From Escallonia rubra (lineage: Eukaryota > Streptophyta > Magnoliopsida > Escalloniales > Escalloniaceae): DNA of 64,000 nucleotides. Below, one piece after another: positions 1-64,000 of this stretch; positions within the stretch are counted from its first letter, which is position 1; the number at the start of each line of letters is the position of its first letter. Where the stretch lies: assembly GCA_033065855.1 (NCBI GenBank), contig JAVXUO010000685.1, forward strand, positions 1-64,000. The letters are read 5' to 3'. Made by a program: the position numbers and the translations under genes. The notes below the pieces were generated by a model, which worked only from the letters and a program-made list of their open reading frames with translations, did no database searches and had not been told where the DNA came from.

Positions 1-97
1 ACACTTTATGCTGTAACAATTCCCCCACCAATATGAACCAGGATGTATATAGGTTTCTAATGGAAGAACAAAGCAAGTAAAGGTTGGAAATTGAAAA

Positions 98-205
98 TAG
101 ACTTTGGGACAATGTTATGGCATAACGTGATTCACGCAGCCGACACCTAATTAGCTCGGGGACAAGCCTGGTATGATGAAGACAATGACGACCACGAGAG
201 TGACA
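98..205 (+). mobile_element. RTE-type LINE 3'-end remnant (tentative)
   Basis: The stretch reads like a decayed copy of a common dicot 3' tail, in which a 'gcagccgac' core is followed by 'ttagctcgggg' and a GATGAAGA-type simple tail. It matches from memory the 3' ends of plant RTE LINEs and the SINEs that use them. There is no coding part and no clear target duplication. The rest of positions 1-490 shows nothing else that I recognise. Confidence 0.35.
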
Positions 206-756
206 ACCAATATTGTAGTATAAGCTTACCTAAATCAATACTATAACTATAGCAGGTGTGTTTTTGTTGGAGTTTAATATAGACACGAATATAAGCTAGT
301 CACAAACAATTAATTAGGCGGCTCGCACGAGCCTTTGGCTACATTTTTTTACCTACTTTTTTGGGGTTAGGACGGAGCTTCGCTTCAAACATTGTTTGGA
401 GAATTGTTGACTTTTACGGTATGAAAATTTTAACGATACAAATGTTGTTAATGTAAAAAACAAAATGTGGGTTTAGTGTCACAAAAGACAAATTAAAGGA
501 GAGAGTTTTAGAATTTTAATCGACAAAAGCAAAGCATTATAGATGGTAGACCCCCACTGGCGCTGATATAAGAGCAGAGCCCAAAGCTCAAAATCCCAAC
601 TACACCATTCACCTTGAAGATACTATCTGTATCAGCAAAAGCCGCCGAGTACATGAACATCCCAAAGCTCGAACTCCAAAAGGGTTGTCCCTCCATTAAT
701 TTCCTGAAGATTACCACAAAAGTTATCTGGGCAGTGCTGGCTTAAGATCCAGCAAG

Positions 757-1582
757 ATGCTAGATGGGGCAGAATACTCTTTCCCAGAGATGGTGGGGGC
801 AGATGCAGAGTGCATCACCATCTTTGATTCAGCAGTATCAAAGAGGAAGAGCAAGAGCAAAAGCAAAAACAGATTCAACGATGATCAAATCAAATCGTTG
901 GAGAACATATTTGAGACCGAGTCGAAGCTTGAGCCGCGAAAAAAGCTGCAATTGGCAAGAGATCTTGGATTACAACCGCGGCAAGTTGCAATATGGTTTC
1001 AGAACAAGAGAGCTCGATGGAAGTCAAAGCAGCTCGAGAGAGACTACGAAATACTACGGGCCAATTACAACAATCTGGCTTCCCAGTTGGAAGTCCAAAA
1101 GAAAGAGAAGCAGTCATTAGTTATACAGGTAATACAAGAACTTTTTGTTCACATGGGTGATCAAACAGCATTCGTGCTTTTCAATCAGAAGCTTAAGAAG
1201 TTGTTTTTGAATTTCACAGTTGCAGAGGCTACGTGATCAGCTGGAGAAACCGGGGAAGGATGGCCAGTGTTGTGTGGAAGCAATAGCCTCCAGAGATAAA
1301 ATCGATGGAAGACCAGATTATGAAGATAACATCATAAGTGATATTGAATTAAAGCCCAGCTTATCGCTGGACGGATCAGAACATGGAGTCAGTGTCCTTT
1401 CAGACGATGATAGCAGCATAAAAACAGAGTACTTTGGATTGAATGAGGAGCCTGGCCTTCTCAACATGGTGGAAACTGCAGATGGTACTTTGAGATCGCG
1501 CGAGGACTGGGACAGTCTGGAGTCGAACGGTATGTTGGAGCAGTCTACTGATAGTTCTCAGTGGTGGGACTTCTGGTCTTGA
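757..1582 (+). CDS. ATHB-7/ATHB-12-like: Class I HD-Zip transcription factor, ATHB7/ATHB12 group
   Basis: Two exons, 757-1128 and 1220-1582, give a 244-residue protein. The 91-bp intron has a GT donor at 1129 and a CAG acceptor ending at 1219, both in phase 0. The homeodomain covers about residues 33-90 and ends in [16 protein letters not shown] leucine zipper follows at once, with heptad leucines at 93, 100, 107, 121 and 128; the intron interrupts the zipper, as is usual in HD-Zip I genes. The short N-terminus (MLDGAEYS) and the tryptophan-rich C-terminus (WWDFWS) point to the ATHB7/ATHB12 clade. These are nuclear factors that bind pseudopalindromic CAATNATTG sites as dimers and are known in Arabidopsis to be induced by ABA and water deficit. 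The start is the first ATG of the homologous frame. Reading into the intron would change frame and stop at 1236, leaving a protein without the acidic C-terminal half. Confidence 0.95.
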
Positions 1583-2448
1583 ATGTATAAATCATTGAAC
1601 AGTATGGAGGAAATGTATCCAAATAACCTTCCATGTGTTGATAGGACTTGAGAAAGTCATGGGGTGGTGAAGAACCTCAAAGCTTCTATGAATTCACATG
1701 CCAATGTGGCCACTGCAAAGAGTGCCAGTGTTGCACTGATCACATCCCACCAGAGAATGCAGAGGCCAAATATTATGCTTTAGCAGACACATGGAGACAT
1801 CCACAGAGCTGAAGCATAACCAAGTAGACATTGTGGTCAATTGAGAGAGATGAAGAGAGGAGCCGGGGGGGGGGGGAGAGAGAGAGAAGGGATCCTTTTC
1901 TGTAGTGTACAAAGCTTAGTTACTGTCTTGGTCCTGCATGGTTGATTTGAAACAGATCCTCAAACCACAATAGAATTGCTCATACACTAAAAACAGTAGA
2001 AATATGTGGCTTACAATAACCAAATTAAGGAACAACAGAACTTATGAGGATTCTAATCCGTTCTGCGGAAGAGGATTTTTGGATCGGGACTGATTCAATT
2101 CCCCGCAACATGAATGCATTACCAACCCATATTTACATGAATGTGTTGCGGATCTGTACGGCACAACTCAAGGAACCTTTTCGTATCAGTCACAGCACCC
2201 GATCACCACAGATACTTGTATGCATAAAAAAACAGTTACGAATATATCTGTATGCAATGGACCACGACTGACCACCTAAGAGTTGTATATCGAAACATAC
2301 CTTTACTTCGTCCCTGCAGATGATGCCAAGGATCAATGTTTGAATTCCATGCTTTTCCGGGACTGAGAGTTTCTTGATGAAGCTTTTCCTTGCATCAATA
2401 GCCGAGTTTTCGACTACAGAGGGTTGCATTCTTGTCTTGGTGGTTTAG
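1583..2448. other. 3' flank of the HD-Zip gene, non-coding
   Basis: This is the probable 3' UTR and downstream DNA of the HD-Zip gene. A run of G followed by (GA)n lies near 1865-1890. The open frames here are short, lack motifs and overlap on both strands, so none is reported as a gene. Confidence 0.5.
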
Positions 2449-2605
2449 TACAACTTTGATTAGGGTAATGTTGATCTACTCGTAACGTGGAGATCACGAG
2501 TTTGAGACGCCAAAACAGCAATTTCACAAACTCCAGGTAAAGACTCAGTATATTCGACCTCGTGCACCAGGTCACCTTTGATTTGTCAAAGAAAAGACAA
2601 CACTG
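2449..2605 (+). mobile_element. Au-like SINE, decayed
   Basis: The segment has the order of an angiosperm Au SINE: a box-B-like 'cacgagtttgagac', then an 'aaacagc' core, a 'gggtaa'-like core (here 'aggtaaagactcag') and a 'tattcgacc' segment. The 3' part is eroded and no clear flanking duplication is seen. Identification rests on remembered consensus, so a direct comparison with Au would settle it. Confidence 0.5.
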
Positions 2606-3891
2606 ATGGCGGGTTTTTCATTCTAACCAAGTCATCTTTAAGTTTGATGCTGGATTGAAATCTTTCCAGTTGCTAGTGCATGTAATCGTATCCTAAACCA
2701 CAAGAATGCTAATGTTAATGGTTGTAGTTTATTCTTCCTAGTTTTCTCCATTTCATCGGCTCACGCAATTGCCTTTTTTGAGGTATTCCACACTTTTTAG
2801 ATCTTAAAAAAGTGGTACAAGAGCAACATATGGTCTATGCGGAAGGTGTATGATATGGTGGTTGTGGGAATTATAGAAAGAGGTTTTCTCAAGCATTTGA
2901 CTTCCAAACAAGGGTACCAAGTGTGCCATATTTTGCTTAAAGAAGATTCTGGGGAAACTGATTTACCATATTTGGTGGAGCTTTATGAGATTCTGGGTTG
3001 GAAAGCAAGGTAAAGGGAACTTGATAAATAGCAATTGGTGTGACCTTGGTTGGACATGATGAAATTTTCTTATCTTGATAACTTACAATCAAGGTTGATA
3101 CACTCGTGTCAGTAAGGAACACATAGAAGATGAAGATTGTGAGTAAGGTTCTATGAACTTCAAGTTATGGAACTACCTAAATAAGTTTTAAGCTACCTTA
3201 CTACATCATGTGACAAAGTTATTTATGCACAAGGAGAGTTTCCGAACTAGTAAGTGGCCACACCTCCCTAGAGCATCCTCTTCCTCTCTTGGTAGAACCT
3301 TATGCAGAATGGCAAAGGCTCGCACCTATCAGCTATACCATCAGATACTGAGATGTGGCCATGAGTCCTCGAAGCTAGTATGAACCTAGAGCAGATTGCC
3401 TCCCATATTCCCTTCCTAATCAAAGCAATAGATTGCGGTATAGGAGCAGGGGACACGAATCCGCTGCACTAACCATATATGGTTCCAGCAATATTGTTGT
3501 GACTTAATCCCAGCCCTACAAATTAATCCCACAAACCCAATGCACCATCTTTTGCCACGTCACCTACCCCAAACCAGCTCGAACATCTCTAACCCCCCCC
3601 CCCCCGCCCCTCTGTTGATCGAGGTGTTGTCGCTGGACCGTGGACGTCCCTGTTGTTGCCTTCTCTTCCCGCCGATCCCTGTCGGTGCCTCTTCTTCCTC
3701 TGTCATTGCCTCCCCTCTCCCCCCCCCCCCCCCCCCCCCCCCGCCCCGGCCCCCCGAACCCACCTCCACCAGAGGATGTCGATCTACACCACCAGTAGAA
3801 AGTTAATCAACACCACCATAGAAACTTGATCTATACCTCCCTCGATCAACACCACTCGCAAACCCACCTCTCAGTAGATCGAATATGTGTG

Positions 3892-3922
<31 letters not shown>

Positions 3923-5403
3923 GACGAGAGAGAGAGAGAGATTCCTACTGGTTTCGTTTGGTAACATGACAAAAGGATGGGCATCGGGTTTGTGAGATTA
4001 ATTTGGACGGCTGGGATTAGGTCACAATACCTCTGTCGTAACCATAGTTACTATACAGGATATGGATCCCTTGCAGTAACTATGATTACAACACCGCCAA
4101 TGAACACCTACGCAGATGAGGATTTTGAAAGTATGTTGTATCCCTTCAATGACCGCATCTGAGCACCTGCCTAGATCTTGGCAGTAATAGTCCAACAACG
4201 GTATAAGATTCTATGATCTATGATTGAGGAGTTACATTGAGGAGAGCCTATTTTCTATTGAGTTAATGATACTTGACATTTTTAGGGTTTGCCTTGTTAG
4301 AGCCAGCTTCCCCTATTTATTGAATTACACTAACGGACACTTGTATATAGTTCACATAGTTACTAGAATCAGTGAAAAGACAGTAGTACCCCCATTAAGA
4401 AATAAATTATTCCCAACCACCACAACCAAGATCTGACCTATTTACCACCATTACACCGGCCAAATCACACATGGCTCCCTCCTCCAAAGGCTTGGCGTTG
4501 CTGCCCCGCAACCAACATTGAAACGAACCCACCACTGCCGATCTACACCACAACTACCACTGTCCCGCCACCACCATTAAAGATGAACTCACCATTACCT
4601 ACTACAACCATCACCCGAAAAAACCACCACCACCAATCTACACCACAACGAACACTACCCCGCCACCACCACCCAAAACAAACCCACCACCTCCGATCTT
4701 CAGACAATCACCACTGCCCCACTACCACCAGCTGTTATCACCACCCACCACCACTACTGATATTTTCAACCACCACCAAGCCCACCATACAAATTGAGTT
4801 ACAACCGTCACCACCACGAAAAAGGGAGCTCTAGCACCGCTTTAGTATGATAGAAGGGTCTTACTGATCAATTAGCATGCTTGTCTGCCCTTGATTGACT
4901 GGTTAAAAAATGGGTAAGCCTCGATCAATATATCTCTTCGATCTTCTTTTCTGAGCATGAGCCGTTTGCTCTTCGTAGCCCTCATATCGTCACTATCGAA
5001 GAGGACGACAACAACCAACGTTTGGTGCAACACCTTGAAATGGCACCTTAATTTAGGAAACATATAAAAGTCGTTTGTCAACCGATGGACTCATCTTCAA
5101 TGCCATTTAGGCTCCACTGTTCATTCCTCTTAAACCTATTGCTGCTACTTATGTGTTAGGCCTTTTATTTCTATTTCATGATTTTTTTTGGTTCCTTTCT
5201 TATGGGTCCTTGGAATACAGTTTGGGTATACTAACATATTAAACTCAAATATTTTCAAGTTACAATAATAAGTATACAAACTATTAAATACTACTCCATA
5301 AGCCACACTAAATCCAAACAACTAAAGCCACTACGATGCATTCTTAGTGATTTGGAAGGCACCATAAAATTTAAATTTATTATTAACAGAACAAAATGTA
5401 TTA
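2606..5403. repeat. Intergenic stretch with simple-sequence tracts
   Basis: No gene is recognised. Poly-C runs lie near 3590-3606 and 3719-3742, and a (GT)n, poly-G and (GA)n series at about 3885-3940. A CCA/ACC-rich low-complexity tract covers about 4400-4810. The proline- and histidine-rich open frames here are translations of these tracts. Confidence 0.6.
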
Positions 5404-5659
5404 CTCTGTCCGTCCCTACAAAATTGGTCACTTTTTCTTTTTGAATTGTCTTAAAAAAATTTGATCATTTTTAAAATTAAGAAATGATTTTGTAAATGTT
5501 AATCCATGTTTACCATTTTTGCATTTTTTTTTATTCAATTTATGTCTCTACATTTAATCTTCCATCAACTCATTTTCTCTCGACCCACTTCCTTTCTCCC
5601 CACACTCTCTCCTCTGCGTGTCAAGTCAAAGTTAAGCAATTTTTTTTAGATTGAAGGAG
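5404..5659. mobile_element. Stowaway-like MITE, old copy
   Basis: A 256-bp element is flanked by TA on both sides (5402-5403 and 5660-5661). Its left end (CTCTGTCCGTCCC) is a variant of the Stowaway terminus CTCCCTCCGTCCC, and its right end (GAAGGAG) is a decayed inverted match. The interior is AT-rich and non-coding. A much better preserved relative lies at 52482-52852. Confidence 0.65.
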
Positions 5660-5661
5660 TA

Positions 5662-6543
5662 TTAAATAAGCATAAGTTATTGTTAAAATTATCGATAAAG
5701 TGTCAGTACTGCCTATGAATTTGCAATACATTTTTTTATTTTGAAAATTAATGCATTTAATCAAATTTGAGTAATTTTTAATTATTTGATCATAAGCTTT
5801 ATTCTTTTCATAGTAATTATTATTGCTAGAAAGTTTAAAACCACTTGCAATGCGCAGTAGCCTAACCCCGTTGACGGGTACAAGAATTTTGTAACTGTTT
5901 GCACCAATAAATATTTTTTACTAATGTCTTCAATTAAATGTCACTAATTGACATTAACTTTTATTAATATTGTCAAAATGAGATAATAACGCAGTCAAAT
6001 CAAGAAGTTACTAACTTGTGAAAAGTGCTCCTATTAATGATGGATAAGTGTAGTTAGTTACTTATTGATGAGTAATTATTTTTAAAGTGGGTGGTTTGTC
6101 TTGTAGTTGTAGTTATTTTCTATAAATGAACTATAAATGCTGGGCGAAAGAAGCAAAGGGGACGCAATCAAAAGACAACTCAAACAAAAACTTGATTGCA
6201 AGTCTTTTATCTTTTTTTCTCTTTTTCTCGCCTCCTGATAATAGAGGCCCTTAGTCTGTTTATGTCAATTGACTTATTGGTACGAGTTACTATTTTTCTT
6301 GGGAACGCAGTCTGTATTATTCGATTAATTAAAATTTTCAGATTTAGTTATTCTTTTATATTAAAAATATTTTAATATAGAGAAGTTCTCATACACATGA
6401 CGCAAACAACACTAGGCAATTGCAATTTGCCGTCGAGCGTAAACAGTAAGAGAAACCTGACTCCAAACTGAAGAAAGGGCTGCTCAAATCAGACCCGCAC
6501 AGAGGAAGAAAAGTGAGGACGAGAGAGAGAAGGGGGGAGAGGG
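5662..6543. promoter_or_regulatory. AT-rich upstream region and 5' UTR of the membrane-protein gene
   Basis: The DNA is AT-rich without genes up to about 6400. The last 100 bases before the ATG at 6544 turn purine-rich (GA repeats, 'gagagagagaagg'), typical of a plant 5' UTR. A possible TATA-like stretch ('tttaatatag') lies at about 6370. The transcription start was not determined. Confidence 0.4.
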
Positions 6544-9500
6544 ATGAACGACCTGTCTAATACACCCTTAACGGACGCCGGCCACCGCCACTACACCTGC
6601 AAGCCCATCCCAACTCTAGCGATATACGTGCTCGCGCTGCTCTTCCTCATTGGCCTCGGCGTCTCCATTTTCATCCTCGCCGTGGTCCACAACGCCCTCT
6701 TCCTCCTCCTCCTGCTCTCCCTCGCCGCTCTCGTGGCCGCGTTCTTGCTCTGGAACTCGCTCAACTGGCGGCGAAACGGCGCCGTCCTCTTTTACCTCCG
6801 CTCCTTCCCCGATTCCGACCTTCGTTTCGCACGTGACGGCGACCTTGTCAAGATCACTGGGGTATAGTCCCTCTAACTCCACGTCAATTCCTTTCTAGGG
6901 TTTTATTCTGCATCTTTATTCGATTGTGGTACATGTGGGTAGATGACTTGTGGTGTATGATTCATAGTTATTAAGAAAATACAGAGGTAATAATAAGTAC
7001 ATTTTGTTTGGCAAATTAAAAAGTATATTTTTATGTTTGACGATAAAGGCCCATAATGTTTAGGACTATTGGAGTGTTTGTGATTGATTTTGAAATGCTT
7101 AAACCTGCTTTAAACAGTTTGTTTAGTATTTGGCAAAATACTCCTCAGAAACTGAGAAAGTGTTTGAAACCAAAAAAGGAGTTTCTGGATATAAATACTT
7201 TCGGATAAACAGGTGTTGACTGATAGAGTACTTGATTACCCTCAAATTATTTACAAAACGACATTGAATTTCCTTTAAGACCGTTCATTTTAGGGCTTAC
7301 TAATCTCCAGTAAAAGAGAGGTATTTGTACCACATTTTTATTGGCTCTTTATACTTCTTTTAAAACTAATTGTTGGTGAGTTAAATTTTTTTACTAATCA
7401 TCCGTATAAGTATTTTCAAGGGACATGGTGATACAAAATGGTAAGATAGTTAACCACAATATATAATTTGCTTATAAAATATAAAGAATCTTGCCTGTGT
7501 TAAAAAATAACAGGATTTATTTCTTTGATGCCGTCGCTGGTCATTTACTCACATTAAAACTGTTTTCAACCGTTTTATCCAAAGACATTTTGCAGCATTC
7601 AACGAGATTTTCGCCAAATTCAGTTACTGATTTTACACAAATTTGATTAGTTGAAAATTGTTTCCGTTTTGGTCTAAAACTTGTTTTTCAGAATCAATCC
7701 CAAATGAGCTCAATAAAAGTTATATTGTTGTGTATGATGATAAATGGTGGCCCTTGCATGCCGTTGCATCAACATGTGGGGAGGATTAACATAAGCGACC
7801 TTACTTCCAAAATGTCTAGGTTGAACCACTGGCTCTCAAATGGACAGGGTTGGCAAGATAGTCGGTGTAGCTCATGTTGGGTCAGTTGCAGGGTAATTTT
7901 TCTTGTAGACAAGAAGAGATGGACGACAGGTAGGCAAAAGGGCAGGAGACAGAGAAATTTTCGACTGATGCCAATGAAGCTGACAGTGCCCAATGACGGT
8001 GGAGAGAGAGAGAGAGAGAGAGATCCGCTTGTTCAACCCCTTCAAGGTGGAGTTATAAGGCATATTTATAGTGGAGGATAATCACCCAAAGCATGCCAGT
8101 GCTGTGACCAGGCCTTCAAATCCATAGAGACTATCATTCTGAGGATGCAGTCTCATGGATGTCCAATTGACCACCCAACCCTGCCTTATATTAAAGGCAT
8201 TCCCTTACCTGCATTAAACGGCTTTACCATCTGCATTTGCTGCACTGAGACGCCTCTTTCATGAAGCTACTTTCGAGTTGGGGTCCTCTCCTAGTTGTTT
8301 TGTGTCAAGGATGCTCCGCCCAAGGCTATTGGTGCAGAAGGATGACAATTAACCCACCCAAAAGCTTAAGCAGTTAGGAAAGGCGCAACTAATCCTCATA
8401 AGGCTTATCGGGCTTCTCGTTTGATCTCCCCCTTAGTGGACCCCATGCTGTGGCTACCCTGCCAACAGGTCGGCGTTGGCCAGCCCACCGTAGTGGGTCC
8501 CGCAATAGGTTACCCTGTTCAGCAGGAACAATGCTTCTGCATTAGCCATGCTTTCCTGCCCTCATTTGGCAAGCCCTGGATCAGTTACCAGGCAGGCCAA
8601 GCAGTAGGCATCAAGGACGTACTACCTGACGAGCCTTTGTCTTAGCCCTTGTTCATGTACCATTTGATAAATCCCAACCACAGGTGCTAAGGCACGCTAT
8701 CCAGCCGAGTTGGGGCTGGCACGTAGGCCTTTTCTATTCTCGTCAATTCCTGGGCCAACATGCCCAGGCTCTATTCCCAGCCAGGGGCGACTGTATAGGC
8801 CCATCTCACATCAAGAGCGTGATCCCAAGGGCGTTCAGTGTCTCTCTAGCCTTTCCCCCGTGGATGACTTCCCTCATTAGGCGATCCCTTTGAATAGGGG
8901 TTAGCTGTGCGCGAGCATTAGGGTCCAATAATGGTCCTATGACGTTGTCATTTGAGAACGTCGCTCCTTATGTCACGGCCCTTGATTAGTACTTATTAAC
9001 CCCCTGTGGGAGGACACATGGCGTACCCTGGTGTCCATGTGGCAATGAAGAGACCAACATCTACACCTACTTAATTTTTATCAACTACAGTGGTTTTATG
9101 ATCTAGGTTTTCCGTCTTCTCACCATGGTTTGTGCAGAGAATCAATATGTGAGCATGATTATTAGTGTACGAGATTTGCAGTATATTTTTCACAGTAATG
9201 ATGTCACATAATTGCAGGTTTTTTAGCTGCAATAGGTCTAATAGAGGAACTTGTGATCACTTTCATACCTGTGTAGTGTATGGTTTGCCCTTCTGTTGAT
9301 GGCGAGCGAGGCATAATATCTTGTATTGTTGAATTCAGCTTGTTACTTGTGGGAGTATCTCTTTGGAATCTTCATATGAGAAGGTTGCACCATGTATTTA
9401 CACGTCTACGTCATTGTATGAATTTGGGGAGCTTGGTCTGAAGCCTGCGGATGTTAAGGAGTCATGGTTCCAGTGGAGACTTGTTTATTCAGAGGTATGC

Positions 9501-10564
9501 GAATACTCTAACCCTAGCCTGTGCTTTCTTTATGGTTTTAACATATCTATGAATTTGTTTGAGGTAAGTAACTGATATCAGTTTGTGTCTATAGCCTCAT
9601 CTATATTTAGGTGCATAGTAATATGCCTTTAGTTTAACTTGGGTGTTGCCTAAATAGTTTCTTTCTTCTTAGGGAACTTCAGTTCTACTTCTATCTGAAC
9701 TCTATCACTTGACTGCTGCTCAATCTATGTTATACTATCTACTTGAAATCAGCTATCTTTGATCATTTTCTGCTGCTTTGGATCTTGAAAGTCTAATATG
9801 ACTGTCATATTCTTCTAACAAGATGAATCCTTAGTTCTGGATTCTGCAGTATCTGCATTTCATTTGGCCTGTCAGTGTACACCTTTCCTTCGTCCTGTTA
9901 AGGTAGAAAACCGTGTCATAGTTTGTTACCTTCTTACTCTTATCTTAACTTTGATGAGAGACGAAGTAACTGATATCGCCAAGTCTGTCATATGTTGACG
10001 GCTGAAATATTCTCCATGGCAGAGATTCTCCGCAGATTTCTACTTAACTGATGGCAAATCTGGTATTACAGTGCTGGTGAAAGCTGGTCAAGGTTCCAAA
10101 GTTTTTCCTTTGATCGCTGAGAGCAGGCTTGTGAACAGTACAAGAAAATGCGAAATTCTGTCATCTCACCTGAGAAAATGGTTAAATGACAGAAGCCTCC
10201 CGGTTGAAGCTCGATTATTGCGTTTGGAAGAAGGGTAAGGCATTTACTCCCAGTCCAGTTGAATAAATAACGATTACAAAGTCATTATCTGTTCAACTGG
10301 CGTCGGCACTTGTCCTTCATTAGAAACTTATTTTCTGTGAGTATTGGCAGGTACATAAAAGAAGGTAGCTCTGTCATCGTAATTGGAATGCTGCGCAGAA
10401 ATGCTGATAGTACGATTATTGTTCAGCCGCCGGCTCTCATCTCTACAGGATGTCTATTGCGAAAGTTTCTTCTTCCAGTTGATGTTGATGGACTGATCCT
10501 TGGAGTTCCCAAGATGGCTGATACCATGACTAATTCAAAGTCAGTAAGCTGTGTAGAGCTGTAA
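6544..10564 (+). CDS. At1g16860-like uncharacterised membrane protein
   Basis: Four exons, 6544-6861, 9339-9494, 10023-10234 and 10351-10564, give 299 residues; all junctions are GT-AG and frames agree. Two hydrophobic segments at about residues 23-47 and 50-70 form a hairpin anchor. The following soluble part matches the conserved core of the Arabidopsis At1g16860/At1g78880 family (LVTCGSISLESSYEKV, CIYTSTSLYEF, YIKEGSSVIVIGML). Those family members are longer (roughly 470 residues), with a Ser/Pro/Gly-rich N-terminal region that this protein lacks; here the start sits just before the membrane hairpin. The start is the first ATG after a GA-rich 5' UTR. The family has been labelled 'ubiquitin-specific protease C19-related', but I see no protease catalytic motif, and its function is unknown. 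The 2.5-kb first intron is partly filled with insertions. Confidence 0.9.
7071..7711. mobile_element. Possible Tourist/Harbinger-like element in intron 1
   Basis: The left end (about 7071-7095, 'gtgtttgtgattgattttg') and the reverse complement of the right end (about 7680-7711, 'catttgggattgattctg') form an imperfect inverted repeat of Tourist type. The interior is AT-rich and non-coding. No clean 3-bp target duplication was found, so the borders are approximate. Confidence 0.35.
7985..9075. mobile_element. GC-richer insert in intron 1, possible solo LTR
   Basis: The base composition rises sharply compared with the rest of the intron. A (GA)n tract and a TATA-like 'catatttatagtgg' near 8060 are followed by about 900 bp without long open frames, ending near a 'ctgtgggaggacacatgg' stretch at about 9003. 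The layout suggests a solo LTR or similar fossil, but neither terminal dinucleotides nor a target duplication could be fixed. It looks old and non-coding. Confidence 0.25.
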
Positions 10565-10839
10565 CATCTCTGACATGTGAGAGAAATGTGCATATGTAGA
10601 ACTTCAGAATTTGACTTCAAAATAATTTAAAGGTTAGCCCTCTTATACGAAGGACCTGTTTTCCTCCGTCCCTTTTCGGTCTGACGGACAATTGTGGCCG
10701 AGCTTGAGTGGACTTTAATTGCAACTGCAACTAGTTTATTAAGCGTTTTTTAATTGTTTCACTCATTCTACTTGTGAAGTTGTACTTCATTTATCTGCAA
10801 CTTAGTTCTGCATTTCCCTTGTAGAAAAGAATTTGATTT

Positions 10840-10961
10840 TCTATTTCTTTCTCTTTTTTTGGGTGAAATAATCAAATTTGAATTTATATGGTCCGTCGAT
10901 ATGGGGATTTGAACTCGAAATCTTAAGGTTATTCCTCAAGAGCCTTTGCCACTTGGGATCG
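10840..10961 (-). mobile_element. tRNA-derived SINE
   Basis: Read on the minus strand there is a box-A-like 'agtggcaaaggctcttgagg', then a box-B 'gagttcaaatcccc', then an AT-rich body ending in an A-rich tail (poly-T on the plus strand near 10853-10860). It is flanked by 13-bp direct repeats that differ at one base, 'aagaatttgattt' at 10827-10839 and 'aagaatctgattt' at 10962-10974. It lies about 280 bp after the stop codon of the membrane-protein gene and may fall in its 3' UTR. Confidence 0.6.
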
Positions 10962-11113
10962 AAGAATCTGATTTAAGTAACAAATCTGTTTCATATGATA
11001 TCATTGCAATTCTCTCCGTATCTTTTCGAAAACTTCAGCAACAAATTAAGGAAAAATATACCATGTTAATTCTTTTGACCAAACAACCCTACCCCTACCC
11101 CCACCCCCACAGG

Positions 11114-12130
11114 CACTGGCGGAACCAAGTGGGAACTAGTGGGGTTAGTGAACAAAAAAAATCGGGAATTACACCTTGTCCCCTTCTCTCTCCCTGTTTC
11201 CCGAGACCCTCTCCCCCCCCCCCCCCCCGTGAGTCCGTGATCGGTGACTCACTCCGACCGACGATGACAGACTGACGGCAACTAGACGAGCACGAGCTGT
11301 GACCACTAACTGGACGGAGACGACCTCATCGAGCACCGAGAAACTGCGACGGGGAGGACTAACCCGACGGCGATCAGCGACGAAGGACTCACCTAATAAC
11401 TGCTCTGGTGCTCCCTGAGGCTACTGCTTCTCTGCCATACGGGGCTTCCCTGCATCCAATCGACTCATACCCCCTAGATGTGCTTTCCTTTGACTGAAGG
11501 AAATCCCGACCGTCTTCAGTCTTCTAGCATTTTAAATTTTCAGTTTGACTTCTCCCTATGGTAGAGCTACTCCGTTCCAGCCAGCAACTGGATAATCTTG
11601 TTATGAATCTGAAAAGGATCATTTTGGGATAGTCTACTGGGATATATTTTCTAATTGGAAAAGGACTACCAATCCCTACATCGAAGCCTTAGAGAGCCGC
11701 TGGACTCCTTCTGCTCTCTGCTGACTGCTGTGACTGTGAGGTAAGCTGCTTCTTTAATTTCTTGAATTTTAGTTTAATTTCAGTAATTGATTATATAGAA
11801 ATTTAAAAAATATGTTTGGTTAATTTGCTTGCTAGTTCTTAATTGGTTGTTGGAAGAGTATGCGTTGATTATATTGCAGAAATTATTGGTGATTTGGTGG
11901 AAGTTGGAACACCTTAATTATTTGATTAATTTTGCTTTGCTAATTCTTAATTGGTTAATTGCTTTTCTAATTCATAATTTGATGCATAAATAGTTTATAA
12001 TTGTGTTGGAATGTGACGTTGAGGTTGAGCTTGTTTAGCTATTTAATTGGGAGGTTGAAAATGTACTGTTTATTGCTGAATTTAATATATTTTTTAAACC
12101 TCCTAAAAAAAAATCCTGGTTCCGCCACAG
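11114..12130. mobile_element. Non-autonomous hAT (Tip100-like), decayed
   Basis: The ends are inverted: left 'cactggcggaacca' and right 'tggttccgccacag', the Tip100-like hAT terminus also seen at 49792-50923 and 56941-58196. The flanking octamers, 'cccacagg' and 'ctcgcggg', match at five positions and differ by transitions at the other three, as expected of an old 8-bp target duplication. The interior has a poly-C run, a GC-rich left half and an AT-rich right half with intron-like sequence. No transposase frame is present. Confidence 0.7.
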
Positions 12131-12916
12131 CTCGCGGGAGTTGCAAGTGTGAGGAAGTTTCTGTTTTGTTCTTGTATTGAGAATGGAAAAATGTTTTGCT
12201 ATTGATTTCACAACATAAAACTTATAGACCCAAACATGTCAATATCGTCCAATGCGTACCTTAAAACTTCCCCCGATCCCCATATCCATGAAATCCCCAT
12301 GTGTAACAGTATAAGGAATTAACGCTCACAATTCAATTTCAATCTCCACCTCAAATGGCAGAAGTGGTGGTCGGGTTTACAGATTCCGATCAGGGAAGAT
12401 GGTGGACAGATCAATAGTTGGGACGGCTAAATCAGTGTGTATGGTGGTTGATTACTCGTCAGTGGTGTTGAAGGCTTGGTCACTAGTAAATGGATTGCTG
12501 GTCAATCGTTTGATGGTGATGGTCAGGGGTGATGATGGCATATATAGATCGTTGGTGGCAGTAGCTACATCGTTTGTGATATGAGAGTTATCTTATAATA
12601 TAATTCGAGGGAGTTACTTTATCCAAAATAAGCGGATGATCACGTTACATAAACGGTGTTTGAAGTTCTAACATGAACTACTACCAATGTGGACATTATG
12701 AAAAGCTTAAACTTCATCAGTAAGAAAATTAAAATCATGAAACAATATGCACCAAAACCACATATAAGGCAATATAATCAAAACCACGTCTTTGTTTTTA
12801 ATCACCGAAACAGTGTCCAATCCCTAAAATGTCTAATTTAAACGAAAAAACGGTCAGTTGCCACAAGAAGTAGACAGCAACATCGTCGAATGCTGAAAAG
12901 AAATCCAGATAGGAGT
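12131..12916. other. Gap between the hAT element and the ubiquitin gene
   Basis: It contains the 3' flank and probably the 3' UTR of the minus-strand ubiquitin-eL40 gene. I see no other gene; the 61-codon frame at 12399-12584 has no recognisable motif. Confidence 0.5.
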
Positions 12917-15960
<3,044 letters not shown>

Positions 15961-16143
15961 CGTGATTCAGACTCAGATACTGGACCTAAAGTCCAGGGAA
16001 AAAAAACTTTGTTCTTGCGGAACAAAAAAATGTCAATAATGAGCATATTGCTAATAGATATGACAAACAATGCGATTTGAGTGCGTTTGAATGAATAATT
16101 TTAAAATGCTACAAATTTTTGAAACCCTTTATCTCAAAATTTA

Positions 16144-17133
16144 GGAATAATTGCATAAAATATCCCTGTAATTTGGACGAGTTGCAAAAAGATCCCTAGA
16201 GTTACAAATTTGCAAATAGACACCTGAAGTTGCTAAAGTGTTGCATTAGATGATTCTTGTAACAAAATGATACAAATGTCTAAATTGCTCACGTATATAA
16301 TGATGGCTCCTCTATAGAAACCCTATTGTAGATCTAGGGGTTTTTTTTTTTGAATGGTCTTGGTGTTTGACAGAGGGTTGATGGAAGGTCTGGCGGCGGT
16401 GCAGGTGGATGGCCTGATGGCAGGGTTGGCGAGGGTGCAAGTGGTTCAGGTGATGACGAGAGGGCTTAGATCTGGGGTGGGGTGGACCAGGTTATGGCGG
16501 CGGCGCAAGTGGCTGGGGATGATGGAAAGGCTAGCGGCGGCACATGTGGCTGGGGCTTATGGCGAGGTTGGCGGCGGTGCCAATGGTTCGGTTGTTAATA
16601 GATCTAGCAATGCACAGTTCGCGGTGGGGAGGTGGCGGTGTACTTGTTCGCGATGCATGGTGGCGGCGCAATTGGCTTGGGTTGATGAAGTGCTAGCGGT
16701 AACGGTACAAGGTCATCGTGGGTGTTCGGGGTTGGGTGGTAGCAGAAATTGGGGATAGTGGTGGTGGGTAGGGCTATGTGAGACGCTAAGGTTTGGATTA
16801 TGAGGTTGGCGACTTGGGTTTCGGTTGAGCGGTGTGGCTAGGGTTTTGGTTGGTGAGGTAGCAGCTAGGGTTAGGGATTGATTGGATTGGAGAAGAAATT
16901 GAGACTTGAGTGGGAAAGAAAAAAAGAAAGAAAGGGTATTTTAGTCTTTTAATATAAAAAAATCTACCAAATGCACTTTTTAAGAGAGTAAAGATCACGC
17001 TCCGTCAATTTGGATGATATTTTTAACGATTGCAACAAAATTGGCACCTCAGGTGTTTATTTACAATTTTTGTAACTTAAGGAGTCTTTTTGCAACTCGT
17101 CCAAACCACGGGGGTATTTTATGCAATTATCCC
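16144..17133. mobile_element. Mutator-like element (MULE) with long TIRs
   Basis: A 990-bp element has inverted repeats of about 105 bp starting 'ggaataattgcataaaata' on the left and 'gggataattgcataaaata' on the right. It is flanked by a perfect 9-bp target duplication, 'caaaattta', at 16135-16143 and 17134-17142. The 9-bp duplication and long TIRs are diagnostic of MULEs. No transposase is present. The interior (about 16350-16870) is G-rich with degenerate repeats of a 'ggcggcggtgcaggtgg' type and an open frame of 134 codons that looks low-complexity. It may be captured host DNA (Pack-MULE) or an internal filler. Confidence 0.88.
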
Positions 17134-17851
17134 CAAAATTTATGCATTTTGAAAATTCAAAATTTATTAAGTTTAATGTTTGATAACTTTTGTCGATGGT
17201 TACTGTGTAACACTAAAAGGTTATGAAATAGATAGTCTACCGATCCCTTACCAGCCTATGCCCATGCCAAGTAGCTAACTTCGAGACAATTCAGGGGAAA
17301 CTTGCCCTACGGGGCATTACAAGAGAAAATGCTCCTAGAAAGAAAGGGATCCAGAAAGAGAAGGAGCTCGTTCCTTCGTGTGGGGGTAAAGACCATTTCC
17401 TGTATTTGGATTGAAAGTAGTAGCCAATAAAATGCCCAAACACCAAAAGATGAAAAGTTCATGGCTAAGATTGGAAAAGAAGGACAAAGAGAGTAATGAA
17501 TGATTAAAAAAATAAACATGAGTGTGGTACGAAAAGAATGCTTGAATTGTGGGAGGCAGTTCTTATATACATTTGACAAAAAAATTAATTTAGAATGATT
17601 ATTTCAACCGGATATTTTGCCCACCTATGTCTTCCTTTCAAATATTTCACGAATTCTCTTTTATAGTCACCAAAAAGTGAATTTCATTCAAGGTGCTTTC
17701 AAATTATCAGTTAAAGTGAAATTCGCAGTTGAAGTATTTCATACAAAAACACATTTTATGAGCATACAGAGTAACATATAGAAACAAATATGTATTAAAG
17801 ATAATGAATACTGTCACCTTTATGTGTAGGCGAGGTGTCATTCATGGTAAC

Positions 17852-18415
17852 CAGAGGCGGAGCCAGAGAGTCTAATCGGAGGGTGCCAAAAAATTATAAG
17901 AAAAATTAATGGCTGCCGTAAAAGAATTCGCGTCACTATTTGATGCGTTAAATGCAAAATAGATTACTTAATTTGACAACTAATCATACAAGTTCACTAT
18001 TCATACTGATTTACTTAAATTGGTAACAACAAATTACTAATTTTCTATAGAAAAATTACCTCTAATTGTCAATCTATTATGTATTACTATTAATTGTACG
18101 AGAAAAATAATCACGAATAAGTTAAAATACAACAAGACTTTAAAAGAACTAACTTTGATTTTTTCTTTATAACTGTAAATTTGAAAGAAAGAAGATGAAC
18201 AAGTGAACGAGAAAAACAAAAAATATGACTGCCGGTGAGACAAAAAGTCAAAGACACAATAAAATAAAATAATACATTAAGGTTACAATATAATGACAAG
18301 TTTCCTAAATATTTTAAACTTGATTAACCATTACATAAAATAGTTAAACACAAATTTTCAAATTGGGGGGGGGGGTGCCATGGCCCCCCTTGGTCATGCT
18401 TTGCATCCGCCCCTG
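17852..18415. mobile_element. hAT MITE with intact 8-bp target duplication
   Basis: The 564-bp element starts 'cagaggcggagccag' and ends 'ttgcatccgcccctg'. It is flanked by a perfect 8-bp duplication, 'atggtaac', at 17844-17851 and 18416-18423. Subterminal G- and C-runs face each other. The AT-rich interior is non-coding. It is related to the decayed copy at 23562-24088, which shares its internal sequence. Confidence 0.88.
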
Positions 18416-18423
18416 ATGGTAAC

Positions 18424-20001
18424 CCTTTCAAAAGTCATTTATTAAATATATGTGAAATGATCACGCTATATCATGTCATGGAAGATTAGTCAAATGAATT
18501 TTAAATTCGTCCGTTGTGGGAAACTCAACATAGTAGTATCATGCATGCGAGCACGCACGCGTATGTGCATGTGTGAGAGAGAGAGAGAGAGAGAGGGGTG
18601 GAACATTGCATGTACTGCAAACTAATGGCCCTAACTACATACCTCAAGTGTTTGAGAGATTGAACGTTTGCCCTCATTACATTAGTCTTTTTCTTTTTTA
18701 CCACAAGACCAGTTTTAACTGAAGTGCATATTGGGCTTGGAAGTGGGCTTTGACAGAGAGTTGCACCACTTGACGGTATACTTGCTTGCTCATCCTGTTG
18801 TAGACTTTAAGAACTGGACTTTGTCTGATATTATTTGAACTGGGCCATACGACTTTGGAGAAACTGTAATGGCTACCCTTCAAATTATTACCAATGCGGT
18901 CTCTGAATATGACCCGAGCACTTTGAAATCAAATTGCCAACCTAGTGAACTACCTTCCATTAAATAATGAGAAACGATAGTTCACTAACTCGGTATTGAC
19001 CACTTGATGCATTTTCCTTGGAACGTTCTGTAGTTTTGACTATTATTTAACTTGGTACTCCCAAATACAGGTAGTTCCTACGTTTATTCTATTTTTTTAC
19101 AAAATCACGTTAGCCGCTTTTTAAGACCACCCAATTGAATGCGATATCTCTGTTTTTCTAATGATACCCATTTGGATATCACCTTTAGGCTGTAGTTGTT
19201 AGTTCGTTAGTTAATGCAATTTGCTTTAGAGGAAATAAAAAACTCTGCATTGACCATTGCACACATGAGCCAATGAAGCCAATGCTATGCTTCAAAACTT
19301 CAGTGTCTTTTCTTCCCCAGCCCTTGTAGTTTCCTCATGCTTATTATAGATATTTATGGTAGGTTAAGTAGGTACAATTGCAGAACTTAAACATCATTAC
19401 ACATTACCATGAAACCTAAAAGTTAGTATAATTCAAAAGAAGAGCCTTAGAAGGCATTTTGACTTTCTCCCGCACTCCAAAAAAGATGAAAAAGTACCCC
19501 CCACGCCTTGCGCCCAAAGCTATAAAAGAAAAAGGGCATGAAGTATTTTATAACGATCATCTTTCCAAGTTAGGGTTAGGCATGAGGTATATCTCCACCG
19601 CCCCTTAGGGTTAGGCATGAGGTATCTTATAACGATCATCTTTCCAAGTTTTTGATTTGCCCCTGGCGTAGAAATTTTGGTTTGGTGTCACATCATTTGG
19701 GTAATACTTCAAACCCTTATTCAGTAATAAAGGAAAGAAAAGATTGGACTAGTCAGGTGTAACCTATGACTTAGTTTAAGCTAGTCTTAAGGTCAAAGAA
19801 TGCTTGAGTTATGATAAAGTAACCTGCAATTAGAGAAGTAGATTTTAGAGCCCTGCATCGCACATGTTTTGACATATAGGCCATATCTAGTTTAAGAAAA
19901 GATTACCCATATCTTATGCATGCTGATTAGGTATTGTTAAAAATAGTGCAGTTAAGATTATTTTAAACACTCGACACTAAAAAGAGTTAACTGCTTGAAT
20001 T
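18424..20001. other. Intergenic AT-rich DNA
   Basis: No gene is recognised. A (GA)n tract lies at 18574-18595. A local duplication near 19540-19665 repeats 'ataacgatcatctttccaag' and 'agggttaggcatgaggtat' about 70 bp apart. Confidence 0.5.
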
Positions 20002-20366
20002 TTAAAAAATTTTTTGGTCAAAAGTTGCTTATATTTCATTCAAAGCTCAAACTATTTACAATTCATACACACAAAAACTCACACATTTGCATTTACATGA
20101 AAAAGAGTAAACAATTATCTAGATTGCCCCTCTAAGAATTCTCTGAGTGTCAATCTCCCATGCCTGACATATCTCTCTGTTTTTGTCTGTAAAAGGGGAG
20201 CTGCTCCAGCTATAAGCTCTATATTTCATCTACTGATGAATAACATGTAGGCACACCTGTACAGTGGCACATTTGTGCTCAAAGATCCTTACATTTCTTT
20301 CATGGCACAAACCTCTGTACAGTGGCACATTTCTTTCAAGACTCAAGATCCTGAATGCGACATAAT
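20002..20366 (-). mobile_element. 5'-truncated LINE 3' end
   Basis: On the minus strand the segment ends in a plant L1-type 3' tail, 'gaatgaaatataagcaac' followed by an A-rich end. It is flanked by the direct repeat 'tgcttgaatt' at 19992-20001 and 20367-20376. Only non-coding 3' sequence is left. Confidence 0.6.
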
Positions 20367-20376
20367 TGCTTGAATT

Positions 20377-23300
20377 CGTCATCTTTTACAACAAGAAGAT
20401 TGAATTTGTAGGACGGTGAATGTTTGTCTCGTCTCGATGGTAACAGATGTACTGATAAATTAGCTAAGATTAGCAGTGAAGCTGCTCATGGTTTTCATGT
20501 CCTTCAACCCCCATCTACGCATTAGTCTAGCTAGGATTCTCTTGTGTTATGTACCAAAAAGAAGAACTTTTTACCTAAAGTTAAGCCAAGTCTTTTTCCA
20601 AGTTGACCTGATCATCTAAACTGTTTTGGTCAATTGACTTCTCAGTCAACTGAAAATCATTCCAGCTATTTCCTTCTGTAATCAACCAACACATTTTATA
20701 TTCTTCTCGTGACAAAGTGATCTCCTAATCATGGTCTTAATCTTGTGATTACGAAAATTCTTATGTTCAACTTAGGTAAAACAACGAGGGGGAGACTGAG
20801 TAGCATTAATTATCTACTTAATTAATCTGTAGAACACTAGTGACTGCTACAAATTGATCACAATTAAGAGAGAGTTTTTGGCTCACTCGGACCAGGATTC
20901 GCTCATTTCTATGTAGTTTCTCAACACTTTCCGTGTGCCCATTCGGAAGACCACATCTGATGGTCATTGGTGATGGTATATTCAATTCATTTCAAATTTT
21001 GAGATGATGTGATCTTTTAGCAACTTCCCATGCTCCAAAAATAGATCTCAATTGCTAACTAGGTTATTCAGAAAGCCAGGCTAGGTCATCTACCTCGTAA
21101 AAATGCCTAGGTTCTTAGCGGACAAGGATCGTTTGCTGCTATAGGAAGTGTTGGTAAATACATTTTACTGACAAACGATTGTCATTGCAAAATTTAGCAA
21201 CAGTTAAAAAAAAATTAGTGTTAATTTGCTGTACAACGTAGAGTCCTTATCCATAATTAACTTTCATACTCTTAATTTCTCAAAAAATATTGAAACAAAA
21301 GGTGTCTTATGTAGCAGCAAAAGGTTAGGCATGTGTTTCAGTGTGTGCTGTCACCATTATCAGAGAAACCAATCTTTAAAGTAGGTACAAATCTCAAGAA
21401 TATATATGTTAAACATGTGTAGAACAATCTTACATCATATTAAGTAGGAATGAGTATATGACTTTCTCGCACGCAAAGTATTGTTAAGATTTTGATACAT
21501 GAAAGCAAATGAAATATATAGGGTGTATATGCTGCTTTGGCTATATGAATTCATCAAGGTGCTAGCCACCAAACATTGTTTATTAACGAAAACCTGAGAA
21601 GAAAATAGGAGAAAGAGGCAGAGGGATCACCAAAGGTATTGCTGATAGGTTCTGAACTTTAAGAAGAACCTTGAAGGCAAATGAAAAAGGCCAATTCACT
21701 GCTGCCTCGAATCAAATCTTTGTGTATGGGAGGGAATATGAGCTCATAGATTTACTTTTTGGCACTTCGGATTATGCCTTAGGATCTCCTGAAGTAAACA
21801 AAACAAGCAGATATGGTCGCTACTTCTGTTAGTAGATTAATAAGGAAATACCATGACACCTTTTAGGGCAAACCCTTAGAATGGGAAAACCGAAGAAATA
21901 AAAATTTACATAGAAGTACTCTTGCAGCTACTTTGATGCATAAAAGAAATACTGAAATTCTTGAACGACAGAACGATTGGATCTGTTTGGTGATTTCAGT
22001 CTTAATGGAACAGTTTTATCCGTGTAGAAACAAAGCGCTAAGATCGATCTTCGCAATGTCTTGAAAAGGAAAGATCAGGTTGTTCCCAAAAATGAACATA
22101 TGATTCCCCAGCTTCCAAGTCTTAAACTATTTCAGTCAAAGCATAAGTGGCAACCCAATACCAACTTGTGCATGCCTAGAAAGAACCCAGAAAAGGAGCT
22201 TCTCAAAGGACCACGGATGCCAAACCAAACATTATTCTTCAACTGATCACATTCAAAGATTCAATGTCTTGGAAAGAGAATATTGAAAGTCAGACGCCCA
22301 CCCACCCCCGACCTAGCTCGATCAAACCAGTCAGCAAGGAATTTGTTTTTTCAGATTTCATGGCATCAAATCCAATCCCACCGTTCCAACTTGCTTCAGT
22401 CAAGTGGGTTAGGCAACAGCTTGCGCGCAAAGTAAAACTTAAAAAACTACTATGCATTCCTAATCCCACACCCAACTCCGTAGCTTCTTGCACTAAATTT
22501 ATTGGGATAACAATAATTATTGATCAAGTGTGAGGTTTGAACCAACTACACGGATCACTTGCCTTTGATCCCTAAAGCCAGACCGCTCAATGCTAAGTTA
22601 GGCTATATCTTGGAACAAAATAAGAGTATATGCCAAGTTTGGAAACCAAATTTTTTTTTTTTTTGTTAATTTATAGGTACAGTCAACCAAAAGAGAACAA
22701 AATAGTCTTTGAGTGATCATGAAGAGACTTATTATTAGCATCGGTTAAGAGTTTTCGAGTCATAATAAATCGTTCCTAATTCAGCTCAGTAGAACATGTG
22801 CCTTCAAAAATGGATGATAAATTACAATTCACTTGGTGATCTTCCCATCCGACAAATCTTAACGCGCCTGCACACTATTAAGTTTCGCTTTCTCAGCAGA
22901 CGATATATGTCTCTGAACTTGCCATACCTCCAAAGGCACAAGCTATATGGGCATCTCGAAAAGATTCGGAATTCAGACCAGATGCCTCCTTTGAAAGCTA
23001 GCTGGACATATATGTATTTATTTATTATTATATAATAAAAGTTATTGCGTCGGTATTGGATGGTCCAGGGTCATACAAGAAACCAATTAAATTAATACCT
23101 CTAATAACGACACCAATGGAAGTTCCATGATGCTTCGTGGCCTTCCTCAGGAAGCAACCCAGAGAAAAGAACTTCAGTATACAATATTTTAAATAAATGT
23201 TACCCTTTCTGACTCACTTGCATAGCATAGATATAGTAGCTGTTGATGGAGGTCATCAATCAATCATTGCTCAATTGATTAACAAAATATACTAGGTTTT

Positions 23301-23561
23301 GCGTATTTTCCGAGATACTTAAAATAATAACCATTTTATTGTTTTTTTGCGGTCTCATGACGATATGGTACGTATCATTTGGCCAATCCTGTGTGGTTAT
23401 AATGATAATATAATGCAATAATACAAATATATTGATATCTAAGAAGATCACAAGACTAAATTCTGGCGTGCGCTTTCTGATATTATTATTAACTTGAAGT
23501 AGAGAACTTTTCAACCAGATGTTCCCTAACATAGATAAATTTCATCATCAATCCCTCTTGT
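20377..23561. other. Intergenic DNA without recognised genes
   Basis: Several open frames of 60-90 codons occur (for example 22061-22246, 22264-22533 and 22796-23035), but none has a motif, a supported start or a convincing splice partner. A T-run lies at about 22651-22664. No transposon ends were recognised. Confidence 0.4.
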
Positions 23562-24088
23562 CAAGGTTGGATTCAAGAAGTGCAATCAGAGGACCAAAAA
23601 AGGTCATAAAAAATTTGATGGCTAATATAAATTCACGTCACTATTGAATACGTTAAGTGCAAAATAAATTATTCAAGTTGAGTACTAATTATATAATTTT
23701 ATTATTCACAGTGATTTATTTAAGTTGCTAAGGTTAGTCAACAACAATAGTCACATATAAAGTTAACATACTAAAAGAATTTAGAATAAGAAAAATAACT
23801 AACATTGATCTCTTCGTGTTTCTTTGTAATATGAAGATATGAAATTTGAAAGAATGAAAATAGAGTAAGGGAACGAGAAAGACAAAGATTATGACGGTGG
23901 GTGGAAAAAAAAATCAAAAAAAAAATAATAATAAAATAAAATCTTAATACATTAATTTACAATATAATGGTATTTTCATAAATATTTTAAATACAATTAC
24001 TCATTATTCAAAAATTAAAAAAGATTTTTTCAAAATTTTGGGGGGGGCCCCCCCCCCCCCGGTCACGGGGTGGCTCCGCCCGTACCTG
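23562..24088. mobile_element. Decayed hAT MITE related to the 17.85-kb copy
   Basis: The right end, 'tggctccgcccgtacctg', is a hAT-type terminus, and a G-run/C-run pair lies just inside it. The interior follows that of the element at 17852-18415 ('cgtcactat', 'gcaaaata', 'tcactgattta'-like blocks in the same order). The left terminus is eroded and no target duplication is visible, so the left border is approximate. Confidence 0.55.
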
Positions 24089-24139
24089 TTGTAATATATA
24101 TTAATCACCACTAATCATCCCCAAATATGTTTTGGGGAT

Positions 24140-24231
24140 ACATATTTTGGAACAATGTCATCATGGCATCATTATGAGCACCGTTCTGGTAATGAATGAT
24201 GCCATGATGACAACATTGTTCCAAAATATGT
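24140..24231. repeat. 92-bp hairpin
   Basis: The left arm (24140-24173) is the exact inverse of the right arm (24195-24231), apart from three extra bases in the right arm, around a 21-base loop. It could be a small MITE core, a pre-miRNA-like foldback or a chance inverted duplication. No transposon termini were recognised at its ends. Confidence 0.6.
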
Positions 24232-26600
24232 TTTGGTTGCTATTTTCATGTATCTGAATATATGGAAAGTGGTATTTCTTCTCGGAGAATAGAAAATTAT
24301 GTAGTTACTTGCTTGGATATCGTTATTAGAATTGCAAAAGGAATGATAACTTATTAGCTACCATTTCCAAACGAAATAAAAGAATTGTTCTTGTTGGTTA
24401 AATACTATTTTCGAACATTTTTACTTGTTAAAAAAAGTGGATGAATTCTAATACTAGGACGGAATTGATATATTAATTATATATGCGTGTGCTGTTATAA
24501 ACAACACAATTTGAAAATAATAGCTAAACAAAAAATTTCAAATCACAAAGTTAATAACAATGAAACCGAAATCCAAACAAGGAATGTTCACTTTAAATGG
24601 AAAAGATGCTAAACTTTGTTCTATCTTATAGTCTATTAGAGGTCACCTAATTCTACATTAATACAACAAATTTAATTCTACATTAATATTGTTCTTTCTT
24701 AGAATCTATAAGAGGTCACAAATCTCATAATATGACGCACAACAAACTTACTACAACCGAACCCCTTACACGTGTTTACTAATCTTTCTATTTTGAAAGA
24801 AAATGACGTCATCAAATGCAGAAAAATGCATAGTTATTAATACCGTGCTGATACTGGTCGGTACATACTATTTTTACCTTCTATTAGTACGGTACTCCCT
24901 TAAATTTTGTATCGATCAAAGTACTGCTATGTACCGGTTGTACCTTCCAATACAAGTGATACAGGCTGAAAACTACATACCGGCCGAGATATTGTGTTTT
25001 GTACCGATTGCTTAAAAAAATGTAAAGTAACAAAGTTTGTTAGAAATTCTGGAAATCGACCATATAAAGACTAAATAAAAAAAACACTTTTAAGTTCTAT
25101 TATACCAATCAAAGCATCTATAGTCTCTTGCTCATAATATTCATTATAATTTACAAAAAATTTCTCGATAAGTTTTCGATCTTCACTTATTTTTTATTTA
25201 TTTCATACCTGGAAGTTTTGATCATATTCTTTCGTTTGTATGATGTACTACTTTACACATACATGCTCGCACACACGGAAACAACTGATTCTTGAGCCAA
25301 AAGACGTTATTATTGAACAAACTGCTTAGTTTTACATAAGAATTTGCTAATGAGATCGTTAAAAAGAAGGGGGGGGGGGGGGTGTTAATCCTAGAGGGGG
25401 TAATTCAATTGAAAAAGTTATGTGTTTCAAATATCACTGTATGAGAACAAACAACTTATTTGAAAACTAATAGCTTATTTGAAAATTACGATAATTGAAT
25501 AATTGAAACTCTATAAGACAAACAGTTTATTTTAAATGAGTTGTGAGTAAAAAATATATGTATATATTGTTAATTTGCCAATGAATGAATAATACAAATG
25601 TGTACTGTTGATAAAAAAAATTGAAACGATATCGATACCAAAATATATCACTTTATGAAAATATATATACATATTTTGATACGGTATTCGTAACTAAAGA
25701 AAAATGGTTTGATTTTCCGGTGATGAAAATTTGTTCTGGGAGGCTTAATCATGGTTAGCAGCTGTATGTACAAGACAGGACATTAGGACAAAAAAATAGG
25801 GTACCAACTTACCTGAGTCTGGTCCTGGTCTTGTGCCTTTCTGTCTGAAAAGCAATATGATGTATTCTCCAGAGTCCAGATGCTTTTAATATAGTAATTT
25901 GCATCCATTTGACGACAGCAACAGATCGACGGAGGGGGATTAATATGCTTTCAACGGCAGAATCGTGGCCATCAATCGTATACCAACAAATGGTTGCTGA
26001 GAAAAACCAGGTGACTCCTTCAGACCCCCGGGGTCAATCAGCCTTCTGTTCAAGCTACATCGTCTGATCCCTGTGCCACTTCTTTAAATGACCATCGTGT
26101 CCTTAGGATGCATTTAATTCCTCAATTTGTTTAGGTGGTAAAGTTCCTTCGAAGTAGTACCAATTTTTATTTTTTAAATTTATATACACCGTCTACCTAT
26201 TCCAAATTGTGTAATTTGAGCCATCTAATCTCTCGTAAACAAAAGTGTGTACTCTTTATAATCTAATTCACATTTTGCAGTTACGAATATCTTTTTCTTT
26301 AACACAAAAATTATTATATATATTTACTCTTTCTAACCAATTTAATCAAACTTAAATTAGACGTTTCGATTGGCAAAGACATATATATATAAGTATGAAT
26401 TTTTTCGAAATTATTTATTTATTGCGCTAACAAAAACACTACCAATCACATCCGGATCGACTTTAAAGATACGGATATAATCTTCGAAGATAGGCATGAT
26501 GTGGAATAATAATACCCGTTTTTCACTTGCCCTCTCGAAGAATTCTCACGTCCAAACAGAGCATTAATTATTCAAGGGCATTCAAGAGAAAATCCAAATC
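24232..26600. other. Intergenic AT-rich DNA
   Basis: No gene is recognised. A poly-G run lies at about 25370-25382. Two patches (about 24840-25015 and 25625-25700) carry repeated 'gtaccg'/'gatacc' words and may be remnants of one repeat. The open frame at 24803-25015 falls in this patch and has no motif. Confidence 0.4.
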
Positions 26601-27110
26601 AAACGGCGGGCTCGTTGTATCGCTGCCTTTAGTTTCACCCTCCCGTTGACGCCGCGTGTGCAGGTGCGAGGTGATTCATTTATAAGGGTGCAGGGAGCTT
26701 CGTTGTGCGGGTAAGCAGGAGTTGTCGCCGTCGTGTCCACAGACGCTGCATGCCCGCCGACACGTGGCTGTGGAACAGCGACGGCTCATACATAAGAACC
26801 ATGTCTTTGTCGGTATTCGGGCAGGGGGGGGGGAGGAGCCAAAGCCACCTCCAACCATACTGGGCCTAGGAGCAGTGTATACTGTATAGGGGGGTGCATG
26901 GGAGCTCATGTGCCCCCCTTCCGACAGCTTCACGCCTCTCCTGCCCACGTGTCACTTGCCCAGTACCCCCATCATTTACTGCCCCCATGTTGATTTTGTC
27001 GTTGAATTTTGTGCGACTGAATAAGCGGCAGCACCCTCCTTCTCTGCATTCACGTCACGCGCTCAGTCCAGTCTAATCCCTCTTCATCAACATTTACTTA
27101 CTAACTACAA
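26601..27110. other. GC-richer patch with G-box-like words
   Basis: Composition rises here. It contains two ACGTG-core words, 'gacacgtggc' near 26759 and 'cccacgtgtcac' near 26944, of the G-box/ABRE type, and a poly-G run near 26824-26833. No gene starts next to it; it lies more than 1.1 kb upstream of the CYP78A gene and could be a distal part of that promoter or a relic. Confidence 0.3.
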
Positions 27111-27297
27111 CTATTTCACCAAATATTCTTCACTTTTTAGTTTGGTGTTAACCCCCACAATTTAGATTAGGGAAAACAAGAGCTTCGGGAGAAGTTATTA
27201 TTAAGCAACTGGGTGATGGAAAAAAAATAAATTAAAGCGTTTCGTAATCAAGTCATTTGAGCTGTATTTATCTCAACTTTCATTATCTCAATAATTA

Positions 27298-27402
27298 AAG
27301 TTGCATTTAAAGCTTAAAATGACTAAAATCAAATTTAAAAGATATTCGTAAATATCAGTAAAGTTGCATTTGAAGCTCAAAATAACTAAAATCAAATTTG
27401 GT
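27298..27402. repeat. 62-bp tandem duplication
   Basis: The unit beginning 'aaagttgcattt' at 27298 repeats from 27360 with a few substitutions. It is AT-rich and non-coding, in the upstream region of the CYP78A gene. Confidence 0.7.
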
Positions 27403-28207
27403 GAAATAGTTTTAAGAAGTATACTAATACTTATTCGAAAATCAGACCCTTCAATTAATTGAAAAGAAAAGAAGAGACCTAAGAATTATATATATAAAAA
27501 ATTTATTATTAAAATCAAAATAATTTGATGTAAGAAAGAGCTGCGTAACTACTTGCTAAAATATAAGCACAAAGAATAGATTTTTCGGCCAGTTAATCAC
27601 AAAGTGACAGCTAAACAAAACATTTTATGAGTTTAATTTGGTTAGCATTACTTCTATCATTGACTTCACCCGTCGAGTTTTATTTGAATAAAACGTCCTA
27701 GATTGAAAATTATAAATATCTTTTCATCATTAGTAAAATTTATAAAAAAATTAAACACCTTGTCATCCTCAGTTATCTAATTTTAAGGTTGTCAATGGGA
27801 ACGCAAATTAATAACTGGTTCATCCGTCCAGTCCGATGTCCGATGCGTGTAAATATAAAAAGATCGGGCCTGTGCGCCAAGCATGCCAGATGACAAATAG
27901 TGCTCCGACATAAATGTAACCTCATGGATCTTGACCCCGGGGAAAAAAGAATATTTCCCAATCCTAATGGACCCAGACACAAATTAACATTATATGCATA
28001 GTGTTTTAGTCCCCCTCAAAACGCTAAACACGCAAGCTACTCCAATTGGAGCGTGAACTCCACGCGCCGTCATGTCGGCAATTTGTTCTTTCCACTCTCG
28101 TCATTCACTCGTGGCGGCGCAGTTCAAAATGTCCTCAGAAATTTCACATATTTAAAATTAGTATTTTCAGTTATACGGTCCTACTCCCCGTGTAACGGTT
28201 TTTCCCC

Positions 28208-28215
28208 TATATATA
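28208..28215 (+). promoter_or_regulatory. TATA box of the CYP78A gene
   Basis: TATATATA lies 49-56 bp before the ATG at 28264, so transcription probably starts near 28240 with a very short 5' UTR. No other TATA box closer to the gene is seen. Confidence 0.65.
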
Positions 28216-28263
28216 CCAACCCAAATTCCGCTTTGTTTTTTGCCACAAAAGCAATAGCCAAAC

Positions 28264-29385
28264 ATGAGTACTGAAATGGAAACACTCTGGGTCTTTGCTC
28301 TAGCTTCCCACTTCACTTCCATATTGAACTTCATGTCATTCCTACTTGTTCTTCTCCTAGCTTGGATTGTCACGACCTTGATTTGCTGGGCTCACCCAGG
28401 TGGTCCAGCTTGGGGCAAGCGTGGGTGGAGAAAGTCCTCCATGGCTAAGCCCATCCCAGGTCCTAGAGGTTATCCAGTTGTGGGAAGCATGAGTCTCATG
28501 TCTGGACTCGCACACCACAAGATTGCAGCCGCGGCAGGAGCTTTCAACGCCAAGCGACTGATGGGTTTCAGCCTTGGTGAAACTAGAGTCATCATCACGT
28601 GCAATCCGGAGGTGGCGAAAGAGATTCTGAACAGTTCGGTGTTTGCTGATCGTCCGGTTAAAGAGTCGGCTTACTCCCTCATGTTCAACCGAGCCATCGG
28701 GTTCGCCCCGTACGGATCTTACTGGCGAACGCTGCGTAAGATCGCCGCGACTCACCTTTTCAGCCCGAAGCAAATCAAAGCTTCGGAGCTCCAGCGCTCC
28801 GAAATCGCTAGCGAGATGGTGGCAATGTTCGGAGCTCACACGGGAGATATCCGTGTTAGGGACGCTCTGAAACGAGCTTCCCTAAACAACATGATGTGCT
28901 CCGTATTTGGACGAAGATACGGACTGGGTTCATATAACGTCGAAACCGAGGAGCTGAGGAAGCTTGTTGACGAAGGGTACGAGTTGTTGGGTACACTCAA
29001 CTGGTCCGACCACCTTCCTTGGTTGGCTGACTTTGACCTGCAAAAGATCCGGTTCAGGTGCTCCCACCTAGTACCAATGGTGAACAAGTTTGTGACCCGG
29101 ATTATTGACCAGCACAGAGCTCAACCCGGCCAGCACAACCGTGATTTTGTCGACGTTTTGCTTTCTCTTCAAGGGACTGATGCATTATCCGACTCCGACA
29201 TGATTGCCGTACTCTGGGTAAGTCAGCATACTAATAATCTGCCGCTAAAGCTAGTGTCCGACCATATAAAAAATCTAAATTTCCTTTTTTATTTTAAAAT
29301 TTAACATTTTGGTCTTAAGTTAGTTTAAGAACTAGCCTCTCTGATCTTAGTTGGATAACAGAAAGAACATTATTTGTATTACAAT

Positions 29386-29434
<49 letters not shown>

Positions 29435-30180
29435 TTTTTTAATGGCTAACTGTGGATTTCATGTGGAATGCGTGCCGGTTAACTAGTACAGTACACAACA
29501 TAAAAAGCCAAACAAGATGACATTTATTGTTTATTTGGCTACAGGAAATGATATTCAGAGGAACCGATACGGTGGCGGTCTTGATAGAGTGGATACTGGC
29601 GAGGATGGTGCTTCATCCTGATGTTCAATCAATGGTCCAGGACGAGTTGGATCGGGTGGTCGGGAGGTCACGTGCGGTGACGGAATCTGATATAGCCCAC
29701 ATGGTGTATCTGCCGGCGGTGGTCAAGGAAGTACTGAGGTTACATCCACCAGGCCCACTTCTCTCCTGGGCCCGTTTGGCGATTACGGACACGAATGTAG
29801 ATGGGTGTCACGTGCCTGCTGGGACCACCGCAATGGTGAACATGTGGGCCATCACCCGGGACCCAGAGGTGTGGACGGACCCGCTCGCATTTAAGCCCGA
29901 GAGATTTCAGGGATTCGAGTCGGATGGAGTGGAGTTTTCCGTAATGGGGTCCGACCTAAGGCTCGCACCGTTCGGGTCCGGGAGGCGGACGTGCCCGGGC
30001 AAGGCCCTGGGTTTGACCACGGTTACTTTCTGGGTCGCGTCGCTCTTGCACGAGTTCGAGTGGGTCAGGTGCGATCAGAAGCCCGTGGACCTGTCGGAGG
30101 TGCTCAGGCTCTCCTGCGAGATGGCTAACCCACTCGCCGTGAGGGTGCACCCGAGGCGTGCATCAAGTTCGTTATGTTGA
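28264..30180 (+). CDS. CYP78A: Cytochrome P450, CYP78A family (CYP78A6/8/9-like)
   Basis: Two exons, 28264-29217 and 29545-30180, give 529 residues; the 327-bp phase-0 intron follows the conserved DMIAVLW. An N-terminal membrane anchor (about residues 20-42) precedes a PIPGPRGYP hinge. The CYP78A signature [20 protein letters not shown] is present. Exon 2 opens with the I-helix (MIFRGTDT, 320-327). The ExxR pair is E380/R383, PERF follows, and the haem loop is [10 protein letters not shown] with ligand Cys468. CYP78As sit in the ER and act non-cell-autonomously to promote organ and seed growth (KLUH, EOD3); the substrate is not established. [27 protein letters not shown] and [11 protein letters not shown] fit the CYP78A9 group best. 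All key residues are intact. A (TA)n(GT)n microsatellite lies in the intron. Confidence 0.97.
29386..29432. repeat. (TA)n(GT)n microsatellite in the CYP78A intron
   Basis: A short TA run passes directly into about 16 GT units, within the single intron and about 110 bp before the acceptor. It is probably length-variable. Confidence 0.9.
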
Positions 30181-31877
30181 TTGAAGCGGCGGCGTCGTCC
30201 TCCTCTAGAGAATATGACAACTTGTACAGTAGCATTTTAATTGTCTCTAACTTTCTAATCCTTTCAGCAATCCTAAAAATGCCTTGTTCACCCTCCTCGT
30301 CGTAGCCCCCCCCCCCACACCTCCCAGTTCAGTGCCTAAGAGTCGGTTTTTGTATGACTTGGATGTATATACAGGGTAAAGTAATACAACAAGTTTGAGC
30401 CCTCGACCGTGTTTACTTTTGGTGTTGCTCTGATAAGGAGCTAACAACTTGTTATTTGATTAGTCCCTTTTTTGCTTACGTGTTGATGGGTTTAATTCAA
30501 AGCGTGCAAATTGCAATGTTGGTATAGTGATAGCTGTTTCGTAACCAAAGTGAAAGGAGAAAGAAAAAAAAAGAAAAGATCTTGTTAATGAGTATCTTAA
30601 GGGTACTGAATTGAGACGGCATTGGCGACTAATCTATCAACAATGCAGGTAGAAATTCAAAACCAAAGTGAGTGTAACATATTACAAATGTTTAATTTGA
30701 TTATTTGATCTTTCCAACATCATTCGAAACATATTAATCTAGTTTTCAGTCTTCCTGAAATGCCCTTGAGGCATATTTTCTTCACTTAGCTTGGTGGGTT
30801 TGTTTCTTTCTTAAGTCAACTAGTCGGACTGCATAATTTTTTTCAAAACTGATTAAGCCAGGCAAAAATGTGAGTGTGTAATATGCACCCAAAAAGCTAA
30901 ATTTCTATTGCATTTTCTATGCTGAACACAATATCGGAAATGATTAAGACTTCATTAAAGTCAAAAACTATTTTGAATGGAATCTAAAATTACTTTCAAG
31001 CAAAATATTTTACCGTACATATACGTGTTCTGATATTTGAATGAAATTACTTATAAAGAAGAAAGCAAGTTCTAAAATAAACTCGACGGAGTAAAGCAAA
31101 TTCTTAATAGGGTGATATGGACTAGGTAAGTTTGATATTTATGAAAATTGTATTTACCAAGACTAAGGACTAGAGGATACACTGAGCATCCAAACACAAT
31201 CATTTAATTTGGTGATCAAGGTTATCAAAAAGTATGCAGTTAATATCTAGTGCAATAATCTCACTGTTTACCTCTTAACAAGTTCACTGGTTAACATTTG
31301 CCATAGAAAAAAGAAAGAAGCAAATAGTAGGGCACTTGCAATGGGCTTTTCAATCGGACCACCTAAGCACTTAATGATGTTTTATTACATGCATTTGATA
31401 ATGCGCTAATATATGTCACTACCATGACAATTGTCACCTAGCCGGTTGTCACCATATCAGTATCGCCGCTACCACCACCACCACGAGAATGATGCTCACA
31501 CATTACAAGCATATTCTTCTTCCACCATAAAATATATTAACATATCTTTGCAATTCGGAGAAATGAATATTTTGTAATATTTGAACAATTTTTGCTTCTG
31601 ATTTTCCACACATGTATAAACTTTGAGATTGAAATTCCTCGACGTTTTCTGGAAGAGGAGGGATGTGTCAAGTATCGGCTTGGGACCCTTTTCCTTTTAA
31701 TTATAGTATATAAAGGTCTGGATGAAATGGTCAAGGAATACTCAGTGGCACGTCTACAAAACCTTTGTATAGTAATCCACATATCTTCCAATTCTTTCAT
31801 TCCAGTTAGTAAGAGGAATTTTGAACTTAGAAATAGACCATAATACCTATTTTGCAGTCCTAGAAATTCAGCAACTT
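30181..31877. other. 3' flank of CYP78A and intergenic DNA
   Basis: The probable 3' UTR is followed by AT-rich DNA. No gene is recognised; the 119-codon frame at 31896-31537 (minus) and the 83-codon frame opposite it overlap on both strands and lack motifs. Confidence 0.45.
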
Positions 31878-32180
31878 GGCCCCGTACGCTTACCATATTT
31901 GTTTTCTGTTTTCATTTTCATGATTTTCATATTCAGTTTGAAAATCCGTTCCTGTACTTTTATCATTTTCACAAAAAAAAAAATTAGCTATTTTTTCTTA
32001 TATTGGGTTAAGTTTGAGTGAAAAAGGTGAAAACACATTTTAGGTGTTTTCAGTTTTTTGTTACTATTTGAGTAATTTTATCCAAAACGAAAACAGAAAA
32101 TGGTAAAAGTACGCAAAAAAAGAATATTTTTCATCATCATTGCTAAAAACTGAAAACGAACATGATAAACGTACGGGGCC
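31878..32180. mobile_element. PIF/Harbinger-like MITE
   Basis: The 303-bp element has inverted termini, left 'ggccccgtacgcttacc' and right inverse 'ggccccgtacgtttatc', continued imperfectly for about 40 bp. The GGCCCCGT start resembles the GGGCCCCGTTTGG-type Harbinger terminus. The interior is T-rich and A-rich in opposite halves. The 3-bp target duplication is not clear. Confidence 0.6.
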
Positions 32181-33108
32181 TTAAGTTTTCAGTTTTACAA
32201 ATTCATTACTTAAAATTTTTAGCACTCAAATTTTAGTTTTATCAAGCAAATCCTAAATTTTCATTTTCCCTCACTTTAGTGCATCTAAAAAAAATTAACT
32301 ATTTTATAATTATTCCTTTTGTTATTAGAAAAAGTTACAACGCTTCTGAATAGTGAATCTCGGAAGCTTGTGACACTTAACAAAAATAGTTATAAGACCT
32401 CTACCCTTTTCAGTTCTGGTCCGATTTCTATTTATGACTAATTTTTTTTACCTTATATTGGATTATTGTATTGATAACAAAGGTACATGACGCATAAGGA
32501 TCCGTGCCTCATGACCATAACAATCTGCTGTCTGGTTTTAGAAAAATAGGTACAATTTCTTGTACATCAGCAATTAATTGTCGGTTTGTCACTTGACATT
32601 TTAGAGGTTTTTCTTCTACATCTTTCATCAATAATTCTTAACAGTACTTTTTTAGTTTCACTAAATAAAAGTCAATTAAAATATATAACGGAAATTAATA
32701 GTCGCTCTATGAAGGGTTGTACTTATCTTTCTATAACCAAGGTAACAACCAAAATTTTTTCTCATGCAAAAGTTATAGACTATAAACGTAAATTGATGGC
32801 CAGAGGCATACCTACGTCAAGATAAGCCCCTTGAAGAACTTTGGTAGTGTTCCCAGCGTCAAGATACAAAAGCCCTTACATCGATACAATTACTAGGATT
32901 GGAGCAATCACACATTAATAGACAGCTAAAGTAAAGAATTTGGGTGTGTTGAAATTCATTTCAGTTCTCAGCTTTTAATTTCAAAAAAACTACAAAGAAT
33001 TTTTGAGTATTTATTTATTTATTTTTTGCAAAACTGATGGGTTGTTTGATAGCAATTTTGTATAGTTGATTTTTATTTTAAAATTTTTCTCTTTTCTTTC
33101 ATATTTAA
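32181..33108. other. Intergenic AT-rich DNA
   Basis: No gene or element is recognised. Confidence 0.4.
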
Positions 33109-35153
33109 CTAGTTTTTAACCTGCGCGTTGCATGCGGATAAGATTTATCAAAATTAAGACAATCTCAAGTAAAAAAGAACAAAAATATGTTTTGAAGTCA
33201 TAATAAGTTCTACAAAAATTTTACGGCAGTAATTTGATGAACAAATCCATCCAACCCATAAAAGTAAATATTCTAGTTATCTTCTTCCCTTCTCTCTTTT
33301 AGGAGATGAAGGAAAAAATTTTGATAAAGTAGGTGCTGCAATTAAGCAAAGCAAAAATAAAAAAATAAAAAAATTTCCAATTATGATATTAGACTCAAGA
33401 AAATGCTTAGATTTATTGCAAAGAAGCGATTTGACTTTTTGCTAAAGCAAAGTCGCTTTGATTTTGATTGAACACCTATTTCTAAAGCTGTACATTATTT
33501 TGATAAAAGTTATATAAACTTTGTCATTATGGCTAACCAAAAATGTTTAAGCAGAGCAAAGCCGATATAAGTCATTGAATCAAATAACTTTAACTTATCT
33601 TCATATCTTTGACTAAGTATTAAAAATTAATCAAAAGCCAGTCTTTAGGCAACGAAATGGTAACAAAAGCCAATAAATCAGTATAAATTGTAAAATCATG
33701 AGCAGAGTTTTCTTCAAACTTTTCCCGTATATAACTAATAACAATAATATTAACCCTAGGCAACTTTAGAGAAATTGATGTAGAAAAGAGCATGCACAAT
33801 GTTCTTATATGATAGATGGTAAAAGAATTATAAAAATGCCATGCTTGCCATATCGTTTGTGAGAGATTCCATACAACATAAATGTCTTCATGTGTAGGAA
33901 ATAACATATTCCATTTAGCATGCTAAACAGAATTCATTCCATCGCTAAATTCCGTCGCTAATAAGCATTTTTCTTGTAGTGGCATATGCGCCCGCATTTG
34001 AAGTTATTTTCATTGTAGGAAATAAAATATCACAATGTAATACTGGTCAAAGTATAAATCGCGACATTGCATGGAAGTGATCCATAATTTGAGCATGATA
34101 TCTTTGTAATCTGTTGCGTAACATAAAAGCTTGCTACAATAGCAACCATAGAGGATTAAAAGCTGAAAATGAAAGTACATCAAATTGTCTAAGGCCACCT
34201 AAATATGTCACATAAGAAGTATAATATGACAGATTAAAAATTCTTTTTTCTTCAAAGATAAAAATACTCAAAAGAATAAGAAAAAAAACTCAAGAATGAG
34301 TGTGCAAAAAATAGAAAAATCTATACTTGATTTGAGTTGAACTTGCATATAACAAAAACTAAAGCGAAAAAGATTGGCATAAGGAGTTGCTAAAATTTTC
34401 AGTCAGAAAATAAATGTAAAACTTTACCACTGTACTGTGAATATGCTACAAAAGGCAGCAGGGTACTTTTCTGAAAAAAGAAACAATGCCAATTCCTCAA
34501 TAAAGAATATTAATTTTCAATATTAGCAAACAACATCATCAATCATCAAAAAAGAACATCATGAAAATGTAAAAGGGAAAGTAAAATCTGGAAGAATAAT
34601 AATTACTATAAACATAAAATGTGAAGATAAGTATTAGAGGTAATTTGGCGTGGGCTATGTGATTACTCAGGGACATAATGTTTATGGGCTGAAAGAGAGA
34701 AAACATAGGAGATATTTTAGAATAATTTTATTTAAATCTTGAATTAACACTAAGGATGACAAGCATATAATTAATTAGATGGGAGTGAGAAATATTGAGC
34801 AAATTTGCTCCAAAAGTTTAGGCTAATCAAGTAGGAGCGAGAGGAAATCTAGGCCTTGAAAAAAGAGGAAATCAATTAGTTGATAAGGTAGGATGAGATA
34901 AGTTGTAACCGAAACTATCAATGTATATAAAAAGGAAATTATGTAACAAAAGTAGATGATTTTGCAATAAAAAAGGAATTTAAATTCAAATTCAAATTAG
35001 TTGAATAGGTGAGAGAAACATGTGACATAAAAGGGAAATAAAATATATGAAATTATAAAAAAATTATCTACGTGTCAAAAGGAGAGGGTGTCCACGTAAG
35101 CGGTAACGTATACACTTTATCTCAACTTCGGCTTTCATAAATATATAATTAGA
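33109..35153 (-). mobile_element. Helitron, non-autonomous
   Basis: On the minus strand the element starts with TC at 35153 ('tctaattatatatttatg', then 'gaagccgaagttgag'-like sequence of plant Helitrons: here 'aaagccgaagttgag'). It ends with CTAG at 33112-33109, preceded by a GC-rich imperfect hairpin 'ccgcatgcaacgcgcagg'. The flanks are A before the 5' end and T after the 3' end, as expected for insertion between A and T. The 2,045 bp are AT-rich and encode no Rep/helicase. A CACTA-type end lies inside it (near 33920-33981). Confidence 0.78.
33920..33981. mobile_element. CACTA (En/Spm) terminal fragment
   Basis: The segment ends 'tttttcttgtagtg', the inverse of the CACTACAAGAAAAA terminus. 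Just inside are two 'tcgctaa' subterminal motifs ('ccatcgctaaattccgtcgctaataagc'-like order, split here at 33943-33963). The opposite end was not found, so this is either a solo end or a strongly deleted element, nested in the Helitron. Confidence 0.6.
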
Positions 35154-36982
35154 TACTTGGGAGTTTCTTCTGAGCTCCAATTTTCAACAACCAAAAGCGC
35201 CTCCACCACGACCAACACATTTCTTCTGCCACTGCACAATTATTGTTATGGCAGTAACACACTAACTTGCCAATTACGGCTTCAATGGGTTTGATTGGGT
35301 GAATGAGCTTGATTGACGTTATTTGCACAGATTGAAGATACCAGGGTAAGCGATGGATGAAATTTTGTGGTGATGTTTGTTGCAAGGACAATTGTGGTCG
35401 ATATTATGGTGGATTTGGATTTAAAAGAGTGGTTGTACTGTCATGGTGACTGATATTAGAGGGTTTGATGTTCGACAATGTTGGTTAATGATAGTGTTGG
35501 TTATGGCTATTAGTGGCTATGGTGGTTAGCTGTGTTCGTGGGTTTGATGTTCGTGGGTATTGGTCACTGGTGGTGGCGGCGGCGGCGGTCGTCAATAGCT
35601 ATGGTGATTCGCGGTGTTGGCAAGTTTTTGTGTTGATGGTGGTGGTCGTGGCGGCAGTCAATGGATGTGGTGGTTGGCAATGTTGTTAGTTTGGTGTTCT
35701 TGGGTGATAAATGTTGGTGGTGAAGATTGAAGGAAGAAGAGACATAAAATACTTCCAACAAAAGTCGAAAGGCGAATCTCATAAAAAAAAGAAAAAGAAA
35801 TTCAAAGCTGAAAAGTGATAACTCCAAAGTGGAGTTTTGAAAAACAATCATATTTTGAAAACTGGTTTGCAAAGCTAAAAAGACCAAAAAAGAGAAAGAG
35901 AAAAAAAAAAAACTACAATTGTCTGTCGGACAACGATGTATTTTTCTATTTATAAAATTAAACAAAAAATTAAAAATAAAAACTGTTCAAGTGCTACCTT
36001 AACTTCTTGAAAGAGCTCTTTTGCACTTGTATCTATAGTAAAACTGTGGAAAGTATACATTAATGCAACAATGCCAAGAACTATTCGTGTTGCACATGCT
36101 AAGATGTAACCAACAACTGTCATCTGATAGTGAATAAACTTGGTGTCAATATGATAAATGATTAATGCATCTATTCTGGGCTAAGAAACAAGCTAAGAAA
36201 TTAACTTAAACCTTTGTTGTATTGGGGTCAAAAGATTTTGAATGACAGCAGTGTGTGACTACTGAGTACTGACTAATGTCCGCTTCATCAGGAAGAGAGA
36301 ACTCCAACATCATACCAGTGGTTAACACTGAGGGATCAGTGGAATGGACAAGAGTTGGTGTGCATAGGCCTCCTGGTCTTGATGGCAAAAGTGGTGTAAT
36401 GATGGTACATGGGAGGACCGTACATTTTACTACCGTTAGTCCACTATAAACAGTTGTCGAGATTAAGTTTTTTGAGTTGGTCGGTAGGGTAATGGCTGGA
36501 TGAATGATATGCCAGGGGATATAAAGGTTATGTTTTGACAAATGATTTTCATTTTAAGGAAGCCAAAAAAGCCACAAGGTTGTAAAGATATAAAAAGAGA
36601 CATTGGATTGTACCCTACAGGAGTCAAATTCATAAAGAGAACTTATCACTGACAAAGATCGAAAGTTCATAGGAAGGCAAAACCATATATATTTTGAACA
36701 TCCACACTCGAGGGGAAATATGATACATTGTATGTGCAACACAGCGCCAATATCAGATTTTTAAAAAGAATATCTCAAAAGAAAATAATTCTTTATAGCT
36801 CGCAAAGGGATGAGTTTACGAGGGATTGCTAAGGCCCATAGTTTCTTCCAAACATATACATGAGAGCTGGTTTGAAGTTGGGGTTGCCCATGTTGTATTA
36901 ATCAAGAATTTTGGAGTTGCCCATAGCTTACTCCAACCATACCACTTGTTTTATGATGTTTAAAGCTGTGAATGAGCAATTC
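35154..36982. other. Intergenic DNA with GGT/TGG-rich tract
   Basis: About 35400-35740 is a low-complexity GGT/GTTGG-rich tract, including (GGC)n near 35573-35587; the 133-codon minus-strand frame at 35965-35564 is a translation of it. A 57-codon frame from an ATG at 36277 has no family match that I recognise. No secure gene is present. Confidence 0.4.
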
Positions 36983-37160
36983 TGTACAGGCATGTATGCC
37001 ATTGTAACGTCAAGAAGAGGTGTCAGGTCTCGTAACAGAAAGAAGGGATCTCAGAAGACAATACTCTGCTAATTAAGAGTATTGTCTTCTGAGATCCCTT
37101 CTTTCTGTTATGAGACCTGACACCTCTTCTTGACGTTACAATGGCATACATGCTTGTACA
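36983..37160. repeat. 178-bp near-perfect hairpin
   Basis: The left arm 36983-37067 and the right arm 37076-37160 are 85 bases each around an 8-base loop (37068-37075). Only two positions differ between the arms, and in a plus-strand RNA both are G-U pairs, so the RNA stem would be fully paired. No transposon termini or target duplications are seen at its ends. See findings. Confidence 0.9.
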
Positions 37161-40100
37161 TAATTATTAAGAGTACATGTGCCCGATATTTTGCATGTAA
37201 CGCTTGATTGAATAGTCTGACATCTCTTACATTTAAATCGCTGTGGAGTTTTGAATTATAAATCTTATGCAAGATTTATCGGAAGGAGTTTTAATTTTGT
37301 ACCATCTCCAGACCACAAGGAAGGAGCGAAGACTATATCAATCTTCTTAGAGAAATGCATCATCACAGTATAATTGGTCAACTACAGTATACTCCTCCAA
37401 TAGTAATTATAATTTCATGAGGCACCAGCTAGCCTGATCACCAGCTGTTGGTGGCCGTGCTAACGACATTGAGCCTTACAGAGTACCATTAACGCTGGCG
37501 ATTCCCTTGGCGATGGTCCCACTAACAGATCCAATTTGGCGACATTAGATCTTAATTAGTATGAATTTGCAACCTTTTAAGGAACATAGGTTACTGTACA
37601 TGACATCAAAGGAGATGTTGATATTTGTCGAGGATGAATCATCTTACTTTTCATTAATTTAACCGATTCCTCTACCAAGTCAAGGTGGCAAAGTGGGGAC
37701 AAATATAACTTTTCCCTAGTAAATATTATTCCGAAGAATATAACTTCCCACATACACAAACTTTAAAGAGAAAATTTCAACATATTTATTAGTTTTGGTA
37801 AAGATTTTTGGTATAGTACAAAAAAAAAAAAGTGATTCTCAATGAGAGAGGCGGAGCCAGACACAGTTTATAAAAACTAAAGGGAGATGCTATTTTTAGG
37901 GTGCTCCATACTACTTATTTTAAAGATGTTTTGCTCATGAAAATACGTTTTTAGCGTTGAAAGTTGTCAGAAAAATCATAACGTACTGAATTTGTAAAAG
38001 CTTAACCTTAGCTACAAAGAGCTAATCTTTACTCCTATCATATTTTTATCCACTTTGACTAATTGTAAATGTTCAATCTCTTGAAATCCCCACATATTAC
38101 CTTTTATCGTCGCTCAAGTGCAAGTTGCCAATCTTCATGATAAACCAAGGAAAGCAAAGGAGAAAACTCCACATAATTGGATATATACGAGTTTAATGTC
38201 AAAGTCAACGTCACATGAACATATTTATTTCTTGCAAATCCTTGAGGTAAACATCTGTAAAGTAAGCATACCGTGCTAACAGAACGGTGAGCGGAGAAGA
38301 ATCGACGGTGAGCGCAAAATCCATGCATTGTTCCCCATCAAAGGATGCAAAGTATCGAGGCATTTGGTGATAACGATTTTGAAGCAACAAGAATAGTCGA
38401 AGGGGGTGCAAATAAAATCTATTGCTTGTTTCTAGATGAATGTCGAAAGGTGAAAGAACCATAGAAGGTTAGAGAAATGATGGAGAGGTGCACAGATTGG
38501 AAGAGGCAATAAATTATTGCAACAATTGTGACCCAAGTTATCTTTTATTTTCTAACTGCGGAGGAAATGGCAATTGTGACCCATTTTATTAACGGCGTAG
38601 AATGGGAGGGAGGGCACCATCACCTAAACACTGAAAATATACATATAGCACAAGTGTATTGACGGACAACAGGGGCCACATGCCCACTTGTGCTCCCCGA
38701 TGTGTCTGCGTTTGCAGAGGGAGGACAGCGTGGAGTTTTCACGCCCAAGTGGTTTGTCACTTAAAAAATATGTTCTATCGTTATCGAAATTTTAGCGATA
38801 AAATAAATGTGTTGAACAACATATGAAAGTTGAAATAGACGCTCATTCATTTAACTTAATTCGTAGTCCCCCGTTCCCCTGAATACTTAAATCAAACAAA
38901 ACTAGCCACAAAAAATGGGAAAAAAAAAAACACATAGTAGAGGCTTCTGTCATAGTATCGTACCCTCCCTTCATTCGGTGACACACGTTTCCATTATATT
39001 TGTGCAAACATCAACAGTAAAGAATAAGACAATCATGCTAACGAAGATGTGCAACATATTCCACACTATTGGGATATAAGATTTGCACCATTATCCAACT
39101 GACAACTTGCCGTGTCAACTCTGTGTCAACACCTTTTTTAAAATGGCAAGGAATAGTTGGGGTCAGTGTGACTTGTTAAAAGGCGATAAGGTTCGCACCC
39201 GTCATTGGTATATTAAAATAAAGCTAGCTGGTCCCTTCTTCTCAATTCCCTAAACGAAATACGTACGTGTGATTGTCTTATGGAGTCTTCTCACTTGCAA
39301 GATATGTTCTAGATATTGTCTAGGTGAAATTAGATATGACTTTGAACCGTTGGGTGTAGTTATGATCTTAACTAATCGAATATGTCAAATTAGAGCAGAG
39401 AGTATCGTATCCATTGCCTCAGAATGATTCAGAGCATCAAATTATTATTGTTCGGGGTCATTAGATATTTTGGTATAATACGGAACCAATAGAGTAGAGA
39501 AAATGCTTATGAGGCTCAGGACCACTTCGTTAACATCGAGCTTGTTTTAGAATATAATTCTATGTCCATGCGACCAAAAGCACCGACACTTGTTAATTAT
39601 GACGGTGTTTAGTGAGAATGCAGATGTGTGTCTAATGACATTAGATGTACAAAACCATTTCACTTTTCATCATTAGATAGAAAGCATCAGTGCATGTATA
39701 CTTGAAAGGTGATTAGTTGAAATGCCTTTTGATTGGGCTTTTAAGGTCTGACAATAAAGTGACAACAATTAGAACTACTAACAAAGGGTAAGGCACATCA
39801 TGCCTTGAACCAAACCAAGGTCCGTACAATTAACTTGGGTCCCTTGCAGTAACCTCTTGATGATGTAAACTCTTCCATCAAAATAGAGCCTTAGATCCTA
39901 GAGCGAGATTGATATTTTCTACCTAGCTAAAGGCGAAAAATTCAATATCCAAAAACAGTCTGTTTATTATTTGCAAGAATTAAGACCACGAGAATGTGAG
40001 CCTTTTCAAACACTCAATCGCGACTGCGGCGTGTATAGCAAACCAATTTCCGTGAACGAATTCTAACTAAACATTCCAATTTCACTGAGTTAGATCAACC

Positions 40101-40294
40101 ATCAAGTCAATTTTTTGAAAAGGTGGGCAAATTATTTTGTATGGAGCACATATGAAGTATCTGGAGATTGGTACCGGTAACTAATATCCCTATCGACAGA
40201 AATAAACAAAAATAAGAAGCATAATTTCAACTGCAAAAGAGTTGTTAATATAGCCCTGTTGGTCCTTATTACCCATTTGGCTGATGCAACTTAG
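37161..40294. other. Intergenic DNA without secure genes
   Basis: Open frames are short and without motifs. A hAT-type terminus ('gaggcggagccag') lies at about 37849-37862 without a partner end, which suggests a truncated element. A copy of a short dispersed repeat ('gacaacaattagaactacta') is at about 39762. Confidence 0.4.
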
Positions 40295-40550
40295 ACAATG
40301 TAGAGAGACATGGAGCCAATGACAATGATCTTGTGAACAACTCAGGCCTCTTCTCTCCTAAAGACATGAAAAAGACCTCCCACCAGTACAAATAGTTAAG
40401 AATTCATTGACAAAAATAGTGCCATCAAAACCAGCTCTAGCTAGGTCTTTGTCTCTCGGAGGCCAGGACATCGATCGCGACTCCCAGAAGAAATCTAAGC
40501 AAAAGGGAACAAAAGAAGATGGCTTCCTATGTCTGGATAAGAAGAAATAA
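40295..40550 (+). other. Exon-like reading frames of unknown origin
   Basis: After a possible acceptor ('gcaacttag') one open frame runs from 40297 to a stop at 40395, and an overlapping frame runs from 40365 to a TAA at 40550 with a hydrophilic, lysine-rich C-terminus (SQKKSKQKGTKEDGF). The two frames are offset and no upstream exons were identified. It could be a decayed gene end, a captured exon or chance. I do not recognise a family. Confidence 0.2.
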
Positions 40551-41018
40551 AGTTCAATATAAGATGGTCTTCCTGGAGTTTGTATGTCTATTTCGATCTG
40601 GTTCAATTTTACTTAGGTGGATGCGTGCTTCTTCAAATTAAGTACTTGCTTGAATAATGGAAGTTGTGGTTGCAACTAGGACACAAGCTTCTGGAGGATG
40701 TAATTGAAAAACCAAGTTGGTCTGATCAAGTGTTGTGTCAATTGTTTTGTTAAATGGAGTGGTAAGGACCCCTTGACAAACGGAGTGAGAAAGTGTTAGA
40801 ACTCAGCTGAGATAGTTAAAGGTTTCTGTCTTACACTTTTGTCAATATTCTGCCCATTCAGGAATTTCAAGAAATCTGAGGGGGTTATGAAAGTGCAGTC
40901 CCAGAGGTCAAGAAAAGATAGTACCATATGGATTAGGTCTATCATGCATGAGTTCGACTTCAACCTCGTGAGTTGCTATCTTAGTGACCACAAAGATAGC
41001 ACCTAGATGAAATTTCTG

Positions 41019-41170
41019 GGTAGCTAGAGGGAGGACTATCATTATTGTGTAACTCAATCCTGTAAGTGGTCTACAACGGACCGAAGAGAAATCGATCCAT
41101 TTAGAGCAAGAGAGAGGGATGACCATCATTACTGTGTAGCTCAATCTTGTAAGTGGTCTACAACGGACCA
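41019..41170. repeat. Local tandem duplication, about 80 bp
   Basis: Two diverged copies share 'tgtaagtggtctacaacgga' and the preceding 'atcattatgtgta-ctcaatc'-like sequence, at about 41030-41090 and 41112-41170. Confidence 0.7.
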
Positions 41171-41399
41171 AGGAGAAACCTTAACCAAATGAGCATAACC
41201 TTTTTTCTAATGCTTATATTCAGGTATATCACGTTAACAAGCTTCAACCAACAGGTTGATCAACTTTTTCTTGGAGACCACTTGGTTTCAGAAACAAGAT
41301 CTTGTTTACTTGCATTTTATCCCTCTATATATTGCATCTCTCCCTTCTATCACAAGATCACAACGTATCACATGACATGTATTGCGATACGTATGAAGG

Positions 41400-43525
41400 A
41401 AGGGGGGGGGGGGGGGGGGTGCAATCAGTTGACAACCCTGTATAGCATTTTTGTGTTTTGCTAGAAAAGTGTCAACAGTTAGAATTTACTAATAAAGAGG
41501 TAGGCATATCATGTCCTTAATTCCATCGCTAAAAAGCATTCATGTTATGCACTAGGTGGAGAACAATTTGATAGAGTTTCTGATGAGCTTTGACAGAGAA
41601 AGTGTCAGCAGTTAGATTCATCAATAAAGAGGTAGACATATCATATCCTTAACCTAACGAATCAGATACATTTCATCCCATAATCAATTCTTAAAAGATA
41701 AGGCTTGTGGAGAGCTTAAGTGGGACTATATACGGTTGCTGGTTTACAGAGTACCCTCTCTGTCTAGTAGGTAAACTTGCCTGTGAACCGTGTTTGATCC
41801 AGCCCATCATACATCAATGCTGCATATCCCACATATTAAATATTAGGCTAATTTGTGTACTTTGATGAGACGGGAAAGCTATCGTTAATTAATAGCAATT
41901 GTATGTTGAAAGACAAGTTGATGGAGAGCTAAGTAACGAGCAGAATGAACATAACATAGTGCAGACCATAATATATAAAAAAATTGCAAGCCGAATGACC
42001 CCCAATTAGGCAACTACACATTACGAAAGCACAGCTTTCACAGAATGTTCAATGACACTAAATCTTTACTTCCAACACATAGAAGTCGAATGACTAGTAC
42101 AATCTCTAACCAACAGAACCAACACGTGAGTCATAATTATGGTGTTTCACCAAATAGTGCTGTGGAGAAAGAGGGAATGCATTAGCGCTGTGTTAAGGAC
42201 AATAATGAAAGAACTTTCAATCACCTGTCAGAGGGCAGACATGTATTCCTCCTCCATGATCTGCCAGATACGGAGATACCCCTTGTCCCCCTCGTCTGGA
42301 TTAAGACAAGACTAATCACTTCGTTTACTTGACTCCAAATTTACCACTTTTAGAGTTTTGGTGTTGAAGTATTCAGTATTCTATGTTCATTGTTATTAAA
42401 GGTGGTGGCTTAGGCTTGAGATGGTCCTAAGCAGCAGGAATTACAAGGAAAGGATAAACAAAAGATCCTTACTTCTGCGCAGCCAGCAGCCAATATCCTT
42501 TTGTTGTGGAAGTTCTAGTAAAGCAAAAAATGGTTACCAACAAATGCTCCTGGCCATTAACTACCTAATCAACCGGTGGATAGGCTTTGTGCAACTTGCA
42601 TTGCCCCCTTCACTATCTTCTTTAAAGCTATGGGGGAGAATATGCCAGCCAGGTTATACTATGATCCCAACCCTGATTTTATAGGGTGGCATTTAATGTC
42701 CTTACAATGATCCATCTACAAATCACGTGCATGGCTATCTTGTCCCATTTCCAAGTATCTCCTTAATTATCTCAAGGTTTGATTGAACTGAATTAGTAGC
42801 TGTGGGAAGCATAGCAAGAGGCATGCACGGCATTCCATCGACTGGTATGCCTAAGTTTCTCCAGAGAACAGATTACAGATGCACGTTGGGTAACTGGTCA
42901 AACTACAGGGTTTGGCAGGCATAAAATTATGGCATTGTTTAATAAAAGGCCGGCCTATCTCAAAGAGATTGAAGAGGATAAGGTTCAACAGAGAGAAGTA
43001 AAGACAATAAAAGAAAGGAATCAACATGAAGAGAGAATGGCCACAAATTACCAGAAATGCGACTCTGTATGCACCATGCCCACTGGGCCTTACAGAATAC
43101 GATCTTGACGGGATATAAGCTAATCCAACTTAGCCCTGTCACAGGAGCTTACTGCAGCAGAATTAGCAATCCAGCTTCTGTTCATCCATGAGCACAAAAA
43201 AGATGCTTACCCGAGTTATATAACTTTCAATCTGATGTTATTCCATCCAGGCAAGAATGGGCCTTGAAAGTCGCTGGTAAATCATGGACATTACATTGTG
43301 CCTGAAGCTGTGTATTTTAATTTATTTATGCTTCTGCTAAACAGCAAGTGGTCAAAACCCTTGCACAGGGATGACCAATCCTAAAGTCATGGATATAAGC
43401 ATCTTGGCATAATCGTTATACAAGACAACACATAAAAGAGCTAGGAACACATCACAAGAATGGGAAGTCATACAGTACTTTGCTTAAACACCATACTTTC
43501 ATAGCTTGCTGCGAGATTGGTTGAC
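41400..43525. other. Intergenic DNA downstream of the cytochrome b5 gene
   Basis: A poly-G run lies at 41402-41420. Two diverged copies of a short repeat lie at about 41466-41520 and 41599-41655. A minus-strand exon-like end near 42308-42240 reads DEGDKGYLRIWQIMEEEYMS after a possible acceptor, but no partner exon was found. The 3' UTR of the cytochrome b5 gene occupies the right end. Confidence 0.35.
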
Positions 43526-46500
43526 CTATTCTTTTTTGGCAAAGCGCAGAACAAAGGCTAATCCCAGGATCAATAGGGCTATCACAACAAGCCATACGAA
43601 CTTAAATGAATTTCCAGGAGCTTGGCTGGATGCTGAAGCTGCTTTCGAAGGTTTTGGAGGTGGAACATATTGTTGTGATGTTGGAATGGTGGAGCTATCA
43701 ATGTCCCCGATGTAGTACTGGCTCATCATCTCTCTTGCAGACTCGCTATGGCCTACATCTTCAAATTCATCTGTTGCATCTTTCTCTGCAAAGTTGCCAG
43801 CTAAAATAAGTGACTCCACTCTCCTATTTTTCGCTTCACAATGAAGGTGATGAACAAAGATCACAATCTTACCGGTTGCTGTTAGCAAGACTTCATCGCC
43901 TCCAGGATGATCATCCAGAAATGGGGTAACATCATACACCTAATACAGGATTGTGACAAGACATGTGAACGATATCATACAAGTTATGATCTCATTTTTT
44001 TTTAATATTATGTTGAAGTGCCATACTTAATCAATCCAATTCATAGATCATCAAATAGAATAAAAACTGATTTTCTGACTCCAAGATTCATCTAGAAGTG
44101 AGGAAATATCATACAACCCATTCAGGCTTTCAGGGTATACACATGAACAAAGCATATTTTGTCCAAGTACAGTTTGTTTGACCTCATTTTAGTTTATTAA
44201 ATGGAAGATTTTATCATGGGGAGCTGGAAAAGCCATAATAATTGGGGCGACTTGGCTCATAGGAACACCACCTATAAAGCAAGTGGGGATCGGAATGCAT
44301 AAACTAGGTTCTCTGTAACTATGTATCGAGCTGCTAGTGAAAATAGTCAAAATACTATTTACAAGACCCATTCAAACAAAACTCTGCCCCGTTACTCCTC
44401 AAATCCAGCCCTTTTAGTCCGTTTATATCGTTCATCCAAGAACATAACGACCACATCTTGTTTCTCGAGATCAGGCCCTAAAATCTCTCAACGTAAATCC
44501 TTGAACCCCTGACTATCTGATCTAAAGAGCTTTTGTTCAAGGACAAGTAATGCAACCCTAACATTTTGAAAATTTCTGACAAACCTGAATCCAAGTGATC
44601 TCCTGTATCTGTTCTGTCTGCAATTTAATTACCCCCAAGACAGGAGGACATTTTTTAAACTCCAATTTGTCCGATATATTCAACTTAATTTCCTCTTCGG
44701 CTTATTTATCATCCCATCAGAAAAAACTTTGCAACAAGGCTCCTAGTAAAGCCTACAAAAGAATCATAGGAAATGTAAAAGCTCCATCTACCCACAATAG
44801 AAGGGTCAAGAAAAAGGAATCTTGAGCATGACCGTTAAATGTTCGGCTGGTTTCTCCTACCATGTAGAACCAAATGTTCTCTTGTAGGAGAAAAGCAAAG
44901 CAGTTCCTCTTTTAAGATAAGAACTTTCACTAATGAGGATTTCCTGTTATGGTCCAAGCGGGAAGAACACTCCTCGTTTGTGGCTTTAAACCCAAAAGTT
45001 GATCTCTCACATTGCTCAACCCTGCTAAAATCAAGGCTGTAAATAGATATTTGAAAATCCAAACATTCATTTCTGTTTCTGTTCGATTATAGCGAAATTA
45101 ATTAACCATATCTGTTTAGAAAATACCCACATCTAAGCCGATACAAATATTATATAGCCTATCCTCGATCCGTTTAACATTCGACCAAAAACTTCTCTCT
45201 CGGTTCCTAGGTATTAAAATGGTGTTGCAGGATCTCACTCATTTGACGATAATATTGCGATGCAGCTCTTTGAGCTGATTAAGAAATTCTTTAGGAGGTT
45301 GACAAAAGGTTTTTGCAAGGGAAGTAAAAAATGTTTTGAAAGAGAGGATCAGATCTGTCTCCGGTTTCGTGCAGGCCTAGGGACTAAAAATGCCACATAG
45401 GGTTCTTGGGCATTTCACCAAGAAAATGATGCAGATGAACCAGATGAATTTTTTTTACATTTTTAATTTTTTACAATAATTGATACATAAAGAGAAGCTC
45501 GGTGAGTTAAGAGATACTAATCGCTGGAAAAAGGGATTGTCAGCAGCAATTCAGCTATGAATCCATGCCCACTGCTCAAAAGTATTCCCTTCTTTGGGAG
45601 GTTGGGAGGGAGGGAGCTTTAATATAAAAGCTCGAGCATCAGAAGAGGGATAAGAATGGCCTCGGTCTAGAAGTAAATGCTTCTAACCTACTAGCTTTTG
45701 GGTAAATTTCAAGATGTACAGAAGAAAGACGAACGCATGCAATTTTGGCATGCTCCCACATATCAAAGGACATTATAATGGAGTGCCCCCAGATGCTAAG
45801 GATTGTTTTAATCTCGTAAATGACTTTTAATGAGATTCCCCACCTATGACAATCCACTTAAAGAGATTTAAAATCCTGCCCTTACATTTAGAACTTTGCA
45901 TTCTTAAGTTGCAGAGCTTTGTAGCATACTTTTAGTTAAAAGGGGACGAAATGAAACGAAGAAATCAGAGTGGGCAATCCTCAGTGGTGGCACTATCATT
46001 GTGTATATCTACAACATCGTCTGCACTTGTATGCCTCTTCAAAAGTCCATCATTTTTTTCCAAGGTGCCTTAAAAGTGACATTCTAACCACAATGATTCG
46101 ATATGACAGGTAGCTTAAGACACTCCACATTCTGCATCATGCCCATAGGAGTAGACAAAAATGCAGATCCATGGGCTCAGAAACAAATTTGTACCGATCA
46201 CATACGAATCCCCACAACATAACAAGAGTTACAATTAAGGGGACTAAAGAGGCAGCAGATATTTTTTGCATCTTTTCTTGACGATAGCGTGCTAAACATT
46301 CCAGTTGTGACTACTTCTATCCAAATTCAAAGTCAGATAAAAAAGAACTAAACTAGTAATGTCAAGAGGGAATGACAGCTTTGACTTGATAGCGTATCTA
46401 AATCTACAGAAAGTGCATTCTTCTTTACAAACATTGGGCCATCCAAATGGAAAAAGGGGACTTCCATGCTGGGAAAGAACGTGAATTAAAGAAAGTAAAA

Positions 46501-49500
46501 TGTAATTCGAAGCTTGCTCTGATAGTGGTTTGAAAGCTTGAAGGAATCGCAAAGTAACTTGAAAATCTTAAAAAGGTAATAAGATCAATGAGATGCTTTT
46601 ACAAGAGCTTCAGAGGCTTGCTATATGGTTGGTGATTCTTTCACGTTTTGGATAGAGCAAAAATTTATGGTACAAGAAATGACAAAGTAGTGTACAATCT
46701 GTACTTGCCGTTCTTCCAAGAGGATAGAAGAGTTTGAGTAGCAAAAAGGGGCCGAGTTATGGTAGAGAAATCCTTAAAAAAAGCATCTCTTTTAATGGGC
46801 GAAAACATCTATTTAGAGGCAAAGCTAGGGTGGTGATTTTGAGCCCAAATAGCTTAGCACTCCTTTCCAGATGGGGTATTCCAAATTCGAAGAAGCTTTG
46901 AAACACGCATTTTCTACATCGGACCGCCAATACTCTGACGGATGTTTGCTCATTACATTTGTTTCATTTCCCTAGACATAAGTGGACTTAAGACAGGATT
47001 TCATTTGCAGATATTGGCGAGTCAAATAATCAAATTTTTGGACTATTCACAAATATTGACAAGTAATTTCATTTTTACTTTAAATTGTCAATGTTCTCAT
47101 TATGGCTTCATAGTTCGTACTATCGAAGGAGGAGACTGGGAGAAGGTGGAACTAGGCAAATATAGCTTCTAGATTTAGCAAAGCTCCTTGGTCTACTGCA
47201 TTCCATATTCTTCCGATCATATAGCTTCTTGATTTCTACATCCCCTTGATGTTCTACATGTCCTCTCCTTCGTGCTATCCACCTGCATTACATGCACTAG
47301 GTGCATGGCCGTAATTGCAACCCATTCTGTTCTCTTTATGTTTCCTTTTCTTCTTCTTCTATTCATTTTTTTTTATGTGTAACTTTCAGTTTCTGTTACT
47401 TATGAAATCCCTTCAGTTTAAAATCCCATCATTTCCAAACTCTAGGACTTACTAATCTATGGCTTGGAAATTATTCAATGAGTATTTTGCCTGACAATAA
47501 GAATAATCAAACCAAGCTAAATTAACCTTCTCCTCAAAACCTAATTCCTAGAGATGGTCTATACTCACCCTTACCCATCTACACACAGAGATTATAGACA
47601 ACAAAGTGCAGCCAGGAATTCTTTACTGTATTTCTCATGGACTTGTTTCGACAAAGCTAAGGATAAGGAAAAGATGAGAATCAGGTTTTCTTCAGCAGAA
47701 ATCAGGTCACACTTCGACAAATTTGTAGCTGCGTTTCAGTTTTCTTTGATGTGAACCATGTTGAATTTCCAATGATATCTATGACTGGCGGTTCACTTTC
47801 TTTGCTGGAAATATAGATCCTTCAAATCCTCATGACTGATGTTTGAGTTATCTTCGCCGTTGCCGGCAATCATGTCCAAGTTATCGTAGTTGTAGACATT
47901 TGCCTGAAATTCGTCCTTCAAATCCTAATATACGTAAGTCAAAAGCAGTCATAGCAGAAACCATGTCCACTTCGTCAGATTTGTAGAAAACATAATCTTA
48001 AGAAGAAAGAGACGCCGAGGATCTCCACCTCCAAACAAGTTGGCTTCAGTTACTCCGTCAAGTTGCGTGATTTTCTAACTGCGGATATGACTAAAAGCTA
48101 CTGTGGACTAATTCATTTCAACTGGGAACTTAGACCCCTCAAAACCCCTCTTAAAATACCTTCTGGAATTATGCCAATTCCCTTTTGCACTTACCAGACA
48201 AGGGATTTCGTTTAAGGTATCTTCAAATCCTTTCCAAACATTGAAATGCCCTTGAAATCCCTCAGGGATTACGTTTAAGGTATCTTCAAATCCTTTCCAA
48301 ACAGTGAAATCACCTTGAAATCCCTCGTTTAATCACACTCTGTATGACAAAATAAAACCCGAACAGGTTAAGTCTCCATGAATCTAACCCTTGTAGCATA
48401 ACAATTAGTTGGTTGCTATCCAACATCACTTGCCACTATGCAGATACATATCTAAGCTCTACAAATGCCACAAATTTGACCTCTTACAACAAATTGCTTC
48501 TTATACCTCTTAAGTGCCATAACATATATTGATTATCAGAAAAACGAAAGTGCCATAACATTTATCCTATACTCGACCCAGGTCTAACCTCTTGTACAAG
48601 AAATTTTATCACCAAGTAATAATGAGTTAGCAAGTTCTTTCCTTTAGCCATTTATATCCTCCGTATTGCGCGTTTCGGAAAGGAAGACCCCGTGTTCCTT
48701 CCTATTCTATATGCGTGCAACCCCACTTACTCCCCTGTGTCCTTCGCTCTTTATTTCATAATAGTACCATTTGAATTTTGATCGGACTGGTTCAACCCCT
48801 TCTTCATGTAGATGTGAATATGGTGGAGAGTAGGGCTCTAAACAGATGTCATTCAGATAGATAATGAGTATAAACAACATCCATATCCATATCCATATCC
48901 ATATCCAGATCCAGATCCAGATCCAGATCCAGATTTCTTACAGACACCAAAAATGCATCTACCTATCCGAATCAGCTAAATCAAACTCAGATTCAGATAC
49001 TATATGTATTCGTGAAGCAAAATTAGTTATTTTGAAAAAACCATCACTTTTTAACAGTTGAGTTATTTAACACAAAAATTTAGGTTCAACTTGAACAAAA
49101 TCAAAGCAAGCCCAGAACTGGATCGGTCATTCAAACTAAATTCCGATCCACAAATACTTCATGGTGTGTGCGTGTGATCATGTGTGAAGGATTAAACTTA
49201 CATGTGTTATATCTAACGAAAAACTTCCAAAGAAAAGGTTGAGACAATTCATTGCCATAATACTATGACAAGTAAAAAATTATAAATACAAGTTATGGGT
49301 GCCCTACATTATTAAGCACTATACACACAGAGACACATGTATATATACATATATCAACGTTGTATCCAGAGCATGTCCAGACGGACATTGAATGGATAAA
49401 AGTGGTTCTACATCAGTTAGTTGAGATCAGAGCATGTCCTTTCATTGTTACTAGGATCTATGCCTCTATTGTTAAACAAATACGGAGATCTATATTCATG

Positions 49501-51269
49501 ATATTCCAAGCCAATGTAAAGAGACAAATACACCTTGGAGACAGGTTTTCATCCTGACACTCACAAGACAGCTCTTTTCTTCACATTACTTCCTTTTATC
49601 ATCTGCTAAACCGTATTTGGTCATATGATAGATGCTAATTTCATTGATCGCCATCAAGATAATTCGTATCATCCAAACAATAATTCTAATAACTACCAAT
49701 TAAAGCTAATGTCCTAAGCAACTTACACCCAATATGGTATCAAGGGTAAGAGTTAAGGAGACCGTGCTTTCCATATTAACATCTCTTGAACCAGGGGCGG
49801 AACTAGGCTTGTACGAGGGGGGGCTATAGCCCCCCCTGAGATTTTGAAAAAAAAAAAAAAAAAATTTAAAAATATATATAGTGTTTTTTTTCATTTTCCA
49901 CTTTTCCTTTCTCTCTCTTTCTCTCTCTCTCTCTCTCCTCCTCTCTCGGCCGACTCATAGTAAGGTAGTCTCACAGTCACCGGAGTGCCGGACAGTCGGA
50001 CACGGGACACCGGTCGTCGGTCGCCGTCATGCCGTCGCCGTGACGCCGGCATCTCGGCTCCAGTCCTCCTCTCTCGGCTCTCTCAGGCCTCAGCCACCGC
50101 AGTCCGCAGCTCACCGCCCGCACGCCGGCTGCCGGCACCACCCACCGACCCACGGCCTGACGGCCACCGGTCGTTGTCTCAGCTGGGCTCTCATCAGTTG
50201 GTCGCCGTCCGTCCTCCGATTCCGAAGCGCGAAGCCGGCGAAGGCCCTCCTCAGTCCGGCGGTCCCCACCCCAACTCCGGCGACTCCGGCCAGAACAAAT
50301 CTGGGCGGCAGATCCAGCTTAGATCTACCGTCTGCGAGCCGGCGCACGAACCGAGGAAGTTCCGCCACTGCCGTTCGGCGGTCACGGCGCTTGAACAATT
50401 TGATTAACATTGCGACAACGACACCGTTCTGATTTCTGAGGACCGAGGTCAGTGTGCATTTTGAACAATTTCTTTTGCTATTGAGAATTGATTATTTGAT
50501 TAATAATTTTAGGTTGTTAGTTGTGTATTTGATAATTTAGATTACTAATTGATGCTTTATGGATGTTAATCGTGCATTGAGCACTAAGATTTGAGATTGT
50601 TGATGAAGGATGTGACCCAATTGGATTTTTATCCCATTTGAGCATTGATTATTTGATTGATAATTTTAGGTTGTGTTAATTGTTCATTTAAAAATTGAGA
50701 TTATTTTCATGCTGATTATATGTTGTTAATTGTGCATTGAGCATTTGAGAATTGAGATGGTTGATGGAGGATGGGACCCAATTGGATTGAGATGTCGGAT
50801 ATGTGATTTAGTTGAATGGTGGGGTGAAATTAAGTTAATTAAGTATATTTTTACTTATAAAAATATTTATCTCCATCGGTATATTTTTAGCCCCCCCGGG
50901 ATAAAATCCTGGTTCCGCCACTGTCTTGAACCTACCAAAAAACTGGCGAAATAAAAATAAAAATAAACAGTTCAAAGAAATATGGAAGACAATCACATAT
51001 CAAACAAATCTGACCCCTCTTATCTAATAACTTTACATAATTCATATTCTAGTTCAACTCTGTCACAGAGACATAACCACATAATTCATATCACATCCCA
51101 GTATTAGACAAATCAACCAAACAAAATCACTGTACAAACTAAATAGAAACTATAACATGGAGGTATATAAAAAAAATCTGACCTTTTCGGATATTATAAG
51201 CCAGCAATCTCCTTTCTGATTATGCTTTGCCACCTCCTCAAAAGCATGAACTTTGCCATCTGAAGTCAT
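43526..51269 (-). CDS. CYB5: Cytochrome b5, tail-anchored
   Basis: Three minus-strand exons, 51269-51183, 43939-43873 and 43785-43526, give 137 residues with GT-AG junctions. Exon 1 encodes MTSDGKVHAFEEVAKHNQKG then DCWLIISEK; exon 2 begins VYDVTPFLDDHPGGDEVLL. The haem ligands are His40 (HPGG) and His64 (VGHS). A Pro/Ser/Ala linker leads to one C-terminal membrane span (about 114-131) and a short RFAKKE tail on the far side, the layout of an ER tail-anchored b5. It passes electrons to desaturases, hydroxylases and P450s. The junction residues read TATEKDAT, where most plant b5 proteins have GKDAT. Intron 1 is 7.2 kb with a hAT inside. Intron 2 is 87 bp, in phase and free of stops. A TATA box lies upstream at about 51500. 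Confidence 0.95.
48202..48326. repeat. 63-bp tandem duplication
   Basis: Two head-to-tail copies, 48202-48264 and 48265-48326, share 'cgtttaaggtatcttcaaat' and 'ttgaaatccctc' and differ at a few positions. It lies inside cytochrome b5 intron 1. Confidence 0.8.
48878..48935. repeat. Hexanucleotide microsatellite
   Basis: Four to five ATCCAT-type units change into five ATCCAG units without a break, so one variant has spread through half of the array. Confidence 0.9.
49792..50923. mobile_element. Non-autonomous hAT (Tip100-like) with 8-bp target duplication
   Basis: A 1,132-bp element starts 'caggggcggaactagg' and ends 'cctggttccgccactg'. It is flanked by a perfect 8-bp duplication, 'tcttgaac', at 49784-49791 and 50924-50931. 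Inside come a 'tagccccccctgag' motif, a (CT)n tract, a strongly GC-rich block (about 49975-50400) and an AT-rich block with intron-like sequence. The SR/P-rich open frames (183 and 140 codons) are translations of the GC-rich block and are only partly shared with the sister copy at 56941-58196. No transposase is encoded. It lies in intron 1 of the cytochrome b5 gene. Confidence 0.92.
50932..51182. other. Cytochrome b5 intron 1, right end
   Basis: AT-rich intron sequence ending at the donor (GT at 51182-51181 on the minus strand). Nothing else is seen. Confidence 0.6.
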
Positions 51270-51493
51270 TTTTTCCTTCCTCTACTAGTGCAAACAGAAT
51301 CAATCGCACAAAAGTAAATTAAAGAAGAAAACCCCAAAAGTGTTAAAAGTTAGATATGAATCTGAATGTAGAAACTTGAAAAGAACGGATTCAGACAAGA
51401 GAGAAACGTACACGGAGTGGAACTCCTTTTGCTCTGTTCGATGGCTTTCTCAACTGTCTGCTCAAAGTCAAATTTGCTCGGCCGCCCTGTACT

Positions 51494-51501
51494 TATTTAT
51501 A
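51494..51501 (-). promoter_or_regulatory. TATA box of the cytochrome b5 gene
   Basis: On the minus strand 'gctataaataag' places a TATAAATA box about 225 bp upstream of the ATG at 51269. Transcription would start near 51470. The 200-base leader may contain an intron, as a 'tgcactagtag' acceptor-like site lies about 15 bases before the ATG, but this is not proven. Confidence 0.55.
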
Positions 51502-51671
51502 GCATTAATGTTTTGCTATTGCACTTGAAGGCCTTTGGAGGCATGGTATTTATCGAATGGTCCATAGACTACTTGGTATTTACACGTAATGTAAACTTTT
51601 CCTTCTTGGTCCATGAACCGACAGAATATGTGTTTAATTATTTATAGAATTCCCTCTTTCCATTGCCTTCA

Positions 51672-52170
51672 ACGAGTCACCGTGACACACGCGATGCGTG
51701 TGAGAAAATAAAATTATTAGTACAAATTTTGTTAAAAAAAAAAAAATTAAACATCACGTATACATGTTTACTGTTATATTCAGTAAAATAAATTTTAACT
51801 AATAAAAAAATAAGTTAGCCATACGTGTCCAAAAATAAGTTAACAAAATATTATTATCGTATCAAACTTGGCCTTTAAATTTTTTTAACTATATTTTCTG
51901 ATGAATTTTAACTGGTGAAAAACAAACATATTTTATAGGTAGTTACTTACCAATTAAAATTTTTATTTTGTATCACTTTTTAAAATTTCTCTTGTAATGT
52001 CACTTGTCACTATTGTAGGTGGGTAGTTATGTAATACTAAAAATGTGTTTTACGATTTTATCCTCATTTTGGACACGTGTCGTCACTAGAATCACTTTCA
52101 GTATAATACCAAAAAGGTATTACATCAAAAATAAAAAAATTGTTCTCATTATAAGTAGTATAGATATAGA
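51672..52170 (-). mobile_element. Small Helitron-like element, copy A
   Basis: On the minus strand it starts 'tctatatctatactacttat' at 52170, typical of plant Helitron 5' ends. It ends near 51672 after a perfect 7-bp GC-rich stem, 'cacacgc-gat-gcgtgtg' (51686-51702), next to 'gactcgtt', where a canonical Helitron would have CTAG. It encodes nothing. Together with its right flank it is duplicated at 52893-53600. Confidence 0.5.
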
Positions 52171-52481
52171 TATTTACTCCATTGGGAATTTGGGTTAATC
52201 CCTTTTCAACATTCTATTGCTCAATCTTGTTGCTTTGGAAGAGACGAAAGGCACTCGAGAACCTTATTTGAATGAACTTTTTTATTTTATTTCTTGAAAC
52301 TTTTCTATATATAAGAATTGTCAAAATTTTCTATGAGCAAGAAGAAATAAATGATGGGTAGGTTAAAATTGTTCATAGTTGTGATGAGAAGTGCATGGAT
52401 TTGGATCCCTTACTATAACCATGGTTACATCATCTCTCTCTCTCTTTCCAGAATCACTTTCAGTGTAACACCAAAATCGTA

Positions 52482-52852
52482 CTCCCTCCGTCCCTTTTTA
52501 AATGATACATTTTGTTTTGCACGTAGATTAAGAATTTAGGGAGTATATTATATGTCTTTCCCATTTTACCCTTTAGAGAGTGGAAAGAATAGAGTGGGCC
52601 ATGAGAGAGAAAATTGGTTGGTAGAGTGTTAAATGTGGAGAGAGAAATAGAATAAAAAAGTGTAAAGTGGTGGGTCATGAGAGAGAAATGAGTTGGTAGA
52701 GAATTAAATGTGGTGAGAGAAATAGAATAAAAAAAGTATAGAAAGGGTAAATGTGTAAAAATACTTAAAGAATCTTTCCTAATTTGGAAGTTGTCACTTA
52801 TTGTGGGACGGCCCAAAAAAAAATTGTATCACTTAAAAAGGGACGGAGGGAG
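52482..52852. mobile_element. Stowaway MITE
   Basis: The 371-bp element has inverted termini of about 30 bp starting CTCCCTCCGTCCC and is flanked by TA at 52480-52481 and 52853-52854. The interior carries a diverged tandem duplication of about 75 bp (around 'gagagagaaatagaataaaa'). It interrupts a piece of Helitron-like sequence, so it is younger than that piece. Confidence 0.92.
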
Positions 52853-52892
52853 TATTACATTAAAAATGAAAAATATGTTCTCATTATAAGTA

Positions 52893-53294
52893 ACGAGTCA
52901 CCGTGGCACACGCGATGAGTGTGCAAAAATGAAATTAATAGTACAAATTTTGTTATAAAAAAAAAAAATCACGTATACGTGTTTATTGTCATATTCAATA
53001 AAATGAATATTAAATTACTGAAAATAAGTTAGTAATACGTGTCCAAACATAAGTTACCAAAATATTATTATCGTATCCAACTTGACCTTTAAAGTTTACT
53101 TTAATTCTATGTATAGATGAATTTTAATTTGTGAAAACTAAACATAATTATATAGGTAGTTACTTACCAATTAAGATTTTGGGTTATTTCTTAGAAATTT
53201 TGTTGGGATGTCACTTGTCATTATTGTAGGTTGGTAGTTCTATAACACAAAAAATGTTTTAAACCAAACTATATTTTGGCTTAATAAGTAATAT

Positions 53295-53297
<3 letters not shown>
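52893..53297 (-). mobile_element. Small Helitron-like element, copy B
   Basis: This is the duplicated counterpart of copy A, starting on the minus strand 'tctatattacttattaagcc' at 53297. It ends near 52893 after the same stem with one changed base ('cacacgc-gat-gagtgtg'). A (TA)n tract of about 58 bp abuts its 5' end. Confidence 0.5.

Positions 53298-53354
<57 letters not shown>
53297..53354. repeat. (TA)n microsatellite
   Basis: About 58 bases of pure TA. It is absent from the corresponding position in the left duplicate, so it expanded after the duplication. Confidence 0.9.
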
Positions 53355-53356
<2 letters not shown>

Positions 53357-53593
53357 TTCATTGGGAATTTGGGTTAATCCATTTTCAACATTCTATTGCT
53401 CAATCTTGTTGCTTTGGAAGAAACGAAAGGCACTCAAGAACCTTATTTGAATGAACTTTTTTATTTTATTTATTGAAACTTTTATATATATAAGAATTGT
53501 CAAAATTTTCTATGAGCAAGAAGAAATAAATGATGGCTATCATAAAATTGTTCATAATTGTTATGAGAAGTGAAACTCTAATCATGGTTACAA

Positions 53594-53594
<1 letters not shown>

Positions 53595-53639
<45 letters not shown>
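53595..53639. repeat. (CT)n microsatellite
   Basis: About 45 bases of pure CT. The left duplicate has only a short CT run at the same place (about 52433-52446). Confidence 0.9.
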
Positions 53640-53642
<3 letters not shown>

Positions 53643-53742
53643 TTCTTATCATAGCACTTCCTGCTGTAATCATGATTACAGCAGGCAGGAGATCCAAATT
53701 CGAAGGGCAGACATGCCGCAATAATGCTCTAGTTTGGCGTTG

Positions 53743-53879
53743 CATTTGAAGGCTTTGCGGCCAAGTAATTGTGGGATGCTCTATCTTGTCAACATTTGAA
53801 GGCTCTGCGGCCAAGTAATTGTGGGATGCTCTGTCTTGTCAACATTGGAAGGCTCTGCGGCCTAGTTAATATGAGATGG
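53743..53879. repeat. 50-bp minisatellite, nearly three copies
   Basis: Units start at 53743, 53793 and 53843 and share 'ggctctgcggccaagtaatt' and 'gtgggatgctct'. The last copy is partial and more diverged. The first 15 or so bases resemble DNA just upstream of the cytochrome b5 TATA box (about 51515-51540). Confidence 0.85.
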
Positions 53880-54112
53880 GCCCAGACTTCTCTGCTCTAT
53901 CTTTAATTACAGTAATATACTTGTGCACTTTGATCCATTCTGTTTGTTTGGTTTCTTTTAATTATTTGTTTTTTGAGATACAAGTGCTTACCATATTCAT
54001 GAGTTTACATAAAAAGTCATCTCTATAGTTAAAACGTGATATACATTGTTGAGCATATTTTTTAACATCTCAAACTTTTCAAACAAATATTAACTTAGCA
54101 TGGTATCAGAGT
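53880..54112. mobile_element. Possible LTR-element remnant with primer-binding-like site
   Basis: A 'tggtatcagagtt' word at 54101, the usual plant copia/TRIM primer-binding site, follows AT-rich sequence that could be an LTR end. No coding part or second LTR is seen. If real it is a broken, old fragment. Confidence 0.3.
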
Positions 54113-54208
54113 TCTAATTTGATAAACTCTTTAAGCTTTTAGAGCAGATAGTAACATAATACTAATTATCCAAAAAAATAGTCGGCAACCCCATTTGTTA
54201 TTCACATA

Positions 54209-54476
54209 AATTTTTTTTTTTGGTAGAACTGAGAATTGCATTGAAAATATAAAAGTTACAGAGTTAGCCATTTCGGCTATACATAATAGATTATGATTCT
54301 GCTTGTCATGTAGAAAGCGATATATGTAAAGGAAAATAGAGTTTAGCGCTTGCAAATACAAAAGCAAAAGGGGGAGAGGATAAAGATCAGTTACAGCATA
54401 AGTGGTTCACCCAGTCCTGATATACGGCTATACGGGCAAAACATGCAAAAGCTGTCAGTGATCTGACCTCCTTTAG
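54209..54476 (-). mobile_element. 5'-truncated LINE 3' end
   Basis: On the minus strand it ends 'gcaattctcagttctaccaa' plus an A-tail (poly-T on the plus strand at 54211-54221), the typical 3' end of plant L1 LINEs. A short direct repeat, 'ttcacata', flanks it at 54201-54208 and 54477-54484. Confidence 0.5.
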
Positions 54477-54484
54477 TTCACATA

Positions 54485-55635
54485 GTTAAGTTAGTGTTTG
54501 ACATTATCAACCAAGAAACAATAGTTAGGTGCTACAACTAACTTTCGTGATAAATATATAAGATGTTTTTTTATGTAACCAGAAGCAATCTTAGTCAAAT
54601 ATTGTGGAAGGCAATACATGCTTTAGCTTTTTAAGCAACTATACATGTCCAACAAAATGCTGAGAGATGGATGTTCAAACCACTGGACCCGCTGACGAGC
54701 GGCGACATAACTCTGCTCATTTTCATATACCAACACGAAAAAAATTACTGCGCAATTCAAACTATTAAAAATGCATTACAAAATTTTCCTGTCAAAGAGG
54801 AATAAGGAATAAGGGACCAGATTCGTGGTTTTCAACCAAAATGCTAGATGTGTTGATCATATTGGAACTTTTTCTTGACAACAAAATTTTTCTTCAGAAA
54901 ACTAAGATGACATTTTGTAGCGTTTATATATTCATAGTTTATTATAGTAAACACTAAAAGTTAGCATTTTTGTTTGCTTTTTGAAATAGTTTGCAAAATG
55001 AGATTTTTTTTCTTAAACCAAAATGAAATTTATATATGAAGCAGATGATTGGAATAATAGAATCAACAGGATGGAGAAGGAAAAAGAAAAAAAGGAACGA
55101 GAATAAAAGAAAATACGGAAAGGTCCAAAATTGAAAAGGGGATCAATAAGTCCACTCCAAACTGCACTATTCATATGAAGAAAGAAGTTGCATTTTGGTT
55201 CAGTTGTTGGAACATCAATTCTAAAATTAAAAAAAGAAGAAGAAAATGACGGTGCATCCAACTTGCCATGTGTGATACACTTCAGCGTTGACAAAAAAAA
55301 AAGTTTGGTAGCAAGAAATAAAGAATAAAGTTTATTAGCTGGAAACGAGCAAATGTAAATTACATTACCAAATGGAGAAAACGATACCACGACAAGGTTA
55401 ATTAAAATGATTAATGGAGAAAAACTAAAACACCCTAATAATCAACCCTAGATCACTAATTTGGCTAACTTAGTCTGCATAACCTTTTACACACATTCGG
55501 TAAAAAATATTGGATGCTTTGAGACCGCTGATATTCAACAAAATAACCCTATGCTTCTTTTACCCTCTCCTTCTAGCTCATCAACTCTCCCTTATCCAAC
55601 TATCCTAAATGCTCGAGAGTAATGGTATATTTCAG
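54485..55635. other. Intergenic AT-rich DNA
   Basis: No gene is recognised. The 125-codon minus-strand frame at 55390-55013 is phenylalanine/serine-rich, reflects an A/G-rich plus strand, and has no motif. Confidence 0.4.
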
Positions 55636-55711
55636 ATAGAGGAAATTTGTCTTTGTTTCATTTCATGTCTTGCTTGTACAACCTGACTTCTATATATATA
55701 TATATATATAT

Positions 55712-56772
55712 GGGGATATCGAATATACTGCTAGCCTTAGGCAGCATACCTAAGGCTAGACAAGAAAACGACGTAGTTTTGCCCATCGTATATAATCCCT
55801 TTTTTTTCTCCTCTTCTCCCCGTCAAACACATCATTCCTCTGTACAGCAGATCTGCAAACGCAAGAAGCGGCCCATCGCCGGCCACCACCGTCGCCGGCC
55901 AACATCCACACTGGCGCCGTTGCGGGCCATCGTCCATGATCTCTGCCGTAACTGTGACCTCTGCCGCAACTTCTTCTCCAGATCTGATATACTCGCCGCC
56001 CAAGCAGTCGCCGTCCAATCACCGGCGGTTCCAAATCGTCGGCGGTTTCAAATACCCAACATTAACTTTGACCCCATACAACCATAAAACATTTGATTAA
56101 AACCAAACAATTGAATGGATAAAAAAATGTTGATTCGATCAAATGGGTGCTGATAAACCTGAATTAAAAAAGCTATTGGTTCATTTCCATGGAATCATGT
56201 AAAAGTGAATCGATAGGCTAGAGAAAGAGGTGGCAGGCCGACAGGATGTAGGTAGAGGGATGTACGTGGAGGTAGAGGGCAGGAGGCAGAGGTGGGGATG
56301 TTGCAGTGGTGGGATTCTGGGTTCCATGTCGTCTGTGTGTATTTGAAGCCTACCCATTACCCAGATTCACATAAAAATCTGGAATGAACAATTGATGATC
56401 AAAATTGATGATCTTATTCAAGTGAATATGTCTGCATATATGCTCTTTCGTCTGCAAATGGACCACATAGCTTTCTTCCTGCTTTAAGATTTTGCTGTGA
56501 TTAGATGAACCCGCGGATTCAGATTTACAGTTCATTGATCCGGTTCTTTTTTTTTTTTGCAAATTAGGTACGTATTTGCTCTAAGAATAAATTGTAGGTT
56601 AGAGAGTTAGAGCTTTGCCTGACCTGCGCTGGCAATGGAGGCTGGCCGGTTACGGAGGCCGGCAATCTGGCGTGGGAGGGAGAAAGAAAAGGAAACGAAA
56701 GAATTATGAAAATTTAATCAAAACTACGTAGTATCGGGATTAGCCTTAGGTAAGTTGCTAGCAACGTATTCG

Positions 56773-56773
<1 letters not shown>
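55712..56773. mobile_element. TIR element inserted in a (TA)n tract
   Basis: A 1,062-bp element has imperfect inverted termini of about 55 bp; both ends carry 'gctagc', 'acctaaggcta' and 'acgtagttttg' in the same order. Pure (TA)n lies on both sides (55690-55711 and 56774-56840), so the target was a TA microsatellite in the 3' LTR of the copia fossil. The interior has a GC-rich block (about 55850-56060) and no transposase. TIR length suggests a MULE or a Micron-like element. Confidence 0.65.

Positions 56774-56840
<67 letters not shown>
56774..56840. repeat. (TA)n microsatellite
   Basis: Pure TA, 67 bases, on the right of the TIR element, and the counterpart of the shorter TA run at 55690-55711. 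Confidence 0.9.
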
Positions 56841-56845
<5 letters not shown>

Positions 56846-56940
56846 TGGGTTTACACGTTTGAATACAATGGGATAACTTCCGAAGTGATACAAACTCATT
56901 TAAAACTTGATCAGGACCATCATATGGGGCAAGCTGAGAG

Positions 56941-58196
56941 CAGGGGCGGAACCACGCTTGTACGAGGGGGTGCTATAGCCCCCCTCAGATTTTGAAAAAA
57001 TATATATATATATATAGTGTTTTTTTTTATTTGCAACTTTCCCTTTCTCTCTCTTTCTCTCTGTCTCTCTCTCTCTCTTCCTCTCTCGGCTCTCACAGTC
57101 TCACAGTCAACTCTCAGTCATCGGCTCACCGCGGCACGGCGGCACCTCTCCTCCTCTCTCGGCTCTCTCAGTCACCGCGGCACCACACAAAGGCCACCGG
57201 TCATCGGCTCGGCAGCCTCGGCTCATCGTCGTAAGGTAACGCACTAACGGGTCTAACGCCGGTCGGCGGTCGCCGTGGCGTCAAGCCGTCAAGTCAAGCT
57301 CTCACGCCGGCATCTGACGCATCTCTCCTCCTCTCTCGGCTCTCTCAGCCACCGCGGCTCGCCGCACACCGGCACCACCCACCGACCCACGGCCACCGGT
57401 CGTCGACTGGGCTCATTGGTAAGGTAACGCCGGTCGCCGTCCCCCGATTCCGAAGCGCGAAGCCGGCGAAGGCCCTCCCCAGTCCGGCAGTCCCCACCCC
57501 AACTCCGGCCAGTCCCCACCCAACTCCGACCAAATCAGATCTGGCAGATCTAGCTTAGATCTACCGTCTACGAGCCGGCAGACGTACCGAGGAAGTTCCG
57601 CCACTGCCGTTCGGCGGTCACGGCGCTTGAAATAGTGAAATTGAAGATCTGACTTTGAGTTTCAGTGACCGACAACATTGCGACAACGACGCCGTTCTGA
57701 TTTCTGAGGACTGAGGTCGGTGTGCATTTTGAACAATTTCTTTTGCTATTGAGAATTGATTATTTGATTAATAATTTTAGGTTAGTTGTGTATTTGATAA
57801 TTTAGATTATTAATTGATGTTTTATGGATGTTAATCGTGCATTGAGCACTTAGATTTGAGATTGTTGATGGAGGATGGAACCCAATTGAATTTTTATCCC
57901 ATTTGAGCATTGATTATTTTAGATTGTGTTAATTGTGCATTTAAAAATTGAAATTATTTAGTGCTTTCGTTTGTAAACACTGAAATGTGTTTTTTGTATT
58001 ATCTTATTTTGTGTTGTAAAGAGTCTTTAGTGGCTCTCATGAAACTTAATAAGACCTTTTAGATGTTTTTTTAGTATGTTTTGTGTATTATCGAAAAGTG
58101 CACTTTGTTTTTGTATGCTATTTTACTTATAAAAATATTTATCTTCTTTGATATATTTTTAGCCCCTCCTGAGATGAAATCTTGGTTCCGCCACTG
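56941..58196. mobile_element. Non-autonomous hAT (Tip100-like), sister of the 49.8-kb copy
   Basis: A 1,256-bp element starts 'caggggcggaaccacg' and ends 'cttggttccgccactg'. It is flanked by a perfect 8-bp duplication, 'gctgagag', at 56933-56940 and 58197-58204. It shares with 49792-50923 the 'tagcccccctcag' motif, the (CT)n tract, the GC-rich block and the AT-rich intron-like block. It is longer mainly because part of its GC-rich block ('ctcctctctcggctctctca') is repeated. It lies inside the coding part of the copia fossil. No transposase is encoded. Confidence 0.92.
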
Positions 58197-59350
58197 GCTG
58201 AGAGAGATTGGTCACGTCATTGGTTATGTGACTTGTGGCACCAGAGTCAGGATACCACACCGGGTCATAAGTTTGTGGAGATGGGGGAGTGGCTAGATAA
58301 GCCACAGAGGAAGATGAACGAGGTGGACGATACGGGCAATGAGGTCGAATATGACCAGGTTGATTGCAATGATGGCATATAATGGAGGTGGTGGGACGGT
58401 TGGAAGATGGCTGGGAAAAGAAATGATCGGATAAGCGGCCACCGCCACAGTGTAGTTGACGCCCCCTGTATTTACTGCCATTAGAGTGAAGAAGTGGATA
58501 TGGGTGTTGAAATTTGGGAGGTGGGGCCGATGGTTGAGATGGAGGTAGGCGGTTGGTAATCGCCGCATGTACTTGGGTTGAAGATAATTCACGGACATGC
58601 TGTCTTTCTATCTGAGTCTCATGAGTGAGAAGAAGAGCATAGAGACTATCCAAAGAGATGGAATCAGGGCGGGTAGTGATAGAGGTAACAAAGGATTGAT
58701 ATTCAGAACCAAGTCCAGCTAACAGGGCATTGATGAGGTCTTCATCAGAGACTGGGTGACCAATGGCAGCCGGAGTGTCTTGGATTGTTTTTCCCTTATG
58801 AAAATCAGTCATGTTACGATCATGTTTGCTAAGATGGTGAAGATTGTAACGAAGATCGAAGATTTTGGCTTTGGATTGAGAGGCAAACTTGCGCTCAAGA
58901 GAAAGCTAGACAACAACAGATGTATGTAGGCCAAGAACTTTACTAGAGGGTGTAGGAAGGGCGTAGGAAGCGTTTTAAGGGGGATAATCAGATGAGGCAG
59001 CTGTGAGATCAGATATTGGTGTAGGCATTTCAGTGGGTTCAAGATGTTTGGGAGGACACATATGGGTGCCATCAACAAATCCAAGGAGATCATAACCACG
59101 GAGAAGTGGCAGAAATTGACTTTTCCAGAGAAGGTAGTTGTCTGTGGTGAGTTTAACATATATGAGGTGTTTAAGGTGATTTAAGGGGAAGACAACGAGG
59201 AGTTAGGGGTGGAAGGTGTTGGGGACGAAGCCATGACAGGGAAAAAAAATTAAGGTCCGCATGAAAGGAGAAGAAGAGAGGTCGTTTGACTTTATGCTCT
59301 TGATATCATAACAGATAAAGGAAATTTGTCTTTGTTTCATTTCATGTCTT

Positions 59351-62003
59351 TTTTTTTTTTGGGTAAAAAAGGTCCTTTTTTTTCCATTATGTGCTATACT
59401 TTCCATTTTTGTATGTTACATACACTGTATCAACATTTCATCTAATTACATTGAAACATCATATTATTCAAGTCATTGGTTCCTACTTTTTGTGAGCAGC
59501 CTTTCATCCAATCCCCATTCTCTGCATAGCCTTCGATTCTTCTCATTTTCCATTGCTAGTTTCCAGCTCTGTACACGAAATTTAATCCATTCCTTGATCA
59601 TATACATGCATCCCTGCACCTTAGCACCTCTATGCTCAAATATTCTAGCATTCTTCTCTTGCCATATGCCATACACTGTTGTTGCCACAGCTAATTTCCC
59701 CAGTCGAGCTCTTAGACTCTTCCCTCTGAACATGCGAGCTGCCTGATTGCTAAATTGGATCCATGTTTGCAATCTTATATTCACTTGCATTTTCCCTAAT
59801 ACCATTTGCCATAATTCTGTTGTATAGGGACACTGTGTAAACAGATGATCCTCTGTTTCTGGAGAAGTCATACATAATATGCAAGTATCTTCTTGAATCA
59901 TGTTCCATCTCTTCAATTTATGCTTTGTCCTTAGTCCTCCTTTACATAAAATCCAAATCTTGATTGAGTATTTAGGCATGTTTCCAGGAAACCAAATGAG
60001 CTTCCAGATAGGGTCCTTCTCACCATGCTTCCTCATATTTTCCCAAGTTGAATGAATGGTGAATTGTCCCTTCTTGTTCAAAGTCCAATGTACTTGGTCT
60101 GTTGCCTCCATATTTGGTTTCTAGTGTTCTGCTAGCAAGAGATTGATTTCTTTTAGCTCCTTTGATCTAGGTAGCATCCTTTTCCAATCCCCTTCTAGGA
60201 TGATCTCATGGACTTTGGCATCAGGTTGAATTCCTGAGTCATAAGTGGCTCTCTGTCCAAATACATCAATCAAAGGTTTCTCAGATATCCATTTGTCTTT
60301 CCACAGCCATGTATTCTTCCCATCCCATACCTTGTACTGAATAAGCTCTTGGCATTGCTTCCTTAGTTTCATCAATTTTCTCCAAGTCCATGACAATATC
60401 CTTCATGGCTTAAAGGTCCAGATATGTTGATTTTTTATGATGTATATATGGCACCACTTAATCCACAAGGAGTCTTTCTTATTTGCAATATCCCATAGGT
60501 GCTTGCATATTGCAGCCCTATTCCATTCTTCTAGGTTTTTAATACATATACCCCCTTCTTGTTTGGGAAGACAAACATCCTTCCAAGCCACCTTTGCCCC
60601 TGTACATTTCATCTCCTTCCCATGCCATATAAAGGCTCTGATCTTCTTATCAATTAGCTTTATTACTCTCTTAGGCAGTATAAAAATGGTACACTAATAA
60701 ATCTGCATGCTACATAATACTGATATTGCCAATTGTACTCTACCGGCATAAGAAAGTACCTTTGTTGTCCAGCTTGATAGCCTTTTGGTGATTCTTTCCA
60801 CTAAAATTGAGCAATCTTGGTATGTCAGTTTGGTTAAAATAAGTGGTACCCCAAGATAAGTAATAGGCAGCCTCCCCATTGGAATATTAACCATCTCAGC
60901 CAAGTTTGCAGCTTTCTTTTGGTCTATTCCAGCTAAGAAGATTGAGCTTTTCATGAGATTGGGGGATAAGCCTGATAACAACCTGAATTCCTCCAAAGTT
61001 GCTTTAATTAGTCTCAGAGTTCCCTGATCAGCTCTAGCCAAGATAAAAAGATCATATGCAAAACACAAGTGGTGTATTTGCAACTCTTTGCATTTAGGAT
61101 GGTATTTAAAGTCCTCCTGTTGTGCATAATTTTCCATTAGTCCAGATAAAGCCTTCATTACCAAGAGGAACAAGTAAGGGGATAAGGGATCCCCTTGCCT
61201 TAACCCTTTGGCACTTGAAAAATATCCTTCCACATTCCCCTTTAGGCTTCTTGAAAATCTAGCACTGCTTACACATTGCCTAAACCAATCAACAAACACA
61301 CTTGGAAATCTCATGTTTACCATAACTGCTTTTAAAAAACTCCATCCTATAGAATCATATGCTTTCTGTAGATCTATCTTCAAAACACATCTTGGTGATC
61401 CCCCTTTTATATGATAATTCCTCACAACTTCTTGCATAAGCAATATGTTATCAGCTATATGCCTATTAGCCACAAAAGCTGATTGATTTTTACTTATCAA
61501 AGTAGGCAGAATCTGTTTTAGTCTAGCACATATAACCTTTGAAACACACTTATAGACCATATTGCAACAAGCAATTGGTCTAAAGTCCTTCATTGTGTTT
61601 GGATTTGATGTTTTAGGTATCAAGGTTAATATGGTACTATTAAAGAATTTGATATTTTTGTTCTTGTGCAGCATCTCTTGCACAGCATTAGTCATTGTCT
61701 TACCTACCACATTCCATTTTTTCTGAAAAAAATCAGATGTAAACCCATCAGGTCCAAGTGCTTTATTTGATTTCAAAGCAAACATGGCTTCCTTGACTTC
61801 ACTTTCCTTCACAGGTGCTTTCAACATTTCTTGTTGTTCCTCAGTTAAGACTTTAGTGAGTACCTGCTGCAGTCTGCTTCTTATATGAGGATGTTCAGGC
61901 ACAGGACTTCCCAAGAAGTCCTTAAAATGTTGAATGGCAACTTGATGTACATTCTTACTGCCTGTGACTTGTCTTCCCTCCTCAGTTGTTATTGCCATAA
62001 TTC
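59351..62003 (-). mobile_element. L1-type LINE, 5'-truncated, with 18-bp target duplication
   Basis: The element is 2,653 bp on the minus strand with an 18-bp direct repeat, 'tgtttcatttcatgtctt', at 59333-59350 and 62004-62021, and an A-tail (poly-T at about 59351-59360). It is inserted in the 5' LTR of the copia fossil. The 5' truncation removes the endonuclease and leaves ORF2 from just before the reverse transcriptase. The 3' part encodes the zf-RVT/RNase H-like region in pieces. The truncation and target duplication are typical of target-primed reverse transcription. Confidence 0.93.
59473..61998 (-). pseudogene. LINE ORF2 remnant: reverse transcriptase and zf-RVT domain
   Basis: A 434-codon frame (61998-60694) holds the reverse transcriptase: NKALGPDGF, DFRPIACCN, motif A KIDLQKAYD (D209), motif B GLRQGDPLSPYLF and motif D-like YLGVPL. 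Motif C reads FAYDL where active L1 enzymes have FADDL, so the first of the two catalytic aspartates is lost. After a break the sequence continues in pieces at 60612-60403, 60396-60121 and 60111-59473, the last with the zf-RVT pattern (WKLIWFPGNMPKYSIKIW, CILCMTSPETEDHLFTQCPY). At least three breaks and the missing endonuclease make it inactive. The long remaining frame suggests a moderate age. Confidence 0.92.
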
Positions 62004-62038
62004 TGTTTCATTTCATGTCTTGCTTATACAACCCGACT

Positions 62039-62041
<3 letters not shown>

Positions 62042-62127
<86 letters not shown>

Positions 62128-62128
62128 A
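62042..62128. repeat. (CA)n(TA)n(TG)n compound microsatellite
   Basis: About 48 bases of CA, a short TA centre and about 28 bases of TG form a nearly self-complementary tract in the 5' LTR of the copia fossil. The 3' LTR has (TA)n at the same place, so the tract changed type in one of them. Confidence 0.92.
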
Positions 62129-62190
62129 GGGTTTACAAGTTTGAATACAATGGGATAACATCCTAAGTGATACAAACTCATTTAAATTAT

Positions 62191-63001
62191 TTTATCCTCT
62201 TATTTTGAATGTGAGTTTCATCACATGTGTTTATCTTGTTGGATGATCCAATAGTACAAGACCATGCAATACTTATTGCGTATACATGTGCTAATATATA
62301 TGACGGGAAAATGCAAGGCACCGTACTCCCCCTTCCCTTTTGAGGATTGTTGCTCCACCAACATCATCACCTGCACAAACGACAATCGTAGGTTTATATA
62401 ACAAGCCACATATTTCTCTTGGCAATTTTGGTGCATGCTCTTTGAAGTTTTAAAATTTGCTCGGTAGTTCAAAGTTTCAAAAAATTACTCGGAGTTGCTT
62501 CAAGATCTTGTTGACAAATGTAGCATTTGGGATTCCATGGGATTTGTGTTTTGAGATTTTGTTCATTCAGGGTCTAGATTTTGTATATCCTATTGTTCAA
62601 ATAAAAATGACAAATTGTAATTTTCTCATTTCCTTGTGATTTTACGATAGTCGAATTCACACATATGTCCTATTCATCTATCTTTTTCAACTTTTCTCTT
62701 GCTAATTTCATTTTCCTAGGATGTGGGAAACATTTATATTTCTAATATCTATGATTGCAGAGTTTGATGATTAAATTATGAATTTAATTTTATCAAAATA
62801 ACTATGTTTTGATTCAAAGGGAATATTATTATATTCTTTACTAGAACCAAGAGTCTAATAAATATTGGAGACAATTGAGAATTTCCTATTTTGGATTAGG
62901 AAATAAAAATTGACAAGATATGTGTCAATATCTCAAGAAAAATAAAAGAGATTTTTGGTTGAAATTAAGTCCCAAAATTAAGGGCTTGACATGCTATATA
63001 T

Positions 63002-63035
<34 letters not shown>
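62191..63035. other. Intergenic AT-rich DNA
   Basis: No gene is recognised. A (TA)n tract lies at about 63003-63034, just before the next element. Confidence 0.5.
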
Positions 63036-63038
<3 letters not shown>

Positions 63039-63220
63039 CGTGATTCATTGCTGGCACTAATAAGTTGTCAGCGCGATCTGGCCGTCCGCTATATTATATA
63101 GGGGATGACGAAAAAATGACCGTCCACGCCTGCGATCTGGCCGTCCAACCTCACGCGTGGACAGCCATATCGCGCTGGTAACTTGGGTTAAGTTGCTAGC
63201 GCTAGTAATGGATCAGCTTC
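63036..63220. mobile_element. Short TIR element in (TA)n
   Basis: About 185 bp with imperfect inverted ends of about 50 bp; both read 'gat-cattgctggc-ct', then 'aagtt', then 'cagcgcgat-tggc-gtcc' with small changes. TA-repeat DNA flanks both sides (before 63036 and from 63222). A related terminus begins again at about 63246. Confidence 0.6.
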
Positions 63221-63245
63221 CATATATATATATGTTTATATATAG

Positions 63246-64000
63246 CTGATCCGTTGACAGCGCGGGCAAAATGAGAGAAGTTGCCAGCGCAATCTGACTG
63301 TCCATCTTTTAAGGATGGACGACCCATATCTTTTTTTTAAAAGAGGGAAACCGTCCGCTACATAGTGTAACGAATAGTCTTTTTTAGCAAAATGCCCTGC
63401 CCAAGGCGTCCGCCACACTATGTAGCGGACAACTTTTTGACCCTGACAATTGTCAATCAAAAGTCGTTCGCTACACAGTGTGGTGGACGGCTTTTGGCTG
63501 ACAAGTTACACGTCATGTCCCCCACTTTGTTCGCCAGATAGTGTGGCGGACGACGTGATAGATATACTCAAAAGTACCCTAATTCTCAGCTCTTTTTCCA
63601 TTTCATCTCCTTGCTTCCATTTTCAGCTCCCTTCAAGCTCCAAGTTTCAAGTACCTCTTACTTCAAGCTTCACTCAAGCAAGGTAAGGTTTTGAATGGTG
63701 AAGTTTTCTTTATGGGTTGAATGATGAAGTTTTTTTTTTTTGGAGGAATATATAATTTTTTTTGGGATTATCTTTGTTGTATTTATCAGTCTATTCATCA
63801 AATAATATTAATTTATGATCTTCAAGAAATTAATTTGTTAACTTTAAAAAATTTAGTATAGTTAAATTCGAATTTTTTGAGATTATGTTTGTTGTATTTT
63901 GGCATGCTAAATTTGTCTATTCATCTTAGTAATTTTAATTTGTTAAGTTCAAGAAATTAATAATTGTTAAATTGAACATACTTTTGAGATTATGTTTGTT
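63246..64000 (+). other. Start of a repeat-rich unit cut by the window end
   Basis: It opens after TA repeats with a terminus like that of the previous element ('gctgatccgttgacagcgcg'). Then come four diverged GTCCGC...GCGGAC-type dyads at about 63353, 63407, 63464 and 63529. A pyrimidine-rich leader-like stretch (about 63580-63680) ends at a good donor, 'caag|gtaagg' (63680). AT-rich, internally repeated sequence ('gagattatgtttgtt' words) runs to the end. It may be the left end of a larger transposon with its promoter and first non-coding exon, but no coding region is visible. Confidence 0.35.

Follow-up and report, generated by a model that had tools for sequence, protein, structure and literature searches.

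An apparently young hairpin in Escallonia rubra and its probable origin by snap-back template switching

Introduction

How does a nearly perfect hairpin come to lie between two genes of a plant, and does it serve any purpose there? The question is raised by positions 36983-37160 of a 64,000-nucleotide stretch of Escallonia rubra DNA (the window), which makes up the first 64 kb of a contig of 194226 bases (C1203; JAVXUO010000685.1) in a genome of 566 Mb and 3222 contigs. A single template-switch event can produce a perfect stem, also where a hairpin of the newly made strand templates replication, and patterns consistent with this process have been reported at human microRNA loci (PMC8794818). 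In rice and Arabidopsis, TE- and pseudogene-related miRNA genes are reported to arise via inverted duplication (PMC3237417). For the E. rubra locus, the evidence presented here makes it rather probable that the hairpin is a young, single-copy inverted duplication, situated between two genes and generated in situ through snap-back (intrastrand) template switching. An origin in one step is plausible, and a role of the locus as a MIRNA or siRNA gene is unlikely though conceivable; taken by itself, the locus amounts to a modest record of a mutation and does not represent a new system.

Structure and Prominence of the Hairpin

The inverted repeat consists of a 5' arm (arm A, 36983-37067) and a 3' arm (arm B, 37076-37160), each 85 nt in length, separated by an 8-nt loop, GCTAATTA (37068-37075), with all coordinates given for the plus strand. 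Arm A is identical to reverse-complemented arm B at 83 of 85 positions, corresponding to 83 Watson-Crick pairs and two G:U pairs. Both differences, which lie at 37111 and 37154 in arm B, place a G of arm A opposite a T of arm B, so that RNA transcribed from the plus strand would be fully paired across 85 bp. The minimum free energy predicted for this RNA is -164.1 kcal/mol, compared with a mean of -44.1 (sd 4.31) for shuffled sequences, a z-score of -27.8 that none of 200 shuffles equaled. The stem continues outward for five more bases with one mismatch, the left extension (36978-36982) pairing with TAATT on the right (37161-37165), and the arms in this longer version span 36978-37067 and 37076-37165 on the plus strand (90 nt, 97%). 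At 43.5%, the G+C content of the arms exceeds that of the 500-bp flanks (36.2% and 37.4%). A preliminary description of the locus, made from the letters of the window, had reported 85-base arms, an 8-base loop and two G-U compatible differences, and the sequence and the predicted fold bear out each of these features.

The prominence of the structure was gauged by a background scan in which arms had to be ungapped, 30 nt or longer and seeded by an exact 12-nt match, with a loop of at most 400 nt, and from which low-complexity stems were removed. The scan covered the window and a further 200 kb, a non-random sample drawn from one contig of this genome as 20 segments of 10 kb at even spacing. Two hairpins, of 85 and 30 nt, were returned for the window and seven for the 200-kb sample, the longest of these seven being 37 nt. 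The runner-up among near-perfect arms free of low complexity across these 264 kb therefore measures 37 nt, vs 85 nt here. A general repeat finder that does not require near-perfection also placed this hairpin, with 90-nt arms, as the longest among the 25 inverted repeats listed of 124. The other repeats listed for the window include imperfect ones of 87 nt (77%), 73 nt (85%) and 61 nt (74%), as well as AT/AC palindromes of 31-37 nt. The first two of these imperfect repeats have wide spacers and occupy 3478-4046 and 16136-17141, respectively. Elsewhere, two alike hairpins with 37-nt arms, based on ACGTTTTG...AACCACGTTTT, occur about 940 bases apart in locus L036 (at ~3131 and ~4069).

A structure of this kind could in principle be an artefact of assembly or sequencing, in which a read folds back on itself. 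Fold-backs do occur in long-read data, and the description given here is based on one assembly. Such artefacts are usually long and exact, whereas the arms in question measure just 85 nt, differ at two positions, enclose an 8-nt loop and are bordered by differing sequence on the two sides. An artefactual origin is accordingly considered very improbable.

Copy Number and Source of the Arms

When the whole hairpin was compared with the 566-Mb genome, it matched only itself (two matches, representing the two strands). A single arm, searched at E values up to 10, gave one first-look candidate and matched the two arms only, and the same two places were returned (2 of 2 candidates) for the protein encoded by the arm's one fully open sense frame of 28 codons. 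Within the reach of this search, the 566 Mb yielded no further copy of the arm at the DNA level or as open-sense-frame protein; the search is limited to what its first look picks up, so that a highly diverged source could escape it. As far as searched, the hairpin thus appears to be single-copy. A positive control was provided by a miniature inverted-repeat transposable element (MITE) at 52480-52854 of the same window, for which there were 2737 first-look candidates; 40 of these, including the element itself, were scored, and all 40 matched across 373-375 of its 375 bases with 90-100% identity.

These results bear on a transposon origin, in which the hairpin would be a non-autonomous fold-back or MITE-like element composed of long inverted repeats with hardly any interior. 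Its overall shape is transposon-like, and the self-complementary TGTACA at its ends could conceal a target duplication. Since the hairpin matched only itself in a search that recovered the control MITE at full or nearly full length in 40 of 40 scored places, it is not a multi-copy MITE, and, within the reach of the search, a multi-copy family of this kind is refuted for this genome. A scan for target-site duplications found none that was significant: the best candidate was TGTACA itself, and exact direct repeats of at least 6 bp occurred in 624 of 2000 random placements, so that the scan lends a target-site duplication no support. A direct repeat of 10 nt, described below, flanks a single arm and not the entire hairpin. 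There is consequently little reason to regard the hairpin as a transposon, and we hold this explanation to be quite unlikely. The preliminary description had judged the hairpin not to be a standard MITE and had raised dispersed copies as the observation that would make it one. The genome search of the arm agrees with that judgment, in that it found no dispersed copies and only the two arms matched in the 566 Mb; the accompanying statement that a target duplication is lacking does not carry over, because the arms end in a self-complementary hexamer, TGTACA, which leaves such a duplication undecidable by eye. The control element, which we take to be Stowaway-like from its ends, resembles the hairpin in being an inverted-repeat element of the same region; it is unlike the hairpin in its 2737 first-look candidates, its shared ends, and its 39-nt terminal repeats around a 297-nt interior.

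Attempts to trace the arm to a gene gave negative results. The short frames tried across the hairpin matched no Pfam family, the arm's open sense frame matched no PDB sequence, and one 20-mer had no exact match (0) in viral and bacterial/archaeal collections. Within this scope a gene origin of the arm was rejected, its open sense frame having no Pfam family, PDB sequence or second genomic place. The suggestion in the preliminary description that the hairpin was born from a gene via inverted duplication is accordingly not supported, as no gene relative was found as DNA or as open-sense-frame protein.

Genomic Setting

The hairpin is neighbored on one side by a cytochrome P450 gene, represented by open frames at 28258-29304 and 29521-30180 on the plus strand, and on the other by a cytochrome b5 open frame at 43526-43939 on the minus strand. 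A 2.18-kb query around the hairpin gave, besides itself, 13 matches at E values up to 1, none of which fell within 36906-37869. Older repeats flank the hairpin further out, with roughly 66-87% identity to other loci. On the right, an old repeat at 37870-38717 shares its main pieces (~66-74% identity) with eight loci located on other contigs (L006-L013); one additional contig carries shorter pieces (L014, L018). On the left, 36000-36905 contains short blocks with 70-87% identity to parts of three loci (L015-L017), and L015 and L016 agree in the order of the blocks; they resemble pieces of one decayed element, and the frames tried gave no Pfam match.

The adjoining older repeats were considered as a source from which the hairpin might have been copied, and this candidate was rejected: the best z-score of the arm against the 13 loci L006-L018 was 2.5, with 40 shuffles for each. 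Nor did the arm have a significant match in the rest of the window outside 36901-37250. Consensus TATA-like sites are present at 36589, 36686 and, past the hairpin, 37257 of the plus strand, as well as at 36685 of the minus strand; counted without a chance control, they are uninformative on the presence of a promoter.

A Direct Repeat and the Proposed Mechanism

The feature that offers an insight into the origin of the hairpin is a 10-nt direct repeat, ATTAAGAGTA. Its first copy spans the junction of loop and arm B (37072-37081, plus strand) and contains AGAGTA, one half of the 6-bp stem TACTCT/AGAGTA at the base of the loop. Its second copy (37166-37175, plus strand) starts one base past the end of the 90-nt version of arm B. 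A corresponding repeat was sought on the left side of the hairpin, where the longest match was 4 nt. The 6-bp stem is uninformative alone, being part of any inverted repeat; what carries information is that its sequence recurs beyond arm B. Chance matches of 10 nt or more occurred at 248 of 40000 randomly placed spots with this geometry and, in a second run, at 245 of 40000, 207 of them non-low-complexity, while shuffles of the right flank reached a 10-nt match in 14 of 20000 cases. When a gapped score replaced the exact word, 432 of 20000 random spots were equal or better. None of these counts is a clean p-value, since the repeat was noticed after looking.

The occurrence of the repeat on the right side only, with a longest match of 4 nt on the left, gives the event a direction. 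We infer a snap-back switch in which a nascent strand of plus sense would have reached AGAGTA and folded onto TACTCT over the 8-base loop, forming a putative seed hairpin TACTCT-GCTAATTA-AGAGTA with a 6-bp stem (37062-37081, plus strand; -2.3 kcal/mol with DNA parameters). The polymerase would then have copied arm A backwards to give arm B, as far as TGTACA or five bases beyond. Finally, the strand would have re-annealed to the original template slightly upstream of its exit point and continued, with the result that ATTAAGAGTA was duplicated beyond arm B; the second copy would be the footprint of this re-entry. On a snap-back switch, arm A is the original and arm B the copy. Two cytosines of arm B, in the symmetric contexts CG and CHG, may later have changed to T.

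Several observations can be set beside this scheme. A near-perfect reverse-complement copy next to its source, the feature expected of a template switch, is present, and the arms are each other's only match. The bases TAATT (37161-37165) count against a snap-back, requiring either that copying went on beyond TGTACA with one mismatch or that three extra bases were added (TAATTA-TTA-AGAGTA), and the higher G+C content of the arms relative to their flanks is left unexplained. An interstrand switch, or another repair route together with a chance repeat, would leave much the same picture. A snap-back switch also predicts that relatives with an empty site should carry arm A followed by GCTAATTAAGAGTACATGTGCCCG. 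This pattern, allowing up to three mismatches, had 0 matches in this assembly and so gave the mechanism no support; its absence is counted as neutral because the assembly possibly represents a single haplotype.

The locus resembles the template-switch mutations described by Monttinen and Loytynoja (2022; PMC8794818), in which a perfect stem and its short loop arise together in one step, and the intrastrand form in that work, with a hairpin made by the new strand, is in keeping with the putative seed hairpin. The same study deals with reconstructed histories around human microRNAs and in rRNA genes, unlike the present case of one plant locus with no compared relative. If the snap-back origin holds, the locus would be a plant example of a perfect long hairpin born in one step from ordinary DNA, and one that has kept its footprint in the form of the seed hairpin, the re-entry repeat, the direction and the datable arms.

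Arm Differences, Age, and Selection

If arm A is ancestral, both differences are C to T changes in arm B, at 37111 in a CG context and at 37154 in a CHG context. The inferred ancestral arm B contained 22 cytosines (2 CG, 4 CHG and 16 CHH), and the chance that both changes fall in the six symmetric sites is ~6.5%. To judge from these contexts, the two differences are compatible with deamination of methylated cytosine, which they do not prove.

The age of the hairpin was estimated with an assumed substitution rate of 7e-9 per site per year. Two changes in 170 sites correspond to ~1.7 million years (95% range 0.2-6.1), a figure that ignores gene conversion between the arms, and counting the outer mismatch as well (3 of 180 sites) raises the estimate to ~2.4 million years. 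The hairpin therefore appears to be young. In the preliminary description, the near-identity of the arms was taken to mean that the inverted duplication is recent or conserved. The first alternative agrees with the near-identical and apparently young arms; the second is not required, since near-identity needs no selection and the G:U pattern is without weight. A transition at a G:C pair yields a G:U pair in the RNA of one of the two strands, and two such changes agree in strand with a probability of 1/2, so that their agreement is no sign of selection on an RNA. Most likely, the hairpin has no selected function.

Potential as a Small-RNA Locus

A hairpin of this form might also be a young MIRNA or hairpin-siRNA locus, which would be transcribed, diced along its stem and active in trans on a target. 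Such a function is compatible with a snap-back origin, and both could hold together. The fully paired stem predicted for the RNA, with the z-score given above, favors this possibility. The hairpin is shorter than 300 nt and any duplex inside its stem stays within the limit of five mismatches, two properties named among published criteria (PMC12594335). A hypothesis in print holds that MIRNA loci begin as perfect inverted duplications and are cut chiefly by the siRNA-generating Dicers (PMC12825306; similarly PMC1790633). The predicted foldback offers duplexes of 20-24 nt with at most five mismatches and no large bulge, as would any perfect stem. For plant MIRNA genes, the expression criterion is at least 10 precisely cut miRNA/miRNA* reads, at least 75% of them on one duplex.

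Comparison with Rfam gave 11 matches at a loose threshold. Ten of these lie on the stem and involve eight miRNA families, and the eleventh, in the flank, is to a CRISPR repeat family. All 11 scored below the gathering threshold, at which 0 families matched. The best E value on the stem was 1.2e-9; the best loose match, MIR1888, reached 50.5 bits vs a gathering score of 72, and all ten stem matches were at least 20 bits under their gathering scores. The loose matches on the stem involve many unlike families and both strands, and the three alignments inspected rest mostly on pairing and not on letters. The parent gene found neither as DNA nor via the open sense frame also argues against a young MIRNA gene, as does the fact that near-identity and the G:U pattern are explicable without selection. 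Taken together, the observations make it unlikely, though by no means far-fetched, that the hairpin is a functioning small-RNA locus.

The published literature was searched with 12 of 16 twelve-nt tiles, spelled both as RNA and as DNA, that were derived from arm A and its complement; the remaining four cover the arm's outer end and a single variable position. Among the main texts containing arm tiles, none concerned plant small RNA by its title, and with supplementary tables outside this scope the sequence may be published. The occurrence of one tile in three papers on oil palm, and of another in a paper on tobacco mosaic virus (PMC9502800), was taken as chance.

The hairpin is like the young MIRNA genes of Fahlgren et al. 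(2007; PMC1790633), which are inverted duplications with self-complementary foldbacks and are mostly single genes. The 16 Arabidopsis loci described in that study had both similarity to protein-coding genes and sequenced small RNAs, whereas no gene relative was found here. It is also like the Arabidopsis IR71 siRNA locus (PMC12825306) in having a long self-paired stem, an expected Dicer substrate if transcribed; IR71 forms ~3 kb of dsRNA from which siRNAs were measured, compared with 85 bp known from sequence alone in E. rubra. The activity of DCL1 is reported to be limited on perfectly paired dsRNA (PMC1790633). If the E. rubra hairpin is transcribed, its 85-bp stem would be expected to be processed by DCL2/3/4 into mixed siRNAs of 21-24 nt rather than one precise miRNA. 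A stronger form of the idea, in which the locus is a proto-small-RNA locus at birth, a non-genic snap-back hairpin that is already transcribed, diced and methylated, strikes us as doubtful. If true, it would represent a way for plants to gain small-RNA loci without a parent gene or a MITE. More generally, small-RNA genes may originate from hairpins of this kind as their raw material.

Other Elements in the Window

Two further elements of the window can be described. The MITE at 52480-52854 has TACTCCCTCCGTCC at its ends. Remains of a retroelement occupy 58159-62007 on the minus strand and comprise a copia-type gag piece (58159-58905), a zinc-binding RT piece (59473-60120) and a reverse transcriptase (60694-62007).
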